Positions 1 through 64,000 of a DNA stretch of 64,000 nt are shown in pieces; positions within the stretch are counted from its first letter, which is position 1; every line of letters begins with the position of its first letter. Origin of the DNA: Pelagibius sp. Alg239-R121 (GTDB taxonomy: Bacteria; Pseudomonadota; Alphaproteobacteria; Kiloniellales; Kiloniellaceae). Under the pieces are notes generated by a model. The model did not search any database and had not been told where the DNA came from. It saw only the letters and a program-made list of their open reading frames with translations. Location of the stretch: contig NZ_CAMZOF010000010.1 of assembly GCF_947331435.1 (NCBI RefSeq), positions 124,001-188,000 on the forward strand. Direction: 5' to 3'. A program made the position numbers and the translations under genes.

Positions 1-1743
1 AATGTTAAAGGCCAGGACATAACTTACGCCGATCACGGTTCCAGGGATGGCGAAGCTCAGCATGGTTCCAAACTCAAAGGCATTCTTGCCGGCGAATCTC
101 TGCCGGACGAGCAGGTACGCGGTCACAAGGCCAATCGCAGCCGTCAGCGGCGCTGAAACGCCGGCAATCACCATTGTGGTACCAAAGGAATTCCAGGCCG
201 AGCCGGTCCAAAGCAATCCATCTTCACCGGAGGACACCGAAAAGGCGGAGATGTAGTGGCGCAGGGTCAGGCTATGGTCCCTGCCCCAGGTTTCCACAAA
301 ACCACCGAAGACGATCATCGCGTAGATGACGATCGTCAAAAGCGCCCAGGGAACGGCCGTGCCATAAACCAGCCAGGACAGGCGTTTTGGCAGATAGGGA
401 TGGGTTCCGGAATCTCCTTTGCCGGTCACCGTCGTGTAGGACTTTTTGCCGAGCCAACGGCGCTGTGCATAAAAGGCCGACAGCGTGAATCCAAGCAGGA
501 CAATGGCCAAAACCGCCGCGCGGCCCTGATCGTTCTGCGCACCGACGATGGCAAAGAAGATCTCGGTCGAGAGCACGTCGAAGTTGCCACCAAGAACAAG
601 AGGGTTGCCGAAATCCGCCATGCTTTCGATGAACCCCAGCAGAAAGGCGTTGGCGAGTCCCGGCCGCATCAAGGGCAACGAGATCGAGGTGAAGGTTTTC
701 CAACGATTGGCGCGCAGGGTTTGCGCCGCTTCCTCCATCGAGGGGCTGACCCCTTCAACCACGCCGATCAACACCAGGAATGCAATGGGCGTAAAGGCCA
801 GCATTTGGGCGAACCACACACCTGGAAACCCGTAGATCCAGCGGCCGGCCGGAATATCGAAGAGATCGCTGGCAAACTGCGTGACGCTGCCAGAACGCCC
901 GAACAACAGGATTATGGCCAGACCAATCACGAAAGGTGGCGTGATGATTGGCAGGACGGTCAACGCGCGCAGCAGTTTTTTGGCCCTAAATCCGGTCCGC
1001 GTTACCACCAGCGCAAATGCCAGGCCAAGGGTCGTGGTTCCCGCCCCGACCGTGACGGCCAGAAACAACGAGTTCCAGGCGGCGCCACAGGAGACATTGC
1101 TGCCCAGACAGCCCAGGCCCCAGATTTTTTTGTCGAACAGTTTAGAGAGAAAAACGTTGGGTGCATAAAGCCCCGCTTCGTCTTTCAATGCGCTCAAAAG
1201 AATTTGGATAACTGGAAACAGGATGAAGATGCCAACGAGAGCAATGACCAGACCGATCGATCCAACAACGAAAACATCACCGTTGATCGCACCGCGCGCC
1301 GCAATGCCCTGAGTCAGAAAGAACAGGAAGGCGGCGCAGGTCAACAGAGCGCCGTAGCCTAAGCCAAACTGGCGTTGTCCCAAGGCGCCGAACAGAGCCT
1401 CAAGAGTCGCATACTCCCAACCGGAAATGCCGATTGAAAAGCCTTGGAGCCCGACATAAGCGAGTCCGCCGACCCCCGATATCAGAAGAAGATTGGCAAA
1501 GAGAGGGTCGTTCTTGGCCCGGCCGAACAACCCTAGCGGCAAGAGAAGAAACAGGCTGATCGGTGCCAGCCAGATTTTGTCGTCGACGAAGGCCTGCAAA
1601 ATACCGGGCGCATAGTCGCTGTCGAGCGGATAGCCGTCCAACAACCACTCGAAGATCCAGAAGCCGTCCTCTATGGCGTACCATGGCAGGATCGCGTAAC
1701 CGAGCCAGCCCACGGCCAGCCATAGAGCAACGGTTCTGTTCAT
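1..1743 (-). CDS. ABC transporter permease, Fe3+/phosphosugar type (partial, C-terminus beyond window)
   Basis: I translated this frame by hand from the ATG at 1743 to base 1: 581 codons without a stop, running off the left edge. The protein is strongly hydrophobic. It has an N-terminal block of several membrane segments and then two binding-protein-dependent permease modules: around residues 280-400 an EEAAQTLRANRW-type EAA loop (the site that contacts the ATPase), with a second module beginning near residue 500. This fused two-module layout is typical of FbpB/AfuB permeases, usually about 700 residues. It lies 50 bp downstream of the binding-protein gene and is surely co-transcribed with it. 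The ATPase gene should lie just outside the window. Substrate could be iron, a phosphonate or a phosphorylated polyol; the inositol context favours the last (inference). Confidence 0.85.
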   Translation of the reverse strand, partial: MNRTVALWLAVGWLGYAILPWYAIEDGFWIFEWLLDGYPLDSDYAPGILQAFVDDKIWLAPISLFLLLPLGLFGRAKNDPLFANLLLISGVGGLAYVGLQGFSIGISGWEYATLEALFGALGQRQFGLGYGALLTCAAFLFFLTQGIAARGAINGDVFVVGSIGLVIALVGIFILFPVIQILLSALKDEAGLYAPNVFLSKLFDKKIWGLGCLGSNVSCGAAWNSLFLAVTVGAGTTTLGLAFALVVTRTGFRAKKLLRALTVLPIITPPFVIGLAIILLFGRSGSVTQFASDLFDIPAGRWIYGFPGVWFAQMLAFTPIAFLVLIGVVEGVSPSMEEAAQTLRANRWKTFTSISLPLMRPGLANAFLLGFIESMADFGNPLVLGGNFDVLSTEIFFAIVGAQNDQGRAAVLAIVLLGFTLSAFYAQRRWLGKKSYTTVTGKGDSGTHPYLPKRLSWLVYGTAVPWALLTIVIYAMIVFGGFVETWGRDHSLTLRHYISAFSVSSGEDGLLWTGSAWNSFGTTMVIAGVSAPLTAAIGLVTAYLLVRQRFAGKNAFEFGTMLSFAIPGTVIGVSYVLAFNI

Positions 1744-1793
1744 CCGGGAGACAAACTCTCAAAAATTACCGAGATGAGCCCTTAGCAGGAACA

Positions 1794-2846
1794 TCAACGC
1801 GGCAGAGATTTTACTTCGTCATCCCACTTCTTCAGAAGGCGCTTGCGCTCAGCCGAAGACCCGTACTTTTTGAAGTCGTAATCGATCAGCTTGATCTGAT
1901 CCAACTTTGGTGCGCTCGGTGAGGATTCAGCCGCCAGATTGGACATGACCTGATAGGCCTTGACCTCGAGAGAACGCGATTGCACGCCAGCCTTCAGAGC
2001 CCAGTCGTAAAACTTCTTTGCGCTCTCAGGATTCCGGGCACCCTTGATAATGCTCATCGAGCCGATTTCGTAACCGGTGCCCTCGGCCGGTGCGACGACG
2101 TTGATCGGAAAACCGCTGACCGCCTGTTTCACAGCGTCATGCATGAAGACAATGCCGATGGTGGTCTCGCCGCGTGCCGCAGCTTTGATCGGCGCGGAGC
2201 CGGACTTGGTGTACTGGTTGATGTTCTTGTGCAAGGCCTTCATAAACGCGAAGCCCTCTTCTTCACCAAACAGCTGCACAATGGTGGCAAGCGTCGTGTA
2301 GGCCGTTCCCGAAGAATTCGGATTGGCCATCTGAACTTCACCCTTGTAGACCGGGTCCGTCAGATCCTTCCAGCTTGTTGGCTCAGGAAGCCCCTTTTCT
2401 TTCAGCAGCTCAGTGTTGTAGCCGTAACCCAGCGCACCGGCATAGATACCGATCGTCTTGTCGCTGGCCGAAGCTGCCTGGCTGATAGCCCAGTCGTGAA
2501 GTTCGCCGCGCATCGGAGAAACGTAGGCTTCGGTCAAGCCTTCTTCGGCTGCCTGAAGATGCGGATCGCCGGTACCGCCCCACCAGATGTCTCCCTTGGG
2601 GTTCCGCCCTTCCGCTTTGATCTGTGCAAAGGTCTCGCCGGAGCTTTTGCGGCTCATGGCAACCTTGATGCCCGTCTCTTTTTCGAAGGCCTGGACCATC
2701 AACTGGCACCAGTCTTCTTGTGCCGAGCAATAGTAGGTCAGTTTATCGGCAGCAAAGGCGGTTGAGGTTCCAAGTGCTGAAAACGTTACCAACGCAGCGG
2801 CGGCGGCGCCGAAAACCCACTGGTTTTTGCTTGTTGTCCCGGTCAT
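1794..2846 (-). CDS. Periplasmic substrate-binding protein, AfuA/FbpA-like
   Basis: 350 residues with a clear signal peptide (hydrophobic residues 10-32, cleavage near AFAAD). The mature protein is a type II periplasmic binding protein of the family that covers ferric-iron, 2-aminoethylphosphonate and sugar-phosphate binders. Motif DIWWGGTGDPHL at about 86-97 and two cysteines near the start (C40, C47) resemble AfuA-type proteins, some of which bind hexose phosphates, more than classical tyrosine-rich iron binders. Start supported by AGGGAG eight bases upstream. First gene of the transporter operon, divergent from the phosphatase gene at 3180, with an IolR-like inverted repeat between them. 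Ligand is inferred; iron or phosphonate is not excluded. Confidence 0.82.
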   Translation of the reverse strand: MTGTTSKNQWVFGAAAAALVTFSALGTSTAFAADKLTYYCSAQEDWCQLMVQAFEKETGIKVAMSRKSSGETFAQIKAEGRNPKGDIWWGGTGDPHLQAAEEGLTEAYVSPMRGELHDWAISQAASASDKTIGIYAGALGYGYNTELLKEKGLPEPTSWKDLTDPVYKGEVQMANPNSSGTAYTTLATIVQLFGEEEGFAFMKALHKNINQYTKSGSAPIKAAARGETTIGIVFMHDAVKQAVSGFPINVVAPAEGTGYEIGSMSIIKGARNPESAKKFYDWALKAGVQSRSLEVKAYQVMSNLAAESSPSAPKLDQIKLIDYDFKKYGSSAERKRLLKKWDDEVKSLPR

Positions 2847-3179
2847 ATTTCTGTCTCCCTGTTCGACGGTTTGAACTTGATTTCAATTGCTTGCGTGAAA
2901 TCTTTGTCACCGCTTATTATCACCTCGCCGCCTTACAGGACCTATCGACCAAGGGCGACTTTGGTGCGCGGATTGCGGAACTGATTTTCCACAATCCTCC
3001 AAGAAGGGAATATCGTTTCCAAACACAATGCAATATTTTTGTCATATAAATGTAATATAGGATGGAGCTCACGCCGCGCAGAGGCACTGCAGTGCGCTGC
3101 CGAGAGATCGGTATCAAGCACAACGCTCATGTGGTTTCATGGGTGCGTCTCTTACCCCCTGCTTCAAAGTTCCAGGTGA
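2847..3179. promoter_or_regulatory. Divergent promoter region, ABC importer / inositol monophosphatase
   Basis: 333 bp without a gene. It must hold the promoters for the importer operon (leftward) and the phosphatase (rightward). AT-rich in the middle (3020-3060). It contains the inverted repeat listed separately at 3007-3020. No convincing -35/-10 pair could be fixed by eye. Confidence 0.6.
3007..3020. promoter_or_regulatory. Candidate IolR operator 1 (GGAA-N6-TTCC)
   Basis: GGAATATCGTTTCC: a perfect GGAA/TTCC inverted repeat with a six-base spacer, between the importer and phosphatase genes. It has the GGAA-N6-TTCC form that I recall being reported for the RpiR-type inositol repressor IolR of Sinorhizobium meliloti. 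Related repeats lie before the RpiR gene and between iolG and iolC. Confidence 0.55.
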
Positions 3180-4010
3180 ATGACAACAAATCCCAATGAA
3201 CGACGGTTACAGATTGCCTGTGACATCGCACAGGAAGCCGGCAAGCATGCCCTTTCCTACTTTGCTGACCGCGACAGCCTGAAGATCAAGGGTAAGGGTC
3301 TGCAGGACATGTTCAGTCAGGCCGATGTCGAAACTGAGCTGTTGATCCGCGAACGTCTCTCTGCGGCCTTTCCCGAGGATGGTTTTTTCGGCGAGGAGAC
3401 CGAACCTTCCGGGCTCGATTCGGACAGCGGCACCTGGGTTGTCGATCCGATCGACGGAACGGCCTGCTTCGTCGTCGGAATTCCGACCTGGTGTGTTTCC
3501 ATCGCCTTTGTCAGGGACAACAGAATCGAAATTGGCGTTATCTATGATCCGAACACAGACGAGCTCTTTTCGGCATCCCGCGGTCAGGGCGCCTATCTGA
3601 ACGGACAGCGGATGGCCACCAGTGCAGCCAGTGACTTCACAAACGGCATGACCGGTTTCAGCTTTTCCCACCGCGCCACACCACAGGATATCGTTGTTTT
3701 GCTGGAGAAACTCCTGATCGCGGGCGGTATGTTCTACCGCAACGGTTCGGGCGCCTTGACCCTCGCCTATGTAGCCTGTGGCCGGCTCAACGCCTTCTTC
3801 GAACCTCACATGAACTCCTGGGATTCCAGTGCCGGTATCCTGATGATCACGGAAGCCGGTGGTTGGGCAAACGATACGCTCGCCAACGAGGGACTGGTAC
3901 AGGGGTCGCTGGTGATGGCTTCGGCCGGTGGACTCGCCGGCCCCTTGCAGGCTCTGGTCGGGGAAAGCTTGGCGGAACTAACGATAGAGAAAAGCGACGC
4001 GGAGAGTTAA
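3180..4010 (+). CDS. Inositol-monophosphatase-family phosphatase
   Basis: 276 residues, the normal length for the Mg2+-dependent IMPase superfamily (SuhB, HisN-type, CysQ). Motifs seen: GEE at 71-73, the metal-binding DPIDGT at 89-94, and WDSSAG at 214-219 for the third metal ligand. After DPIDGT the usual N/F pair is replaced by A-C-F, a small departure from the consensus. An AGGTGA Shine-Dalgarno touches the ATG. Divergent from an AfuA-like importer and beside an RpiR-iolG-iolC group, it could dephosphorylate an imported inositol phosphate to free myo-inositol for IolG (inference). Histidinol phosphatase activity is an alternative for the family, but no his genes are near. Confidence 0.82.
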   Translation: MTTNPNERRLQIACDIAQEAGKHALSYFADRDSLKIKGKGLQDMFSQADVETELLIRERLSAAFPEDGFFGEETEPSGLDSDSGTWVVDPIDGTACFVVGIPTWCVSIAFVRDNRIEIGVIYDPNTDELFSASRGQGAYLNGQRMATSAASDFTNGMTGFSFSHRATPQDIVVLLEKLLIAGGMFYRNGSGALTLAYVACGRLNAFFEPHMNSWDSSAGILMITEAGGWANDTLANEGLVQGSLVMASAGGLAGPLQALVGESLAELTIEKSDAES

Positions 4011-4023
4011 CGCTGGAAAGCTC

Positions 4024-4596
4024 CTAACCCCTTCTATCGAACATTGCCACAATCCTGTTCTGCTGGGTCTCGTTGAGCGTCGGCCAAATCTTATCCATGT
4101 TCTCTTTGACTTCTTTCGCCCCCGCAAGATAGGCCTTGCCGTACCAAATGTAAGCCAACTCGTTCAGCTCTTCCTCATCGTCCGTCTTTGGCGCCAGGCC
4201 TTGGGCATACATCCAGGCGATCAACTCCATAGCCTCGTTCTCGCCGGCCTTGGCCTGCTCAATGAGCTTCTCGACATCCTTCGGATCAACAAGGCCCGCC
4301 TTGATTCGCGTAATCACACCCTCGCGCGCCGCGATCACTTCAGCGGCAGCCTTTGCGATGGCAGCACGTTCAGCGGCCTGATGTTGCCGTTGCGCCAGGA
4401 CACCCGCGATCGACTTGGGCACTTCCACCCGGCCGGGCAGATCTTCGCACCAGTCCGGCGTGGCGCCATGGCTGGTGCAGATGAAACGCTTGGTCAGAGT
4501 GTCCGAAGTCCGCCAATAGTCGTCCGAATAGGACGTCGCTGAGGCCGGTGCCGCTAAAAGCGCACCCAAAACGAAGGCAATCGAAATTAAACGCAT
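4024..4596 (-). CDS. Secreted protein with Sel1-like repeat
   Basis: 190 residues from the ATG at 4596 (an upstream in-frame ATG at 4629 would add 11 residues but gives a worse signal peptide). Residues 1-20 (MRLISIAFVLGALLAAPASA) form a signal peptide with an Ala-x-Ala cleavage site. The C-terminal part (about 105-180) has the alternating small and aromatic pattern of Sel1/TPR-like helical repeats (EAMELIAWMYAQG...YIWYGKAYLAGA). Two cysteines, about 30 and 40 residues into the precursor, may pair in the periplasm. It converges on the phosphatase gene with only 13 bp between the stops. Function unknown. Confidence 0.65.
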   Translation of the reverse strand: MRLISIAFVLGALLAAPASATSYSDDYWRTSDTLTKRFICTSHGATPDWCEDLPGRVEVPKSIAGVLAQRQHQAAERAAIAKAAAEVIAAREGVITRIKAGLVDPKDVEKLIEQAKAGENEAMELIAWMYAQGLAPKTDDEEELNELAYIWYGKAYLAGAKEVKENMDKIWPTLNETQQNRIVAMFDRRG

Positions 4597-4790
4597 GTCA
4601 ACCGGCCGCTTCCTGCGATCCCGTTTCATTCAATGCAGGAGCCGCACTCCTACAAGGACGGAGGTTGATGCAAAAACTTTAAGATCGCGTTTTTATCCAA
4701 TTGTTTTTAAATAAAATTTTATCTTTCTAGCAGCGAGCCAAATCGCTTCGAACCGCCGATGCTGGCGTAAGTCCATTTATTCCACTAATT

Positions 4791-4806
4791 TAGAAAAATC
4801 ATTCTA
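4791..4806. promoter_or_regulatory. Candidate IolR operator 2 (TAGAA-N6-TTCTA)
   Basis: TAGAAAAATCATTCTA, a perfect 5+6+5 inverted repeat ending 21 bp before the RpiR start codon. Spacing and core (GAA-N6-TTC) equal those of the repeat at 3007. Its position suggests autorepression. Confidence 0.5.
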
Positions 4807-4827
4807 TTTGATCGGCTCCAAATTCTA

Positions 4828-5682
4828 ATGGCTCCATCGGCTCTCCCTTCCAATTACGAAGATCTGCGCACAGTCATCTCCACGCGGCATGATCTTCTGA
4901 GCAAGCGACTGCGCCAGATCGCCGAGTTCGCTCTTGCGAATCCCAACGACATGGCGTTGGAGACCGTCTCAGTCATCGCCGAACGCGCCAATGTTCAGCC
5001 CTCGAGCCTGATCCGCTTCGCAAAGGCATTTGGCTATGACGGCTTCAGCACTATGCAGCGGGTGTTTCGGGCCCGGCTGACCGAACGGCAACCCAGTTAT
5101 CGCGAACGTATCAAGGCCCTGAAAGAACAGAGCGACACGCCCATGTCGGCGATTACGGTACTTGATCGTTTTACCGAGGCCGCGACCCATGCCCTCAGCC
5201 ACCTGCGCGAGGAAACGAGACCGGAACTGCTGGAGCAGGCCGTCGAGCTGCTGGCCAATGCAGAATGGATCCATGTCATTGGACAGCGCCGAGCCTTTCC
5301 GGTCGCCGCCTATCTCAACTACACGTTAAGTCACCTTGACCGAAAGGTCTCGCTGATCGATTCCGTGGGTGGCATGGTCACCGAACAGGCGAAAAATATT
5401 TCGCCCAACGATCTGTTGTTGGCAGTGAGTTTTCAAAGCTATGCACCGGACACCCTGGCGATTGCCACTCAGGCCCGACAACAGGGATCCAAGATCATTG
5501 CGATTACGGACGGTCCATTAAGTCCGTTCGCTGCCTTATCGGACGTCTGCTTTGAAGTCGAGGAAGCCCAGGTGGAATCGTTCCGATCGCTTTCCGCCTG
5601 CATGTGCCTGTCACTGTCGCTCGCCGTCTGTCTCGGCTACCGCTTGGACAAAAATACAAATTTCGACAACCTCTTTGCCTAG
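4828..5682 (+). CDS. iolR: RpiR-family transcriptional regulator, probable inositol repressor
   Basis: 284 residues. N-terminal HTH_6 domain (about 10-85; the helix containing NVQPSSLIRFAKAFGYDGF is the typical DNA-reading part) followed by a SIS sugar-phosphate-binding domain (about 125-265, with IHVIGQRRAFPVAAYL and LLLAVSFQSY...). RpiR proteins sense phosphorylated sugars through the SIS domain. It faces the convergent iolG and sits inside a cluster of inositol genes, so IolR is the best guess; the shared inverted repeats support this. The gene symbol rests on context and repeats, not on a database match. Confidence 0.8.
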   Translation: MAPSALPSNYEDLRTVISTRHDLLSKRLRQIAEFALANPNDMALETVSVIAERANVQPSSLIRFAKAFGYDGFSTMQRVFRARLTERQPSYRERIKALKEQSDTPMSAITVLDRFTEAATHALSHLREETRPELLEQAVELLANAEWIHVIGQRRAFPVAAYLNYTLSHLDRKVSLIDSVGGMVTEQAKNISPNDLLLAVSFQSYAPDTLAIATQARQQGSKIIAITDGPLSPFAALSDVCFEVEEAQVESFRSLSACMCLSLSLAVCLGYRLDKNTNFDNLFA

Positions 5683-5754
5683 AGTAGTTCCGGGTTAGAC
5701 GGAGCCGCTTTTGGGCAATCCGTCGTCCCGGCCAACTTCCTCCAACCATCCGAT

Positions 5755-6747
5755 TTAGGGCGCCAATTTGACTGTCCGGCCTTCACGGAGAGATTGCAAT
5801 GCGGCATCGGCCAAGACGAGGGCTCTGCGACCATCTTCGCCACAGGGACTTGGAGCTTCGGCTGCCGTTACGGCGTCGATGAAGGCCTCAAGCTCTGCCC
5901 TGTAAGCAGCCGCATAGCGTTCCAGGAAAAAATACAGCGGCTTGTCATGCGAAACCCCCGACTCGGTTGCAATCTCCAGAGTGGTGGGAAGCTGGTTCTC
6001 CGCCCGGAGCATCCCCTTGCTGCCATGCACTTCGATCCGCTGGTCGTAACCGTAGGCTGCGCGGCGGCTGTTGCTGATCTGGCACAGGCGCCCGCTCTCA
6101 GTGCGTAAGGTGACCAAGGCACTGTCGACATCCCCCGCATCCGCAATCGCCGGGTCGACCAGACAGCTTGCTGTTGCCGTGATCTCCACCGGTTCCTCTC
6201 CCAGAAGCCAGCGTGCAACATCAAAATCGTGGATCATCATGTCACGGAACAGGCCGCCGGAAACCTTGATGTAGGCAACCGGCGGCGGCGCCGGGTCTCG
6301 GCTGGTAATCGAAATGATTTCAACATCGCCAATTGCACGCTCGACCAGCCGTCTTTGCAATTCCGCAAAACTAGGATCAAAACGGCGGTTAAAGGCCAGC
6401 GCGAGAGGAACGCCGGCGCCTTTCGCAACAGCCAGACAGCTTTCGACTCGCTCCAACGTCAAATCGATCGGCTTTTCACAGAAAATAGCCTTCCCGGCCC
6501 TTGCAGATGCCTCAATCAGATCAGCATGCGTGTCCGTTGAACTGGCAATGACGACGGCACCAACTAAGGGGTCAGCCAAGGCCACCTCGATGGAAACCAC
6601 CTCAGCTCCGTGTTTTTGCGCGAGAGCCTGAGCTGCAGTTGTGTTGACATCGACAACGTACCGCAGCTTCGCAGCGCCGTGACGCGCAATGTTCTCAGCG
6701 TGGATCGAACCGATCCTACCGGCGCCAAACTGGCAAAAATTAAGCAC
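5755..6747 (-). CDS. iolG: Inositol 2-dehydrogenase
   Basis: 330 residues, GFO/IDH/MocA fold. NAD-binding loop GAGRIGSIHAENI at 8-20, EKP motif (catalytic Lys) near 95, and DMMIHDFDVARW with the catalytic Asp/His pair near 168-180. It oxidises myo-inositol to 2-keto-myo-inositol (scyllo-inosose), the first step of the Iol pathway. Starts with GTG at 6747, preceded by GAGAGGAAAG. It is divergent from iolC and shares an inverted-repeat operator with it. Related enzymes can also use scyllo- or D-chiro-inositol. Confidence 0.88.
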   Translation of the reverse strand: MLNFCQFGAGRIGSIHAENIARHGAAKLRYVVDVNTTAAQALAQKHGAEVVSIEVALADPLVGAVVIASSTDTHADLIEASARAGKAIFCEKPIDLTLERVESCLAVAKGAGVPLALAFNRRFDPSFAELQRRLVERAIGDVEIISITSRDPAPPPVAYIKVSGGLFRDMMIHDFDVARWLLGEEPVEITATASCLVDPAIADAGDVDSALVTLRTESGRLCQISNSRRAAYGYDQRIEVHGSKGMLRAENQLPTTLEIATESGVSHDKPLYFFLERYAAAYRAELEAFIDAVTAAEAPSPCGEDGRRALVLADAALQSLREGRTVKLAP

Positions 6748-6870
6748 GGAACTTTCCTCTCACTACAACGACGAAGCCCAATGACGGTCGTCTTCATGGC
6801 TCAACGGAGTCGGGCGCAGTGCGGCGCCGATCCGGATTGGCAAAATTTATATTCTGCACTTGATAGTCAA

Positions 6871-6888
6871 ATGGAATTTTTGTTTCAT
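6871..6888. promoter_or_regulatory. Candidate IolR operator 3 in the iolG/iolC divergent promoter
   Basis: ATGGAATTTTTGTTTCAT: ATGGAA / TTTCAT arms, one mismatch, six-base spacer, the same geometry as the repeats at 3007 and 4791. Located 77 bp before the iolC start and 124 bp before that of iolG. Confidence 0.5.
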
Positions 6889-6964
6889 AACGCACAATCG
6901 ATCTTTCACGCAATTCGGCGTCCCACCACCGCAGTGGTCGGTGGCGTCAAGGGAGCAATCAATC

Positions 6965-8875
6965 ATGACTGAGCGCCGTTTCGATGTTATCGGCATGGGC
7001 CGCGCAGGTGTTGACCTCTACGGCGAACAGGTCGGCGGGCGGCTGGAAGACATGGCCAGTTTTGCAAAATACGTCGGCGGCAGCCCCTGCAACACTTGCA
7101 TCGGTGCCGCCCGCCTGGGCCTACGTCCGGCCATGCTGGCACGCGTCGGTGACGAGCATATGGGGCGTTTCATCCGTGAAACGCTGGAAGCGGAAGGCGT
7201 AGACACCGGCCATCTCAAGACCGACAAGGACCGCCTGACCGCGCTGGTCATCCTGGGCATCCAGGATCGCGAGACCTTCCCGCTGATCTTTTACCGCGAA
7301 AACTGTGCGGATATGGCGATCGATCCTGCCGACTTCGACCCCGCTTTCATCGCGGAATCCAAGTGCCTGTTGGTCAGCGGCACTCATTTTTCGACACCTC
7401 AGGTCAATAACGCCAGCCGGACTGCCATGCGTTATGCCCGCGCGGCCGGTACCAAAGTAGCTTTGGACATCGACTATCGTCCCGTGCTCTGGGGTTTGAC
7501 CGGACGCGGCCTCGGCGAAGAGCGTTTCGTGGCAAGCGAAGCTGTCTCAGCCCACCTACAGTCCATTGTCCCGGACTGCGACCTGATTGTCGGCACCGAA
7601 GAAGAGATTCACATCGCCGGCGGCGACACCGACACCTTGACGGCGTTGCGCCGTCTGCGTGAAATCACGACGGCGGTCCTTGTGGTCAAACGCGGCCCTA
7701 TGGGCTGCGTCGTTTTCCCCGATGCGATCCCGGAAGACATTGAACAGGGAATCAAGGGTCCGGGCTTTCCCATCGAAGTCTTCAATGTGCTGGGTGCAGG
7801 CGACGCCTTCATGGCCGGTTTCCTGCGTGGATGGTTACGCGAGGAACCCTATGAAACCTGCAGCGCCTACGCCAATGCCTGTGGCGCTTTCGCCGTATCG
7901 CGGCACGGCTGTTCACCGGCCTGTCCGAGTTGGGACGAACTCTCCGACTTCCTCAAGGTCGGCAGCCCGCACTTCAGGTTGCGCAACGACGCGCGCCTGG
8001 AGCAGTTGCATTGGGCCAGCAACCGAACAAAGGAATGGCCGGAAGTCTGCGCCTTTGCATTCGATCACAGGATGCAGTTGGAGGCGATCGCCCAGCGCCA
8101 CCAAAAGACCGAGGAAGACATCCATCGGTTCAAGTGTCTCGCCTGGCGCGCCGCACAAGAAGCTGCATCGTCAGTGGAAGGAGGCCGAGGCATCCTTTGT
8201 GACGGACGGTTGGGTCAGGACGCCCTGGATGCAGCCACCGGCAAGGGGGTCTGGATTGGCAGGCCCATCGAGCTTCCGGGCTCCCGCCCTCTTCAGTTCG
8301 AGGGCGGTGACAATGTCGCGGCAACTCTGCGTGAATGGCCCGCAGAGCACTGCGTGAAGTGCCTTGTCTTCTATCACCCCGACGATCCCGCCGACCTGCG
8401 GCAGCAACAGGAAGACAAGGTCAAATCGCTGTTCGAAGCCTGCCGGGTCACCCGTCACGAACTCCTGCTGGAAGTCATCCCGCCGAAAGAAAGCAAAGTG
8501 GACGCCTCGACCGTTGCGCGCTCAATGCAACGTTTTTACGATCTGGGAATCTATCCGGACTGGTGGAAACTGCAAGCGCCTGATACGGACGAGGGATGGC
8601 ATAACATCACCGACGGCATCACGCGTAACGATCCCTACTGCCGGGGCGTCCTGTTGCTTGGCCTTGAGGCGCCCGAAGAGGTTCTGGGCGCGGCCTTCGC
8701 CGCTGCGGCAAGCCAACCCCTGTGCAAGGGCTTCGCGGTGGGACGCAGCATCTTTGGAGCGCCGGCGGAGGGATGGTTTGCAGGCGAATTGTCGGACAAC
8801 GATGCAGTAGCCGCCATGTCAGGTAGCTATGCGCGGCTGATGGAGCTATGGCGCAGCAAGCGCTCAGACATTTGA
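6965..8875 (+). CDS. iolC: Bifunctional 5-dehydro-2-deoxygluconokinase / DUF2090 aldolase-like protein
   Basis: 636 residues from the ATG at 6965, chosen over an earlier in-frame start because GGGAG precedes it and the PfkB domain begins at once (RFDVIGMGRAGVDLYGEQ). Residues 1-330 are a PfkB sugar kinase with the ATP/anion-hole motif NVLGAGDAF near residue 275. Residues 335-636 are a DUF2090 domain with an aldolase-like TIM-barrel pattern, fused to IolC in many Proteobacteria. The kinase phosphorylates 2-deoxy-5-keto-gluconate; the second domain is thought to cleave the product to malonate semialdehyde and dihydroxyacetone phosphate. iolB, iolD and iolE are not in the window and must lie elsewhere. 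Confidence 0.87.
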   Translation: MTERRFDVIGMGRAGVDLYGEQVGGRLEDMASFAKYVGGSPCNTCIGAARLGLRPAMLARVGDEHMGRFIRETLEAEGVDTGHLKTDKDRLTALVILGIQDRETFPLIFYRENCADMAIDPADFDPAFIAESKCLLVSGTHFSTPQVNNASRTAMRYARAAGTKVALDIDYRPVLWGLTGRGLGEERFVASEAVSAHLQSIVPDCDLIVGTEEEIHIAGGDTDTLTALRRLREITTAVLVVKRGPMGCVVFPDAIPEDIEQGIKGPGFPIEVFNVLGAGDAFMAGFLRGWLREEPYETCSAYANACGAFAVSRHGCSPACPSWDELSDFLKVGSPHFRLRNDARLEQLHWASNRTKEWPEVCAFAFDHRMQLEAIAQRHQKTEEDIHRFKCLAWRAAQEAASSVEGGRGILCDGRLGQDALDAATGKGVWIGRPIELPGSRPLQFEGGDNVAATLREWPAEHCVKCLVFYHPDDPADLRQQQEDKVKSLFEACRVTRHELLLEVIPPKESKVDASTVARSMQRFYDLGIYPDWWKLQAPDTDEGWHNITDGITRNDPYCRGVLLLGLEAPEEVLGAAFAAAASQPLCKGFAVGRSIFGAPAEGWFAGELSDNDAVAAMSGSYARLMELWRSKRSDI

Positions 8876-9155
8876 AAAAACCAGAAGGTCAAAAGATAAC
8901 TCGCGCTTTGACGTATCTGCTTTAGAATCCTGCAGATCCAACATTGGCACGATTTAACTTAGCTTCGATGTCGGCCTGCACGTACGCTCTCCCAGCAGGT
9001 TACGCTCATAATCGCCTTATCGGTACAGGCGAATTACACTCAACAGTGTTCAACCAAAAGAGGATGTCTTTTTTCAACCAACGCAACCAAGTACGGGAAC
9101 ATTTTCGAATAAAATCAAGTTGACTTTAGCCAAAACGCCCTTCAATGATCGCTCT

Positions 9156-9794
9156 ATGACACAACCTGTGATTTCGACAACTTCTCCAACGGCGCTTTGG
9201 CTTGCCGAGGCCTTACGCGACTCGATCATCATGGGAACGTTACCTCCCGACGAGACGATCAAAGGCGAGGAAGTCGCAGAGACCTATCGAGTCGAAGCTA
9301 GTTTCGTCTGCGAAGCTTTCAAGCTGCTGGCAATTAAAGGGTGGGTCGACATGGATTCGGATCGCGGTGTCGTAATTTCTCCGCTGACCGCGAAGGAAGC
9401 CGTGACGCTGTTCGAGTCCCGTGCGGCGCTAGAAATCAAGGCTGTCCGCGAATCTTTTCCCAAATTGACGCAAGATCAGATTACCGCTGCTGAAGCCGCG
9501 CTCCTTGCGTTGAAGGAGTCTTTCGAAGAAGACCGCCAGAAAGCGCATGTCGCCTATCATCTCGCGCTTTACGCTGCTGCAGACCCATTTCTGTTGGAGC
9601 GTGTCGAACAAAAAATCAGGGAGGCAGAACGGTACCTTTGCTTTGAACGCACCGTTTTGAACACTTCGGACGCCGACTGCGCCGAACATCTCGCCCTGCT
9701 CCACGCAGCCCGCGCCCGCGATGTGGAACGTGCCACGCGGATTATTGAAGCTCATCTGACACAGTTTGGACGAACGATCGCCCAAAAACTCTGA
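9156..9794 (+). CDS. GntR-family regulator, FCD subfamily
   Basis: 212 residues from the ATG at 9156; an in-frame TTG at 9120 would add 12. N-terminal winged helix (about 10-70), though the second helix (VAETYRVEASFVCEAFKLLAIKGWV) is less canonical than usual. C-terminal all-helical FCD ligand domain (about 80-210) with the AHLTQFGRTIAQKL end helix. The 280 bp before it holds no gene; a short repeat CAACAGTGTTCA at 9041 might be a self-operator. It lies 131 bp before the Rieske oxygenase gene on the same strand and is likely to control it. Ligand unknown. Confidence 0.72.
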   Translation: MTQPVISTTSPTALWLAEALRDSIIMGTLPPDETIKGEEVAETYRVEASFVCEAFKLLAIKGWVDMDSDRGVVISPLTAKEAVTLFESRAALEIKAVRESFPKLTQDQITAAEAALLALKESFEEDRQKAHVAYHLALYAAADPFLLERVEQKIREAERYLCFERTVLNTSDADCAEHLALLHAARARDVERATRIIEAHLTQFGRTIAQKL

Positions 9795-9843
9795 GGACCG
9801 GCCACAGGCACTCACTTGCCACATTTCCTGCCGTGCAATTTTC

Positions 9844-9857
9844 GCAACAGGTGTTGC
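9844..9857. promoter_or_regulatory. 14-bp palindrome upstream of the Rieske oxygenase gene
   Basis: GCAACAGGTGTTGC, a perfect inverted repeat with a two-base centre, 68 bp before the Rieske start. A similar CAACAGTGTT lies at 9041 before the GntR gene. Candidate operator for the GntR or the LysR regulator; too short for certainty. Confidence 0.35.
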
Positions 9858-9924
9858 AATGTCTGCGCTCGGTCAAGGGCCATCTCTGCTTTAGTCTCCC
9901 AAGTCTCAACAAGATGGGAGCGCT

Positions 9925-10992
9925 ATGATGTCCGAAGACAGCTTTCTCGACGACGGAACCTGGGAGTATTTTTGGCACCCGGTCTGTACGCTGGATGAAC
10001 TTGAGTCTGCCGATCGAGGCCGCGGCCCCATTCTCGAAGCCACATTACTGGGCAGGCCGCTTGCGATCGCCAAGACGTCGGACGGGGCTGCAGCATTCGA
10101 AAACCGCTGCCCGCACCGGTCGGCCAAGCTGTCCCTAGGTTGGATTAAGGACGATATCATTCAATGCCCCTATCATGGCTGGCGCTATCGATCCGACGAC
10201 GGTGTCTGCATCGAGATCCCGGCGTTACCCGACGGGCCAATCCCACAGCGCGCCCGGGCAACGCGATATGATTGCCGTATTGCCTATGATCTCGTTTGGG
10301 TTCGGCTCAAAAATGAAGCCGACACGCAAATCCCGGCACATCCTGTCTGGGATGACCCCGCCTTCAAGTGCGTCATGGGGCCGCCCTACAGTTGGAAGAC
10401 TCATGCTGCCAGACGGCTTGAGAACTTTACTGATCTTGCACACTTTCCCTTCGTGCACCCTGAAACGCTTGGCAATGCGCAGGAGACGGCTTTCGAAAAA
10501 CCGGTGATCGACTTCGAGCCCGAAGCCCGGCTCCGGTTCCGTTACGTTCCGGCGAGTGGCGCCCGGAGTGCAGCGGACTCAACAGGCAGAATGTCTCCCC
10601 TGGCTTACACGGATTACACCATCACCCTACCGTTCGGCGTGACGCTCGAACTTGCGCTGCAAAATGGAGAAAGGTCCGTGCTCTGGCTCTGGGCGTCACC
10701 CATTGATTCGAAGCATTGCCGGTCATTTTGGTTTACCTGCCGCAACCGAGATCATGACGGCCCGGATGCGCCCCATGTCGAGATGCAACACCGCATTCTC
10801 AACGAAGACATCGATATCGTGGAAAGCCAGCAACCCGAGGAGATACCCCATCCCAGGGACGAAGTTGCGATTGGCCCTGACAAGGTTTCTCTCACCTATC
10901 GAAAATGCCTTCACAGCCTCAGCAAAGCAGCCGAACGTGATGCGGCGGATGGTGTCGCGCAGTATATTTCGACGGCGAGGAAAGGAATCTAA
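9925..10992 (+). CDS. Rieske non-heme iron oxygenase, NdmA/NdmB-like
   Basis: 355 residues. Rieske [2Fe-2S] centre: C62-P-H64 and C81-P-Y-H84. Mononuclear iron site: ENFTDLAHFPFVHP at 166-179 giving D170, H173 and H178, with DIDIVESQQPE near 295 for the acidic ligand. Start FWHPVCTLDELE, the Rieske segment PHRSAKLSLG...CPYHGW, the ENFTDLAHF site and the late VSLTYRKCLHSL all closely recall, from memory, the methylxanthine N-demethylases NdmA/NdmB of Pseudomonas (351 and 355 residues). The adjacent NCS2 permease fits a purine substrate. A reductase partner is not in the window. Starts at a double ATG after GGGAG and overlaps the LysR gene end by 4 bp. Vanillate or other O-demethylases are the alternative. 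Confidence 0.8.
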   Translation: MMSEDSFLDDGTWEYFWHPVCTLDELESADRGRGPILEATLLGRPLAIAKTSDGAAAFENRCPHRSAKLSLGWIKDDIIQCPYHGWRYRSDDGVCIEIPALPDGPIPQRARATRYDCRIAYDLVWVRLKNEADTQIPAHPVWDDPAFKCVMGPPYSWKTHAARRLENFTDLAHFPFVHPETLGNAQETAFEKPVIDFEPEARLRFRYVPASGARSAADSTGRMSPLAYTDYTITLPFGVTLELALQNGERSVLWLWASPIDSKHCRSFWFTCRNRDHDGPDAPHVEMQHRILNEDIDIVESQQPEEIPHPRDEVAIGPDKVSLTYRKCLHSLSKAAERDAADGVAQYISTARKGI

Positions 10993-12041
10993 AACCTTTG
11001 GTCAACCGACCGCAGGTCATGGACCGGCTGTACGGCAACACAATGAGAACCGGCATTCCGCAACGCCATATCCATTCTCGACAGTTCCTCAATCCTTGCC
11101 GACAGCTTCTCAATAGCCGTCTTTTGAACTCGATTGCGCCGATCACGCCGCGCCGCGATGCCGATCCGCTGGGTCAACAGGACTTCGTCCCGCGCACGCA
11201 CGAAATCATTCGACCGCGAACAGGGGCGCCCGATACTGATTGGCCGGTACAGAAGGTTTCCTGCTTCGATATCGGCCATTAATCCAACCAAAGTCTGAAA
11301 CCCGATCTTGCCGCCGTGCAGTACTTCGTCCCTCAAATACTCGATCGCGTTGGAAGACGATGCTGCGGCCGGGACACCTTCTGCTGCGGCGATTTCCCGT
11401 TCCAGGTGATGGTGCAAAGGCCAGGTTTCGTCGGGCAGGATAAAAGGATGAGCCACGCAGCTTTTCAGCGTAAGCGGGCGGCAAGCCGCCAAAGGATGAG
11501 CCGGATGCATGACGGCACCGACGGACAGTTCACGCTCGAACACGATCTCCATGGACGACATAACCGTCAGTTCCAGATCAAAGCCGATAACGATGTCGGC
11601 CTCGCAGACGGCACCCTGGAAACAATCACTCAAATCCTGACGCGCTTTCACCGACACGCTGTTATCGCGTTCGCAGGGGCGCTCCGATGCAGACGAAGCG
11701 TCAGACCGCAAGCCCGGAACGATCACTTCTCGAACCAGCGACTGTGTCCCGATGACAGTGTAGTCACGTCGTGCCGCAAAGTTCGTCGGCCCATGATCGT
11801 TTAAAATCTCGTCAAAGCCCTCACTGGTCCGGCATAGCAGTTCGAACAGCTGTTCGGCTGCCTCCGTCGGGATCAATCCGCCGGCAGTCCGCCTGAAGAG
11901 TTCAATCCCCATGCGCGACTCTAGCCTGACAACCAGGCGATTGACCGAGGATGGCGATACGGAGACCGCTTCGGCCGCTTTACGGAACGATCCTTCAAGA
12001 TAGGCAGCGCGAAAATAGTGAAAGTCCCGTGCCAGGATCAT
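10989..12041 (-). CDS. LysR-family transcriptional regulator
   Basis: 350 residues. N-terminal winged HTH at 1-65 (FHYFRAAYLEGSFRKAAEAVSVSPSSVNRLVVRLE), then a LysR substrate domain (about 95-300). The C-terminal end is longer than usual and polar. GGGAG precedes the ATG by nine bases. Downstream of the NCS2 permease on the same strand (82 bp gap) and convergent with the Rieske gene, so it may be co-transcribed with the permease and respond to the transported compound (inference). Confidence 0.8.
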   Translation of the reverse strand: MILARDFHYFRAAYLEGSFRKAAEAVSVSPSSVNRLVVRLESRMGIELFRRTAGGLIPTEAAEQLFELLCRTSEGFDEILNDHGPTNFAARRDYTVIGTQSLVREVIVPGLRSDASSASERPCERDNSVSVKARQDLSDCFQGAVCEADIVIGFDLELTVMSSMEIVFERELSVGAVMHPAHPLAACRPLTLKSCVAHPFILPDETWPLHHHLEREIAAAEGVPAAASSSNAIEYLRDEVLHGGKIGFQTLVGLMADIEAGNLLYRPISIGRPCSRSNDFVRARDEVLLTQRIGIAARRDRRNRVQKTAIEKLSARIEELSRMDMALRNAGSHCVAVQPVHDLRSVDQRF

Positions 12042-12123
12042 GATCGTAAACTCCCGCTTGCGCCACCGATCGGAAACGGCGGAGAGGATGTGTCTCCTCC
12101 TGACTCCGCCGGCTCCAGAGCCA

Positions 12124-13455
12124 TTAGACCTCTTCTTCGTGTGGCAGGATCAGGTTCAACACGATTGAGATGAATGCCACTGGGAAGAGCCCGGTCGTCA
12201 TCAGCATCTCCAGCCAATCGGGCAACACCGCCAGCAGGCCTTTGTTCAGGCCATTCTGCAGGCCCAGTCCAACACCCAGCGAGACCGCGATGATCACCAT
12301 GTTGCGACGGTTCATGTTAACCTCACCCAGCAGTCGCAAACCGGCACTCGCGATCATGCCGAACATGACGACGGCAGCACCTCCAAGGACGGCATTCGGC
12401 ATGGCCGAAATCACAGCACCGATCTTCGGAAACAGGGACGCGACAATCAATGCGACAGCGCCGATAGTCGCGACGTGACGGCTCATCACGCCGGTCAGGC
12501 TGATCAGGCCGACATTTTGGCTGTAGGAGGTGTTCGGCATTGCCCCGAGCAGACCGCCAAGGGCCGTGCCCAGGCCGTCGGCCATGGTCCCGCCGCTGAT
12601 CTCACGATCAGTCGCTTCCCGGCCCGCGCCGCCTTTGGTGATACCGGAAATATCGCCGACCGTTTCGATCGCGGAAACGATCGCCATCAGGCACATGCCG
12701 ACGATTGCCGCCACCTGGAAATCGATTCCATAGTTCAACGGCATGGGAACGGAAATCCACGCTGCATTTCCAACATTGACGAAGTTCACCATGCCCATGG
12801 GAATGGCAACCAGATAACCGACGACCAAACCGACAAGAATCGCCGCCGCAGAAGTAAAGCCTTTGGTCATAAACTTGACGCAGAGAATCACGACCATGGT
12901 CAGCGCCCCCAACACCAAGTGATACCAGGCGCCGAAGTCTTTGCTCGCAAACTTTGCGGCCTTACCGCCACCGATGTATTCGATCCCAACGGGAATGAGC
13001 GCCAGACCGATTGTCATCACAACCAGGCCGGTCACCAGTGGAGGAAGTGCTCCGCGAAAACGCCCGATCACAGTGCCGATGAGAAAATGGAAAATGCCAC
13101 CGATCAGGGTCGCACCGAAGATCACGGGCAAGGCAGCGACGCCACCGACTCCTTTTGCGATCGGGATCATAACGGGAATAAAGGCAAAGCTCGTACCCTG
13201 CACGATTGGCAGCCGGGCACCGATCGGCCCGATCCCAACCGTCTGGATTAAGGTCGCGATACCGGCTGCCAGCATGGCAACCTGGATCAGCAGCACCTTA
13301 TCGGCGCCTGCCAAACCGGCTGCGCCTGCAATGATAATCGGCACAGTGACATTGCCGGCAAACATCGCGAGTACATGCTGAATGCCAAGCGGAATCGCTT
13401 TTGCCAAAGGCGGCATATAGTCCGGATTTCTAAGATCCTCGGTTCCCGACGTCAT
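12124..13455 (-). CDS. NCS2-family purine (xanthine/urate) permease
   Basis: 443 residues from the ATG at 13455 (GGGGGGAG with a suitable spacer; a TTG two codons earlier is too close to it). About 12-14 membrane segments. The NAT/NCS2 signature appears as SQNVGLISLTG near 310, and IPVGIEYIGGG and SAIETVGDISGITKG are typical of the xanthine/urate subgroup (UacT, XanP, PbuX). It imports an oxidised purine with a proton or Na+. Neighbours are a Rieske oxygenase resembling purine N-demethylases and a LysR regulator, so methylxanthine or urate import is plausible. Uracil cannot be excluded from sequence alone. Confidence 0.85.
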   Translation of the reverse strand: MTSGTEDLRNPDYMPPLAKAIPLGIQHVLAMFAGNVTVPIIIAGAAGLAGADKVLLIQVAMLAAGIATLIQTVGIGPIGARLPIVQGTSFAFIPVMIPIAKGVGGVAALPVIFGATLIGGIFHFLIGTVIGRFRGALPPLVTGLVVMTIGLALIPVGIEYIGGGKAAKFASKDFGAWYHLVLGALTMVVILCVKFMTKGFTSAAAILVGLVVGYLVAIPMGMVNFVNVGNAAWISVPMPLNYGIDFQVAAIVGMCLMAIVSAIETVGDISGITKGGAGREATDREISGGTMADGLGTALGGLLGAMPNTSYSQNVGLISLTGVMSRHVATIGAVALIVASLFPKIGAVISAMPNAVLGGAAVVMFGMIASAGLRLLGEVNMNRRNMVIIAVSLGVGLGLQNGLNKGLLAVLPDWLEMLMTTGLFPVAFISIVLNLILPHEEEV

Positions 13456-13840
13456 TCCCAATCTCTCCCCCCGGTTATTTGTTTATGAGTTCGCCGATCG
13501 GCTTCGACAGGCTGCGAGCTGTTCCGGATTTATCCGGACTGTTCTTTAAGGGCACCGATCAACCCCTTGAACCTGATTACACTTCTCCCGGTACAACTCG
13601 GCACGCAAGTTTAAAGCCGGCCAGCCATCACGACTACTGTCGGCTCTTTTGAAGATGCTTCAAAGGGAAGGTCTCAAAGCGTTAGATCACTTGAACTCTG
13701 TTCCGGCGCCGCTTGATGGAGACGACAAAGTGCTTCAGAGTCGCGTCGTCCTCCTTAGCCGTAAAAAGTGATCCACTGATTTTGCTTTTGCATCAATTCC
13801 TTGACAGCTAAGTTGAAGCTGACATCTCAAGGATGAGAAG
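13456..13840. promoter_or_regulatory. Leader and promoter region between NCS2 permease and arfB
   Basis: 385 bp without a gene. Reading on the minus strand towards the permease there are two potential hairpins: AAGGG...CCCTT (about 13546-13569) and TCCGGA-TAAA-TCCGGA (13523-13538), the latter ending about 70 bases before the start codon. They could be a regulator site or a structured leader. On the plus strand the arfB start is preceded by AAGGATGAGAAG. Confidence 0.4.
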
Positions 13841-14260
13841 ATGATTGAGATTACTGATCGAATCCGTCTCGATCCGCGTGAAATAGAAGAGACCTTTGTG
13901 CGCGCGTCCGGACCCGGCGGTCAGAACGTCAACAAGGTGTCAACGGCCGTGCAGTTGCGGTTCGATCTGAGGAACTCGCCGTCCCTGCCCGCCTATGTCC
14001 GCGAGCGCGCGGAGCAGCTTGCCGGCAAGCGCTTGACCAAAGAGGGGGTTTTGGTCTTTACGGCAGCGCGCTTCCGGACTCAGGAAAGAAATCGCGAGGA
14101 TGCCGTCGATCGGCTTGTCGAGCTTCTCAAGCAGGCCTGCGAACGTCCCACCTACCGCAGGCCAACGCGGCCCACCCGCGCCTCGAAACAACGGCGTCTG
14201 GATGCCAAGACTAAGCGTGCCTCAATCAAAAAACTGCGTCGCGGTGCGCCTGACGAATAG
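13841..14260 (+). CDS. arfB: Alternative ribosome-rescue factor ArfB (RF1-type peptidyl-tRNA hydrolase)
   Basis: 139 residues, normal for ArfB/YaeJ. The catalytic GGQ (in GPGGQNVNKVSTAVQLRF) sits near residues 26-28. The C-terminal third is rich in Lys and Arg (RRPTRPTRASKQRRLDAKTK), as expected for the tail that enters the empty mRNA channel of a stalled ribosome. It hydrolyses peptidyl-tRNA on non-stop complexes. Good Shine-Dalgarno (AAGGA). Stands alone, convergent with the acyl-CoA ligase gene 21 bp away. Confidence 0.92.
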   Translation: MIEITDRIRLDPREIEETFVRASGPGGQNVNKVSTAVQLRFDLRNSPSLPAYVRERAEQLAGKRLTKEGVLVFTAARFRTQERNREDAVDRLVELLKQACERPTYRRPTRPTRASKQRRLDAKTKRASIKKLRRGAPDE

Positions 14261-14281
14261 GTCGCTGGCCAACCCGAGTTC

Positions 14282-15919
14282 TTAACCCAGCGCTCTGGCC
14301 TGCTCCCGCAGTACGAACTTCTGAATCTTGCCGGTGGAGGTTTTGGGCAACTCGGTGAAAATAACCGTTTTGGGGCACTTGTAGTGCGCCAAGTTATCCC
14401 GGCAGAAGCTGATGATTTCGGCTTCGCTGACCACGGCGCCGGGCTGAAGGGAGACGAAGGCACAAGGCGTTTCGCCCCACTTCTCGTCGGGCCGTGCCAC
14501 AATGGCTGCTTCGGCGACGGCCGGATGCTTGTAGAGCACCCCTTCGACCTCGATGGTCGAAATGTTCTCGCCGCCCGAAATAATGATGTCCTTTGAGCGG
14601 TCCTTCAGCTCGATATAGCCGTCCGGGTGCATGACCCCCAGATCGCCGGTATGGAACCAACCTCCCTTGAAGGAGGCCTCGGTCGACTTGGGGTTCTTCA
14701 GATAACCCTTCATGACGACATTGCCGCGCATGAAGACCTCGCCCATGGTCTCGCCGTCCCAAGGCACCGGATCGAGGCTGTCGGCATCCGCGACCATCAG
14801 GCCTTCGAGGACCGGATAGGTCACTCCCTGACGCGACTTCAGGCGGGCCTGTTCCTCCATATCAAGATCGTCCCATTCGTCATGCCAGGCGCAGACAGTT
14901 ACCGGACCGTAAACTTCCGTCAGGCCGTAGACATGGGTGATCTCGAAGCCCTGCTTTTCCATCCGTTCCAAAACGGCCGCGGGCGGCGCCGACGCGGCAG
15001 TCATCATCTTGACCTTGCCCGGCAATGGACGGCGTTGTTCCTCTGTCGCGGCGATCAGCATCCCCATGACGATTGGCGCACCGCACAGATGGGTCACACC
15101 ATGATCCGCGATGGCGTCGTACATTGCCTTGGCCTCCACCCGGCGCAGGCAAACATGGGTGCCGGCCATGGCGGTTATGGTCCAGGGAAAGCACCAGCCG
15201 TTGCAGTGAAACATGGGCAGGGTCCAGAGGTAGACCGGATGCTGATCCAGCGACCAGGTCAATACGTTGCCCATCGCATTCAGGTACGCGCCGCGATGAT
15301 GATAGACCACCCCCTTCGGGTCACCAGTGGTGCCGGAAGTGTAATTCAGTGAAATGGCTGTCCATTCGTCACTCGGCGGCGCCCAGGCATCGGCAGGGTC
15401 GCCCTCTGCCAGGAGGGCTTCATAATCCTTTTCGCCGATCAAACCGCCGCTTTCCGCCAGCGGATCGTCGATATCGATGACCAGTGGCTTTTCCTCAAGC
15501 TGGCTCAGCGCTTCAGACATAACACCCGAGAACTCACGGTCTGTGATCAGCACCTTGGTCTCGGCGTGTTTAAGCGTAAATGCGACGGTCTCGGCATCAA
15601 GCCGGGTATTGAGTGCGTTCAGGACCGCGCCGGCCATGGGCACGCCGAAGTGGGCTTCCATGATTTCCGGCACATTCGGAGCCATGATCGAAACCGTGTC
15701 GCCAGCACCGATCCCCCGTTTTCGTAAAGCCGATGCGAGACGCAGACATCGGATGTAAGTTTCCGCCCAGCTCCGCCTGATATCGCCGTGAATGACGGCC
15801 AGGCGGTTGGGATAGACCGAGGCTGTGCGCTTGAGAAAGGAGAGTGGGGAAAGCGGCTCGTAGTTCGCTGCGTTCTGACCCAGGCCCTGTTCATAGATAC
15901 CGCCATTTTCCTGCGACAT
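14282..15919 (-). CDS. Acyl-CoA ligase (AMP-forming, medium/long-chain type)
   Basis: 545 residues, ANL superfamily. P-loop LNYTSGTTGDPKGV near 191-204, the core YGLTEVYGPVT near 335, GDLGVMHPDGYIELKDRSKDIIISGGENIS near 420-450, and the C-terminal catalytic lysine in TSTGKIQK near 532. AAAGGGAGA precedes the ATG. It activates a carboxylic acid to its CoA thioester. The whole-length pattern recalls the AlkK/DmdB group (fatty acids or 3-methylmercaptopropionate), but the substrate cannot be read from sequence. It is followed downstream by arfB in the opposite direction and preceded by the D-threonine-aldolase-like gene on its own strand reading the same way. Confidence 0.85.
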   Translation of the reverse strand: MSQENGGIYEQGLGQNAANYEPLSPLSFLKRTASVYPNRLAVIHGDIRRSWAETYIRCLRLASALRKRGIGAGDTVSIMAPNVPEIMEAHFGVPMAGAVLNALNTRLDAETVAFTLKHAETKVLITDREFSGVMSEALSQLEEKPLVIDIDDPLAESGGLIGEKDYEALLAEGDPADAWAPPSDEWTAISLNYTSGTTGDPKGVVYHHRGAYLNAMGNVLTWSLDQHPVYLWTLPMFHCNGWCFPWTITAMAGTHVCLRRVEAKAMYDAIADHGVTHLCGAPIVMGMLIAATEEQRRPLPGKVKMMTAASAPPAAVLERMEKQGFEITHVYGLTEVYGPVTVCAWHDEWDDLDMEEQARLKSRQGVTYPVLEGLMVADADSLDPVPWDGETMGEVFMRGNVVMKGYLKNPKSTEASFKGGWFHTGDLGVMHPDGYIELKDRSKDIIISGGENISTIEVEGVLYKHPAVAEAAIVARPDEKWGETPCAFVSLQPGAVVSEAEIISFCRDNLAHYKCPKTVIFTELPKTSTGKIQKFVLREQARALG

Positions 15920-15984
15920 TTCGATCTCCCTTTATCAACCCGGTGTGCCGGACTTAAACCCGTTCTTGGCCCGAGAACGACTAT

Positions 15985-17124
15985 CTAATACCAGCCGTTG
16001 ATCCGATCCCAGGCATCTACGACATCTTGTCCGCCGTCCACGACATGATAGCTGTTGTACGCCGCCGCTGTCATACAGGCGTGGTTGGGCAGGATGCGCA
16101 CACGCGACCCGACCGGAAGTGTATCGTAGGGCGGCTCACCCTTAGCAACTGCGATCAATCCATGCTCCTGATGAACCGATTCAACGTAGAGTCCTGCAAG
16201 CGGCTGCGTGGACTCCAGCGGGCAGATGAGACCGTATCCGGCATGCTCCAGAAACTCACTCGCGCTGAGATCCTTGGAGAGGGCGAGCCCGCCGGCATCG
16301 ATAAGGATGCGCTGTGCCGCATGATTGTGACCAATGACCGTCGCAACAACACTCAAGGCGATGTCCTCCAGTGCACACACGCCCAGAGCCATCTGATCGA
16401 GATCGAAGAAGGTATAGACGCCCGGGCGCATCTCAGTCACGCCTTCGAACGACCTGGCGCAGATCGCAGTCGGGGTCGACCCGGCCGAAACGGTGTCACA
16501 AGGCAAACCTGCAGCTCGCAGGCGCTGCGCTGCGAGAACAACTCCTGCGCGCTCCGCTTCGGCAACCTGTTCGATCTCAGCCTGACCACGGCAGTGATAG
16601 GAATGGCCGGCATGGGTTAGAACCCCGGCGAGGCTCAGGCCAGGTGTGTCATGCAGGTATTTGCCAAGTTCGATCAAGACCTCAGAATCGGGTAGCACAC
16701 CTCCGCGCAGACCACCGGTATCCACCTCAATAAGAAAACGGAAGTCTGTCTGCAACGCCGCTGCCTTTTGCCCGGCAGCCTTCAGGGTCTCTGGGCTGTC
16801 CGTCAGCAAGGTCACTTGCGCACCGCCTGCCTGCAGAGTAGCAACAGCATCGAGCTTACCGGCCGCGAGTCCCACGGCATAGGTTAGATCGCTGATTCCG
16901 CGCTCATGGAAATAGCGCGCCTCGGCCAGTGTGGAAACCGTCACGCCGCCGAAGTGGCCGTGGGTCGCAGTCTCCGCCACCTTCGCAGACTTCGCAGTTT
17001 TCAGATGCGGCCGCAACTTGACGCCCGCCTCATTCATGCGCGCGGCCATGCGGTCGCAGTTCCTTGCCAGCACACCGCGGTCCAGGACGAGCGCCGGTGT
17101 CTCCAGATCGTTGAGAGATGTCAT
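15985..17124 (-). CDS. PLP-dependent D-threonine aldolase / D-serine dehydratase-like enzyme
   Basis: 379 residues. N-terminal alanine-racemase-type TIM barrel with the PLP lysine in RPHLKTAKS (about 39-47) and a C-terminal D-serine-dehydratase-like domain ending with PNHACMTAAAY near 345-357, whose His and Cys form the metal site of this family. Members split D-threonine or D-3-hydroxyaspartate to glycine and an aldehyde, or deaminate D-serine. Thirteen bases separate it from the upstream gamma-glutamyltransferase gene, so the two form an operon. The exact D-amino acid is unknown. Confidence 0.82.
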   Translation of the reverse strand: MTSLNDLETPALVLDRGVLARNCDRMAARMNEAGVKLRPHLKTAKSAKVAETATHGHFGGVTVSTLAEARYFHERGISDLTYAVGLAAGKLDAVATLQAGGAQVTLLTDSPETLKAAGQKAAALQTDFRFLIEVDTGGLRGGVLPDSEVLIELGKYLHDTPGLSLAGVLTHAGHSYHCRGQAEIEQVAEAERAGVVLAAQRLRAAGLPCDTVSAGSTPTAICARSFEGVTEMRPGVYTFFDLDQMALGVCALEDIALSVVATVIGHNHAAQRILIDAGGLALSKDLSASEFLEHAGYGLICPLESTQPLAGLYVESVHQEHGLIAVAKGEPPYDTLPVGSRVRILPNHACMTAAAYNSYHVVDGGQDVVDAWDRINGWY

Positions 17125-17137
17125 CTTATTGTCTTTC

Positions 17138-18736
17138 TTAGCCGGTCACCGGAGAGTCCGCCTGCGTACAGCTTTCCGCCGAGACCGCGTCGCTCCAGGG
17201 ATGCATTACTTCCGAGGAACCCTGATTTTCATCGCCCCGGCGTAAAACCGCCGAGGGACAGGCAAAGGCTAGCGGGAACACCTCGCGCGAAGTCTCCGCG
17301 GTGTCGAAACGACGCGCCAAACCAGAGCGCACTGCCTGAGGAAGCGCCGCATCAATCACAACCCGCTCGGTGCCGCTCACGTCGATCCGGGCTTGATGCA
17401 TAGCCTCATCCAACGTCATTCCATAGTCCTTGATGTAGGACAGGATTTGGAAGATCGCCGGAAAGATTTTGCGACCGCCTGAGGCCCCAAGTGCCACCCT
17501 GCCCCAGTCGTCCTGAAGGATCGTCGGGCTGTAGTTTGCGAGGCAGCGTTTGGACGGCCTCAGAGAATTCGGGTGACCGGACCGAGGGTCGAACCACATG
17601 ATGCCGTTGTTCATCAGAATACCGCTCGCAGGCAGCACCAGTTTGGAGCCGAAGATCGACAGCAGGGTCGTGGTCAATGTCACCATGTTTCCTTCGGCAT
17701 CGACAGCAGAAAGATGCGTGGTGCAGGAATCACCGCGAGCTTCGTCGGCATCGCCCAAGGTCGCCAAGCGTTCCTCATAGACTTTCAGCAGAGCCTCGGC
17801 ATAGGCCACATAGGTGTTCGCGTCCGGCCCTTCTTGATCGAAGTTATGCTCGGATATCTCTGCGAATGCTTTGAGCATTGTCGGGCCGCCGTTGAGCTCC
17901 GGTGGCACGTACACCTTTGCGCCTCGATAATCCTGGACTAGGGGCTCAAGATCTCTGGCCTGGTAACCCGCAAGATCGGCCTCGGAAAGATACCCCCCCG
18001 CGTCTTGAACATCCTTGGCAATGCCCTTGGCCAAAGCGCCTTCGTAAAATTCGCGCGGGCCATGTTCGGCGAGGCGTTTAAGTGTGCCTGCCAAACCCGT
18101 CAATTCTCGGGTCGGTGCACGGCCAACGGCGTGCCAGGTCGGCGACGGCGGAAAACCGCTATCAAGGTAGACGCCTGCCGAAGACGGGAAACGGCTAAGG
18201 TCGCGCGCAGACGACGCGATAACCAATGCAGAAAACCAGTCGATCGACAAACCGGATTCTGCAAGATCGATCGCCGGTTGGATTGCGTCTCGCCAAGCAA
18301 TTGTGCCGTAGGCTTCTAAGGCCTTACCCAAGCCATCGACTGCGCCGGGTATGGCAATCGACTTAGCGCCGAGAAGATTGCGGTCTTCCACCACCGCAGG
18401 CCAGGGAAAGAGATCCGAAGCAACGCCACCACTCAGGGGATAATCGGCAGGATCGAGGGCTGCCGGCGCGATCATACCGAAGTCGATCACCCTGACCCGG
18501 TCTTCCTTGGCCAGGTAAATCAACATGGATCCGCCACCGCCGAGCCCACTCATCCAGGGCTCGGATGCTGCCAACGCGAAAGCCGTGGTGACCGCCGCAT
18601 CGATCGCATTTCCGCCTCTTGCCAACACCTTGGCACCCTGCTCGGCAGCCAAACGGTTCTGGGCAGCGACGATGCCGCTCTTGCTGACCACAGCGGGTTT
18701 GCGGACAACCTGACTCGTGCTGGTATAGCGGCTCAT
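17138..18736 (-). CDS. Gamma-glutamyltransferase family protein
   Basis: 532 residues, Ntn-hydrolase. The autoprocessing and catalytic threonine is in SCTTHLSAVD (T339), with GGG-rich SGLGGGGSMLIY near 63-74 and the substrate-binding region GLGASGGRKIFP near 423. No obvious signal peptide, so it may be cytoplasmic, unlike Ggt of E. coli. The family cleaves or transfers gamma-glutamyl groups or acts on related amides. Coupled to the D-amino-acid enzyme downstream. Start supported by GAGGGAG ten bases upstream. Confidence 0.83.
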   Translation of the reverse strand: MSRYTSTSQVVRKPAVVSKSGIVAAQNRLAAEQGAKVLARGGNAIDAAVTTAFALAASEPWMSGLGGGGSMLIYLAKEDRVRVIDFGMIAPAALDPADYPLSGGVASDLFPWPAVVEDRNLLGAKSIAIPGAVDGLGKALEAYGTIAWRDAIQPAIDLAESGLSIDWFSALVIASSARDLSRFPSSAGVYLDSGFPPSPTWHAVGRAPTRELTGLAGTLKRLAEHGPREFYEGALAKGIAKDVQDAGGYLSEADLAGYQARDLEPLVQDYRGAKVYVPPELNGGPTMLKAFAEISEHNFDQEGPDANTYVAYAEALLKVYEERLATLGDADEARGDSCTTHLSAVDAEGNMVTLTTTLLSIFGSKLVLPASGILMNNGIMWFDPRSGHPNSLRPSKRCLANYSPTILQDDWGRVALGASGGRKIFPAIFQILSYIKDYGMTLDEAMHQARIDVSGTERVVIDAALPQAVRSGLARRFDTAETSREVFPLAFACPSAVLRRGDENQGSSEVMHPWSDAVSAESCTQADSPVTG

Positions 18737-18830
18737 CGGCGCGGCACTCCCTCAATCAAATTTGATTTTCTTCGATCATGGGATAGCCGAGCGACGCTAC
18801 TTTGTCACCTTTCCTGGTGACTATCGGCAG

Positions 18831-20309
18831 TCAGAGCGTCACGGCTTCCTGGACACTCCGTTTTGCCCCAGAAGAATAAAGGCCGGAGAGCGCCGCAAAA
18901 ACCGCGACCCGGAAGTCATCGGCTTCAGGCAAGTCGTCGCCGAAGACTTCGCCGACGGCAAGATAGGAGGCGGCCATTCGGCTCAGATCTCCTTTAGCTT
19001 CTCTACTAATAGCCCCCAACCGGTCGGCAAGCGGGTCACGGACATCAATGATCCGGCCTTTTTCATCCTCGCCAGTCACGTAGCGCATCCAGCCTGCGAC
19101 AGCGAGTGCCGCAAGTTCGAAAGAACCGCCCTGTTCAAGCCGCGACCGCACCACAGAGAGCAGCCGCTGCGGCAACTTCTGCGATCCGTCCATGGCGATC
19201 TGCCATGTCCGGTGTTTCAACGCAGGATTCTTGAAACGCGCGACCAACTGGTCCTTATAGCTGTCGAGATCGACACCCGGCGGCAAGGAAAGGCTTGGTG
19301 TCGCTTCATCATTCATATAGCGCCGCACCAGCCTCTCGAAGGCGGGTTCCGCCATGGTTTCAGCAATGGTTTCATAGCCAGCCAGAAAACCCAGGTATGC
19401 CAGCATGGAATGACTGCCGTTGAGAAGACGGAGTTTCATGTCCTCAAAAGGCCCGACGTCTTTGACCATCTGCGCGCCGGCCTCTTCCCACGCCGGACGG
19501 CCCATGGCGAAGTTATCCTCAATCACCCATTGCCGAAAAGGCTCGCAGATCACTGCGGCTTCGTCGCGCATCCCGAGCCGCTGCGCAAGCGCATCCAGTT
19601 CTTCATCGGTCGTTGCCGGAACGATACGGTCAACCATGGTACAGGGAAAGGCCACCTCGGAACGGATCCAGTCGGAAAACGCAGATTCAAGTTCGGCGGC
19701 ATAGGCGGCAACCAGACTTGCGAGCATGCGGCCATTGTGGGGAAGGTTGTCGCAGGTCATGACGGTGAAGGGCTTCTCCCCGGCCAACCGGCGGATGTTC
19801 AAGGCTGCCGCGAGAAACCCGATAGCGGTCGAGGGCCGGTCCGGATTATTCAGATCCCGGACGATACCGGGATCTTCGAGATTGAGCTTTCCACTGGCCG
19901 GATCATGACAATAGCCCTTCTCCGTAACCGTCAGAGACACAATCTTCGTCGCGGGAGCGGCCATCCGCGCCACCAGCGCCGGTGGATCGTCGGGCGCAAA
20001 GAGCGTTTCGGTCACCGCGTCAATGACACGGCAACGGTCACCGTCGCCATCGCGCTCGACGACACAATAGAGCCCGTCCTGTGGGTCCATTTGATCCTGC
20101 ACCGTTCGCTGGCGCAGGCTTACGCCGCAGATGGCCCAGTCTCCTCCGGAATGTGTCAGAACGTCGTCGGTATAGACTGCCTCATGGGCCCGGTGAAAAG
20201 CACCGATTCCCAAATGAATGATCCCGACGCCGGTGGTACTGCGGTCAAAGGAAGGACGCGCTACCGAAGACGGCAGTTCGGTGCGTGTGATGGCAGATAA
20301 GCGGGTCAT
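18831..20309 (-). CDS. uxuB: Mannitol-dehydrogenase-family fructuronate reductase
   Basis: 492 residues, polyol-specific long-chain dehydrogenase. N-terminal Rossmann motif GIIHLGIGAFHRAH near 28-41, the family signature VTEKGYCHDP near 149-158, and the catalytic Lys in MKLRLLNGSHS near 290. It reduces D-fructuronate to D-mannonate with NADH. Its ATG overlaps the stop of the dctM remnant (ATGA), and UxaC lies upstream in the same operon, so hexuronate use is favoured over mannitol. UxuA (mannonate dehydratase) is not in the window. Confidence 0.85.
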   Translation of the reverse strand: MTRLSAITRTELPSSVARPSFDRSTTGVGIIHLGIGAFHRAHEAVYTDDVLTHSGGDWAICGVSLRQRTVQDQMDPQDGLYCVVERDGDGDRCRVIDAVTETLFAPDDPPALVARMAAPATKIVSLTVTEKGYCHDPASGKLNLEDPGIVRDLNNPDRPSTAIGFLAAALNIRRLAGEKPFTVMTCDNLPHNGRMLASLVAAYAAELESAFSDWIRSEVAFPCTMVDRIVPATTDEELDALAQRLGMRDEAAVICEPFRQWVIEDNFAMGRPAWEEAGAQMVKDVGPFEDMKLRLLNGSHSMLAYLGFLAGYETIAETMAEPAFERLVRRYMNDEATPSLSLPPGVDLDSYKDQLVARFKNPALKHRTWQIAMDGSQKLPQRLLSVVRSRLEQGGSFELAALAVAGWMRYVTGEDEKGRIIDVRDPLADRLGAISREAKGDLSRMAASYLAVGEVFGDDLPEADDFRVAVFAALSGLYSSGAKRSVQEAVTL

Positions 20310-20941
20310 GATAGGAACAGGCTCGGCAAGGTCATGGAAAAGGCTGGAACATAGGTGACCAATAGCAAAGCCACCAGCAAGGCGATGTAAAATGGCCAGA
20401 TGGACTTTAGAGTTTGTTCGATAGGAATCTTGGCGACCGCGCAGCCCACGAAAAGAACCGAACCGACCGGTGGGGTAACCAGCCCCAGACCAAGGTTGAT
20501 CATCAGCACGATCCCAAATTGCACCGGGTCCATACCCAGTGACGTCACGACCGGCAGGAAGATTGGCGTGGTAATCACAATCAATGGCGACATGTCCATG
20601 AAGGTGCCCAGGAACAGCAGGATCACATTGATGATCAGCAGCAGAACCAATGGATTGTCGGACAGGCTGCGCAGTAATTCAAAAAGCTGCGCCGGAACCT
20701 GATTGAAGGCAAGCACCCAACCGAAGGCCGCCGCCGTGCCGATCACGAGCAGAACCATTGCCGTGATCAGACCCGGTACGGCTGCGATAAAGCTGGATAA
20801 GGCCGAAGTGATTCCTGGAAAGACACCTTGCGGGTCATCGCGCTTCACTGCCAACAGGTAGGCAGCGGCCATCAGGCAAAGGCCTGTATGGCCAAGGCCG
20901 CCGAAGCCGACAGAATTCTTTTCAGCATATTCCACTCCCAT
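20306..20941 (-). pseudogene. TRAP transporter remnant: dctP start fused to second half of dctM
   Basis: The 211-residue open frame matches only the C-terminal half of a DctM-type large permease (usually about 430 residues): LVIGTAAAFGWVLAFNQVP, FLGTFMDMSPLIVITTPIFLPV and LGLVTPPVGSVLFVG are seen. Its first 25 residues do not look like DctM. In another frame, the ATG at 20929 after GGGAGTGG encodes MLKRILSASAALAIQAFA, a good signal peptide for a DctP binding protein, then meets a stop. The simplest reading is a deletion from about codon 18 of dctP through dctQ into the middle of dctM, junction near 20870-20890. Transport function is very unlikely. Assembly error is an alternative. Confidence 0.72.
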
Positions 20942-20993
20942 GTTTTGTTCGTTACGTCACAGCAAAGCCGTTCGCCGCACTTCGAAGCAGGCG

Positions 20994-22427
20994 TTACAAG
21001 CGATAAGCTTTTTTCACGAGGCGGTAAGCGAGGTCTGCGGCGACCTCCAAGGCCTCGTCTTCATCAAGCCGATGGTCACAGACCAACTCAGCCAGATAGG
21101 CGCAGTCGATCCGGCGAGCGACGTCGTGACGCGCCGGGATCGACAGGAAGGCACGTGTGTCATCGTTAAAACCGACCGTGTTGTAAAAGCCGGCGGTTTC
21201 GGTCACAGAACGGCGATACCGCAACATGCCTTCCGGACTATCGTAGAACCACCAGGCCGGCCCCAGCTTCAGGACCGGATAATGACCCGCCAGCGGTGCG
21301 AGTTCACGGCTGTAGCTGGTCTCGTCGAGCGTAAAGAGAATGACATTCAAGTGGGCTTCGTTCCCGTAGCGCGACAGCAATGGCTGCAACCCGCGGACAT
21401 AGTCGGTACGGCTGGGAATATCAGCCCCCATGTCGCGGCCAAAATCTTCAAGGACCTGCCGATTATGGTTGCGGAAGGATCCCGGATGAATCTGCATTAC
21501 CAGACCATCGTCCAGACTCATGCGCGCCATTTCGCTCAACATCTGCGCCCGGAACTGCTCTGCCCCCTCGGCGGTGATACGTCCGGACAAGGCCTGATCC
21601 AACAGAGTCTGACAGGTGACAGGATCCAGATCGGCAGTCGCGGCGGTTGGATGTCCGTGATCGGTCGAGGTGGCTCCCATCTCGGCAAAGAAATACCGGC
21701 GCTGTTGAAGTGCGGAGAGATAGCCGAACCAATCAGTGATCTTCTCACCGCAAAGCTCGCCGAGCTGTTCGACGTTGCCCGCGAAACCCTCGAAATCCGG
21801 ATCCACCACAGGATCCGGCCTGTAGGCGGTGATCATGCGGCCATTCCAGTCGCTGTCCCGCACCTTGGCGTGAGAAGAAAGCGGATCCAGCGGGGATTCG
21901 GTGGTCGTCAGAACTTCAATCTTGAAGCGGTCAAAGAGTGCACGCGGCCGATACTCCGGTTTGTTCAAACTCTCCTGCAGCCGGTCGTAAATAGGGTCCG
22001 CAGTGTCCGGTCCAAGGCGTTCGTGGATCCCGAAAACCTCGGACAGAGCATGGTCCAGCCATAGCCGCGAAGGCGTGCCGCGAAGCAGATAATAGTTCTC
22101 TGCCAGCAGGCGCCAGACCTTACGCGGATCGCTCTCGACCGAGCCGCCGTCACGCCGTGGAACCCCAAGACTCTCGAGTGAAATGCCTTGGCTGTAGAGC
22201 ATGCGGAAAACATAGTGATCGGGCGTAACGAAAAGCTGAGCAGGGTTTTCGAAAGCTTCGTCATCCGCAAACCAGCGCGGATCGGTATGGCCATGCGGAC
22301 TGACAATCGGCAGATCCTTGATCTCGGCATAAATCCGGCGCGCAACGGCCCGCTGCGACGGATCGCTCGGAAACAAACGATCCTGGTGTAACAGGGGTCT
22401 GCCGTCAGTTTGCTCGGCAAGCATCAT
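20994..22427 (-). CDS. uxaC: Glucuronate isomerase
   Basis: 477 residues, the usual UxaC length. Amidohydrolase-like barrel with the metal-binding HGH in SPHGHTDPRWFADD near 43-56, later GFNDDTRAFLSIPARHDVARRIDCAYLA, all typical of UxaC. It converts D-glucuronate to D-fructuronate (and D-galacturonate to D-tagaturonate). Its ATG directly abuts the stop of the GntR regulator gene and AAGGAT lies just before it, indicating translational coupling. Followed by the TRAP remnant and uxuB. Confidence 0.92.
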   Translation of the reverse strand: MMLAEQTDGRPLLHQDRLFPSDPSQRAVARRIYAEIKDLPIVSPHGHTDPRWFADDEAFENPAQLFVTPDHYVFRMLYSQGISLESLGVPRRDGGSVESDPRKVWRLLAENYYLLRGTPSRLWLDHALSEVFGIHERLGPDTADPIYDRLQESLNKPEYRPRALFDRFKIEVLTTTESPLDPLSSHAKVRDSDWNGRMITAYRPDPVVDPDFEGFAGNVEQLGELCGEKITDWFGYLSALQQRRYFFAEMGATSTDHGHPTAATADLDPVTCQTLLDQALSGRITAEGAEQFRAQMLSEMARMSLDDGLVMQIHPGSFRNHNRQVLEDFGRDMGADIPSRTDYVRGLQPLLSRYGNEAHLNVILFTLDETSYSRELAPLAGHYPVLKLGPAWWFYDSPEGMLRYRRSVTETAGFYNTVGFNDDTRAFLSIPARHDVARRIDCAYLAELVCDHRLDEDEALEVAADLAYRLVKKAYRL

Positions 22428-23135
22428 TTAATCCTTCAACAGCATGCGGCGTACCGTATCCAGATGCGCATGCATGGCCGCTCGCGCTCCTTCTGCATCG
22501 CCTTGAGTCAAGTTGGCGTGTATCGCCCAATGCTCCTTCGCGGCACGGCGCGCGTTGTCAGGCAGGCTGACGCGCCGGCTGATCGCCGCGAACATGGGTT
22601 TGCGCATCCCTTCCCACAGCGGCTCCACAAGGGAGGCGAGAACCGTGTTGCGGGTCGCCTCGGCGAGCCGCACATGAAACATCAGATCACCGTCTTCGTG
22701 GCTTGAGATTTCCTGCTGTCCGGCTTCGATATCTGTTTCCATCTTACGGATCGCATCGGCGATACCATTAAGCTCCGGCTTGGTAATCTGGGATGCTGCG
22801 ATCGCCGCGATCTCACCTTCTATCACCCGGCGTGCTGCGATCAGATCAAAGGGGCTAGGCCCCGTGTCGATACCATTTTGAAGGCTGGCGACAATACTCG
22901 AAGAAGAGTCTCGGATGTAGATGCCGGCACCGGACCGCACTTCGACCAGTTGCGCGAGCTCCAGCGCGACCATGGCCTCGCGGACCGTGGGACGGCTGAC
23001 TCCCAGCGTGACAGAGAGATCTCGTTCGGGCGGCAGGCGTTCACCAACCTTCCATTCACCTGAGCGAATCAGGTCGGCAATCTGCCGTGCCACCTGCTGA
23101 TAGAGTCTTTCTGTTTCGATCGCCTTCAATGGCAT
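22428..23135 (-). CDS. GntR-family regulator, FadR/FCD subfamily (hexuronate genes)
   Basis: 235 residues. Winged helix at 1-75 (LYQQVARQIADLIRSGEWKVGERLPPERDLSVTLGVSRPTVREAMVALE) and an FCD domain at 90-225 with the conserved Asp/His metal ligands pattern. First gene of the uxaC-dctM remnant-uxuB operon and divergent from kdgK, so it probably acts like UxuR/ExuR, repressing the hexuronate genes until a pathway intermediate binds (inference). Confidence 0.83.
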   Translation of the reverse strand: MPLKAIETERLYQQVARQIADLIRSGEWKVGERLPPERDLSVTLGVSRPTVREAMVALELAQLVEVRSGAGIYIRDSSSSIVASLQNGIDTGPSPFDLIAARRVIEGEIAAIAASQITKPELNGIADAIRKMETDIEAGQQEISSHEDGDLMFHVRLAEATRNTVLASLVEPLWEGMRKPMFAAISRRVSLPDNARRAAKEHWAIHANLTQGDAEGARAAMHAHLDTVRRMLLKD

Positions 23136-23451
23136 TCGACCGGCACTCCCCTCTCATCCCCGTTATCGGGATGCCACGTCCTCGGACTTTTAATGCCGCT
23201 CTTTTCAGCGCGACGGCATCTCGTTGGCCGCCATCAATTACCTATTTTGGATAAATGGTCAAGTGGCAAGGTGGTCAGGCCAATTTATGAATGCTAAGAG
23301 AAAACTGGCGGTAGGATCGAAGAGGCGAGCCTCTCCGTGACTCCGGCTTTCGCAATGGTGGAACCGGCGCTATGGTCCGGGCGCATTCAGCCCACGGCCT
23401 TTGCCAAGAAACCAAAACCAACCTGACAGCAATTCTGCCCAACGAAAGAAC
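23136..23451. promoter_or_regulatory. Divergent promoter region GntR operon / kdgK, with 8-bp direct repeats
   Basis: 316 bp without a gene. TGGTCAAG, TGGCAAGG and TGGTCAGG follow one another at 23256, 23264 and 23272 (period 8 bp), flanked by TTGG and GGCCAA. This may be the binding site for the neighbouring GntR regulator. Confidence 0.4.
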
Positions 23452-24369
23452 ATGATGGAAAAATCTGAAATCAAGCGCGTCGCCTCGATTGGTGAGTGCA
23501 TGGTCGAACTACGCGATCTTGGCAGCGGCCAACTCGAACGCGGGTTTGGCGGCGATACACTCAACACCGCGGTCTATATGGCACGGCATCTAGGAGAACA
23601 CGCACGAGTAGAGTTCGTAACGGCTTTGGGAGACGACCCCTTTAGTGAAGAGATGCTCGATAGCTGGCGGCGTGAAGGCCTCGGCACCTCCCATGTGGTG
23701 CGCCTTGCGGGGCGGCGTCCAGGCCTTTATGTGATCAAGACTGACGAGACCGGCGAGCGCTCTTTCTTTTACTGGCGGGGCGAATCTGCCGCGCGGGAAC
23801 TATTGAGAGACCCAAGGTGCCGTGATGCCCTCGAGCGCGTTGAGGAATACGATTTGGTATATCTCAGCGGCATTACGCTAGGCATTCTGGATCAGGATAG
23901 CCGCGATGGCCTGTTGAATTTGCTCGACAATGTGCGGACAAACGGCGGTCTCGTCGCCTTCGACGGCAATTTCCGCCCTGCCCTCTGGTCAAGCTTCGAT
24001 CTCGCACGCACCGAAATGGAAAAATTGCTTCGCCGCAGCGACATCGCGCTGCCCAGCTTTGATGACGAATCCCGTTTATTTGGTGATCGAACGCCTGAAG
24101 AAACGCTGGAGCGCCTACGGGCACTGGGCGTAGACGAGGCGGTGGTCAAGAATGGCGCCGAAACGGGTCTCGTTCTGTCCGAAAGCAACGTGACCCGAGT
24201 CAGCCCTGAAAAAGCAAACAACGTGGTCGACACCACCGCGGCAGGCGACTCCTTTAATGGTGCATTTTTGGCGGCCCGACTCATGGGGCGTTCCGCAATG
24301 GATGCAGCGATGGCGGGGCACAAGCTGGCCGCCCATGTGGTGACAAAACGCGGCGCCATCGTGGACTGA
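23452..24369 (+). CDS. kdgK: 2-keto-3-deoxygluconate kinase (PfkB family)
   Basis: 305 residues from the ATG at 23452 (an in-frame TTG at 23401 is possible but the fold starts at RVASIGECMVEL). PfkB motifs: FGGDTLNTAVYMARHLG near 30-48 and DTTAAGDSFNGAF near 257-269 with the catalytic Asp. YVIKTDETGERSFFYWRGESAAR matches the substrate-binding part of KDG kinases. It phosphorylates KDG to KDPG, which enters the Entner-Doudoroff route. The hexuronate genes on the other strand support this; KDPG aldolase is not in the window. Confidence 0.85.
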   Translation: MMEKSEIKRVASIGECMVELRDLGSGQLERGFGGDTLNTAVYMARHLGEHARVEFVTALGDDPFSEEMLDSWRREGLGTSHVVRLAGRRPGLYVIKTDETGERSFFYWRGESAARELLRDPRCRDALERVEEYDLVYLSGITLGILDQDSRDGLLNLLDNVRTNGGLVAFDGNFRPALWSSFDLARTEMEKLLRRSDIALPSFDDESRLFGDRTPEETLERLRALGVDEAVVKNGAETGLVLSESNVTRVSPEKANNVVDTTAAGDSFNGAFLAARLMGRSAMDAAMAGHKLAAHVVTKRGAIVD

Positions 24370-24699
24370 GAATTTAATTTTTGGCTGTACGACCTCAGAA
24401 TTCTCTTCTCAGTAAACGTCAAAAATTCGAGGAACTACAACCTTCGATTTTAAATTCATCTTATAGTTAACGCGTGAAATTCTGCGGCTTCCATAAGCAA
24501 AAAACCAAAAATACAACTATAAAAATACTACAGCTCATACCTCGTTACACCCTGCGACAGAAATACCCCATTTTTGACATTGAAAATCGGTCAGTCGACA
24601 TATCCTCAGTAAGGGAAAACCCCAATATTATTTTAAGGGTTATGCCTCTATCAACGCATTGAAGCGGCGCTGCAATCGTTGACACACAGCGTAGGTAAT
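24370..24699. other. AT-rich upstream region of the giant RTX gene
   Basis: 330 bp without a gene, clearly richer in A and T than its neighbours (especially 24470-24520). It must hold the promoter of the surface-protein gene. The low-GC character resembles the 37.2-38.1 kb region. No specific operator was recognised. Confidence 0.45.
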
Positions 24700-27600
24700 A
24701 TGACTGATCAGGTAGAGAACGATTTAACCGGCGCGACAAAAGATGACCGACCGGGATCGGCTGATCTTGCGCTGGCCTCATCTGCGTCAGATGATGCCGG
24801 AACTGCGATTACAGTTCCTATTGCCGCGTCCGGTGAACTGCTTGAGATCCGGATCGACGGCCCATCGGATATTCTCCTGGGATTTGACGATGACTCGGTC
24901 AATATCGAGTTGGTCGGTTCCGACCTTGTCTTCTCCTTCCCCTCTGGTGGCCAAGTCACGCTGCTGGGCTTTGCAAATCAGAGTGACCTGCCCAATCTCG
25001 TCCTGACCGACGGCCGTATCATTCCAGGCGAAGCGCTTGCTCAATTGGTTGAGGACGGCGGCGCTCCGATTGAAACCGTCGCAGGCCCCCCGCTGCAGGG
25101 CAGTGGCGCGAACGTCTATGACGACGGCCTCGGCAATCTTATCGATCTCCTGAATCCTCAACCGCCGATCCCCGGTGTGGTTTTTGAATTCTCCACCATC
25201 GCGCCGGTCGACGAACTTTCGGATTTTGATCCGGCTGGCGGCAGCTTCACGATCGGGTTTGGCTCGGGCCCAGACGGCGGCGCGGTTTTCCCCGGTGGTT
25301 TCGAGGACGGAAACCCAAGTTCCGGCGACGACAGTGTATTTCCTGTCGAAATCTCCTTGAACATTAACCCGAGTGATAACGAAGTTGTCACGGGTCTGGA
25401 GATTTCAGGTATTCCAGCAGGTGCGACCTTCTTTATAGGAGGAAGCGACCCAGGCAACATCCAACCACCCGCAGGCTCCTATAACCTGACACCCGCCCAG
25501 ATCGCGCAAGGCATCTTCATTCTGCCGCCGCCGGACAGCGATGCTGACATTCCTCTCAGCCTCGATCTGAGCATCCTGGATAGTGATTCGGGCGATACCA
25601 CGGTTGTTTCGGCATCAGGCACTCTGGTCGTTGACGCCGTTGCGGACATTCCGGAAGTGAGCGCAAGCGATGTTACCTCGGTCGAGACCGACGGTGAGGT
25701 CCGGATTCCGCTAAGCCTGTCCGCTGCCGTCACCGATCTGGACGGCAGCGAAAGTATTTCGCAGATCGTCCTCGAGGGGATTCCGGCAGAGCTCGCCTTG
25801 TCGGCAGGCAACTTGCTGCCGGATGGTAACTGGCAGCTCTCAGCAACTGATCTCAATGGCCTGGAACTGATCGCGCCACCCGATTGGAGCGGCGACTTCA
25901 ACGTCGAGGTTGCCGCGACGGCAGAGGAAACGCCGAGCGACGCTGAATTGAGCGCGGACAACAACCAGGCCACCGCCTCGACATCTTTCTCGGTATCGGT
26001 TTCATCCGAAGGCGATGTCAGTGTTTCCGCGCCCGATAGCTTCACCGCTATCGAGACCGACGCGACCGTGACCGTTCCCCTTACCGGCCTTCAAGCCGAA
26101 GCGACCGACGCGGACGGTTCCGAATCCCTCGCGGATGTACGCATCGCCTTCACAGGTTTACCGGCGGGCAGCAGTGTCAATATCGGCAGTCTGGACGCCA
26201 ACGGTATCTGGACTCCCAGTTCGATTGCAACGGCACAAGAGGAACTCAGTGCCCTGCAGCTCACCCTGCCGCAGGACTGGAGCGGCGACATCCAGGCCAC
26301 GCTCTCGGCTCAGTCAGATGAAGGCGACGGAACACAAGGTAACGGTGCTGATTCAAGAGACTTCTCCATTGCGGTTTCCTCCGAAGGAGACGTCGCCGTA
26401 TCAGCACCGGACAGCTTTGCCGCCGTGGAAACGGATACGTCGCTTACCGTACCTCTCCCAGGTCTGGAATTCAGCGTCACCGATATCGACGGATCGGAGT
26501 CCCTTGCCGACCTGCGCATAGCTTTCACCGGTTTGCCAAACGGAACCGCCGTCAATGGAGGCAACTTGTCGAACGCGGGTGTCTGGACACCGAGCTCAAT
26601 CGCCGCGGCGCAACAGGAACTCGCCAATCTCGAATTGACTCTGCCGCAGGATTGGAGTGGCGATATCCAGGCCACCTTGTCGGCTCTGACCGATGAAGGG
26701 GATGGAATCCAGGGCAACGGCCTGGATTCGGCCAACTTCAGCATTGAAGTCTCAAACGAGGGAGATGTTTCGGTTTCCGCACCCAGCAGTTTCTCGGGCG
26801 CGGAGACGGACGATGCGGTCACTGTCGCACTCAACGGCTTGTCATTTGAGGTAAGTGACGCCGATGGCTCTGAATCCCTTACGGACCTGCGCATTGCCTT
26901 TACCGGACTACCAAACGGTAGCAGCGTTAATGTAGGTTCGCTCAGTGCGGGCGGAATTTGGGCACCAACCAGTCTGGCAACCGCTGCTCAGGAACTGGCT
27001 GCCCTGCAACTGACCCTGCCACAGGACTGGAGCGGCAATCTGCAGGCCGTGCTTTCGGCGACCAGCAACGAAGGTGACGGGTCACTCGGCAATGGATTGA
27101 GTTCGACCGCCTTCGACATCGCTATCTCGAGCGAAGGCGATGTCGCCGTTTCCACGCCGCAAGATTATTCGGGTGTCGAAACGGACGCGGCCATCACGAT
27201 TCCGCTGACGAATCTGGAGTTTAATATCTCCGACGCGGATGGCTCGGAATCGTTGGCCGAACTGCGCATCGACTTTTCCGGCTTACCGGCCGGCGCGAAC
27301 GTCAACGTGGGGAGCCTCTCTGCCGGCGGCATCTGGACACCAAGCAGCCTGGTAACGGCCCAGCAAGAACTGACTGCCCTTGAGTTGACATTGCCGCAGG
27401 ACTGGAGCGGCAACATCCAGGCAACGCTTACCGCAGTGACCGACGAAGGCGACGGAACCCAGGGCAACGGACTGGACAGCAGCAATTTCTCGATCTCGGT
27501 AACGCCAGAGGGCGATCTGGCAATCGACGCGGGAAACGTGGTCGTACGCGAACGCGGGCGCCCCAACGCCATCAATCTGGACCTCGAAGCCCGGCCGACC

Positions 27601-30600
27601 GATATCGACGGATCTGAAGACTTTTCGTCGCTCTCCGTCACATTCGGCGACCTCCCGCCTGGTACGAGGGTCAATACCGGCAATCTGGACGCCAATGGCG
27701 TATGGACACCGAGCGATCTGGCGAACGGCGAAAGTGAAGTCGCAGCCCTCCGGCTGATCGTGCCGAGGTTCTACTCGGGCGTTATCACCGGCCAGCTGGA
27801 CGCGTCCACCGACGAAGGTGCCAGCGACTCGCGCGACTTCACGGTCATCGTCAATCCGCGCGCGCAACCGCGTATCCGACTTACGGCGATTGAAACCGAC
27901 GAACGCCTCTCGAACAGCCATCACGTCGTCAATGAAGACACCGACTTTGTGCTGCGCATTCGTGCAAACACGCCCGACCGCGACGGATCCGAGGGCCTCA
28001 CTCAAATCGTCCTGGACAATGTCCCTCCGGGTTGGCTCGACTATGACGATTCAAGCGGCAGCGCGCCCTTTCCCGTTACCTTCGAACCCGGCGCGAGTGA
28101 TTTCGAATCCGCCCTCTACGACCCCGCCAGCGGTCAGCTCGTCATACTGCTGGACGGCAGCCAGACCGTCTGGAACGGCAATCTGCGCGCGACACTCAAC
28201 CCGGATGACGGGCGCGACGTCAGCGAGATTATGGGAGGCGATATCCGCGCCACCGTGACGGCCCAGGACGATGCCCCCGGCACTATCACGGGCACGGCAA
28301 CCGGTACGCGGGCACGAAGCATCGACATCGACGTCGAAGAGATTGCCGACCCAGGTCAGATAACCCCGTTCCCAGGAATCACCGAGGCTGAAGTCGATGC
28401 CGCGGGCGGTATTCTGGATCTGAACATCATTGCCAGCGACACGGACGTCGATGGCTCCGAGACGGTGACGACGGTGATCATCAGTGGCGTTCCGGAAGGC
28501 GTCATCGTGCAGCTCCCGGACGGCACAACGCCCCTCTTGCAGGGAATCGACCGGGGACCGCCCCTCACCACAGCCTGGGTTTTGGAAAACGGCGACTGGG
28601 AAACCGCCCAGCTGCGCGGGATCAACGAACATTTCAGCGGCACCCTGGCGTTGACGGTCTCGACCATCACCGAAGATAGCAACGGTGATACGCTGCGCAC
28701 CGATCTGCCCTTCCCCGTCGAGATCACACCGTCGGTTGACATCGCCCGGTCGGGTGCTTCGGCAGACGGGTGCGAAGACGAGCTGATTCCGGTCTCGATC
28801 AACGCAGGATTGATCGATCTGGACGGTTCCGAAGAACTGCTGAGCGCAACGCTCACCGGAGTTCCCTCGAACGTTGAAGTCTGGATCGGCGGCGTACAGC
28901 AAGCGACCTCACCTGACGGCAGCTATGAAATCGCGGCCGGTCAAACCGGCGCTGTACAGGTACGGCCGCCGCTGGATAGCAACGAAAACTTCCAACTCGG
29001 TCTTACCGTCGTTCATCGGGAAACAGCGACGGGTGAAACCAGCACCAACAGCACCAATTTCACCGTTGCGGTTCAAGGCGTTGCCGACGGCGCGCAAGCC
29101 AACGCCGCCGCCGTCTACGAGGGTACCTGGGATGGCTTCCCCCTCGATGACACAACAGGCAGTATCGGACTGTCCGGCGATACCTTCGAGACCACCGGCG
29201 ACGGTTCCGAAGCCCTGTTCTTCGTGCTGTCCGGTCTGCCGAGCGGTCCGGTGGATCCAGGCTGGGGGACGACCTTCAACAGCGGCTTCAACAATGGCGA
29301 CGGAACCTGGACCTTTACGCCCGATCAGCTCGCCGCATTGCAGATCCTGCCTCCAAACGGCTTCACAGGTGATTTGGCATTCGAACTGACGGCCTTCGTT
29401 TTCGAGAACGACGCCGATTTCGCGAACCCTGATCCCGCCAGCAACAAGGGGCTCGCTATCGACACCACACCCTTCGTCGTTACGATCAACGAGGGAACGC
29501 CCGGTGGCGGGGGTGGCGGTGGCGGCGGAGGTGGTACAGCATTGGAGCCTCCTTGCATCGGGATCTCCCTGGACAACAGTCCGGGCGCGAATTTGGAAGA
29601 TCAGGACATCCCCATCGTCTTATCGGTTCTGGATCCGGGTGCCGATAATATAGGACTGGACAACCCGGCGCTGAACCTGGTGATCAGCGATCTCGATCCG
29701 GGCGCGACAATCTCGTCCAATGTTCCGGGCGCGGTGGTTTTCAATCCGATCAGCGGCAGTTGGACCGTGAACCTAGCGGCACTCGCAGGTGGACAGCTGT
29801 TCTACACGCCCTCGGCAGACCTCGCAGGCGATGTGGATTTTACGGTTACTTCGATCCTGAACCAGAGCAACGGCACCTTCGATACCAAAGCAAGCCCACC
29901 GCAGGTCGTTTCCGTGACACCGGTTGCCGATGCGCCTTCCCTCTCGGTTCCAGATGTAAGCGGATTCGAAGACGTCGCCGCGCAACTGAATATCTCGGCC
30001 GCCGTGACCGATCTGGACGGCTCGGAAAGCCTGGATCCCTTGCTGATAAAGGTCGATCCCGCGCAGGGTCAAGTGGTGGACGCAGCAGGCAACCCTTACC
30101 CCACCGATCCGTCGGGGGCAGCGATTGTCCCGGTCGGCGCCGCTGTCTTCATTCAACCGGCTGCGCAGCGTCACGGACCGGTGGATGTCGAGATCACGGC
30201 AACCTCGCGGGATTCAAACGGCGATACCGCCCAGACCACGACCACCGCGACTGTCAACTTTGCAGCGGTTGCAGATGCACCGTTGCTCGAAGTCATCTCG
30301 ACGGACAGCTTCGACAGCCTGCCGGTGGCCACAGGTACTGAAGATGTCGGTGCCGTGCTGAGCGACAGCATTGATTTCACGGCGGTCGATACGGATGGTT
30401 CCGAAATCATGTCGGTCACCATCTCCAAGGTGCCTGACTTCGTCATCCTCTCTGCCGGAATCAACAACGGTGACGGCAGCTACACCCTGACACCGGCTGA
30501 GTACGCGGCTCTCGTTCTCTCGCTCGACACCGAGCATGCCCACGCCGATGCCGGTGAAATCCCGCCTCTGACCGTGACAGCGAGCGTGCTCGAACTTAGC

Positions 30601-31821
30601 AACGGCGATGTCGCCGACGTCAGTCTGGATTTCTATCTGGCCATTGAGGCCGTAGCGGATGCGCCGCTACTCACGACCCAGAACGCGCAGGGTAATGAAG
30701 ACACCTTCATTCCTCTGGATGCTCAGATTGAGCTCATTGATCAGGACGGCTCGGAGCTCGCTTTCATCGAGGTTTCGGATATCCCGGCTGGTGCGATCCT
30801 CAGGTTTGGGGGAACTGAGTTCTCCGGTGCAAGCAGTTATCTGGTGCCGGCCGCCGATCTGGCGGACCTTGCGATCCGTCCCTCGGCTGACAGCGATCAG
30901 GACTTCGCTTTAACGGTCACAGCCGTGGCGGAGGAACAAAGCAACGGCGATATTGCTTCGACGCCAGGCAGCATTAACGTTTCAGTCAATGCTGTCGCGG
31001 ATACACCTGCTCTGTCTCTTCAGGATGCTGCGGGAAATGAAAATAGCTTCATTGACCTCGCTGTTCAGATCGATCTCGCCGATCAGGATGGGTCCGAGAC
31101 TGCCTTCGTGGACATTTCCGGCCTCCCTGACGGAGCGGTCATCAGATTTGGCGGAACAGAATTTGCCGGTGCTGCGGAGTACCGGGTTCCCGCCGCCGAT
31201 CTAGCAGATCTCGCGGTACGCCCGCCGCAGGGCAGCGATGACGGCTTCGTCCTGGCGGTGACCGCAGTTGCGGAAGAGCAAAGCAACGGCGACACGGCTT
31301 CGGTCTCCGGCAACATTGCCGTAACGGTCAACGCCGTCGACGATATCCTGACCGCGAGCGATCCAAACGGCGAAACTCTGTTCGGTGGCGCCGGAAACGA
31401 TACCCTGACCGGAGGATCCGGTAACGATCTTCTGATTGGCGGGAACGACGAAGACATCCTTCTTGGGGGCCTTGGTTCGGACAGTCTGACAGGCGGTGAC
31501 GGCCAGGATCATTTTGTGTTTGATCAGGATGCCCTGAACGACGCCACGGCACCCTCCCCCTTGCTCGACAACATTACCGACTTCGATAGCGGACAGGATG
31601 CGCTGGATCTATCGGATATCCTGAGCAGTTACGATCCGGCATCCGAAGACCTAAGCGATTTCGTCCGTGTAGACGCCTCCAACGGCACAATTGAGGTCGA
31701 TACCAGCGGCGCCGGCACTGGATTCACGGCGCTTGCCATGATCCCTGGGATCACTGCCGGAGAGACGATTCAGATCATTATCGATGATGCCAACAGCGTC
31801 GAATCGGTCACTGCACTTTAG
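24700..31821 (+). CDS. Giant repetitive RTX surface protein (type I secreted adhesin-like)
   Basis: 2373 residues from the ATG at 24700, preceded by TAGGTAAT (a TTG at 24679 is in frame). Residues 1-130 form a non-repetitive N-terminal domain; there is no Sec signal. Then come 14 beta-sandwich-like units, each with a DxDGSE-type motif. Four of them (26008-27507) are tandem copies of exactly 375 bp, and two near the end have a period of 342 bp. An 11-glycine linker lies near 29510-29542. The C-terminus has Ca2+-binding RTX nonapeptides (GGAGNDTLTGGSGNDLLIGG, about 31384-31500) and an acidic, hydrophobic-ended tail expected for type I secretion. No HlyB/HlyD/TolC genes are near. Probable role: adhesion or biofilm matrix (inference). 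Confidence 0.87.
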   Translation: MTDQVENDLTGATKDDRPGSADLALASSASDDAGTAITVPIAASGELLEIRIDGPSDILLGFDDDSVNIELVGSDLVFSFPSGGQVTLLGFANQSDLPNLVLTDGRIIPGEALAQLVEDGGAPIETVAGPPLQGSGANVYDDGLGNLIDLLNPQPPIPGVVFEFSTIAPVDELSDFDPAGGSFTIGFGSGPDGGAVFPGGFEDGNPSSGDDSVFPVEISLNINPSDNEVVTGLEISGIPAGATFFIGGSDPGNIQPPAGSYNLTPAQIAQGIFILPPPDSDADIPLSLDLSILDSDSGDTTVVSASGTLVVDAVADIPEVSASDVTSVETDGEVRIPLSLSAAVTDLDGSESISQIVLEGIPAELALSAGNLLPDGNWQLSATDLNGLELIAPPDWSGDFNVEVAATAEETPSDAELSADNNQATASTSFSVSVSSEGDVSVSAPDSFTAIETDATVTVPLTGLQAEATDADGSESLADVRIAFTGLPAGSSVNIGSLDANGIWTPSSIATAQEELSALQLTLPQDWSGDIQATLSAQSDEGDGTQGNGADSRDFSIAVSSEGDVAVSAPDSFAAVETDTSLTVPLPGLEFSVTDIDGSESLADLRIAFTGLPNGTAVNGGNLSNAGVWTPSSIAAAQQELANLELTLPQDWSGDIQATLSALTDEGDGIQGNGLDSANFSIEVSNEGDVSVSAPSSFSGAETDDAVTVALNGLSFEVSDADGSESLTDLRIAFTGLPNGSSVNVGSLSAGGIWAPTSLATAAQELAALQLTLPQDWSGNLQAVLSATSNEGDGSLGNGLSSTAFDIAISSEGDVAVSTPQDYSGVETDAAITIPLTNLEFNISDADGSESLAELRIDFSGLPAGANVNVGSLSAGGIWTPSSLVTAQQELTALELTLPQDWSGNIQATLTAVTDEGDGTQGNGLDSSNFSISVTPEGDLAIDAGNVVVRERGRPNAINLDLEARPTDIDGSEDFSSLSVTFGDLPPGTRVNTGNLDANGVWTPSDLANGESEVAALRLIVPRFYSGVITGQLDASTDEGASDSRDFTVIVNPRAQPRIRLTAIETDERLSNSHHVVNEDTDFVLRIRANTPDRDGSEGLTQIVLDNVPPGWLDYDDSSGSAPFPVTFEPGASDFESALYDPASGQLVILLDGSQTVWNGNLRATLNPDDGRDVSEIMGGDIRATVTAQDDAPGTITGTATGTRARSIDIDVEEIADPGQITPFPGITEAEVDAAGGILDLNIIASDTDVDGSETVTTVIISGVPEGVIVQLPDGTTPLLQGIDRGPPLTTAWVLENGDWETAQLRGINEHFSGTLALTVSTITEDSNGDTLRTDLPFPVEITPSVDIARSGASADGCEDELIPVSINAGLIDLDGSEELLSATLTGVPSNVEVWIGGVQQATSPDGSYEIAAGQTGAVQVRPPLDSNENFQLGLTVVHRETATGETSTNSTNFTVAVQGVADGAQANAAAVYEGTWDGFPLDDTTGSIGLSGDTFETTGDGSEALFFVLSGLPSGPVDPGWGTTFNSGFNNGDGTWTFTPDQLAALQILPPNGFTGDLAFELTAFVFENDADFANPDPASNKGLAIDTTPFVVTINEGTPGGGGGGGGGGGTALEPPCIGISLDNSPGANLEDQDIPIVLSVLDPGADNIGLDNPALNLVISDLDPGATISSNVPGAVVFNPISGSWTVNLAALAGGQLFYTPSADLAGDVDFTVTSILNQSNGTFDTKASPPQVVSVTPVADAPSLSVPDVSGFEDVAAQLNISAAVTDLDGSESLDPLLIKVDPAQGQVVDAAGNPYPTDPSGAAIVPVGAAVFIQPAAQRHGPVDVEITATSRDSNGDTAQTTTTATVNFAAVADAPLLEVISTDSFDSLPVATGTEDVGAVLSDSIDFTAVDTDGSEIMSVTISKVPDFVILSAGINNGDGSYTLTPAEYAALVLSLDTEHAHADAGEIPPLTVTASVLELSNGDVADVSLDFYLAIEAVADAPLLTTQNAQGNEDTFIPLDAQIELIDQDGSELAFIEVSDIPAGAILRFGGTEFSGASSYLVPAADLADLAIRPSADSDQDFALTVTAVAEEQSNGDIASTPGSINVSVNAVADTPALSLQDAAGNENSFIDLAVQIDLADQDGSETAFVDISGLPDGAVIRFGGTEFAGAAEYRVPAADLADLAVRPPQGSDDGFVLAVTAVAEEQSNGDTASVSGNIAVTVNAVDDILTASDPNGETLFGGAGNDTLTGGSGNDLLIGGNDEDILLGGLGSDSLTGGDGQDHFVFDQDALNDATAPSPLLDNITDFDSGQDALDLSDILSSYDPASEDLSDFVRVDASNGTIEVDTSGAGTGFTALAMIPGITAGETIQIIIDDANSVESVTAL
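26008..27507 (+). repeat. Four tandem 375-bp coding repeats in the RTX gene
   Basis: Units begin with the EGDV codon block at 26008, 26383, 26758 and 27133; the next, more diverged unit starts at 27508. Every spacing is 375 bp (125 codons). All four contain DGSESL, GLP, WSG(D/N) and DEGDG/NEGDG. Equal length with synonymous differences points to older duplication under selection for length rather than very recent copying. Confidence 0.85.
30691..31374 (+). repeat. Two tandem 342-bp coding repeats near the RTX end
   Basis: Units starting at 30691 and 31033 (114 codons apart) both carry DQDGSE, RFGGTEF, VPAADLADLA and VTAVAEEQSNGD. They differ in length from the 375-bp family, so a separate duplication produced them. 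The second unit leads straight into the RTX nonapeptides. Confidence 0.75.
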
Positions 31822-32049
31822 ACAACCCCTTCACAAATTCGTGCAATTCCCTGAATTCGCGCGGAATCTCTGGTATTTGGTGTGAAATCTGGGTCATTAT
31901 CGTGTTTAAATCGATGATCGCCCTGCTTTTGCCATATTCGGAAATTGTAATAAGCTTGAAGCGGATCGGAGTTGATGATTAGAGGTTCTGATCCAATCGG
32001 TTCGTCGCCAAGCTAAGTTTGGCTCCATTGTCGATGAAGGGGGCAGAAA

Positions 32050-32196
32050 ATGACGAGAGTTTCGAGTCTCAACAGAGACATCCCGATTAAGACCTGGATC
32101 GCGTTGTGGTCCTGTTTCGGCCTAACAGTCGGTTCTGCAGTGGCCATGGCATCCGCCGTGTCCTGCGTTCTTTCCGCCATGAATATGGCTGCCTGA
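32050..32196 (+). CDS. Small one-helix membrane protein, 48 residues
   Basis: ATG at 32050 with a strong Shine-Dalgarno (GAAGGGGGCAG, about seven bases away), stop at 32196. A polar, basic start (MTRVSSLNRDIPIKTW) is followed by one hydrophobic helix (about 17-46) rich in Ala, Ser, Val and two Cys (C22, C39). Orientation rule predicts N-in. It lies between the RTX gene and the mla operon, same strand, with 228 and 352 bp gaps, so it may have its own promoter. No known family recognised. The good ribosome site and clean helix support a real gene. Confidence 0.5.
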   Translation: MTRVSSLNRDIPIKTWIALWSCFGLTVGSAVAMASAVSCVLSAMNMAA

Positions 32197-32548
32197 CGAT
32201 TTTTGGTTTTAACCGGCAAGACTAGCACTAGCAGGTTCCGGCGTCGGGGGACGTTCGAAGCATAAATTCCCTCGAACACATTTTATAGTCGACGCAACGA
32301 GCTTTTTCAGCTGTTGCCCGCTCCATCGCATTTTTGCGCGCCTGGTTATGCATTACCTTGACGCAATCGTCAGGTTCGCATTTTTCCTGTAACCTTTCCG
32401 TCCTATAACTCGTCTAACACACGTGAAACCATCTCCGCGCGAATCTCGGCGAGAGACTGTTTGAACGTGAAGATTTGACTGATATCGGCGGCTCGGCGAA
32501 ACTCGGGGCTTCGATCCAAAATAGTAAAACATTTAGACAGGCTTATTT
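32197..32548. promoter_or_regulatory. Gene-free region upstream of the mla operon
   Basis: 352 bp without a gene. It should contain the mla promoter. A TTGACG-like hexamer at 32358 and a TATAAC-like hexamer at 32404 are too far apart (40 bp) to form one promoter. No terminator with a T-run was found for the upstream genes. Confidence 0.35.
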
Positions 32549-33706
32549 ATGGCTTTGGCCGACGTCGAAGCGCCAATGGCAGATCGTTGCAGCTTTACGA
32601 GCAGATCTGTACAGGGACAGTTGACCGTCGCCTTCGAGGGTGCCTGGACGATCCGAACGGTCGGTCAGGCGAGCCGGGATCTTCGTAAGCTCGAAGCAGA
32701 CGGCGCGAAAAAGGCAGCATTTGATCTCGAAGACATTGACGCTCTGGATACAGCCGGTGCCTGGGTCATTGTGCGAACAGCCGCCGAGCTCAAAGCGGCC
32801 GGCGTCACTGTCGACTTTCAAAAAGCCTCGGATACAACCACCACCCTGCTTCGGACAGTATCGGAAAATCATGTCGAGTGTCCGCCCGAGCCGCCAGCAG
32901 GCAATGCCTTGGTGCAGATCCTGGAGCATCTCGGCCAGGAGACCTATTCCTTTTGCAAGGCCGGCCGTGATCTTCTGAATTTCCTCGGCTATACGGTCAT
33001 TGTGCTGCTGCGGTCGATCTTTCAGCCCAGCCGGATTCGTCTTGTGGCTCTGATCAGCCAGATGGAGCAGACAGGACTGAACGCTCTGCCCATCGTCGGA
33101 TTGATTTCATTTCTCATCGGCATCGTCCTGGCCTACCAGGGAGCAGATCAGCTCGCCAGGTTCGGTGCGCAGATTTACACGGTGAACCTGGTTGCTGTCG
33201 GTGTCCTGCGAGAGATGGGTATCCTGCTCACCGCAATCATTGTCGCCGGCCGGTCGGGCAGCGCCTTCACCGCACAGATCGGTATGATGAAGGTTAACGA
33301 AGAAATCGACGCCATGGAGACCATCGGGCTCGATCCCATGGATGTTTTGGTCATGCCGCGGGTCATCGGCCTGACTCTTGTCCTACCACTGCTCACCTTC
33401 TACGCCGATGTCATGGGGCTCCTTGGCGGCGCCGTCATGGCCACTTTCTCACTCGATATCTCTCTGGCCCAGTTTACCAGCCAGTTGCTCTCTGTTGATC
33501 GCGTCAGCGACTTTGCAGCCGGACTTATCAAGGCACCGTTTTTTGCCATTATCATTTCTATTGTTGGCTGCTATGAGGGCCTTCGCGTTTCCCGCAGCGC
33601 TGAATCGGTCGGCAAACAGACGACACGGTCAGTGGTGGAAGCCATATTCCTGGTCATCGTGCTCGACGCCCTCTTTTCGGTGCTTTTCTCTGTGATCGGA
33701 ATTTGA
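32549..33706 (+). CDS. mlaE: MlaE-type phospholipid ABC permease with N-terminal STAS domain
   Basis: 385 residues. Residues 1-110 are a STAS domain (LTVAFEGAWTIRTVGQASRDL, FDLEDIDALDTAGAWVIVRTA), which in E. coli is the separate MlaB protein. Residues 120-385 are the MlaE permease (GLISFLIGIVLAYQGADQL, VAGRSGSAFTAQIGMMKVNEEIDAMETIGLDP, about five membrane segments). Inner-membrane channel part of the system that moves phospholipids between outer and inner membranes. Its stop overlaps the TTG start of mlaF. Confidence 0.9.
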   Translation: MALADVEAPMADRCSFTSRSVQGQLTVAFEGAWTIRTVGQASRDLRKLEADGAKKAAFDLEDIDALDTAGAWVIVRTAAELKAAGVTVDFQKASDTTTTLLRTVSENHVECPPEPPAGNALVQILEHLGQETYSFCKAGRDLLNFLGYTVIVLLRSIFQPSRIRLVALISQMEQTGLNALPIVGLISFLIGIVLAYQGADQLARFGAQIYTVNLVAVGVLREMGILLTAIIVAGRSGSAFTAQIGMMKVNEEIDAMETIGLDPMDVLVMPRVIGLTLVLPLLTFYADVMGLLGGAVMATFSLDISLAQFTSQLLSVDRVSDFAAGLIKAPFFAIIISIVGCYEGLRVSRSAESVGKQTTRSVVEAIFLVIVLDALFSVLFSVIGI

Positions 33707-34569
33707 CCGTGGTCCAGGACGATCAACCCATTATCAAAGTCAGCAGGCTGCGGAATAAATTCGGCCTTCAAGTCGTGCATGATCAGCTCGATTTTTCGGT
33801 CAAACGCGGCGAGGTCATGGGCATCGTCGGCGGCTCCGGCACCGGGAAGTCAGTGCTTCTGCGTACGATTATAGGATTGAACAGGCCGTCGTCGGGCCTC
33901 ATCGAGGTCTTCGGCCAGGATACCTCGAAACTTAGGGGCAACGAAGCCAGGGCCTTGCAGGCGCGTTGGGGCGTGTTGTTTCAGGATGGCGCTCTGTTTT
34001 CCTCACTGACCGTCGCTCAGAACATCGAAGCGCCGATCAAAGAACACACCAAGCTGTCCAAGGAGTTGAGGCAGGAACTGATCGACGTCAAGGTGTCGAT
34101 GGTTGGCCTTCCGCCGGATGCGGCAAATAAATTCCCCTCGGAGCTTTCGGGCGGCATGCGAAAGCGCGCCGGCTTGGCTCGGGCGCTGGCTCTGGACGCG
34201 GAAATCGTTTTCCTGGATGAGCCCACAGCCGGCCTCGACCCCATCGGGGCCGCGAAATTCGACGAGCTGATTCAGGAACTGCAGGCGACATTGGGGCTGA
34301 CGGTGGTTATGGTGACCCATGACCTGGATTCACTCCATGCAATTTGCGACCGGGTTTCGGTGTTGTTGAATAAAAAAGTTAAGGTGGGAACGATCCCGGA
34401 GTTGATCCGCGAACCTGACCCCTGGATCGATGAATATTTCAAAGGACCACGTGGTCGCGCCGCCGAAACGGCCAAAAGCCGTTCGGCCAATCGGGTGAAT
34501 GGACTGAGCCTCTCGAGAAGCGTGGCCATTGAAGCCAGCTCCCTGGGTTCAACCAAAGAAAAAATATAA
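33703..34569 (+). CDS. mlaF: MlaF-type ATP-binding protein
   Basis: 288 residues. Walker A GGSGTGKS near 44-51, signature LSGGMRKRAGLARAL near 147-161, Walker B EIVFLDEPTAGLDP and the H-loop VTHD. Start is TTG at 33703 inside the mlaE stop (ATTTGA), or GTG at 33709; no ATG fits. The last 45 residues, after the usual MlaF end, are polar and Ser/Arg-rich. It powers the MlaE/MlaD complex. Confidence 0.9.
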   Translation: MTVVQDDQPIIKVSRLRNKFGLQVVHDQLDFSVKRGEVMGIVGGSGTGKSVLLRTIIGLNRPSSGLIEVFGQDTSKLRGNEARALQARWGVLFQDGALFSSLTVAQNIEAPIKEHTKLSKELRQELIDVKVSMVGLPPDAANKFPSELSGGMRKRAGLARALALDAEIVFLDEPTAGLDPIGAAKFDELIQELQATLGLTVVMVTHDLDSLHAICDRVSVLLNKKVKVGTIPELIREPDPWIDEYFKGPRGRAAETAKSRSANRVNGLSLSRSVAIEASSLGSTKEKI

Positions 34570-34587
34570 GGTGAGGCAGATCGGATA

Positions 34588-35616
34588 ATGGAAACCCGTG
34601 CAAATTACGTCATGGTCGGCAGTTTCGTCCTGCTGCTGGTCTTCGGCCTATTGGGTTTCGTGGTCTGGTTGGCCAAGTTTCAGGTCGACACGGAGCTCAA
34701 GCGCTTTGATATCTTTTTCCGGGGTTCGGTGACAGGCCTCGCCGTGGGCAGCCCTGTCCGTTACAGCGGCGTACGGGTCGGTGAAGTCGTCTTTATCGGC
34801 CTCGATCATGACGATCCCAACCGGGTGCGGGCCTTGGTGGAAGTCGATGCCAAGACACCCGTAAAAACGGACACCTACGCGACGCTGAATTTGGCAGGCC
34901 TGACCGGGGGGCTCTACGTGCTGCTGTCCGGCGGGTCGCGCGAAGCGCCGCTTCTTGAGATGGCGGAAGACCAGAAGCGGCCAGTCATTCCCTCCCGCTC
35001 GTCGGACCTGGAAAGCGTAATCAGTTCGGCGCCCGAGTTACTCGATGGCGCAATCTTGCTGCTTAACCGAGCGAATGATGTACTCAATGACAACAACAGG
35101 GCTGACATCGCAGCCACACTCGCCAATCTGCGAGAGGTCAGTGAGGCCTTTATTGAAAATCGCGAAAAGGTCGAAAACCTGATCAACGACGCCTCCTTGA
35201 CCATGAATAATCTCAGCAACGCGACGGGGTCTTTGAAGGAAACGGCGAATTCGATCAAGGTGAATCTGGATCGACTGACCGAGAGTGCTGATCGCACCCT
35301 CCTCGCTTTCGAGTCGACGGCCGGCACGATCGACGGATCCGTTGAAGGTGTTTCGACCGACCTGCGCGTTTTGCTCAAGAGCCTGGACAGCACCGCAACA
35401 AGCCTTGATGGCGCAGCCAGCCAGATGGAGAAGCTGATCGCTGAGAACCGGGAGCCGATCAACGATTTCACCACAACCGGCCTCTACGAACTCTCCAATG
35501 TTCTGATCGAGGCGCGCGACCTGATCAGCGACCTTCAACGCATCACCACCGAGGTCCAGCGCGACCCCGCCCGCTTTATTTTCGGCGACCAACAGCAAGG
35601 CTATGACGCACAATAA
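34588..35616 (+). CDS. mlaD: MlaD-type MCE-domain lipid-binding protein
   Basis: 342 residues. One N-terminal membrane anchor (about 9-30, MVGSFVLLLVFGLLGFVVWLA), one MCE domain (about 40-115: YSGVRVGEVVFIGLD, NLAGLTGGLYVLLSGG), then a long coiled or helical periplasmic part (150-320) and no second membrane segment. MCE rings hold lipid in a central channel. Longer than E. coli MlaD (about 180 residues), the helical extension is common in alphaproteobacteria and may form a tube towards the outer membrane. Overlaps the next gene by 14 bp. Confidence 0.9.
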   Translation: METRANYVMVGSFVLLLVFGLLGFVVWLAKFQVDTELKRFDIFFRGSVTGLAVGSPVRYSGVRVGEVVFIGLDHDDPNRVRALVEVDAKTPVKTDTYATLNLAGLTGGLYVLLSGGSREAPLLEMAEDQKRPVIPSRSSDLESVISSAPELLDGAILLLNRANDVLNDNNRADIAATLANLREVSEAFIENREKVENLINDASLTMNNLSNATGSLKETANSIKVNLDRLTESADRTLLAFESTAGTIDGSVEGVSTDLRVLLKSLDSTATSLDGAASQMEKLIAENREPINDFTTTGLYELSNVLIEARDLISDLQRITTEVQRDPARFIFGDQQQGYDAQ

Positions 35617-36355
35617 GAACAAAGACGTTTCAAACGGCTCTCCGGATAGCGAACTTGCGTCTGAGGGTCCGGCCATTCCACAGCGGCGCCAAAGCCTGAA
35701 AGCCCTGGCGGCTCTTCCGATTGCCGGTTTTGCCGCGGCCTGTTCCAATATTGTGCCTGGCCAAGGGCCACCGCCAGCACTCTATAGACTCACGCCGAAA
35801 AGCACATTCCGCGAGGATCTTCCGACAGTGGAGTGGCAGCTGGTTTTGGAGCCGCCTCTCGCGAATGGAAGTCTTAACACGACGCGGATCGCACTTCAGC
35901 GCTCCCCGACTCAGATGGAGTTCTACGCCAGGTCGGGATGGGTCGATCAGGCGCCGATCATGGTGCAGACCCTCATGGTCGAATCTTTTGAGAACAGCGG
36001 AAAGATTGTCTCGGTTGCCCGGGAAACAGGTGGGCTAAGAGCCGATTTCATTATCAAGACGGAGCTGCGCGAGTTCCAGACCATCTATTACCGCAGCGGC
36101 CGACCAGAGGCACTGGTTGCCATAAACGCCAAACTCATCCAACTGCCGCAGCGGACCATCATCGCGTCACAGAATTTCAAACACGCCGCTCCTGCTGCAG
36201 CCGACCAGATTGACGACATCGTTGTGGCTTTCGACGATGCTTTGGACAAGGTGCTGCGTGGTCTGGTCGAATGGACCCTGCTGTCGGGACAGGCAGCTTT
36301 TGAGAAAAATGGCCGGCGCAGACGTCAACCGCGGCCGCGGCAGCCCAGCAGCTAA
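35603..36355 (+). CDS. ABC-transport auxiliary lipoprotein (PqiC/DUF330-like) of the mla operon
   Basis: 250 residues. A polar N-terminal stretch with an Arg-Arg pair (IPQRRQSLKALAALPIAGFAAACS) ends in a lipobox with Cys near 47: signal peptidase II type, possibly Tat-exported. The mature part has the ABC_trans_aux pattern (YRLTPKSTF, VEWQLVLEPPLANGSLNTTRIALQRS, EFQTIYY). It replaces MlaC in position; such lipoproteins are thought to sit at the outer membrane and connect with the MCE protein. Arg-rich C-terminus. Confidence 0.8.
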   Translation: MTHNKNKDVSNGSPDSELASEGPAIPQRRQSLKALAALPIAGFAAACSNIVPGQGPPPALYRLTPKSTFREDLPTVEWQLVLEPPLANGSLNTTRIALQRSPTQMEFYARSGWVDQAPIMVQTLMVESFENSGKIVSVARETGGLRADFIIKTELREFQTIYYRSGRPEALVAINAKLIQLPQRTIIASQNFKHAAPAAADQIDDIVVAFDDALDKVLRGLVEWTLLSGQAAFEKNGRRRRQPRPRQPSS

Positions 36356-36381
36356 GCAAGCTACGCCCTATCGAACGAAAA

Positions 36382-36416
36382 ACGGCGGCTCATTAGAGCC
36401 GCCGTCTCGGGTTTTT
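36382..36416. terminator. Bidirectional intrinsic terminator (mla operon / PEP-CTERM gene)
   Basis: Stem ACGGCGGCTC, loop ATTA, stem GAGCCGCCGT: ten paired bases. On the plus strand a T5 run follows six bases after the stem; on the minus strand TTTTTC follows at once. It lies 26 bp after the lipoprotein gene and 20 bp past the PEP-CTERM stop, serving both. Confidence 0.85.
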
Positions 36417-36435
36417 AGCTTACTGGAACAGCCTA

Positions 36436-37233
36436 TCAGGCTGTCGGTCTGCGGCGCCGGACAACGGCCCCCATGCCGAGCAGGCCAAAGCCCAACAGCG
36501 CCAGACTGGCAGGCTCCGGGATGCGAACCTGTTCTGCAGAAATTGAGAACAAGGTCTGTAGATTGTTGGCCTGACCTTCCTGAGTGGTGAAGCCCACACA
36601 CCCTGAAGGCTGGCCGGCTGCCGCACAGGTCGCATCGCTGAGTGGGCCGAGTCCCTGCGCGCCCAAGGTGATGGTGTAGATGAAATCGTCGACGACGAAG
36701 TTCTCAACCAGAACCTCAGGGTTCAAGAGGACGAAGATATCGTCACAGCTCGACACTGATTCGAACCCGCAGTTGCCGACATTCCCGGTTTCCGTGAAAT
36801 CGATCTGAAACACGGAATCCAGCTGCTGAGTGATCGTCGGATCGTTGGCCGCAGTCAAAACCAGTTGAGTGGACAAGGTCGCCGAGGTCAGAGTCTCACC
36901 GCCGATGGGATTGTTGTTATGGGTGATCGACGCGCCCGCAACGGGCCCACCACCCGTACTCAAAGTGGGAGGGTCGGTAACCGTCGCGTCGACGACCAGC
37001 GAGCTGGGGCCGTTTCCGCCCGTTCCCCACTGTAGAGTGGTCGGCGCATTCCCAAGATTTGCATTGGGGTTGGATCCCGTAACACCAGCCGGTGAAAAGG
37101 CCGTGAACGCAGAGTCGATCTGATAAGTCCATTCCGTAATAAGGGCGGCTTGTGCGCCAGCAGCACCTAGGATGGCTACGGGGAAGGACACAACCAACGC
37201 CGCCGATACGCGCTTGAAGCTAGTCCATGCCAT
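36436..37233 (-). CDS. PEP-CTERM protein, THxN type
   Basis: 265 residues from the ATG at 37233 (GGAG about 11 bases before; an earlier ATG at 37254 lacks a site). Signal peptide 1-29, cleaved near AGAQA. The secreted part has a THNNNPIGG motif (THxN family) and four cysteines in the second half that may pair. The C-terminus is a textbook PEP-CTERM sorting signal: IPEPASLALLGFGLLGMGAVVRRRR. It is cut by exosortase and linked to exopolysaccharide-associated surfaces. No exosortase gene is in the window. Confidence 0.88.
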   Translation of the reverse strand: MAWTSFKRVSAALVVSFPVAILGAAGAQAALITEWTYQIDSAFTAFSPAGVTGSNPNANLGNAPTTLQWGTGGNGPSSLVVDATVTDPPTLSTGGGPVAGASITHNNNPIGGETLTSATLSTQLVLTAANDPTITQQLDSVFQIDFTETGNVGNCGFESVSSCDDIFVLLNPEVLVENFVVDDFIYTITLGAQGLGPLSDATCAAAGQPSGCVGFTTQEGQANNLQTLFSISAEQVRIPEPASLALLGFGLLGMGAVVRRRRPTA

Positions 37234-38142
37234 TATTTTTGGTCTCCATTTCATTTCACTCAGTCAGGCTTGCTAAGGAATCGCCAAGACCTCCGCCGCT
37301 AGGACTTCGCTACCTACGATACCTGCATGACTACATAGCAAATCTAATGCCAGTGTCATTTTTGCAGCCATTTCAATGAGTTAAATTCGATTTCCGAAAA
37401 AATCGATTTAAAATTGTAAAGAACTCTGACAAAGCCACTTTTGCGACACAAAATATTCGCAAGCATATGATGTTATTTTATCATGACTTTTCAATGTGTT
37501 AAAAATTAAACGACAAAGCGTTTATTGACTGAAATTTAAATATGTAAAAAAAATCGACGTGAGATTTTTGCAACAAAGCAAATAAATCCCTTGCAAACCC
37601 TACGATTATTTAGTTAACGAGTCTTAACACCGACTTTGCCCACTGCTGTGCTGTCAGTTTATTTGACAGTGAGGGATTTTTCGTTCGTTTACATTCTATT
37701 TGTTAACGATTATATCGGTAGTTTTACTTATATATTATCAGTTGATTTTGCAAAAAACCGCTGGTTAGAAAATCGCAAGATTCTCGCGCTGACCCGCAGA
37801 AAACCTCGGCTTCAGCGCACAACCCGGCCTGTGCCCAAAAAGGGGCAATAAAAGGGCCCGGTCACATCTGTGACAAATTTAGGAAAATTAAGCACTTAGC
37901 TCGCTTTCGACGATTTGGGCCTGTGAAAGCCCCATACACGAAAACAGCACCCGCTAGAGCTGTATCAACGACTCTCCTCCCGGTAGTGGAGTCGACAGAC
38001 CCTCTCGGCTCGAAAATCAATACTTTAGTTTGTCGCAGCTTTTATTTTAACGGAGCGGGTAAACAGCAGCTATTGCGCTCGACCTTTATGTCTTAGCGGC
38101 TGTATCAGAGCTATGTGTTGTTCTGTGAAAACGGATCAAACT
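37234..38142. other. AT-rich 0.9-kb gene-free region
   Basis: No convincing gene on either strand; much poorer in GC than its surroundings, notably 37380-37760. Contains the promoter of the PEP-CTERM gene. Inverted repeats seen: CTGTCA-N7-TGACAG at 37651-37669 and GTCACA-TC-TGTGAC at 37861-37874. A 71-codon open frame at 37636-37851 has no ribosome site and no recognisable features. Confidence 0.55.
37651..37669. promoter_or_regulatory. Inverted repeat CTGTCA-N7-TGACAG
   Basis: A perfect 6+7+6 repeat in the AT-rich region, about 420 bp before the PEP-CTERM start. The second arm overlaps a TTGACA hexamer. Candidate operator; regulator unknown. Confidence 0.35.
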
Positions 38143-39132
38143 CTAGAGAAAGCTTTCCCGGTAGGACCGCGCCTGTCCCAGGCTCTCGGCTTCGTAAACA
38201 CCACGGGCAATGGCGCGGGCAACACAGTCTGCGGCGTGCATGCCGATCCTCGCAACATCCATGACCGGGTCCCTCAACGGACGTTTGGCGGTCGAGACTA
38301 CGAACAGAACGTCGCCATCCAACGGCGTGTGAACCGGACGGATGGCCCGTGCCATACCATCCTGAGCCATAATCGCAACCCGCTGTGCCTGCGCCTTGGT
38401 CAGGGCCGCGTCGGTTGCAACCGCCACCAACGTGGTATTTTGAGCCGCCTCGTTCGGAAAACTGTAGTCCAGGTCTTCGGGCGGACGCCCAGGTGGCTTC
38501 TGTCCTCCGAATTCACCGTCACGCTCGAAAGCCCAAGCCCAAAACACCGGCGACCCCGGCATGACAACTGAGCCCAGCGGATTGACCGCTGCCAGCGCCC
38601 CGATGGTAATACCAGAAGACAGCAGCAGTGACGCACTTCCCAATCCGCCTTTCAAGGGCCCGGCAGTGGCCCCGATTCCGGCGCCGACGTTTCCAAGCTC
38701 GCATTCAAGCGCCGCCGCCGCCACTGCCCTTCGGCCAAATTGACTGTAGGGCGATGTTTCACCCCAGTCCTTATCACCACCATTTTGCAGGTCGAACAGA
38801 ATTGCAGCCGGTACGATTGGTACGATCGCATCGCCGACGCGATAGCCGCGCCCCTGAGCCGCCAGCCAGCCGGTCACCCCACTTGCAGCATCGAGGCCGA
38901 ATGCAGAGCCGCCACTGAATACGATGGCATCTACCCTCTCAACAGTTGCCACGGGATCAAGAAGCACAGTTTCGCGCGTTCCCGTTCCTCCACCACGCAA
39001 ATCGACTGCCGCGACCGCTGGCTGGTCAGGCAGCAACACCGTGACGCCACTCCGAAGACCGAAGTCTCCGGCGTTGCCGACCTTAAGGCCCGGCACATCC
39101 GTTATCGCGTTGCGTGCGCCAACCCGGTTCAT
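38143..39132 (-). CDS. P1-family (S58) peptidase, DmpA-like Ntn hydrolase
   Basis: 329 residues from the ATG at 39132 (GGAG nine bases before; the frame continues 28 codons upstream without a site). Family features: RNAITDVPGLKVGN at the start, RGGGTGTRETVLLDP, DAIVFSGGSAFGLDAASGV, and the self-cleavage region EAAQNTTLVAVATDA near 238-252, where the Asn-Thr bond is cut to release the catalytic Thr. Members are aminopeptidases (DmpA, BapA) or oligoamide hydrolases (NylC). Cytoplasmic. Substrate unknown. Confidence 0.85.
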   Translation of the reverse strand: MNRVGARNAITDVPGLKVGNAGDFGLRSGVTVLLPDQPAVAAVDLRGGGTGTRETVLLDPVATVERVDAIVFSGGSAFGLDAASGVTGWLAAQGRGYRVGDAIVPIVPAAILFDLQNGGDKDWGETSPYSQFGRRAVAAAALECELGNVGAGIGATAGPLKGGLGSASLLLSSGITIGALAAVNPLGSVVMPGSPVFWAWAFERDGEFGGQKPPGRPPEDLDYSFPNEAAQNTTLVAVATDAALTKAQAQRVAIMAQDGMARAIRPVHTPLDGDVLFVVSTAKRPLRDPVMDVARIGMHAADCVARAIARGVYEAESLGQARSYRESFL

Positions 39133-39587
39133 CCCGCCAGGCTCCGCCGCATCTGCAAAAATCCATTCAGGAGAACTCGCTGCGCAGCAGCAATAACCTG
39201 CGCACAGGATCGACAACTATCAGCCGTCGGATTGAATGGGAAAACTTTCGGATGCGTCCGAGTCAGAGCAACACTCTCGCTGCGTTTAACTTCAATACGA
39301 CTATGAATCCGCACCACAAAAACCATCCCTCTCAATCAAGGAAGCAACATAGCATCGTTTTCAGATAGTTAGGAGCTTTTCGGGTGGCGTTTTCTACTTT
39401 CGAACTCTGACAAACTGGCGCTAATCATTGTTGGCCAGGACCTCAACGCACACACACAGTTATGGCCAACACTTAGGCGTGACCGCGGTAATTAACAAAA
39501 TTTTTAATGATGCATCATTAAAACCACCTCCGGAAGCAATCAACTGCTGATTGTTTGCACCAAGTTAATATATAGAGGTTGTATTTC
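39133..39587. promoter_or_regulatory. Divergent promoter region, P1 peptidase / chemoreceptor
   Basis: 455 bp without a supported gene. The half next to the chemoreceptor is AT-rich and contains the perfect 22-bp palindrome listed separately. The half next to the peptidase has higher GC and no visible signal. Confidence 0.5.
39502..39523. promoter_or_regulatory. Perfect 22-bp palindrome upstream of chemoreceptor gene
   Basis: Arms TTTTAATGATG and CATCATTAAAA meet with no spacer, 64 bp before the chemoreceptor ATG. Length and symmetry suggest a dimeric-regulator operator. A nearby TTAA-N8-TTAA at 39492 only approximates the CtrA consensus (N7). Confidence 0.5.
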
Positions 39588-41261
39588 ATGCGCATCGCCA
39601 CTCGTCTCTTCGGCTTGATTGCATTAGCAGTTGTCGGAATCTTACTCATTGCGGGGCTAAATCTTTCTCACCTCCGCACGCAAACTTATGAGCAAAAACA
39701 TGCCGAGCTTAAACACCTGGCAGAATCGGCAACGGCAGTGCTGGCCTCTTACCACGCCAAGGCCCAGAGCGGCGAATTAACCGAAGAAGATGCCAAAGCC
39801 CGTGCGCTGGAAGCTATTTCAGGTATGCGCTACAATGAAACCGATTACTTCTGGGTCAACGACATGGCACAGCGGATGATCATGCACCCCATCAAGCCAG
39901 AGTTAAACGGCAAAGACCTCAGTGAGTTACAGGACAAATCCGGCAAGTTTCTGTTCCGGGAATTCGTCAAGGTCGTTGAGGCCAACGGTGGCGGTGTCGT
40001 TGGATATCTCTGGCCGAAACCGGGCCACGAAGAACCTGTCGCGAAGCAGTCTTTTGTACAGGGTTTTGCGCCCTGGGGGCTGATCGTTGGCACTGGTGTC
40101 TACATTAACGACCTCGAAGCGCAGCTCTTTAGTGAGGCAATGACCGTCGGCGGGATCTGCTTAGCAATTCTGATCAATACGGTCGTTGTGTCGATCTTCA
40201 CTACAAAAAGCATTACAAGTCCTCTTTCTGCCGTCACTGGTTGTATGAGGAGTCTCGCTGACGGTGATCTCGAAGTTGAAATTCCTGCGCGAAACAGCAA
40301 TGACGAGATCGGCGCCATCTCCAAAGCGGTCGAGGTGTTCAAAGCCAATGCCGTAGAGCAAAAGCGTATGGAGATGGAACACGAGAAGACCCGTCATCAG
40401 TCCGAAGAAATAAAGCGCACGGACATGAACCGCCTTGCGGCTGGTTTCGAGGAAAGCGTGAAGAGCATCGTCGATGAAGTCTCTTCGGCCATCGGAAACA
40501 TGCAGTCCAATGCTCAGCAGATGTCATCGCGCGCCAATGATGCCAGCACGCAATCTTCAGCAGTCGTCTCGGCCTCGCAGGAGACCACCTCAAACGTCCA
40601 GACCGTGGCATCCGCGTCAGAGCAACTTTCCGAATCTATCCAGGAAATCAGCAAGCAGGTCGCTGATTCTTCTAAAATTACCTCCGAAGCCGTGCAGCAG
40701 GTCGAGACCACCAATGGCGAAGTTGAAGGCCTATCGGAGGCGGCCAAGAAGATTGGTGATGTGATCGATCTGATTTCGGACATTGCTGAACAAACCAACC
40801 TGCTCGCCCTGAATGCGACAATTGAGGCCGCCCGTGCCGGCGATGCCGGCAAGGGCTTTGCTGTGGTCGCGTCAGAGGTCAAAAACCTGGCAACTCAAAC
40901 TGCAAAGGCCACTGAAGAAATCGGTGCACAGATCAACTCAATGCAGAACGCGACAGAAACTGCGGTCACTGCCATTAAGAACATCGGCACGACCATATCC
41001 CGAGTCGACGAGATCGCATCCTCGATCTCCGCTGCGGTGGAAGAGCAAGGTGCCGCGACCCACGAGATTTCAAGAAACGTTCAGGAGGCCGCAGCCAGCA
41101 CGCAGAGCGTGTCGGGCACCATCAATAAAGTCCATGCCGCCTCGAGCGAGACGGGTCAATCCGCTAAATCAATTGAGGAAGCTACGGGCGAACTGACCCG
41201 GCTGTCCGATAGTCTGCGCGGTGAAGTCGAGACCTTCCTTGGAGGAATTCGCGCAGCATAG
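39588..41261 (+). CDS. Methyl-accepting chemotaxis protein, single Cache domain
   Basis: 557 residues from the ATG at 39588. Membrane segment 1 at about 5-25, periplasmic sCache_2 sensor at about 30-180 (RYNETDYFWVNDMAQRMIMHP, FAPWGLIVGTGVYINDLE), membrane segment 2 near 185-207, HAMP at 208-262, and a long signalling coiled coil with the hairpin tip IAEQTNLLALNATIEAARAGDAGKGFAVVASEVKNLA near 400-435. No C-terminal CheR pentapeptide. sCache_2 sensors bind small organic acids or amino acids. Monocistronic, followed by a strong terminator. Confidence 0.92.
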   Translation: MRIATRLFGLIALAVVGILLIAGLNLSHLRTQTYEQKHAELKHLAESATAVLASYHAKAQSGELTEEDAKARALEAISGMRYNETDYFWVNDMAQRMIMHPIKPELNGKDLSELQDKSGKFLFREFVKVVEANGGGVVGYLWPKPGHEEPVAKQSFVQGFAPWGLIVGTGVYINDLEAQLFSEAMTVGGICLAILINTVVVSIFTTKSITSPLSAVTGCMRSLADGDLEVEIPARNSNDEIGAISKAVEVFKANAVEQKRMEMEHEKTRHQSEEIKRTDMNRLAAGFEESVKSIVDEVSSAIGNMQSNAQQMSSRANDASTQSSAVVSASQETTSNVQTVASASEQLSESIQEISKQVADSSKITSEAVQQVETTNGEVEGLSEAAKKIGDVIDLISDIAEQTNLLALNATIEAARAGDAGKGFAVVASEVKNLATQTAKATEEIGAQINSMQNATETAVTAIKNIGTTISRVDEIASSISAAVEEQGAATHEISRNVQEAAASTQSVSGTINKVHAASSETGQSAKSIEEATGELTRLSDSLRGEVETFLGGIRAA

Positions 41262-41288
41262 TAGACAAGGCGCGTTTCACGACCGGAA

Positions 41289-41320
41289 AGAGCCGGGCAG
41301 TGCACTGCCCGGCTCTTTTT
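41289..41320 (+). terminator. Intrinsic terminator after the chemoreceptor gene
   Basis: AAGAGCCGGGCAGT and ACTGCCCGGCTCTT form a 14-bp stem around GC, with a T-run (TTTTT) overlapping the end. It lies 27 bp after the stop. The opposite strand also begins with A-run then stem, so it can stop the converging GlxA gene as well. Confidence 0.9.
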
Positions 41321-41346
41321 CTGTTCAACTCACTCGGTATTGCGGA

Positions 41347-42348
41347 TTAACAGGCGCGTAACCGCTCTTGACGCGGGCTAATGCCGAAGCGCTGCCTGAA
41401 ACTCTTGGAAAAGTGCGACAGAGTGACAAAGCCCGAAGCAAAAGCAATGTCGGTGACCGGTTTTTCGGTCTGCAACAGCAGCGATCTGGCAAAATCCAAT
41501 CTCAAATCCAGGTAGTACTTACCCGGTGAACAGCCCAGGTGATGTCGGAAAAGGCGCTCAAGCTGGCGGCGAGAGACCTGCGCCTTGTCCGAGACCTCTT
41601 CCAACGTCAGAGGCTCTTCCAGATATTGCTCCATCACCTCGATTGCAGCGGAAACCCGGGCCGATTTCAATTTCAACAGCCGTCGGTTGGCGACACTTTG
41701 GTTATCGCTGCTGGTGCGGATTCTGCCATGTTGAAACTCACTGGATACGATCATGGCAAGATAGGAGCCATGATCCCTGGCAATGATATTCAGCATCAGA
41801 TCGAGCGTCGCGTCGCCCCCGGAACAGGTATAACGGTTACGATCGATCTCCAGAATGTTTCCGGTCCAGATGACATTGGGGAACAATTCAACGAAACCGG
41901 CTTGGTTCTCCCAATGAATGGTCGCCCGGTAGCCGTCGAGCAACCCGGCCGCAGCCACGATCAGGCTGCCGGTTGAGGTGCCGCCGATTATGGCGCCGCG
42001 CCGCGCTCGGACCCGCAGCCAGGCGAGGATGCTCTTATTCACATTTCTTTGCGGATGGTATCCGGCGCACACCAGGACGATATCCGGATAGATCTCTGCG
42101 GTCAGGCCATAGTTCACATCGACGGAAACATCGCTGCTGCAGATGACCGGCGCGCCGTCCGTCGAAAAGAGAGACCACTCATAAAGTGTCCGGCCCGCCT
42201 GTGCGTTGGCTTGACGCAAGGGATCGATAATGGCGGCCAGAGTCATCATGGAGTAACCCGGCACCAAAAGAATACCGAACTTCGTGGGCCGCTCGTAACC
42301 ATTGGCTCCGTTTGCCGTGGTTGCGGGAGCTTTGCCGTCGCTCACCAT
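41347..42348 (-). CDS. GlxA-family AraC-type transcriptional regulator
   Basis: 333 residues from the ATG at 42348 (GGAAG just before; in-frame starts at 42399 and 42441 exist but would add an unusual tail). N-terminal DJ-1/PfpI-like class I amidotransferase domain (about 20-180, with CAGYHPQRN and GGTSTGSLIVAAAGLLDGYRATIHWE) and a C-terminal AraC pair of HTH motifs (about 225-325, CSPGKYYLDLRLDFARSLL). This architecture includes GbdR, CdhR and ArgR-type regulators of betaine, carnitine or arginine breakdown. With an MttB paralog and threonine genes nearby, a quaternary-amine or amino-acid signal is plausible (inference). Confidence 0.83.
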   Translation of the reverse strand: MVSDGKAPATTANGANGYERPTKFGILLVPGYSMMTLAAIIDPLRQANAQAGRTLYEWSLFSTDGAPVICSSDVSVDVNYGLTAEIYPDIVLVCAGYHPQRNVNKSILAWLRVRARRGAIIGGTSTGSLIVAAAGLLDGYRATIHWENQAGFVELFPNVIWTGNILEIDRNRYTCSGGDATLDLMLNIIARDHGSYLAMIVSSEFQHGRIRTSSDNQSVANRRLLKLKSARVSAAIEVMEQYLEEPLTLEEVSDKAQVSRRQLERLFRHHLGCSPGKYYLDLRLDFARSLLLQTEKPVTDIAFASGFVTLSHFSKSFRQRFGISPRQERLRAC

Positions 42349-42569
42349 GGTCTTCCGCACGCCCTCCCGTCTGTCCGGTATATTCCGGCTCTGTATCATT
42401 CGCGATAACCGATAACCAGCATCCAAAGCAACCCAGATCACATCGTCCGGTCACGGCTTTGTTCAAAAACACAAACAAAACCATAATAAACCACGAACCT
42501 GCGCCTTCGCATAGATGCCTTTAAACCTAATGTCATCTCATAGTCATCATTGGACAGAAAACAACTTTT

Positions 42570-42583
42570 CAATATAATGAACA
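42570..42583. promoter_or_regulatory. Candidate XRE-cupin operator, copy 1
   Basis: CAATATAATGAACA, 27 bp before the XRE gene. The same 14 bases occur in reverse before kbl. Including the base pair to the left, it forms TTCA-N6-TGAA, an inverted repeat. Its place over the ribosome-site region suggests autorepression. Confidence 0.5.
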
Positions 42584-42610
42584 AGAATTTTTAGCAATGC
42601 GAGCCAGATT

Positions 42611-43219
42611 ATGTCGGAAATCGACGCCCCACCGGCCCCGCAACTCGGCGGCACGCTTCAGGCTGCCCGAAAGCAACGGCGGCTCACGCTTGATCAACTG
42701 GCCAGCCGGAGCGGCATCTCCAAATCGATGCTCTCGCAGATCGAACGCGGCAAAGTCAATCCCACCTTCGTGGTTTTATGGAACCTTACACAGTCCTTGG
42801 GAATCGAACTAAGCGAACTGTTGGGTTCCTCGCAGGATCATGACCAAAACAGCGGTACGATTACACATGTAAAGGCTTATTCCACACCGACAATCAAGAG
42901 TGCCGACGGCAGATGCCAACTGCGAATTTTGGGACCAACCCGCACGGTTCTGCCGATGGAATGGTATGAAATCAGCTTCGAACCGGAGAGCGAACTTGAT
43001 TCACAGGCGCACGCTAAGGACACCTATGAACATCTGACAGTTCTGAGCGGCCGGCTTAAGGTCCACCTGCCGGGCCAGATCATCGAGATTATGGAGGGTG
43101 AGACCCTGCGGTATCCCTCCGACCAATCGCACAAGATCGAAAACGGCTCGAAGTCCCCGGCACAAGCACTGCTGGTGATGGCATTGCCAAGCCAATACAA
43201 CGGCCAGCCACCAAAATAG
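42611..43219 (+). CDS. XRE-family regulator with C-terminal cupin domain
   Basis: 202 residues. HTH_3 domain at about 14-70 (GGTLQAARKQRRLTLDQLASRSGISKSMLSQIERGKVNPTFVVLWNL), cupin_2 at about 115-190 (YEHLTVLSGRLKVHLPGQIIEIMEGETLRYPSDQSHKIEN). Such regulators bind a small molecule in the cupin barrel and control nearby catabolic or transport genes (PuuR-like proteins are examples). Located right before kbl-tdh-mttB with a shared 14-bp sequence in both promoters, so it likely controls that operon. Confidence 0.87.
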   Translation: MSEIDAPPAPQLGGTLQAARKQRRLTLDQLASRSGISKSMLSQIERGKVNPTFVVLWNLTQSLGIELSELLGSSQDHDQNSGTITHVKAYSTPTIKSADGRCQLRILGPTRTVLPMEWYEISFEPESELDSQAHAKDTYEHLTVLSGRLKVHLPGQIIEIMEGETLRYPSDQSHKIENGSKSPAQALLVMALPSQYNGQPPK

Positions 43220-43303
43220 GCTGCGCGAAACCACAGCAACCGGGCAAAGTGCCGGATGCCCCAGTTTTTCGGCTTTTAGCCTTGACCCATTATATAAAAC
43301 ACG

Positions 43304-43317
43304 TGTTCATTATATTG
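43304..43317. promoter_or_regulatory. Candidate XRE-cupin operator, copy 2 (kbl promoter)
   Basis: TGTTCATTATATTG, the exact reverse complement of the sequence at 42570-42583, 70 bp before the kbl start. It overlaps the palindrome AACACGTGTT (43298-43307). Confidence 0.5.
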
Positions 43318-43387
43318 CACAACACTACATGAGATGCCAGCAGGTAGTGCGGCAACACCGGGAACAACAGTCAGGGATACTGGGCAG

Positions 43388-44605
43388 ATGAGCAGATCGC
43401 TTATGGCGCACCTCGAACAAGAGACGCAGTCTCTAGTCGACAAGGGACTCTATAAAGGCGAACGCCTGATTACGTCACCGCAGGGATCCGTCATTTCGGT
43501 CAATGCCGCCTCGGCCGGCTCTGTGCCCGGACAGGAGGCAGAGGTCATCAACCTCTGCGCCAACAACTATCTCGGTCTATCCAACGACCCTGCCGTCGTG
43601 GAAGCCGCCAAACAAGCACTGGACAGCTATGGCTTCGGCCTGTCTTCAGTGCGTTTCATCTGTGGCACCCAGGACATCCACAAGACTCTCGAGAGCCGGG
43701 TCAGCCGCTTTCTGGGTATGGAAGACACGATCCTTTTCTCATCCTGTTTCGACGCCAATACAGGTTTGTTTGAAACCTTGCTCGGCCCCGAAGACGCGAT
43801 CATCAGCGACGCCTTGAACCACGCCAGTATCATCGACGGTGTCCGGCTTTGTAAGGCAAAACGCCTGCGCTACGCGAACAACGACATGGCGGCCCTGGAA
43901 GATTGCCTCAAGCAAGCCCAGGATTGCCGATTTCGCATGATCGCGACCGATGGTGTTTTTTCTATGGACGGCATCATCGCCAACCTGCCCGCCATCTGCG
44001 ACCTTGCTGAGCGTTACGACGCTCTGGTAATGGTCGATGACTCCCATGCGGTTGGGTTCGTCGGTGACGGAGGGCGCGGCACACCGGAACTCTGTGGGGT
44101 TTCGGAGCGGGTCGATATCCTGACCGGGACACTCGGCAAAGCCCTGGGCGGTGCTTCAGGAGGATACGTTGCGAGTTCAAGCGCCATCGTGAATTGGCTG
44201 CGGCAACGATCGCGTCCCTACCTCTTTTCGAATTCCCTCGCGCCGATGATCGTCGCAACCTCGATCAAGGTCCTGGAGTTGCTGGAAAGCGACGCGGATA
44301 GCCGCAAGCGCCTGATTGCGAACAGCCGCTTCTTCAGGCGTGGAATGCAGGAATTGGGGTTTGACCTGATTCCCGGCGAACATCCGATTATCCCGGTGAT
44401 GCTCGGCGACGCCAAACTGGCCGGAGAAATGTCCCGAATGCTTTACGAAGACGGGGTTTACGTCACCGGCTTCTCCTTCCCTGTTGTGCCCGAAGGTAAA
44501 GCCCGGATCCGGACTCAGATGTCCGCGGCACACAGCGAAGCCCAGTTAGCCAAGGCAATCGACGCCTTTGCGCGCGCCGGTCGCGCGTTGAACGTTATCG
44601 GCTGA
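43388..44605 (+). CDS. kbl: Glycine C-acetyltransferase (2-amino-3-ketobutyrate CoA ligase)
   Basis: 405 residues from the ATG at 43388 (the frame extends 18 codons further up to an ATG at 43334). Alpha-oxoamine synthase fold: [14 protein letters not shown] near 50, [45 protein letters not shown], and the PLP lysine in [14 protein letters not shown] near 240. It splits 2-amino-3-ketobutyrate with CoA into glycine and acetyl-CoA, taking the product of Tdh encoded 180 bp downstream. Confidence 0.92.
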
Positions 44606-44785
44606 ACATAGAGATCCGCCGCGCGCCAGCGGTCATTCTTGGATGAAGTGATCAAGAAGGCAGATTGCCCTCTAACTCTATGAATTAAGAGGCTGATTCA
44701 CGGATTTTGCTGTTTCAGTGAAAAACCAATCAGGCTCTAGAGTTTCTGTTTCAAGCGAACCAACCGCAATGGGAAGAACAGCGCC

Positions 44786-45811
44786 ATGAAAGCATTGGTG
44801 AAAGCGAAGTCGGAGCCGGGCCTCTGGATGCAGGAGGTGCCGGAACCAATCTGCGGCGCAAATGACGTCCTTATTCGTATCAGAAAGACCGCCATCTGCG
44901 GCACCGATATGCATATCTATAACTGGGACGACTGGGCACAGCAGACCATTCCTGTCCCAATGACCGTCGGCCATGAGTACGTCGGCACGATCGTCGAAGT
45001 CGGTGCCAATGTCGCAGATTTCAAAGTCGGAGACCGGGTTTCCGGTGAAGGTCACATCACCTGCGGGCACTGCCGAAACTGCCGTGCCGGCAAACGGCAC
45101 CTCTGCCGCAACACCAGCGGCGTCGGGGTCAACCGACCCGGTGCCTTCGCCGAGCTGGTTGCGATCCCGGCATCCAACGCCTATCCCCTCCCCGATGATA
45201 TCTCCGATGATCTGGCGGCAATCCTGGACCCCATGGGCAATGCGGCCCACACCGCCCTATCCTTCGATCTGGTTGGCGAGGATGTCCTGATCACCGGTGC
45301 AGGTCCCATCGGCCTGATGTCGACCGCAATCGCCAGGCAGGCAGGTGCCCGTCACATAGTGATTACGGATGTGAATGACTATCGACTGTCGCTAGCGGAT
45401 AAACTCGGAGCCACCCGCGCTCTTAATGTCACCACAGCGACATTGCCGGAAGTCATGACCGACTTAGGGATGACCGAGGGTTTCGATGTCGGCCTTGAAA
45501 TGTCGGGAAATCCGCAGGCTTTCCGCGACATGCTTGGCGCCATGAATCATGGTGGCAAGGTGGCCCTGCTCGGCATTCCGCCTCAGGACACCGCAATTAA
45601 CTGGAACGACCTGATTTTCAAGGGCCTGCAGGTCAAGGGGATCTACGGCCGTGAAATGTTTGAGACTTGGTACAAGATGACTGCGCTGTTGCAGAGCGGA
45701 ATGGACCTGAAACCGGTGCTGACGCACTGGTTTCCGATTGAACGCTTCGAAGAAGGCTTTTCGGTCATGAACAGCGGTCAATCAGGCAAGGTAATCCTCG
45801 ATTGGAGTTAA
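44786..45811 (+). CDS. tdh: L-threonine 3-dehydrogenase
   Basis: 341 residues, Zn-dependent medium-chain dehydrogenase of the Tdh type. Catalytic Zn ligand Cys in [19 protein letters not shown] (C38), [11 protein letters not shown], four structural-Zn cysteines in [15 protein letters not shown] near 93-107, and Rossmann loop [17 protein letters not shown] near 172-188. It oxidises L-threonine to 2-amino-3-ketobutyrate with NAD+. Ends four bases before the next gene, GGAG of which lies inside the tdh end. Confidence 0.93.
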
Positions 45812-45815
45812 AACG

Positions 45816-47420
45816 ATGAGTGATGTTGGGGTTGGCGTGTCATCGGAAACGGCGGCAAAGGAGGCGACGGAGAGGAGCGGTCGCCGCTCGGGACGCTCAG
45901 GCGCAAGACGCAGCAAGCGTGCCGGACAACAAGCCGGATTTACTCAACCGCCCTGGAAACCCATCGTTAACTCCTATGCGCCGACCGAGCTCCTCAACAA
46001 CGAACAGATTGAGCGGATTCACGATGCTTCGCTGACCATCCTGGAAGAGGTCGGCATGGATTTCCTGCTGGAGGAAGCCAGGGATCTCTTGGCCAAGGCG
46101 GGCGCCGAAGTCACACCTGGCAGCGAGCGTGTTCGCTTCGACCGCGACATGATTCTGGAAGCCGTCGCAACGGCACCGTCTGAATTTACCCTGCACGCCA
46201 GAAACCCCGCTCATAACCTGCCGATGGGAGGGCGGAACTTCATTACCTCCATGGTTGCCAGTGCCCCGAACTGTTCGGACAGCGACAATGGACGGCGCGT
46301 CGGCAATCAGGTCGATTTTCGGAATTTCATCCGCCTCGGGCAAAAGCTCAACATCATCCACATGTTCGGCGGCTACCCGGTCGAGCCGGTTGATCTGCCC
46401 CCGGCGACCCGACACCTGGATTGTCTCAGCGACTTCATCACCTTGGGCGACAAGGTATTTCATGCCTATTCACTAGGTCGGGAGCGTAATCTTGACGCCC
46501 TTGAAATGGTTCGGATCGCCCGTGGTTTGACCGAAGATCAGCTCGATCAGGAACCCAGCCTGCTGACCATTATCAACACGTCCTCTCCTCTGCGCCTGGA
46601 CGTTCCAATGTTGCGCGGGATCATCGAGATGGCACGCCGAAACCAAGTGGTGGTCGTGACACCCTTTACGCTTTCCGGCGCCATGGCCCCCGTGACCCTG
46701 GCCGGTGCCCTCGCGCAGCAGAATGCCGAGGCCCTGGCGGGTCTCGCGTTCGCCCAGATCGTTCGCCCCGGCGCGCCGGTCATGTACGGCGGCTTTACCT
46801 CCAACGTCGACATGAAGTCGGGTGCACCTGCCTTCGGCACGCCTGAATACATCAAAACGGCGCAAATCGGTGGTCAGCTGGCCCGCCGCTACGGAATTCC
46901 CTACCGTTCGTCCAATGTTAACGCGTCCAACATCGTCGACGCTCAGGCGGCCTATGAATCGGTCTTCGCGCTCTGGGGCGCCGTAACCGGGCACACCAAC
47001 CTGCTGAAGCACGGGGCTGGCTGGCTGGAAGGCGGGCTTTGCGCCTCCTTCGAAAAGGTCATCATCGATGCTGATCTTCTGCAGATGGTGGCCGCTTATC
47101 TGGAGCCACTGGAGATCGATGACGCAAGTCTGGGGCTTGATGCGGTCAGGGATGTGGGTCCGGGCGGGCACTTCTTCGGCACCGAACACACCCAGGAACG
47201 TTATGAAAATGCGTTCTACGCGCCCATCGTATCGGACTGGCGGAACTTTGAAAGCTGGGAAGAAGCTGGCTCCGAAACTGCGACCCAACGCGCGAACAGG
47301 ATCTATAAACAGCTTATCCAGGAATACGAAGCCCCGCCGCTGGATCAGGCCATTGCCGACGAGCTCTCGGCCTTCGTGGCGAAGCGTAAGGAAGAAGGCG
47401 GCGTTCCGACGGACTTTTAA
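45816..47420 (+). CDS. Trimethylamine methyltransferase family protein (MttB/MtgB-like, non-pyrrolysine)
   Basis: 534 residues. After a basic tail (22-40, rich in Arg, Ser and Gly) comes the MttB TIM barrel: ERIHDASLTILEEVGMDF, SMVASAPNCSDSDNGRRVG, AYSLGRERNLDALEMVRIARG, GGFTSNVDMKSGAPAFGTPEY and FFGTEHTQERYENAFYAP. There is no in-frame amber codon, so it belongs to the pyrrolysine-free branch, some of which demethylate glycine betaine, carnitine or similar amines to a corrinoid protein. No corrinoid protein or RamA gene is near. Translationally coupled to tdh. Product glycine or C1 units would fit the operon; the substrate is unknown. Confidence 0.85.
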   Translation: MSDVGVGVSSETAAKEATERSGRRSGRSGARRSKRAGQQAGFTQPPWKPIVNSYAPTELLNNEQIERIHDASLTILEEVGMDFLLEEARDLLAKAGAEVTPGSERVRFDRDMILEAVATAPSEFTLHARNPAHNLPMGGRNFITSMVASAPNCSDSDNGRRVGNQVDFRNFIRLGQKLNIIHMFGGYPVEPVDLPPATRHLDCLSDFITLGDKVFHAYSLGRERNLDALEMVRIARGLTEDQLDQEPSLLTIINTSSPLRLDVPMLRGIIEMARRNQVVVVTPFTLSGAMAPVTLAGALAQQNAEALAGLAFAQIVRPGAPVMYGGFTSNVDMKSGAPAFGTPEYIKTAQIGGQLARRYGIPYRSSNVNASNIVDAQAAYESVFALWGAVTGHTNLLKHGAGWLEGGLCASFEKVIIDADLLQMVAAYLEPLEIDDASLGLDAVRDVGPGGHFFGTEHTQERYENAFYAPIVSDWRNFESWEEAGSETATQRANRIYKQLIQEYEAPPLDQAIADELSAFVAKRKEEGGVPTDF

Positions 47421-47642
47421 CTCATTCTGGAGACTTAAGCGATAAAGTGTAAAACCGTCCATCCTTCAACCAGAACGATAAATTCCTTCAAAAACTTACG
47501 GCCCGTAAAAAGTCGCGCTGCCAAGGTATTGACCGACTACTGGTTCATAGCTTGTCAACCTTCGCGAGGTATTCTTTCGGCCTCTTAACTAGAACTAGTG
47601 GGAATAGCTCCCAAAAGGCCATCGAAGCGGCTCCGGAGTTTC

Positions 47643-48839
47643 ATGGGGATCGAGACAGGTAAAGACACCGCAGACGGTGAAAAAAATCACGGCACAGCTC
47701 CCGAGCTGAACGAGTTGGTCGAACTCGCCCGTGACAAGTCCAGCCAAAGCAGAGCGCGACTCGCAACGGTCATCGGCGACCTATATACCGGCGAAGAACG
47801 TCTGCTCAGCGATGTCGACCGGCAGATCATGAGCGATATCATCCACCAGCTCATCCAAGAAGTTGAGCTGTCGGTCCGAAAGGCTTTGGCCGAGCGTCTT
47901 TCAACAATACCCAATGCCCATTCGAACCTGCTCAACATGCTGGCGAACGACGACATCGAGGTGGCCCACCCCATCTTAGTGCACAGTGAAGTCATGCGTG
48001 ATTCCGAATTGATCGAAATCGTGCAGTTCCGAACAATGGAACATCAGGTGGCCGTCGCTATGAGGCCAACGCTGAGCGAACCATTATCAAACGCGCTGAT
48101 CAAAACGGGAAATCAACGAGTCATCACAGCCCTGCTAGAAAATGCGGGCGCTTCTATCGCAGAAGACGATCTGCGCGCGCTCGTCGAACAATCCCGTGAA
48201 GTGGCATCATACCAGACCCCTCTCACGCAACGCCGGGACCTGCCGCCTGCGCTCGCCCGCAAACTCTTCTGGAGCGTGTCCGCCGCTCTACGTGATCATC
48301 TTCTGGCTAACTACGATTTGGACCCCAGCGATCTCGACGAAAACATCGTGACCGCTGTCAGGGGCCTGCTGGAAGAAGACGCCGACGAAGACAGCGACGC
48401 CAGCAGGGCCTTTGACAACATTGCCCCTGTAATGGCCACGACAAACGACTTCGTCATCCATCCGGATCAAGCCACCTGGCTTCTGGGTCTGTTGAAGGAA
48501 GGCGAAATCCCATCATTCTTGCTAGGGTTAAGCAGATTTAGTCAATTGCGGGTCAATCTGCTTCGGCGAATCCTGTTCGAACCCGGTGGTGAAGGACTCG
48601 CGATCGTTTGCCAGGCTCTCGGACTGGATAAACCGGCATTCGCATCGATCCTTGTGCAGTTCCGACATGGGCGGTTGGGCGATAAGAACATCGAAACCGA
48701 TGAAATCACCCAGGCCATGGCCTTCTTCGACAACACAACCCGTGAAAACGCCACGGCTTTGTTGCGGCGCTGGCAACGCGATCCGGAATATCAGAACGCG
48801 ATGCGGATCGTGAGTGACGCAAAACCCGCGTCAGGTTAA
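47643..48839 (+). CDS. DUF2336 domain protein
   Basis: 398 residues from the ATG at 47643 (GGAG four bases upstream; a GTG at 47598 is in frame). An all-helical protein with HEAT-like repeats (about 20-180: ELVELARDKSSQSRARLATVIGDLY, LSVRKALAERLSTIPNAHSNLLNMLANDDIEVAHPIL), the typical DUF2336 pattern found almost only in Alphaproteobacteria. A highly acidic patch near 250. No signal peptide. Function of the family is unclear. It stands alone. Confidence 0.8.
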   Translation: MGIETGKDTADGEKNHGTAPELNELVELARDKSSQSRARLATVIGDLYTGEERLLSDVDRQIMSDIIHQLIQEVELSVRKALAERLSTIPNAHSNLLNMLANDDIEVAHPILVHSEVMRDSELIEIVQFRTMEHQVAVAMRPTLSEPLSNALIKTGNQRVITALLENAGASIAEDDLRALVEQSREVASYQTPLTQRRDLPPALARKLFWSVSAALRDHLLANYDLDPSDLDENIVTAVRGLLEEDADEDSDASRAFDNIAPVMATTNDFVIHPDQATWLLGLLKEGEIPSFLLGLSRFSQLRVNLLRRILFEPGGEGLAIVCQALGLDKPAFASILVQFRHGRLGDKNIETDEITQAMAFFDNTTRENATALLRRWQRDPEYQNAMRIVSDAKPASG

Positions 48840-48936
48840 CGAACTTCCGTCCGGAGCTAACCCGCAGTGTCTGAACGGTTTTTTTTAGTTCAGCGAACCA
48901 CGTGAACGGCCCGCTAATTTCAGACACGACCTCGTT

Positions 48937-49821
48937 CTAAAACCCAAGTTCCTCCCGCCACCAAGTCGGCAGGGCAAAAGCTGCACGATGGACGTCCCCA
49001 TTATAGTGCCGTCCAAGAAAGTCCCGGAAGGGTTCCGCGTAAGAGAACCCGTCTTTGCTGTAGAGGAAAAATCCAAATTCGGCGCCGGGATACAACGGAA
49101 CGATGGAGCGGTAAGCACTGATATGCGGCAGGTACTGCTTCTGCTTCATAACACTGACGAGGTTTTCGTCCTTGTCGCCGCAAATTTCCTGCAGGAACTG
49201 CACGCGCTCCCTACCGATAAAGATACTATCCGAATCGAGCACCACGCCGTCCGGCCGCAAGCAGATCGCGAGGTCCTGGCAGAAGGCCTCGGTAAATACG
49301 CTGGAAGAAGGTCCGACCGGTTCGGTCAGATCCAGGATGATCAGATCGAACATGTCACCGGCAACGGCAGCCTTTCGCAGATAATCCGCCGCATCCGCAC
49401 AGATCAGTTCAACCCTTGGATCGTTATAGTCGCCGTTGATTCCGAGGTACTGGTTTGAAAGCTCGATGACCATGCGATCGATTTCGACCATGACCACCCG
49501 TTTCACCTCATCGTGTTTTAGGACTTCGCGCAGGATGCCACCGTCCCCGCCGCCGACAATGACCACCGAGGCGGCATCACGATGACGGCCGAGCAAAGGC
49601 ACATGAACCGCCATCTCGTGATAAATGAATTCGTCGGCCTGTGCGGCCTGAATCAAACCATCAAGGACAAGGATGCGTCCAAAGGTTTTATGCTCGAAGA
49701 TCTCAATCTTCTGAAACGGGCTGACCTCTTTATGCAGAAGCTCCATCTCCAGCGCGTGGGTCAGGCCGATACCGCCTGAATCCTCATGCCACCACTTGCT
49801 GTAATCTTCGCCATTGCTCAT
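48937..49821 (-). CDS. speE: Polyamine aminopropyltransferase (spermidine synthase)
   Basis: 294 residues, normal SpeE length. GGGDGGILREVLKH at 90-103 (decarboxylated-SAM binding), VEIDRMVIELS (ribose-binding acid), LICADAADYLRK, and the catalytic Asp in ILDLTEPVGPSS near 165. It transfers an aminopropyl group to putrescine. SpeD is not adjacent. Convergent with the DUF2336 gene. Confidence 0.92.
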   Translation of the reverse strand: MSNGEDYSKWWHEDSGGIGLTHALEMELLHKEVSPFQKIEIFEHKTFGRILVLDGLIQAAQADEFIYHEMAVHVPLLGRHRDAASVVIVGGGDGGILREVLKHDEVKRVVMVEIDRMVIELSNQYLGINGDYNDPRVELICADAADYLRKAAVAGDMFDLIILDLTEPVGPSSSVFTEAFCQDLAICLRPDGVVLDSDSIFIGRERVQFLQEICGDKDENLVSVMKQKQYLPHISAYRSIVPLYPGAEFGFFLYSKDGFSYAEPFRDFLGRHYNGDVHRAAFALPTWWREELGF

Positions 49822-49879
49822 CTTTGATTGGATACCTTTATGCTCGCAATCCGCCCCAGCGGTATCGCCGTTGTCATGG

Positions 49880-50440
49880 TTAGAGAATATCCTGCCGCCG
49901 CACGTCCCGCCAGGAACCTTGTGCTAAATCCTCCAATCCAAGCTTCCCCATGGTAACACGAAGAAGACGGAGGGTCGGAAAACCGATCGCGGCCGTCATG
50001 CGGCGAACCTGTCGGTTCTTGCCTTCGTTCAAGGTGATTTTGACCCAAGACGTGGGGATTGCCTTGCGCGCACGGATCGGTGGATCGCGCGCCTCTACTT
50101 TTGGCGGCTCATGCAGCAACTCGGCACGACAGGGTTTTGTACGATAGCCCTTGATGACAACACCGCCGCTCAAGCGCTGGAGGTCACGCAGTGTCGGTAA
50201 ACCCTCAACCTGCACCAGATAGCTGCGCGCATGGCCATGGTCCGGGTCCAGCAGGCGTTTAATAAACGGCCCGTCATCACTGAGCACCAGCAATCCTTCG
50301 CTGTCCTTGTCCAGGCGCCCAGCCGCATAGACCCCAGGCGGGAGTCCGAATTCCGCCAAAGTCCTCTGGTCTGGCTCGCCGGTAAATTGGCTGAGCACAC
50401 CGTAAGGTTTATGAAAGGCAATATAGCGAAAGCGGGACAA
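49880..50440 (-). CDS. rluE: rRNA pseudouridine synthase, RluE-like
   Basis: 186 residues from a TTG at 50440, chosen because GGAGAATCC precedes it at ideal distance and the RsuA/RluE domain begins directly (SRFRYIAFHKPYGVLSQF). The frame stays open to 50650 but that would overlap the divergent gene at 50614, and the extra 70 residues look non-conserved. Catalytic Asp in AGRLDKDSEGLLVLSDDG, then LNEGKNRQVRRMTAAIGFPTLRLLR. No S4 domain, as in RluE, which modifies U2457 of 23S rRNA. Confidence 0.82.
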   Translation of the reverse strand: MSRFRYIAFHKPYGVLSQFTGEPDQRTLAEFGLPPGVYAAGRLDKDSEGLLVLSDDGPFIKRLLDPDHGHARSYLVQVEGLPTLRDLQRLSGGVVIKGYRTKPCRAELLHEPPKVEARDPPIRARKAIPTSWVKITLNEGKNRQVRRMTAAIGFPTLRLLRVTMGKLGLEDLAQGSWRDVRRQDIL

Positions 50441-50613
50441 GGATTCTCCGGCGCGTCTGGATTTCTGAGGCTCTGTACAAGCGATATCGAAAAAATCGTG
50501 GTCACGCCAGCGGTCACGGGCGTTGGCTATTACGCTTGAACTTGGATCAGATTTGAACTGAAGATGAAACCGTTCCAATTCCGGCAGCTTGAGGTCATTC
50601 GGAGTCACCGCCC

Positions 50614-51663
50614 ATGTCACTGCAAACCACCTGTATCGGGGCCTACCCAAAGCCCGGCTACGTCCCCGTTCGCGACTGGTTTCAAGGAGAAAGCCACAAC
50701 GAGTCCACAGGCAACTACGAAAGTCAGATTGCTTCGGTCGGGTCCGAAGATGCAGAAGCGATTTTTGTCAGAGCCGCCGGTGAAGTGATCGCCGACCAGG
50801 TCTCCGCCGGCATCGATGTTCCCACCGACGGCGAGGTGCGGCGCGAGAACTACATTCACTATCACTGTCGGCACCTGGAGGGTTTCGATTTCGTCAACCG
50901 GACACGCACAACCGCGCGGGATGGTGCCTGCGAAATCGATCTCCCGACCATCCGCGGTCCAATCAAACCCAAGGGCAACCACTTTCTGCCAAGTGACTTC
51001 AAATCCGCGCAGGTCTTCACAAATCGCCCTCTAAAGGTGACCGTTCCCGGCCCATTGACCGTCGCCGACACCTCCGCCAACGAATTTTACGACGACCCGG
51101 TCAGGCTAGGTGCCGATCTGGCCGATGCCATCAATTTTGAGGTGCGGGCGCTCGCAGAAGCAGGCTGCAGGGTCATTCAGATCGACGAACCCCTCTTCGC
51201 CCGCAAGGCACCACAGGCACTGGACTATGGCATCGAGCACCTGATGCGCTGCTTTCATGGCGTCCCCGACGGGGTCACCAAGGTGATGCATATGTGCTGC
51301 GGCTATCCGAATTATCTAGACCAGACAGACTACGCCAAGGCCGACCCGAAATCCTATTTCGTCCTTGCCGATGCAGTCGACGCAGCAGGCCTGGACCAGA
51401 TATCGATTGAAGATGCCCACCGTCACAACGACCTCGCCCTGCTGGAACGCTTCACCCGCTCAAAGGTCATTTTCGGTGCGGTTGCCATCGCACAGAGCCA
51501 AGTTGAATCTGTGGAGGAGATTTCAGAACGCCTGAAACAGGCTTTGGGCCACATCGATAAGGACCGTCTGATTGCCGCGCCGGACTGTGGCCTGGGTTTC
51601 CTCGGGCGGGATCTCGCCTGGCGGAAACTGCGAAACCTTTGCCTCGCGGCTCAGAACGTCTAA
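50614..51663 (+). CDS. Core MetE-like (cobalamin-independent) methyltransferase
   Basis: 349 residues, equal to the C-terminal catalytic half of MetE. Starts TTCIGAYPKP; TDGEVRRENYIHYHC, VPGPLTVADT, VIQIDEPLFARK, Zn ligands in KVMHMCCGYP (His and Cys), a substrate region ISIEDAHRHND and the late Zn Cys in IAAPDCGLGFLGRD. Short core enzymes of this type use methyl donors other than folate polyglutamates, sometimes methylcobalamin; the donor here is unknown. Stands alone, divergent from rluE. Confidence 0.83.
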   Translation: MSLQTTCIGAYPKPGYVPVRDWFQGESHNESTGNYESQIASVGSEDAEAIFVRAAGEVIADQVSAGIDVPTDGEVRRENYIHYHCRHLEGFDFVNRTRTTARDGACEIDLPTIRGPIKPKGNHFLPSDFKSAQVFTNRPLKVTVPGPLTVADTSANEFYDDPVRLGADLADAINFEVRALAEAGCRVIQIDEPLFARKAPQALDYGIEHLMRCFHGVPDGVTKVMHMCCGYPNYLDQTDYAKADPKSYFVLADAVDAAGLDQISIEDAHRHNDLALLERFTRSKVIFGAVAIAQSQVESVEEISERLKQALGHIDKDRLIAAPDCGLGFLGRDLAWRKLRNLCLAAQNV

Positions 51664-51703
51664 CCTTCGATTAAGACCCGCTCCAGGAGAATTGGAAACG
51701 ACC

Positions 51704-52171
51704 ATGCGTTTGATCGCCATCATCTCTGCAACGATCCTCGCCCTCACAGGTGTGACCTTCGCGCAAGGCAATGGGACCGCGATCTATCCTGATATCACGT
51801 CGAGCGAAGATTACATCAGTCCGCTGGACAGCAATCACGATCAGGATGCGGGCAGCCGGGCAGCACTCGTGGCCGCCTTGACCGACCAGCAACTCAACCG
51901 GGGCTATCCACCGCAGGCAGCCTTAATACTGACCGGTATCGATTCCGAGGAACTGGCTGTTGTTTCACTGCATCGGAACGTCCTCACGACGCAGTTTCAG
52001 GCACGCGCCTACATCAACCAGCTTGCCCCTTCTTTGCGGAACCTGCCTGTCGTTACAACGAGTGGTGCAACCCTGAAGCACAACACATTGGATCTACTGA
52101 AGCTATTTGGGTTCCGGCGTGTCGTTGTCAGCGATGGAGAAAGCTTCAGTCTGCAGATCAACGTCTTTTAG
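51704..52171 (+). CDS. Small exported protein of unknown function
   Basis: 155 residues from the ATG at 51704 (GGAAACGACC before it; the open frame extends upstream inside the previous gene without a start that makes sense). Signal peptide 1-21 with cleavage near TFAQG. The mature part (TAIYPDITSSEDYISPL..., GSRAALVAALTDQQLNRGY...) is mixed alpha/beta with no cysteine. No family recognised. It is 40 bp after the MetE-like gene and could be co-transcribed. Confidence 0.6.
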   Translation: MRLIAIISATILALTGVTFAQGNGTAIYPDITSSEDYISPLDSNHDQDAGSRAALVAALTDQQLNRGYPPQAALILTGIDSEELAVVSLHRNVLTTQFQARAYINQLAPSLRNLPVVTTSGATLKHNTLDLLKLFGFRRVVVSDGESFSLQINVF

Positions 52172-52270
52172 CACTCGGCATCCCCCGTCATTCTGCCTAC
52201 AAACAAGCAAACGGCGGAGCAGGCCTAACCTAGACACTGGCATCTGCGCAAAGCTGTGCTAATAATCGCC

Positions 52271-53785
52271 ATGACAATAAAAAACGACAAAGTTCCACTC
52301 ATCAGCGATCTCAGACCATTTGACGATCCGGATGCTGCCTGGCAGCGGGTCGACGAAATCTATCGCGACAACACCCACGAACTTAGGGCGCGGTTCGAAG
52401 CATACCAGATGGGCGAAGAGTTCGCCGGCCGGGTGCGCGCCTGCTACCCCTATGTGCAGACCCGCACAACCACCGCGGCGAAGGTCGATACTCGTCTCTC
52501 CTACGGCTTTCTTGCCGGTCCTGGTGTGCATGGCACCACCCTCACCCGTCCCGATCTTTTTAAGGACTACCTGCGCGAACAGTTCCGTCTGCTGTTGAAG
52601 AATCATGAGGCTCCACTGGAAGTCGGCATTTCGGATACGCCAATTCCTCTGCAATTCTCCTTTGCCGAAGGCATTCATATCGAGGGCAATCTGACGCCCG
52701 AACGCTACGGCAACATGGGGGACGTCTTCGATCTGCCCGACCTGACCGTGATCGACGACAGCATCGTCAATGGCATTTACGAAGTTGCGAACGATCGTCC
52801 GCGCCCATTGTCGCTCTTTACCGGACCGCGCGTGGATTACAGCCTGCACCGCCTCAAGCACTACACTGCAACTTCGCCCGAACACTTTCAGAACTTTGTC
52901 ATCTTCACCAACTATCAGTTCTACGTTGAAGCCTTTATGGCCTTCTGCCACGAATTGATGACCGGCGAGAACGACGATCCGCGGCGCAGTCAGTACTCCG
53001 CCTTCGTCGAACCCGGCGACGTCATCACCTACAACCAGGCTGCAGGCGGATCGCCTGCGGCCGCAGAACAAAACGGCTCCCCGCCCCCGCGCCTTCCACA
53101 AATGCCGGCCTATCATCTGAAATGCCCGGACAACCGGGGCATCACCCTGATCAATATCGGTGTCGGTCCCTCTAACGCGAAAACCATCACAGATCACGTC
53201 GCTGTTCTGCGGCCGCACGCCTGGTTGATGCTGGGGCACTGCGCAGGCTTGCGACGGGCGCAGAAACTGGGCGACTACGTGCTCGCGCACGGCTATGTCC
53301 GCGACGACCACGTGTTGGATCGTGATCTCCCGATCTCAGTACCAATTCCGGCACTTGCGGAAATGCAGAAGGCACTTGAGAGCGCAGTCGCAGAGACCAC
53401 CGATCTACGTGACTACGACCTGAAACAGGTCATGCGGACCGGCACGGTCGCCACCATCGATGACCGGAACTGGGAACTCCTCGAGCAGACCGAGATCGTC
53501 AAACGCTTGAATCAGAGCCGGGCCATTGCGCTGGACATGGAATCGGCAACAATCGCCGCCAACGGTTTTCGCTTCCGTGTACCCTACGGAACTCTGCTTT
53601 GCGTCTCGGACAAGCCGATTCACGGCGAGATAAAACTACCGGGCATGGCCAACAGTTTTTACCGGCGGCAGGTCGATCAACACCTCATGATCGGTATTCG
53701 CGCCATGGAAATGCTGCGCGAGTTCCAACCGGACCGACTGCATACCCGTAAGCTGCGCAGCTTCGCTGAAGCCGCGTTCCGCTGA
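52271..53785 (+). CDS. amn: AMP nucleosidase
   Basis: 504 residues from the ATG at 52271. Amn layout: N-terminal alpha/beta domain (about 1-175, RTTTAAKVDTRLSYGFLAGPGVHGTTLTRPDLF) and a C-terminal nucleoside-phosphorylase fold (about 275-490: NIGVGPSNAKTITDHVAVLRPHAWLMLGHCAGLR, ALDMESATIAANGFRFRVPYGTLLCVSDKP with the substrate-binding Glu and catalytic Asp). It hydrolyses AMP to adenine and ribose 5-phosphate, helping adenylate balance. Monocistronic, convergent with the MFS gene 16 bp away. Confidence 0.93.
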   Translation: MTIKNDKVPLISDLRPFDDPDAAWQRVDEIYRDNTHELRARFEAYQMGEEFAGRVRACYPYVQTRTTTAAKVDTRLSYGFLAGPGVHGTTLTRPDLFKDYLREQFRLLLKNHEAPLEVGISDTPIPLQFSFAEGIHIEGNLTPERYGNMGDVFDLPDLTVIDDSIVNGIYEVANDRPRPLSLFTGPRVDYSLHRLKHYTATSPEHFQNFVIFTNYQFYVEAFMAFCHELMTGENDDPRRSQYSAFVEPGDVITYNQAAGGSPAAAEQNGSPPPRLPQMPAYHLKCPDNRGITLINIGVGPSNAKTITDHVAVLRPHAWLMLGHCAGLRRAQKLGDYVLAHGYVRDDHVLDRDLPISVPIPALAEMQKALESAVAETTDLRDYDLKQVMRTGTVATIDDRNWELLEQTEIVKRLNQSRAIALDMESATIAANGFRFRVPYGTLLCVSDKPIHGEIKLPGMANSFYRRQVDQHLMIGIRAMEMLREFQPDRLHTRKLRSFAEAAFR

Positions 53786-53801
53786 TCTCAGGCGTAGAAA
53801 T

Positions 53802-55079
53802 TTAGCTGTCTTCCGATCTGCCTTCGCGTTCAGCTTTTTCCTGAAGCTCGGCAGCATGATGCCGATGTGCAGCCATGTGAGCCATCACAGTCGTCATGCG
53901 CGGCACGAATACCATGGGATGGCGCAGAACGCGCAGGATCGTCTTACGTGCGGCCGCCCGGTAGATGGCGAATCCAAAGAGCAGCACTTGGATCACGCCG
54001 ATAAAATAATACAGCCCTTCTGTGCCGGCAAAACCCATGACGGTCGAAGCAATCAATGGGCCAGAGGCTGCCGCGCAGCCGTAGACGACCATCAGGCCGC
54101 CGGAGGCATTGACCCGTTGCTCGGCATCCAAGAAATCGTTTGCGTGCGCTGTGCAAACGGGATGCAGGGCAAAGGCCGCACCGCCAAAAATAGCGGTCAG
54201 GACATAGATCGCCAGTGGATCAATTCCGACCAGCAGCACCATGCCCAGAGAAGTGATGGCGATAATCACCGCGAGCGTCATGATAATATGCCGCCGATCG
54301 AAGTGATCCGACAGCTTGCCCAAAGGCCACTGCAGCACCAGCCCGCCAAAGATAGTGACCCCCATGAAAATCGACACGCCGGTCAGAGGCAATCCGGCCT
54401 CCTTGGCGAAAACCGGCCCCATACCATAGAAAGACGCGTTGGAGATTCCCGCTGCGGCACCACCCACAACAGCCAGCGGCGAGAGTTTAAAGAGGTCGAC
54501 CACGCCGAAACTCACTTTGGGCACAGGCGCAGGAGCCTCGGACTGCGTGAGCGAAATCGGAATAATCGCCACGGAAAACAACACCGATACCAGCACGAAC
54601 AGGCTGACTTTCTGCGTGTCATCCAGGTTGATCAGAAACTGACCGCTGCCCAGGGCCAGATAAAAAGTGATCATATAGATTGAGAGCACCTGCCCTCGGA
54701 TCTGGTTGGTCGCACGCTCGTTGACCCAGCTTTCCGCGACCATGAAGACCCCGGACAAGCAGAGTCCTGCGATAACCCTGAACATAGCCCAGGCCCACGG
54801 GTTGACGACGAAGGCGTGGCAAAGCGGCAGGATCGAAAGCAATGCGGCAAAGGCAGCAAAGGCTCTGATGTGGCCAACCTTCCGGATGACTTCACGGCAC
54901 CAGAAGACACCGACCACCAACCCAAGAAAATAAGACGACATGATCGCGCCGGTCGTCTCGGTTGAACCGAATTGAAGGCTCGAACGCACCGAGATCAGGG
55001 TCGAAAAGAGACCATTTCCGAGCGCAAGATAGGCAATAGCCAGAAGCAACGCGGCAATCGATGAGAGGGTTTTAAGCAT
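53802..55079 (-). CDS. MFS transporter, YcaD-like
   Basis: 425 residues, twelve predicted membrane segments in two halves. Residues 1-30 are the first helix; RVIAGLCLSGVFMVAESWVNERATNQIRGQVLSIYMITFYLALGSGQF and LQWPLGKLSDHFDRRH are typical of the YcaD/YfkF group. A polar C-terminal tail has several His (MAAHRHHAAELQEKAEREG). Substrate unknown for the group. Confidence 0.82.
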   Translation of the reverse strand: MLKTLSSIAALLLAIAYLALGNGLFSTLISVRSSLQFGSTETTGAIMSSYFLGLVVGVFWCREVIRKVGHIRAFAAFAALLSILPLCHAFVVNPWAWAMFRVIAGLCLSGVFMVAESWVNERATNQIRGQVLSIYMITFYLALGSGQFLINLDDTQKVSLFVLVSVLFSVAIIPISLTQSEAPAPVPKVSFGVVDLFKLSPLAVVGGAAAGISNASFYGMGPVFAKEAGLPLTGVSIFMGVTIFGGLVLQWPLGKLSDHFDRRHIIMTLAVIIAITSLGMVLLVGIDPLAIYVLTAIFGGAAFALHPVCTAHANDFLDAEQRVNASGGLMVVYGCAAASGPLIASTVMGFAGTEGLYYFIGVIQVLLFGFAIYRAAARKTILRVLRHPMVFVPRMTTVMAHMAAHRHHAAELQEKAEREGRSEDS

Positions 55080-55295
55080 CGCTGGAGCAGCAACCGCATT
55101 CAGGAATTAGGACTCGGTGAATTGTCTATAGCGTAGCAGCGATGTTGAACCCGGCTTTATGACATGTCTATTGCAATTTCCGATCATGCGCCCGGCGCAT
55201 TCTGCACAGCTTAAATTGCTCCTGGGTGACGAAGCCGTGCAGTTTTGTTTGAAAGACAGCGATCATGCTACGCTCCCAGCAACGATGAGAGTGCA

Positions 55296-57593
55296 ATGGA
55301 GTCGGTCGTGGTAACTGGAATTCTACCCTGGGTGAAGGCGCATCGAAATTCTGGTCGTGCCATCGATTTCTCGACCTTTCTCCTTGTGGCTTTTCTAATC
55401 TGCGTGCCGTTCTCGCTTGGACAGGCACAGACAATCCCAGGCGTAATCACAGAGAGTACCCAAAAGGCAGAGAGCGAACTCTCTCCGCTTGCAGAAGATC
55501 TGACGTCGGAAGAACGGAGTGACCTGCTTGCGCGGCTCAGTGACGGCCAGGTGCGGCAGTTGCTGATCGACTACCTCGACCAAAGATCTGGCGCAAACGC
55601 AGATGGAGACTCGGCCGGTATGGTCTCCGATTTCGACAGCCGCGCACATATCGTCCGCGAACGGCTGGCGGACGTCCTGCATTCCGCACCACGATTCCCT
55701 GAGCTGATCTCCGAGACTTTCGCGCATATTGCCCCGCCGGGACGCGGCAGCGAATTCCTCTTCATTCTCCTGGCTGGTTTTGCCTTCATCTTCGGGGCTG
55801 GAGCCATAGCGGAATTCGGCTTCCGGCACCTCACACAAAAAGTCAGAAATGAAATCAGTCAGGCTACGCCGGCAACAACGGCCGGGAAAGCAGGTTACCT
55901 GATTCTGCGTGTCCTGCTCGATTTCGTTGCCGTCGCTATCTTTGCATTGGTCGCCTTGGCTTGCTTCTTCGCAGTTTATCAAGGTTATCCGCCCGTCAGG
56001 CTACTGGTGCTCACCATGGTTGGAGCGGCCGTCGTTTACAGGGTCATCTCGGTAATCTCGCGTTTCCTGCTCGCACCCCTAACCCCGTCACTGCGATGTC
56101 TGCCCTTTGAAGACACCCTCTCCAAACGCCTGCACAGTCAATTCATGTGTTTGGCTCTCTTCTCCTTTTTCTTTATGGGCGGCAACCTGCTGCGGGCCTT
56201 TAACATGGATCCGGATCTGACCGAGCTCTATCATATTGCCGGCGGTGCGGTTTTCTCTCTTCTACTAATCGGCTTTATCTGGCGCGACAGGCGGGATATC
56301 GCCGGTTTGATCGGCAATACGGATGAGCCCACGACCGTTGGCGAACGCCTGCGCGCTATTTTTGGGCAGATATGGCACCTGCTCGCCGTAGCCTATGTTG
56401 TTGCGATCTTCCTCATTGCCGTGACTGCTTCACTCATCGGTCATGACAGTATCACCACCGCCGCAATGGGGAGTTTGGTCATCATCATTGCCGTGCCGCT
56501 GGTCGACTACACGCTGCGGCAGATGATCGGGGACGCGATCGCGCCGGAAAGCGCCGGCCATGCCTACCTCCCCATTCTATTCCGGGCCATCCGTCTTCTG
56601 CTGGTGATTCTCGGCGTTCTGATTTTTGCCCGGCTTTGGGGCATTGATGTCTTTGCCATATCAACCGGCGGGCTCGGCGCCTCGGCCATTCGTGCCATCG
56701 TAGAGATCGGCTTCACCATCCTGCTCGCCTACGTGATCTGGCAGGTCGCGCAGCATGCCATCGATCGCCGGATCAAAGCCGACGGCGGCGGCGAACAGGT
56801 TGAGAGCGAAGGCGAAGGCGGCGGCAAGGGCGCCACCCGGCTGGCCACGCTCCTGCCCCTGCTGCGCAAGTTTCTTTTCATCACCATCCTGGTCATGGCG
56901 GTGATGGTCATGCTCTCGGCCCTGGGCGTGAACGTCGGTCCGCTGCTGGCCGGCGCCGGGGTGATCGGCATCGCTATCGGCTTCGGCGCACAGACTCTGG
57001 TAAAAGACATTGTCTCCGGTGTGTTCTTTCTGGTCGACGATGCCTTCCGTCTTGGGGAATACGTCGATATCGGCGATGTAAAAGGCACGGTGGAGGCGAT
57101 CAACGTGCGCTCTCTGGTCCTGCGCCATCACCGCGGCCCGCTGCACACCGTCCCCTTCGGCGAAATCAAATACCTGACCAACTACAGCCGCGACTGGGTG
57201 ATCATGAAGCTCGAGTTCCGGGTGACGTACGACACCGATATCAACAAGGTGAAGAAGATTTTCAAGCGGATTGGCGCTGAGTTGCTGGAAGACGAGATCC
57301 TGGGCGCTGGTTTCCTGGAACCCTTGAAGTCACAAGGCGTCAAAGCGATGGAAGACTCCGCTATGATCCTGCGCGCCAAGTTCAAGGCCAAGCCCGGCGA
57401 ACAGTTCATGATCCGCAAGGAAGTTTACCGGCGGGTCCAGGAAGCTTTCCACGAGAACGGTATCCACTTCGCCCATCGCCGTGTGCTGGTCGATGTTCCT
57501 GACTCCATAAACGACAATCCGGAAATGAAAAAACGGATCGAAGAAGCCGCCGCCGCCGCCATGTCCGACGACGGACAGGTACAGGGCGCGTGA
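55296..57593 (+). CDS. MscS-family mechanosensitive channel, long form
   Basis: 765 residues from the ATG at 55296 (an in-frame start 17 codons earlier lacks a signal). Signal peptide at about 20-45 (LLVAFLICVPFSLGQAQT). A periplasmic helical part (50-150), about nine or ten membrane segments (160-560) and the MscS core: pore helix GPLLAGAGVIGIAIGFGAQTLVKD near 547-570, beta domain FFLVDDAFRLGEYVDIGDVKGTVEAINVRSLVLRHHRG and the C-terminal alpha/beta domain to 750. It opens on membrane tension in hypo-osmotic shock. Loop 490-510 is Gly/Glu rich. Confidence 0.9.
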   Translation: MESVVVTGILPWVKAHRNSGRAIDFSTFLLVAFLICVPFSLGQAQTIPGVITESTQKAESELSPLAEDLTSEERSDLLARLSDGQVRQLLIDYLDQRSGANADGDSAGMVSDFDSRAHIVRERLADVLHSAPRFPELISETFAHIAPPGRGSEFLFILLAGFAFIFGAGAIAEFGFRHLTQKVRNEISQATPATTAGKAGYLILRVLLDFVAVAIFALVALACFFAVYQGYPPVRLLVLTMVGAAVVYRVISVISRFLLAPLTPSLRCLPFEDTLSKRLHSQFMCLALFSFFFMGGNLLRAFNMDPDLTELYHIAGGAVFSLLLIGFIWRDRRDIAGLIGNTDEPTTVGERLRAIFGQIWHLLAVAYVVAIFLIAVTASLIGHDSITTAAMGSLVIIIAVPLVDYTLRQMIGDAIAPESAGHAYLPILFRAIRLLLVILGVLIFARLWGIDVFAISTGGLGASAIRAIVEIGFTILLAYVIWQVAQHAIDRRIKADGGGEQVESEGEGGGKGATRLATLLPLLRKFLFITILVMAVMVMLSALGVNVGPLLAGAGVIGIAIGFGAQTLVKDIVSGVFFLVDDAFRLGEYVDIGDVKGTVEAINVRSLVLRHHRGPLHTVPFGEIKYLTNYSRDWVIMKLEFRVTYDTDINKVKKIFKRIGAELLEDEILGAGFLEPLKSQGVKAMEDSAMILRAKFKAKPGEQFMIRKEVYRRVQEAFHENGIHFAHRRVLVDVPDSINDNPEMKKRIEEAAAAAMSDDGQVQGA

Positions 57594-57691
57594 GGGTCAT
57601 GTTGCAAACACTCTCGCCGCTGCTACTTTCATAAGCTTCGGCGCGGTTTCCCCCATATCCAACTCGGCGCTCCGCAAAAGGATCTCCCCCG

Positions 57692-58567
57692 ATGATATCA
57701 AGCGACGAACTGCCCAAGAAACACGCCACCGTGCTGGGCAAGCGCATGGCTTATGTCGAGCTGGGGAAAGGCAATCCCATCGTCTTTCTGCACGGCAACC
57801 CGACCTCATCCTATCTCTGGCGGAACATCATGCCGCAGCTGGAATCCTTGGGCCGCTGCATCGCGCCTGATCTGATCGGCATGGGCGATTCGGAAAAGCT
57901 GGATGACAGCGGACCCGATTCCTACCGCTTTGTGGAGCATCGGAAATATCTCGACGCTCTCCTTGAAGCCATTGATGTTAAGAATGACGTCACTTTGGTG
58001 ATCCATGACTGGGGCTCGGCATTGGGCTTCGACTGGGCACGGCGCCACCCGGATGCGGTCAAAGGCATCGCCTACATGGAAGGCATCGTTCGGCCCGTCA
58101 GCTGGGACGACTGGCCGGAGGCTATCACACCACTGTTTCAGGGTTTTCGGTCCGAAGCCGGTGAAAGCATGGTGCTGGATAAGAACTTCTTCGTCGAAAA
58201 GGTTCTGCCCGGTTCGGTTCTGCGCGACTTGACCGAAGCCGAGATGGCGGTTTACCGCCGTCCCTTTACCGACGCTGGCGAGGACCGGCGCCCTACCCTT
58301 ACGTGGCCGCGGCAAATCCCGCTTTCCGGCGAACCAGATGATGTTGTACAGATCGTCTCGGACTATGCCGCCTGGATGGCGGAGAACGGTCTTCCCAAGC
58401 TCTTCGTCAATGCAGAACCAGGCGCGATCCTGGTTGGCCCGCAGCGGGAGTTCTGCCGCAGCTGGACGAATCAAAGCGAAGTCACAGTGGCGGGCAGTCA
58501 CTTTATTCAGGAGGATTCCCCCGATGAGATCGGCCAGGCTTTGGTAAACTGGCTTCAAGATCTCTAA
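57692..58567 (+). CDS. dhaA: Haloalkane dehalogenase, subfamily II (LinB/DhaA-like)
   Basis: 291 residues, alpha/beta hydrolase. All five key residues of HLD-II enzymes are present: halide-binding N36 (HGNPTSSYLW) and W107, nucleophile D106 (VIHDWGSALGF), acid E130 (AYMEGI) and H270 (AGSHFIQED). Each is two lower than in LinB as I recall, so length and spacing match. It hydrolyses C-halogen bonds of haloalkanes to alcohols. AAGGAT precedes the ATG. Natural substrate unknown. Eleven bases before the next gene, so both form a transcription unit. Confidence 0.9.
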   Translation: MISSDELPKKHATVLGKRMAYVELGKGNPIVFLHGNPTSSYLWRNIMPQLESLGRCIAPDLIGMGDSEKLDDSGPDSYRFVEHRKYLDALLEAIDVKNDVTLVIHDWGSALGFDWARRHPDAVKGIAYMEGIVRPVSWDDWPEAITPLFQGFRSEAGESMVLDKNFFVEKVLPGSVLRDLTEAEMAVYRRPFTDAGEDRRPTLTWPRQIPLSGEPDDVVQIVSDYAAWMAENGLPKLFVNAEPGAILVGPQREFCRSWTNQSEVTVAGSHFIQEDSPDEIGQALVNWLQDL

Positions 58568-58578
58568 GGTTTTGAGGA

Positions 58579-59115
58579 ATGTCCGGTAAGTATATGAAAA
58601 AATTATACCTTCTGCGCCACGCAAAGTCAGACTGGAAGACGCCTGCAAGAGGTGACTTTGAGCGGCCACTCGCCGCACGCGGACACATGGCGGCCCCGAG
58701 AATGGGCCGGGAGATGGTACGCTTGGGCATTGCCCCAGCTCTGGTTCTTTGTTCGACGGCACGGCGGGCTGCGCAGACCTATGATTTAATGACCGAATGT
58801 ATGCCTCCTGCGCACAAGGTCGAGCATCGTGAAGACCTCTACATGGCGCCGCCCGCAAAGCTGAAATCCATCGTTCAGCAGCAATCAGACGAATTTGAGA
58901 CGATGATGTTGATTGGCCACAATCCGGGCATGGAAGCGCTGGCGGGACAGCTTGCCGGTAATGATTCTGATGCAGAAGCGTTGTCTGCACTCGATGAAAA
59001 GTTTCCGACAGCGGCAATTGCCGCTTTCGAACTGCCGGTCGAGCATTGGAAGGACCTCGCTGAGGATCGCGGCAAACTCGTGCAATTTGTCAGGCCACGC
59101 GACCTGCGTGACTAA
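58579..59115 (+). CDS. SixA-like histidine phosphatase
   Basis: 178 residues (or 173 from the ATG at 58594). RHG motif in LYLLRHAKSDW near 9-19 (catalytic His 14), DFERPLAARGHMAAPRMG, SSTARRAAQT-like LCSTARRAAQTYD, and the second His in MLIGHNPGMEALAGQL near 112. Members remove phosphate from histidine of phosphotransfer proteins. Same operon as the dehalogenase. Confidence 0.85.
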   Translation: MSGKYMKKLYLLRHAKSDWKTPARGDFERPLAARGHMAAPRMGREMVRLGIAPALVLCSTARRAAQTYDLMTECMPPAHKVEHREDLYMAPPAKLKSIVQQQSDEFETMMLIGHNPGMEALAGQLAGNDSDAEALSALDEKFPTAAIAAFELPVEHWKDLAEDRGKLVQFVRPRDLRD

Positions 59116-59159
59116 TGTGGGATCACACTCGCAGCTGTAACAAAAAGACCGCGCGAATT

Positions 59160-60701
59160 TTATTTTTCCCAAAAACACGGTGTAGCCTCGTAGTCCTCCC
59201 ATAACATGGCGAGGGACTTGATACTCTGCGCGGAGAGAGCCTGGTACCAGCCCTGCAAAACACCTGACGCAACGCGGAGATTTGTATTTCTGGGTGCAGC
59301 AGAGGTCATTTGCTTAAGGAGTTCCTCGCAGACCACGGCATCATTTACCGCGCCGAGCGCTTCCTGCAATGATGCCAAAGCCTTGTTACGCCTTTTGGCC
59401 TTTTTAACTGTGAAGAGGTTTCGGAAAAATTCGGCCGCATAACGCATCTTCTTCACACGCAAGCGAAGCCGGTGGATGTCTTCGACCTCCAACTGTTCGA
59501 GCCGTGCAGCCAATTTTCTTACGCGCCGGTCATGCTGCGTCAGCACGGACACAGCGAAATCCGGTATGGGCTGCTTCAACGCCTTGCGTACAGCCTTATC
59601 CTCATTGGCCAAAAAGGCATCCGATTCAAGGCCCTTAAACAAGCGTAAGAGCAACAGCGCGTAGCGTTCACTTCTCACGAAAGTTCTGGCATCACCTGAT
59701 GTTGTTGCCCGCATTTTTGCCGCCACCTTCGCAAGATGCGAGAGAGACTTTTCTTCCGGCATTTGGTCGCGCACCTTGGCGAGCGTTTCCTCGACGAAGA
59801 CATCCCAGTCGCGTGCAGGACCCAGCTGTTTTTGCGCCCAAGCCAACTCCTCGACAATTGTCCCCTGAGTCTCGGGGCTGAGAAGAGAGCGATAAAGGAC
59901 GAACAGGGATCTCAACCTGCGAATGCCAACCCGCAACTGGTGAACGCCTTCAGGATCCGCCGACTGAAGAACCGGCTGTTCATTGTCTCGCATCTGGTTG
60001 ATGCAATTCCAGGCGATCTGGGAAAACACTTCACGCGTATTCGACTTGGCGTCCAGTTTCATCGAACTGGCACGTACAGGTATCGAAACTTCGTCGGTAA
60101 AGAGGCTGTACCCTCTCTTTGCCTTGCTTCGCCGTTCCACAGAAAACGGCAGCGCGCCGTGAATTTCCAGTGCCAAGTTGAGGATATCCTCCGGCCGGCC
60201 GGATATCAGTTCGAACTCGGCTTCGCTCAGAGGCAGAACCTTATTACCAGTTCGAATACTCCCCTCATCGAGCGCCATTTCGATCTCGCTCTCACCATGC
60301 TCCAAAACCGTGATCCGGCGTTTGATATCGGTGGTAAAAACCGCAGTCAATCGGTCATGAAGCTCGGTCTTGGCGAAGAGTTTTTGCAAGGGTTTGCTGT
60401 CAATGAGGGAAAGATCAGGCTCGTCCTGCGTAATCTCCTGCTCATACTCGATCAGATGTTGGAAGCCCGTCGCCTTGTTGCCCGGCACTTTGAGTGTCTG
60501 GATCCGCCTTCGTCCGATCTTGCGCACGCGCAAGGCGATCCCTTGTGCCTTCAAATCAAGTTCCGGCGTATCGAAGTAGGTACTCAGCAGATGTTTGTTG
60601 GTCGAACGACCCTTTGCATAGCGTCGAAACAACGATGCCCGTCGCCAACGGACCATGTGCTCTTCAGCGATAGCCAGTTTCAGCTCAATTTCATGCTGCA
60701 T
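59160..60701 (-). CDS. CYTH-CHAD protein, inorganic triphosphatase type
   Basis: 513 residues. N-terminal CYTH domain (1-200) with EIELKL at 4-9, the ExExK metal/triphosphate motif, and RVRKIGRRRIQTLKVPG. C-terminal CHAD domain (about 225-500), helical, with the basic faces VHQLRVGIRRLRSLFVLYRSLL and DIHRLRLRVKKMRYAAEFFRNLFTV that bind polyphosphate. This arrangement equals E. coli YgiF, which cleaves tripolyphosphate. Convergent with the SixA-like gene. Confidence 0.88.
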   Translation of the reverse strand: MQHEIELKLAIAEEHMVRWRRASLFRRYAKGRSTNKHLLSTYFDTPELDLKAQGIALRVRKIGRRRIQTLKVPGNKATGFQHLIEYEQEITQDEPDLSLIDSKPLQKLFAKTELHDRLTAVFTTDIKRRITVLEHGESEIEMALDEGSIRTGNKVLPLSEAEFELISGRPEDILNLALEIHGALPFSVERRSKAKRGYSLFTDEVSIPVRASSMKLDAKSNTREVFSQIAWNCINQMRDNEQPVLQSADPEGVHQLRVGIRRLRSLFVLYRSLLSPETQGTIVEELAWAQKQLGPARDWDVFVEETLAKVRDQMPEEKSLSHLAKVAAKMRATTSGDARTFVRSERYALLLLRLFKGLESDAFLANEDKAVRKALKQPIPDFAVSVLTQHDRRVRKLAARLEQLEVEDIHRLRLRVKKMRYAAEFFRNLFTVKKAKRRNKALASLQEALGAVNDAVVCEELLKQMTSAAPRNTNLRVASGVLQGWYQALSAQSIKSLAMLWEDYEATPCFWEK

Positions 60702-61031
60702 GCGTCAAAGGCAGACAGCGAGCCCTATTGGCCGGACCTCGCCGTCGAGCCATCCCTGTAAAACTAAAACCCTATCGAACTCAGTACGTAAGTTGGCGAT
60801 CTTGATGATTCACCTCTTGCGATGCAACAACAATTCAACAACATGTCATAACATTGTAATATTAATGTAATAATGGTCCTAACGAAGTGCTTTTAATCAG
60901 AATGTAATTTCTCCTAAAAGTGAGATTACTCTCGGCGCACCTTTCAACTTGGTTATGAAATATACCTGCGTCCTGCAAATCTATCTATCGCCTGATCAAT
61001 CCTGACGGACTCTGTTAAGAACGACCGCCCT
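60702..61031. other. Gene-free AT-rich region between CYTH-CHAD and PCMT-like genes
   Basis: 330 bp without an open frame of use. AT-rich near 60810-60920, which probably contains the promoter of the CYTH-CHAD gene. I see no hairpin with T-run for the upstream PCMT-like gene. Confidence 0.45.
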
Positions 61032-61898
61032 CTAGCACAAGCACCAACGGCTGGTGCGCAGCCAGCAGTCACTCGACTCTGGCATGTCCTCGCCGAAGTA
61101 AAACCGAGTAACTTTTTCCCAGCCTCCCCGGTCCAATGCTGCACCCAAAGCGGCCTCGGCATCTTCATCCCGAGCGCCCTCGCAGGGATAGATGGCAACC
61201 GGAGAGATCCAGCGCGCGTAATAATCGTCTCCACAGCGCTGCAGCCGAAAAACAGCGCCGCGGCGTTCAATGGGCTTCGCATCCGGCGACGCCATGAAGC
61301 CCTGCCGGGTTGTCAACGGTAAGATCATCCGCCCGCCATCGCGCAGCCGACTGATCCAATTTTTGGCTGGATGGGTCGCACCGGCGTTTACATAGATGAT
61401 ATCTGCAGGCTCGAAGCCGACCCTGGCTCCATCGCCCTGGATGACGGTGACCTGTTCGAACGATTGCAGGTTTTCTTCCGCCCTCGTTGCCAGTTCATTG
61501 TCGTATTCCACTGCAGTCACACGACCGGACCGCTCGACCATGGCTGCCAATATCGCACTGTAGTAACCAACACCGACGCCAATGTGAACGACATGTTCAC
61601 CGGCTCGAGGAAAGGCGCTGCCAATTAACTTGGCATGCAGCGCGGGCTGTCCGTTGTTGAGATTACGCGATTGATCGATCCCGACAAGGTCATTGCTGTA
61701 AAGGTAAACCGGATCATCACTTGGCGAGGGAACATACCCTTTGCCCCAACGCAGAATCGGCCAAGGTCCCGGCCCTAAGAAGTCTTCACGAGCAACCGTT
61801 GCAAAGGCATCTTCCAACGATTGATTCTCTACACCGGCAGCAGCCAGAACCTGCATGGCATAGGCGCGACGAACACTCTGGATATCGATCAAATTCAA
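61032..61898 (-). CDS. PCMT-like SAM-dependent methyltransferase
   Basis: 288 residues. Rossmann methyltransferase with motif I as HIGVGVGYYSAILA at 105-118 and motif II VTAVEYDNELA, followed by ADIIYVNAGATHPAKNWISRLRDGGRMILPL, the pattern of protein-L-isoaspartate O-methyltransferases. The motif before (LVGIDQSRNLNNGQPALHAKLIGSA) differs from the true Pcm S(Q/K)P(x)xVA(x)M pattern, so the substrate may differ. Cys-rich end (CWLRTSRWCLC). Confidence 0.75.
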   Translation of the reverse strand: MNLIDIQSVRRAYAMQVLAAAGVENQSLEDAFATVAREDFLGPGPWPILRWGKGYVPSPSDDPVYLYSNDLVGIDQSRNLNNGQPALHAKLIGSAFPRAGEHVVHIGVGVGYYSAILAAMVERSGRVTAVEYDNELATRAEENLQSFEQVTVIQGDGARVGFEPADIIYVNAGATHPAKNWISRLRDGGRMILPLTTRQGFMASPDAKPIERRGAVFRLQRCGDDYYARWISPVAIYPCEGARDEDAEAALGAALDRGGWEKVTRFYFGEDMPESSDCWLRTSRWCLC

Positions 61899-61990
61899 AT
61901 CCCTTATGCTCTTTATGGAAGAACTATATCTTCGATAAAGATTATCCAGGATAGATCAAATCTGTGCTCGTGTCAGCGGACCGCGGCGCC

Positions 61991-63388
61991 TCAGGACGGA
62001 TCGATAAGCAGAACCTGGAGGTCCGCGACATTGGTCCCGGTCGCGCCTGGCTGCAGCAAATCGCCAGCCAGCGACAGCGCCTGATAAGAATCGTTGTTTG
62101 CTAAAAGCGCCTCAGCATCTCCGCCTGCCGCCTGGATACGTGCCAGACTTGACGGATCGACAATACCACCCGCGGCATCCGTGGGACCGTCACGGCCGTC
62201 CGTTCCGCCGCTCAAAAAGGTCCAGCGACCGGAGAATCCTCGAGCGGCTGCCTTCATCGCAAAGGCAAGCGCAAGCTCCTGATTCCGCCCTCCACGTCCG
62301 TTGCCCTGCAAAGTTACAGTGGTCTCGCCCCCTGTCAGCAAAGCCAATGGCCGGCCCATCTCAACGTTTGCAGCAAGCGCCGCGGCAAGAAGCAGCTCAG
62401 CGGCATCCTGTGCTTCACCGCAAAGGGCATCGCTAACGATTTGGGTCTGAAAGCCGAGCTCGCCGGCAACGCGCTCCGTCGCGGACAGGCTCATGCCGTT
62501 GCTGCCGATCAGCGACGATCCCGCAGAGTCGAAGATCGGATCGCCGGATTTCGGCGTCTCTTCGACGGCACCGTCCCGGCCCTGCTCAAGCCTTGTTTTT
62601 ACGCTCAAGGGCACACGGTTCCATACATCCCCCTCTTCGAGGATCGCGATGGCATCTGAGAAGCTCGTTGCATCCGGTACGGTCGGCCCGCTCGCGATCG
62701 CGCTCAGATCGTCGCCGATAACGTCGGAAAGGATCAGTGCGTGCAGTGCCGCGGGCGCGGCGTAACGGACCAAGCCTCCCCCCTTTAGGGCCGAAAGGTG
62801 CTTACGGACACAGTTGACTTGCACAATGTCGGCACCGCAGGCTAACAGCAAATCCGTGGTCGCAATCTTTTCTCCCAGCGTGATCGGCGGCACCGGTGCC
62901 GGTAACAAAGCCGAACCGCCACCGCTGACCAGTACCAGGACAAGTTCGTCCTCATCGGCTTGAGCGGCGATTTCCATGACCCGTTGCGCCCCGCGCACAC
63001 CGCCCTGATCAGGCAAAGGATGCCCGGCACCGATCAACTCAAAACCTCGAATGTCACCCGCACCGTCGTCACTGGCATTTTCGTGGTTGGTCACGATGAC
63101 GCCGCCGTCGCGAAAGAGACTCTCCGGAAGCAGATCTGAAACGGCCCGTGCCATGGCTTTGGCCGCCTTGCCGATCGCGATCGGGCGCACGGTCTGCCAG
63201 TCGCCGCGACGAATCTGCGAACCCGGCGTGCCCGGCAACAGCATAATTTCAATCTGACCGTCATTAACCCGCAAGGCCCGGCATACTGCTTTCGCCGGAT
63301 CTGCCGCCGCGACACCGGCCATATAGATCTTTTTCGCAACGGCCCTCAATTCGGCGAGCCGCTTGCTGTCACCGGCTTCATTCATCAA
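61991..63388 (-). CDS. Glycerate 2-kinase (GckA/TtuD, MOFRL family)
   Basis: 465 residues. N-terminal DUF4147 domain (about 10-250: AIGKAAKAMARAVSDLLPES, GGSALLPAPVPPITLGEKIATTDLLLACGADI) and C-terminal MOFRL domain (about 330-460: LLTGGETTVTLQGNGRGGRNQELALAFA, SGGTDGRDGPTDAAGGIVD). It phosphorylates D-glycerate at C2 for serine-cycle, allantoin or tartrate use; older names include hydroxypyruvate reductase. Alone on its strand. Confidence 0.88.
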   Translation of the reverse strand: MMNEAGDSKRLAELRAVAKKIYMAGVAAADPAKAVCRALRVNDGQIEIMLLPGTPGSQIRRGDWQTVRPIAIGKAAKAMARAVSDLLPESLFRDGGVIVTNHENASDDGAGDIRGFELIGAGHPLPDQGGVRGAQRVMEIAAQADEDELVLVLVSGGGSALLPAPVPPITLGEKIATTDLLLACGADIVQVNCVRKHLSALKGGGLVRYAAPAALHALILSDVIGDDLSAIASGPTVPDATSFSDAIAILEEGDVWNRVPLSVKTRLEQGRDGAVEETPKSGDPIFDSAGSSLIGSNGMSLSATERVAGELGFQTQIVSDALCGEAQDAAELLLAAALAANVEMGRPLALLTGGETTVTLQGNGRGGRNQELALAFAMKAAARGFSGRWTFLSGGTDGRDGPTDAAGGIVDPSSLARIQAAGGDAEALLANNDSYQALSLAGDLLQPGATGTNVADLQVLLIDPS

Positions 63389-63563
63389 AATTTTCCGTTA
63401 GTAAGCCCAGGAAATCGGCGCAATGGGTAGCACATTCGATGCTCTCGGCACAACCGGGGGTCCTACAGCACACAGCGTAGTCGAAACCCAACAGCAAGCA
63501 TGCTAAGATCATACGATCGGGGGAAGTTCAAGACGTCGGTGTTTCGTTTCAACGGTGTTGGTA

Positions 63564-64000
63564 ATGAGCCTTATCTTCCGTTTGTCGTGGGTCGTTCTGC
63601 TGTCCTTCTTTCGCAGGCGCATGGAGCCTCTTGACTGGTCAAAGCTCAAGATGCGTGTCCTTCCGACTGATCTCGACATCAATTTTCACATGAATAATGG
63701 CAGATATCTGACCTTGATCGATCTTTGCCGGATGGATCTGTTTTTGCGCACCGGCCTTTACCGCTTGATGTGGAAATACCGTTGGGCTCCGGCCGTCAGC
63801 TCACTCACCATGGAATTCCGGCGTCCGCTCAGGCTGTTCCAGAAGTATACGCTGCGCTCGCGCATCATTCATTGGGACAAGCGTTTGGTGTTTAGCGAAC
63901 ATGAATTCCTGGTCGGCAAGCGCATTGTCGCCCGCGGCACCTCGAATACCTGTCTCATTGCCCGCAATGGCATGGTCGTGCCGCCGGAACGGATTTTGAA
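63564..64000 (+). CDS. Hot-dog acyl-CoA thioesterase-like protein (partial, C-terminus beyond window)
   Basis: I translated 145 residues by hand from the ATG at 63564 to the window end, no stop met. A hydrophobic N-terminal helix (SLIFRLSWVVLLSFF) precedes the 4HBT-type domain: DLDINFHMNNGRYLTLIDLCRMDL is the catalytic and oxyanion helix region, then LTMEFRRPLRLFQKYTLRSRII. Related to THEM6/FcbC-like thioesterases. Divergent from the glycerate kinase gene. Confidence 0.78.
   Translation, partial: MSLIFRLSWVVLLSFFRRRMEPLDWSKLKMRVLPTDLDINFHMNNGRYLTLIDLCRMDLFLRTGLYRLMWKYRWAPAVSSLTMEFRRPLRLFQKYTLRSRIIHWDKRLVFSEHEFLVGKRIVARGTSNTCLIARNGMVVPPERIL

Follow-up and report, generated by a model that had tools for sequence, protein, structure and literature searches.

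Our analysis covered a window of 64,000 nucleotides, which is the whole stretch of DNA under study. A putative inositol-phosphate uptake and catabolism regulon lies at its beginning, with the following genes and candidate operators:

1..1743, minus strand: afuB, fused permease with two BPD_transp_1 stretches; the part inside the window encodes the first 581 of 738 aa
L009:9527-11743: the whole afuB gene, running beyond the window
L009:8448-9530, outside the window: afuC, ATPase, following afuB with a 4-bp overlap
1794..2846, minus strand: afuA, encoding a periplasmic binding protein (AfuA sugar-phosphate family; 49% identity to 4r72)
2977..2990: candidate operator GGAACTGATTTTCC, afuA/IMPase intergenic region, perfect GGAA-N6-TTCC
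3007..3020: candidate operator GGAATATCGTTTCC, afuA/IMPase intergenic region, perfect core, all 14 bases identical in four species
3180..4010, plus strand: inositol-monophosphatase-family phosphatase (IMPase), PF00459, 180.5 bits
4024-4629, minus strand: hypothetical gene of 201 aa between the IMPase and RpiR genes
4793..4804: candidate operator GAAAAATCATTC, upstream of rpiR, 6 of 8 core bases
4828..5682, plus strand: RpiR-family regulator, probable IolR, HTH_6 plus SIS
5755..6747, minus strand: iolG, inositol 2-dehydrogenase, TIGR04380, 435.8 bits (cut-off 355)
6873..6886: candidate operator GGAATTTTTGTTTC, between the divergent iolG and iolC, 7 of 8 core bases
6965..8875, plus strand: iolC-DUF2090 fusion, NF047869, 813.4 bits (cut-off 600)

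Profile matches supported the gene set as placed in the preliminary description of this DNA, i.e. an AfuA-like protein, a fused permease, a divergently encoded IMPase, RpiR, IolG, and IolC. The afuABC operon is complete, partly beyond the window, and is adjoined together with the IMPase gene by rpiR-iolG-iolC. The divergent afuA and IMPase genes are separated by 333 bp. According to its profile match, the iolC-DUF2090 product is a 5-dehydro-2-deoxygluconokinase / 5-dehydro-2-deoxyphosphogluconate aldolase. The longest frame opens with TTG at 6860; the ATG at 6965 was taken as its start. IolD, IolE, and IolB are encoded elsewhere in the genome. The hypothetical gene was confined to the genus Pelagibius among the loci compared.

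Sequence and fold comparison place the binding protein with the sugar-phosphate binders and not with the ferric ones. Foldseek ranks 1-6 showed 45-49% identity, with 49% to the solved AfuA and 45% to the G6P binder VcA0625, whereas ferric binders were only about 20% identical. In phmmer searches AfuA and VcA0625 scored 321 and 308 bits and ferric binders at most 49.5 bits. The AfuA ligand residues S37, T150, H205, D206, and E229, which are those mutated in AfuA, correspond to S69, T181, H236, D237, and E260. S69 is kept in 118 of 121 clade members and each of the other four in all 121. Three further residues, T11, G36, and I186, are named as AfuA contacts in PMC8427247. In the clade they are replaced by Q43 (106/121), S68 (116/121), and S217 (102/121), of which S68 and S217 are also usual in the outgroup. 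A phage origin was rejected; the phage collection gave two matches at 32% identity.

The phosphatase shows the GEE, DPIDGT, and WD motifs, which in the PF00459 fold serve metal binding. Enzymes of this family have a loose specificity. Neither the NF008027 model (160 bits, cut-off 332) nor HisN (147 bits, cut-off 275) was reached, and the genome carries five further PF00459 matches, one of them short. A PF07994 search of the genome did not find INO1, which could have supplied inositol phosphate internally, and de novo inositol-phosphate synthesis was therefore discarded as the purpose of the IMPase. The RpiR protein is 52% identical to regulators within Azospirillum iol clusters, where its nearest plasmid-borne relatives are also located.

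GGAA-N6-TTCC is the alphaproteobacterial IolR motif; it was tested in Caulobacter by promoter mutation, and in the Caulobacter/rhizobial IolR regulon it occurs at iolC, idhA, and a transporter operon (PMC2597717). Three inverted repeats had been proposed for the present locus, and they do exist, one per regulatory region, at 3007-3020, 4793-4804, and 6873-6886. Our analysis added the fourth site at 2977-2990, 30 bp from its neighbor. The frequency of the bare GAA-N6-TTC core is near chance, with 31 occurrences in the window against 22.4 +/- 4.4 in shuffled sequences (5 of 100 shuffles reached 31), and the core count alone was dropped as evidence. The sites are credible because their arm bases are conserved across congeners. 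In four congeneric species 35 of 40 operator arm columns are invariant, as compared to 248 of 684 columns in the remainder of the three intergenic regions. Relatives show full TGGAA-N6-TTCCA palindromes. The rpiR operator has a complete 8/8 core in two congeners and reads TGGAAAAATCATTCCA in one congener; the iolG/iolC operator falls below 7/8 in two congeners.

The repeats are thus kept in the genus, and another genus of the family has them as well. Sites matching at least 9 of 10 positions were found upstream of afuA at 10 of the 14 loci linked to iol genes, where 0.17 were expected, and at 1 of 82 loci without iol linkage, where 0.68 were expected. All ten positive loci belong to two genera of one family; at the other 4 iol-linked loci no operator was present upstream of afuA. 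The sole operator in L058 is nearer to rpiR (54 bp upstream) than to afuA (346 bp upstream). No site with 8/8 core bases or 9/10 positions was seen at the separate iolD/iolE and iolB promoters of this genome. Operator matches in L163 and L181 lie away from the iolD/iolE/iolB promoters, and L164 has none. The L181 site, 3.5 kb before iolB and directly upstream of another gene, was taken as a chance match and not as an iolB operator. The gene behind it appears by eye to encode a glycine-cleavage-type FAD protein. A genome-wide scan with TGGAA-N6-TTCCA gave 14 sites versus 9 for the reversed control and none within this cluster; hence, it does not define a wider regulon.

The reading of these genes as one regulon gained support from relatives, in which synteny is retained in rearranged forms in several families. 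In G337 (L151) the order is iolD-iolE-iolB-iolC-IMPase-afuA-afuB-afuA-afuC, all on one strand, and in G213 (L142) iolG-IMPase-afuA-afuB-afuC is divergent from rpiR-iolCDEB. L052 carries iolCDEB-IMPase with rpiR, iolG, and afuABC alongside, and L064 groups rpiR, iolG, iolCDEB, IMPase, and afuABC together. In the class sample, iol genes were present in 8 and IMPase in 14 of 25 afuABC stretches, versus 0 of 20 in both cases for the TIGR03261 control. In a tree of 130 binding proteins 10 changes of iol linkage were counted, and well-supported branches provided 8 independent iol-linkage pairs. IMPase accompanied iol linkage in these pairs, of which too few differed (median p 0.125). Among the named loci, iol genes were in reach in 3 of 80 and an IMPase match was found in 39 of 80, 22 of the 80 loci being <15 kb. 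Members of the wider transporter clade are also found where iol genes are absent. Genomes with afuA carry iolD in 21 of 25 cases, as compared to 26 of 264. Since iolD also co-occurred in 22 of 36 cases in the TIGR03261 control (p 0.086 versus 21/25), much of this co-occurrence reflects a shared lifestyle, and adjacency was given more weight.

Taken from sequence and genomic context, the gene set probably represents a regulon for inositol-phosphate uptake and catabolism, and the transported compound most likely is an inositol monophosphate. The periplasmic AfuA-type protein would bind this compound, with S69 and T181 holding the phosphate and H236, D237, E260, Y135, and Q299 holding the polyol ring. 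AfuB and AfuC would carry it inward, and the cytosolic IMPase-family enzyme would take off the phosphate. IolG would then oxidise the inositol, and IolC, IolD, IolE, and IolB would complete myo-inositol degradation. Via the GGAA-N6-TTCC-type operators the RpiR-family IolR presumably represses its own gene as well as afuABC, the IMPase gene, and iolG/iolC, and an inositol metabolite may relieve this repression. The known AfuA ligands, G6P, F6P, S7P, and M6P, are hexose and heptose phosphates, and the ligand table published in PMC4546632 contains no inositol phosphate; this and the low number of named loci with iol genes nearby weigh against our reading.

The main rival to inositol monophosphate is a hexose phosphate such as glucose-6-phosphate or fructose-6-phosphate, in which case the IMPase would act on sugar phosphates in general and the iol neighbors would reflect shared polyol/sugar scavenging. 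The identity to AfuA and VcA0625 and the presence of all five mutated residues fit such an importer, as does the lack of adjacent iol genes at most of the clade afuABC loci examined. However, hexose phosphate requires neither a phosphatase nor iol genes, which nevertheless form one gene string in several lineages. The three altered contacts, two of them shared with the outgroup, and the IolR-type operators upstream of afuA in two genera also argue against it, and we regard it as rather unlikely. A larger inositol phosphoester (e.g. glycerophosphoinositol) or an inositol polyphosphate, with further enzymes acting before the IMPase, appears less probable still. Several lineages have two binding-protein genes per permease, L064 has an extra HAD phosphatase, and ugp genes follow afuABC-IMPase in Neorhizobium, all of which would suit a larger ester. 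In contrast, no phosphodiesterase occurred among the annotated neighbors, which are a part of all neighbors, and fructose-1,6-bisphosphate is not bound by AfuA (PMC4546632).

In Rhodobacteraceae and Rhizobiaceae afuABC-IMPase is found without iol genes beside other regulators; Rhodobacteraceae-type loci often contain PhnCDE, a HAD phosphatase, and a DeoR regulator in their place, and rhizobial loci a LacI-type regulator. This could mean that the two gene groups are mere neighbors, the operators serving iolG, iolC, and rpiR only and afuABC-IMPase having an unrelated phosphate-ester task. Two conserved operators inside the afuA/IMPase interval itself and the joint gene strings in other lineages make this very improbable. 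Import of ferric iron or 2-aminoethylphosphonate, to which automatic annotation points, with the neighbors present by chance, was rejected in view of scores, residues, and context: the NCBIfam models that fit the three transporter parts best (phnS2 and PhnU2, with a ferric model for the ATPase) all remained below cut-off (231.7 bits versus 392.75 for phnS2, TIGR03261), ferric binders are too distant, H236 and D237 are missing from nine outgroup proteins taken as phnS2 type, and the TIGR03261 loci lacked iol and IMPase neighbors, although Neorhizobium genes are annotated as afuABC 'iron'. The PhnS2-type putative 2-aminoethylphosphonate binders belong to the same broad class as the window's protein, but are only about 35% identical and have other ring-contact residues.

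The agrocinopine acc operon is comparable in that it combines the import of a sugar phosphoester with a phosphatase of the IMPase type; it differs in its transporter type, a phosphodiesterase, and the sugar. InoEFGK presumably bears the KEGG label 'inositol-phosphate transport system', and we assume that it and the KEGG-type inositol-phosphate transporters are of the ordinary sugar type with two separate permeases, unlike the fused AfuB. In Thermotoga maritima InoEFGK is likewise an ABC transporter assigned to inositol uptake and located beside inositol catabolism genes; its regulator is a ROK-type IolR (PMC3750489). The AfuABC hexose/heptose-phosphate importer shares with the present system the fold, the five ligand residues, the order afuA-afuB-afuC, and the long fused permease (PMC4546632). 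In contrast to AfuABC, the system described here is linked to IMPase, iol genes, and IolR-type operators, and some of the named contacts are changed. P5PA of the P5PA/P5PAB importer belongs to the same binding-protein family (42% identical) but, in the alignment, lacks the D206 and E229 equivalents present here; as this importer takes pyridoxal phosphate, close AfuA homologues can accept other phosphorylated ligands (PMC8427247). An RpiR-family regulator beside iol genes is also typical of the Caulobacter/rhizobial IolR regulon, which however employs IbpA-IatA-IatP for free myo-inositol instead of an AfuABC-type transporter plus phosphatase (PMC2597717). An HlyB-family transporter was considered there as an inositol-phosphate carrier, as speculation only.

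The preliminary description had remarked that it knew of no such importer. For the AfuABC type this holds in the open-access literature searched, in which no description was found, and an AfuABC-type inositol-phosphate importer under IolR seems to be new. The general idea is not, since a KEGG-derived 'myo-inositol 1-phosphate' ABC transporter annotation exists for Rhizobium etli (PMC9611204). If our reading is correct, the IolR regulon reaches beyond free inositol to inositol phosphate, and a transporter family that annotation often presents as importing ferric iron has to be reassigned; afuA is mentioned as an iron gene in PMC11065229.

An alphaproteobacterial route to carbon and phosphorus from inositol phosphates would also follow. 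Organic phosphorus occurs in large amounts as inositol phosphates, and inositol monophosphate remains after phytase action. It is an evenly balanced question whether afuABC-IMPase is a widespread dedicated inositol-monophosphate importer-phosphatase pair, mislabelled as an iron importer in rhizobial and other genomes and repeatedly recruited into inositol operons, with its substrates being what phytate and phosphatidylinositol are finally broken down to. Where a lineage has two binding proteins per permease, these may differ in the inositol-phosphate isomer that they recognise. S. meliloti also carries an afuABC-IMPase operon, probably SMb20365-20362; in a published table, three of these genes show similar changes.

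Very probably, the genes of this locus constitute one inositol-related regulon in this genus. The window covers C10:124001-188000. In its genome (8.0 Mb, 48 contigs), the afuABC operon was complete once 10 kb to the left of the window were read (L009, the extended stretch). The closest named records by AfuA were uncultured Kiloniellaceae bacteria (94% and 92% identity). The locus comprises:

1794-2846, minus strand: afuA (binding protein), start of the operon
50 bp behind afuA: afuB (fused permease), 738 aa
overlapping afuB by 4 bp: afuC (ATPase)
3180-4010, divergent from afuA at a distance of 333 bp: inositol-monophosphatase-family (IMPase) gene, by family match
4024-4629: hypothetical gene, 201 aa, between the IMPase gene and rpiR
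4828-5682: rpiR
5755-6747, minus strand: iolG, above the curated cut-off of TIGR04380
ending at 8875: iolC-DUF2090 fusion, above the curated cut-off of NF047869

In the curated-model search the IMPase and the transporter parts gave family matches, but reached no named specificity. The 201-aa hypothetical gene keeps its place in four species of the genus, had no Pfam or NCBIfam match and was not seen outside this genus among the loci compared.

The regulatory regions argue for common control. In Caulobacter, loss of the RpiR-family regulator IolR is reported to derepress iolC, idhA and the inositol transporter, whose promoters carry the palindrome GGAA-N6-TTCC, which also occurs in relatives; mutating one copy at the iolC promoter raised expression and mutating the second is reported to give no rise (Boutte et al. 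2008, PMC2597717). The inverted repeats that the preliminary description had placed at three regulatory regions were confirmed: the afuA/IMPase region carries two perfect GGAA-N6-TTCC copies 30 bp apart (3007 and, in addition to the repeats described earlier, 2977), and single predicted operators lie in the rpiR promoter (4793, 6/8 positions) and the iolG/iolC region (6873, 7/8 positions). These places are kept in three congeners. All three have TGGAATATCGTTTCCA at the afuA site, and one of them has a weaker second afuA site. At rpiR, one congener carries a perfect TGGAAAAATCATTCCA and another TGGAAAAAATATTCCA; the iolG/iolC site falls below 7/8 in two, with the rest of its sequence kept. Operator arm columns were invariant in 35 of 40 cases versus 248 of 684 elsewhere.

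Of 14 iol-linked loci, 10 have a site upstream of afuA that matches at least 9/10 positions, against 0.17 expected by shuffling; of 82 unlinked loci, one has such a site, against 0.68 expected (85 loci less three with too little upstream sequence, L081 duplicating L044). Of the ten positive loci, four belong to species of this genus and six to species of another genus in the same family, so that they represent two lineages rather than ten independent cases. In some species of that second genus rpiR runs divergently from afuA and the sites are shared (L056, L058). The four other iol-linked loci had no site upstream of afuA. Two of these four, L052 (8/8 core) and L142 (10/10), carry sites beside rpiR. 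The best plasmid-borne relatives of the window RpiR (52% identity) sit inside Azospirillum iol clusters, and a Salmonella protein with the annotation IolR shares 44% identity with it.

Gene neighborhoods extend the association across the class. A first set of 20 stretches comprised 16 from outside the genus, three congeners and the second afuABC of the same genome; iol genes accompanied afuABC in 9 of the 16, in varying orders and strands. An even sample of 289 genomes from the class included 25 with an afuA orthologue (E 1e-125 or better), and their afuABC stretches (one per genome, 13-20 kb) contained iol genes in 8 and an IMPase gene (at least 38% identity to either of two queries) in 14 cases. 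For the related binding-protein family TIGR03261 (phnS2-type), serving as control, neither was found in 20 stretches (11-20 kb), drawn mostly from the top of the list of 36 genomes with the family (Fisher p 0.006 for iol and 4e-5 for IMPase, kinship ignored). Close arrangements were:

L151: iolD-iolE-iolB-iolC-IMPase-afuA-afuB-afuA-afuC, gaps 8, 2, -8, 2, 130, 27, 28 and 23 bp; iolB merely 30% identical to the query
L142: iolG-IMPase-afuABC, gaps 3, 66, 22 and 12 bp
L052: iolCDEB-IMPase with rpiR upstream, IMPase 6 bp behind iolB

A FastTree tree of 130 binding proteins, without three duplicates, showed 10 changes of the iol label and 8 independent pairs on branches with good support; because rows from short stretches, including nine outgroup rows, were counted as unlinked, the label gives a lower bound. 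Nine loci (L143, L145, L146, L150, L151, L152, L158, L159, L162) have two afuA-type genes per permease and ATPase, e.g. afuA-B-A-C, and L153 has three. Loci with multiple afuA-type genes belong to several families of the class; two binding proteins per transporter possibly reflect two ligand specificities.

In phmmer searches against the PDB, the AfuA of the window matched AfuA (4r72-4r75, 321 bits), the Vibrio protein 8x1a (308 bits), the pyridoxal-phosphate binder P5PA (264 bits) and ferric binders (at most 49.5 bits). Foldseek comparison of its AlphaFold model (mean pLDDT 85) placed known AfuA structures at ranks 1-4 and 6 (48-49% identity), 8x1a, titled 'periplasmic G6P binding protein VcA0625', at rank 5 and P5PA at rank 7 (42%), with ferric binders near 20% identity. 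Known AfuA holds the sugar by H205, D206 and E229, loss of any one of which abolishes G6P binding, and the phosphate by S37 and T150 (PMC4546632). All five residues are present in the window AfuA (S69, T181, H236, D237, E260). Among the clade of 121 AfuA-type relatives S69 is kept in 118 and each of the others in all 121; equivalents of H236 and D237 are absent from an outgroup of nine presumed phnS2-type proteins (34-37% identity). Equivalents of Y103 and Q269, further contacts named in PMC8427247, are each kept in 120 of 121. Other named contacts are exchanged, namely T11 for Q43 (106 of 121), G36 for S68 (116) and I186 for S217 (102), as are, near these by sequence, L61 for G93 (121) and Q64 for H96 (120). 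S68 and S217 occur in the outgroup too and thus need not signal a new ligand. Judged from these residues, the protein may read a phosphorylated polyol ring, perhaps another one than that of AfuA.

As afuABC-IMPase was also found beyond the iol context, the cassette is wider in scope than the iol regulon, and the same could hold for its ligand. Among 80 named loci, of which 22 were shorter than 15 kb and three duplicated loci already in the set, iol neighbors occurred in 3 (including two congeners of the window) and an IMPase match in 39. Many Rhodobacteraceae-type loci combine afuABC and IMPase with a HAD-IIA phosphatase, PhnCDE and a DeoR regulator, an arrangement that looks like a separate organophosphate uptake island; a PhnD/PhnE label fell on 17 of the 130 tree rows. 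L105, L110, L117, L086 and similar loci read PhnC, PhnD, one or two PhnE and DeoR, then afuABC and IMPase; most of them also include the HAD-IIA phosphatase, and some a Na/Pi cotransporter or histidine phosphatase. A S. meliloti plasmid and Neorhizobium carry a LacI-type regulator, afuABC and IMPase, directly followed on two Neorhizobium plasmids (L191, L188) by ugp glycerol-3-phosphate importer genes; in the annotated stretch of a Sinorhizobium sp. B11 plasmid, afuABC stands without IMPase. IolD was present in 21 of 25 afuA genomes versus 26 of 264 without afuA; it also accompanies the control family (22 of 36; difference from afuA p 0.086), and the difference from control-only genomes (7 of 19) gave p 0.002. 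The four afuA genomes without iolD (G092, G207, G226, G303) had no neighboring IMPase at threshold, G226 showing a weak 29% match. This joint absence, in four genomes only, agrees with a functional division within the clade. An inositol monophosphate is probably the imported compound, since each alternative must explain a phosphatase and inositol catabolism beside a sugar-phosphate-type importer in several lineages.

KEGG labels InoEFGK as inositol-phosphate transport. The Thermotoga inositol regulon includes InoEFGK (PMC3750489), and a myo-inositol 1-phosphate transporter is named in R. etli via KEGG (PMC9611204). Inositol-phosphate ABC import in general has thus been proposed earlier, and the preliminary view that no importer of such build had been described holds, as far as open-access literature searches reach, for the new part: an AfuABC-type importer that comes with a phosphatase of its own and stands under IolR. 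In one table, S. meliloti SMb20362 (inositol-phosphate phosphatase), SMb20363 (FbpC1) and SMb20365 ('iron-binding protein') have values of -2.57, -4.17 and -3.72 (PMC12542648), and R. etli RHE_RS10880 (afuA/fbpA) and RHE_RS10865 (IMPase) are both listed in minimal medium (PMC9611204). The R. etli tag spacing would fit afuA-afuB-afuC-IMPase; both sets of tags were equated with the S. meliloti plasmid operon on gene order and annotation alone.

The genome of the window has iolD/iolE (C7), iolB (C7) and a second iol-like set (C11) at separate places, and their promoters had, as far as seen, no sites of equal quality. Besides that of the window, two iol-type loci were found on C11 and C7 (L164 and L163): one combines a LacI-type regulator with divergent IolD/IolC/IolB homologues, the other has an RpiR of its own that shares 40% identity with that of the window. 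The second afuABC (L040 on C15; AfuA 60% identical) has neither IMPase nor iol genes in its stretch and is neighbored by a two-component system and HpcH/HpaI and MmgE/PrpD genes.
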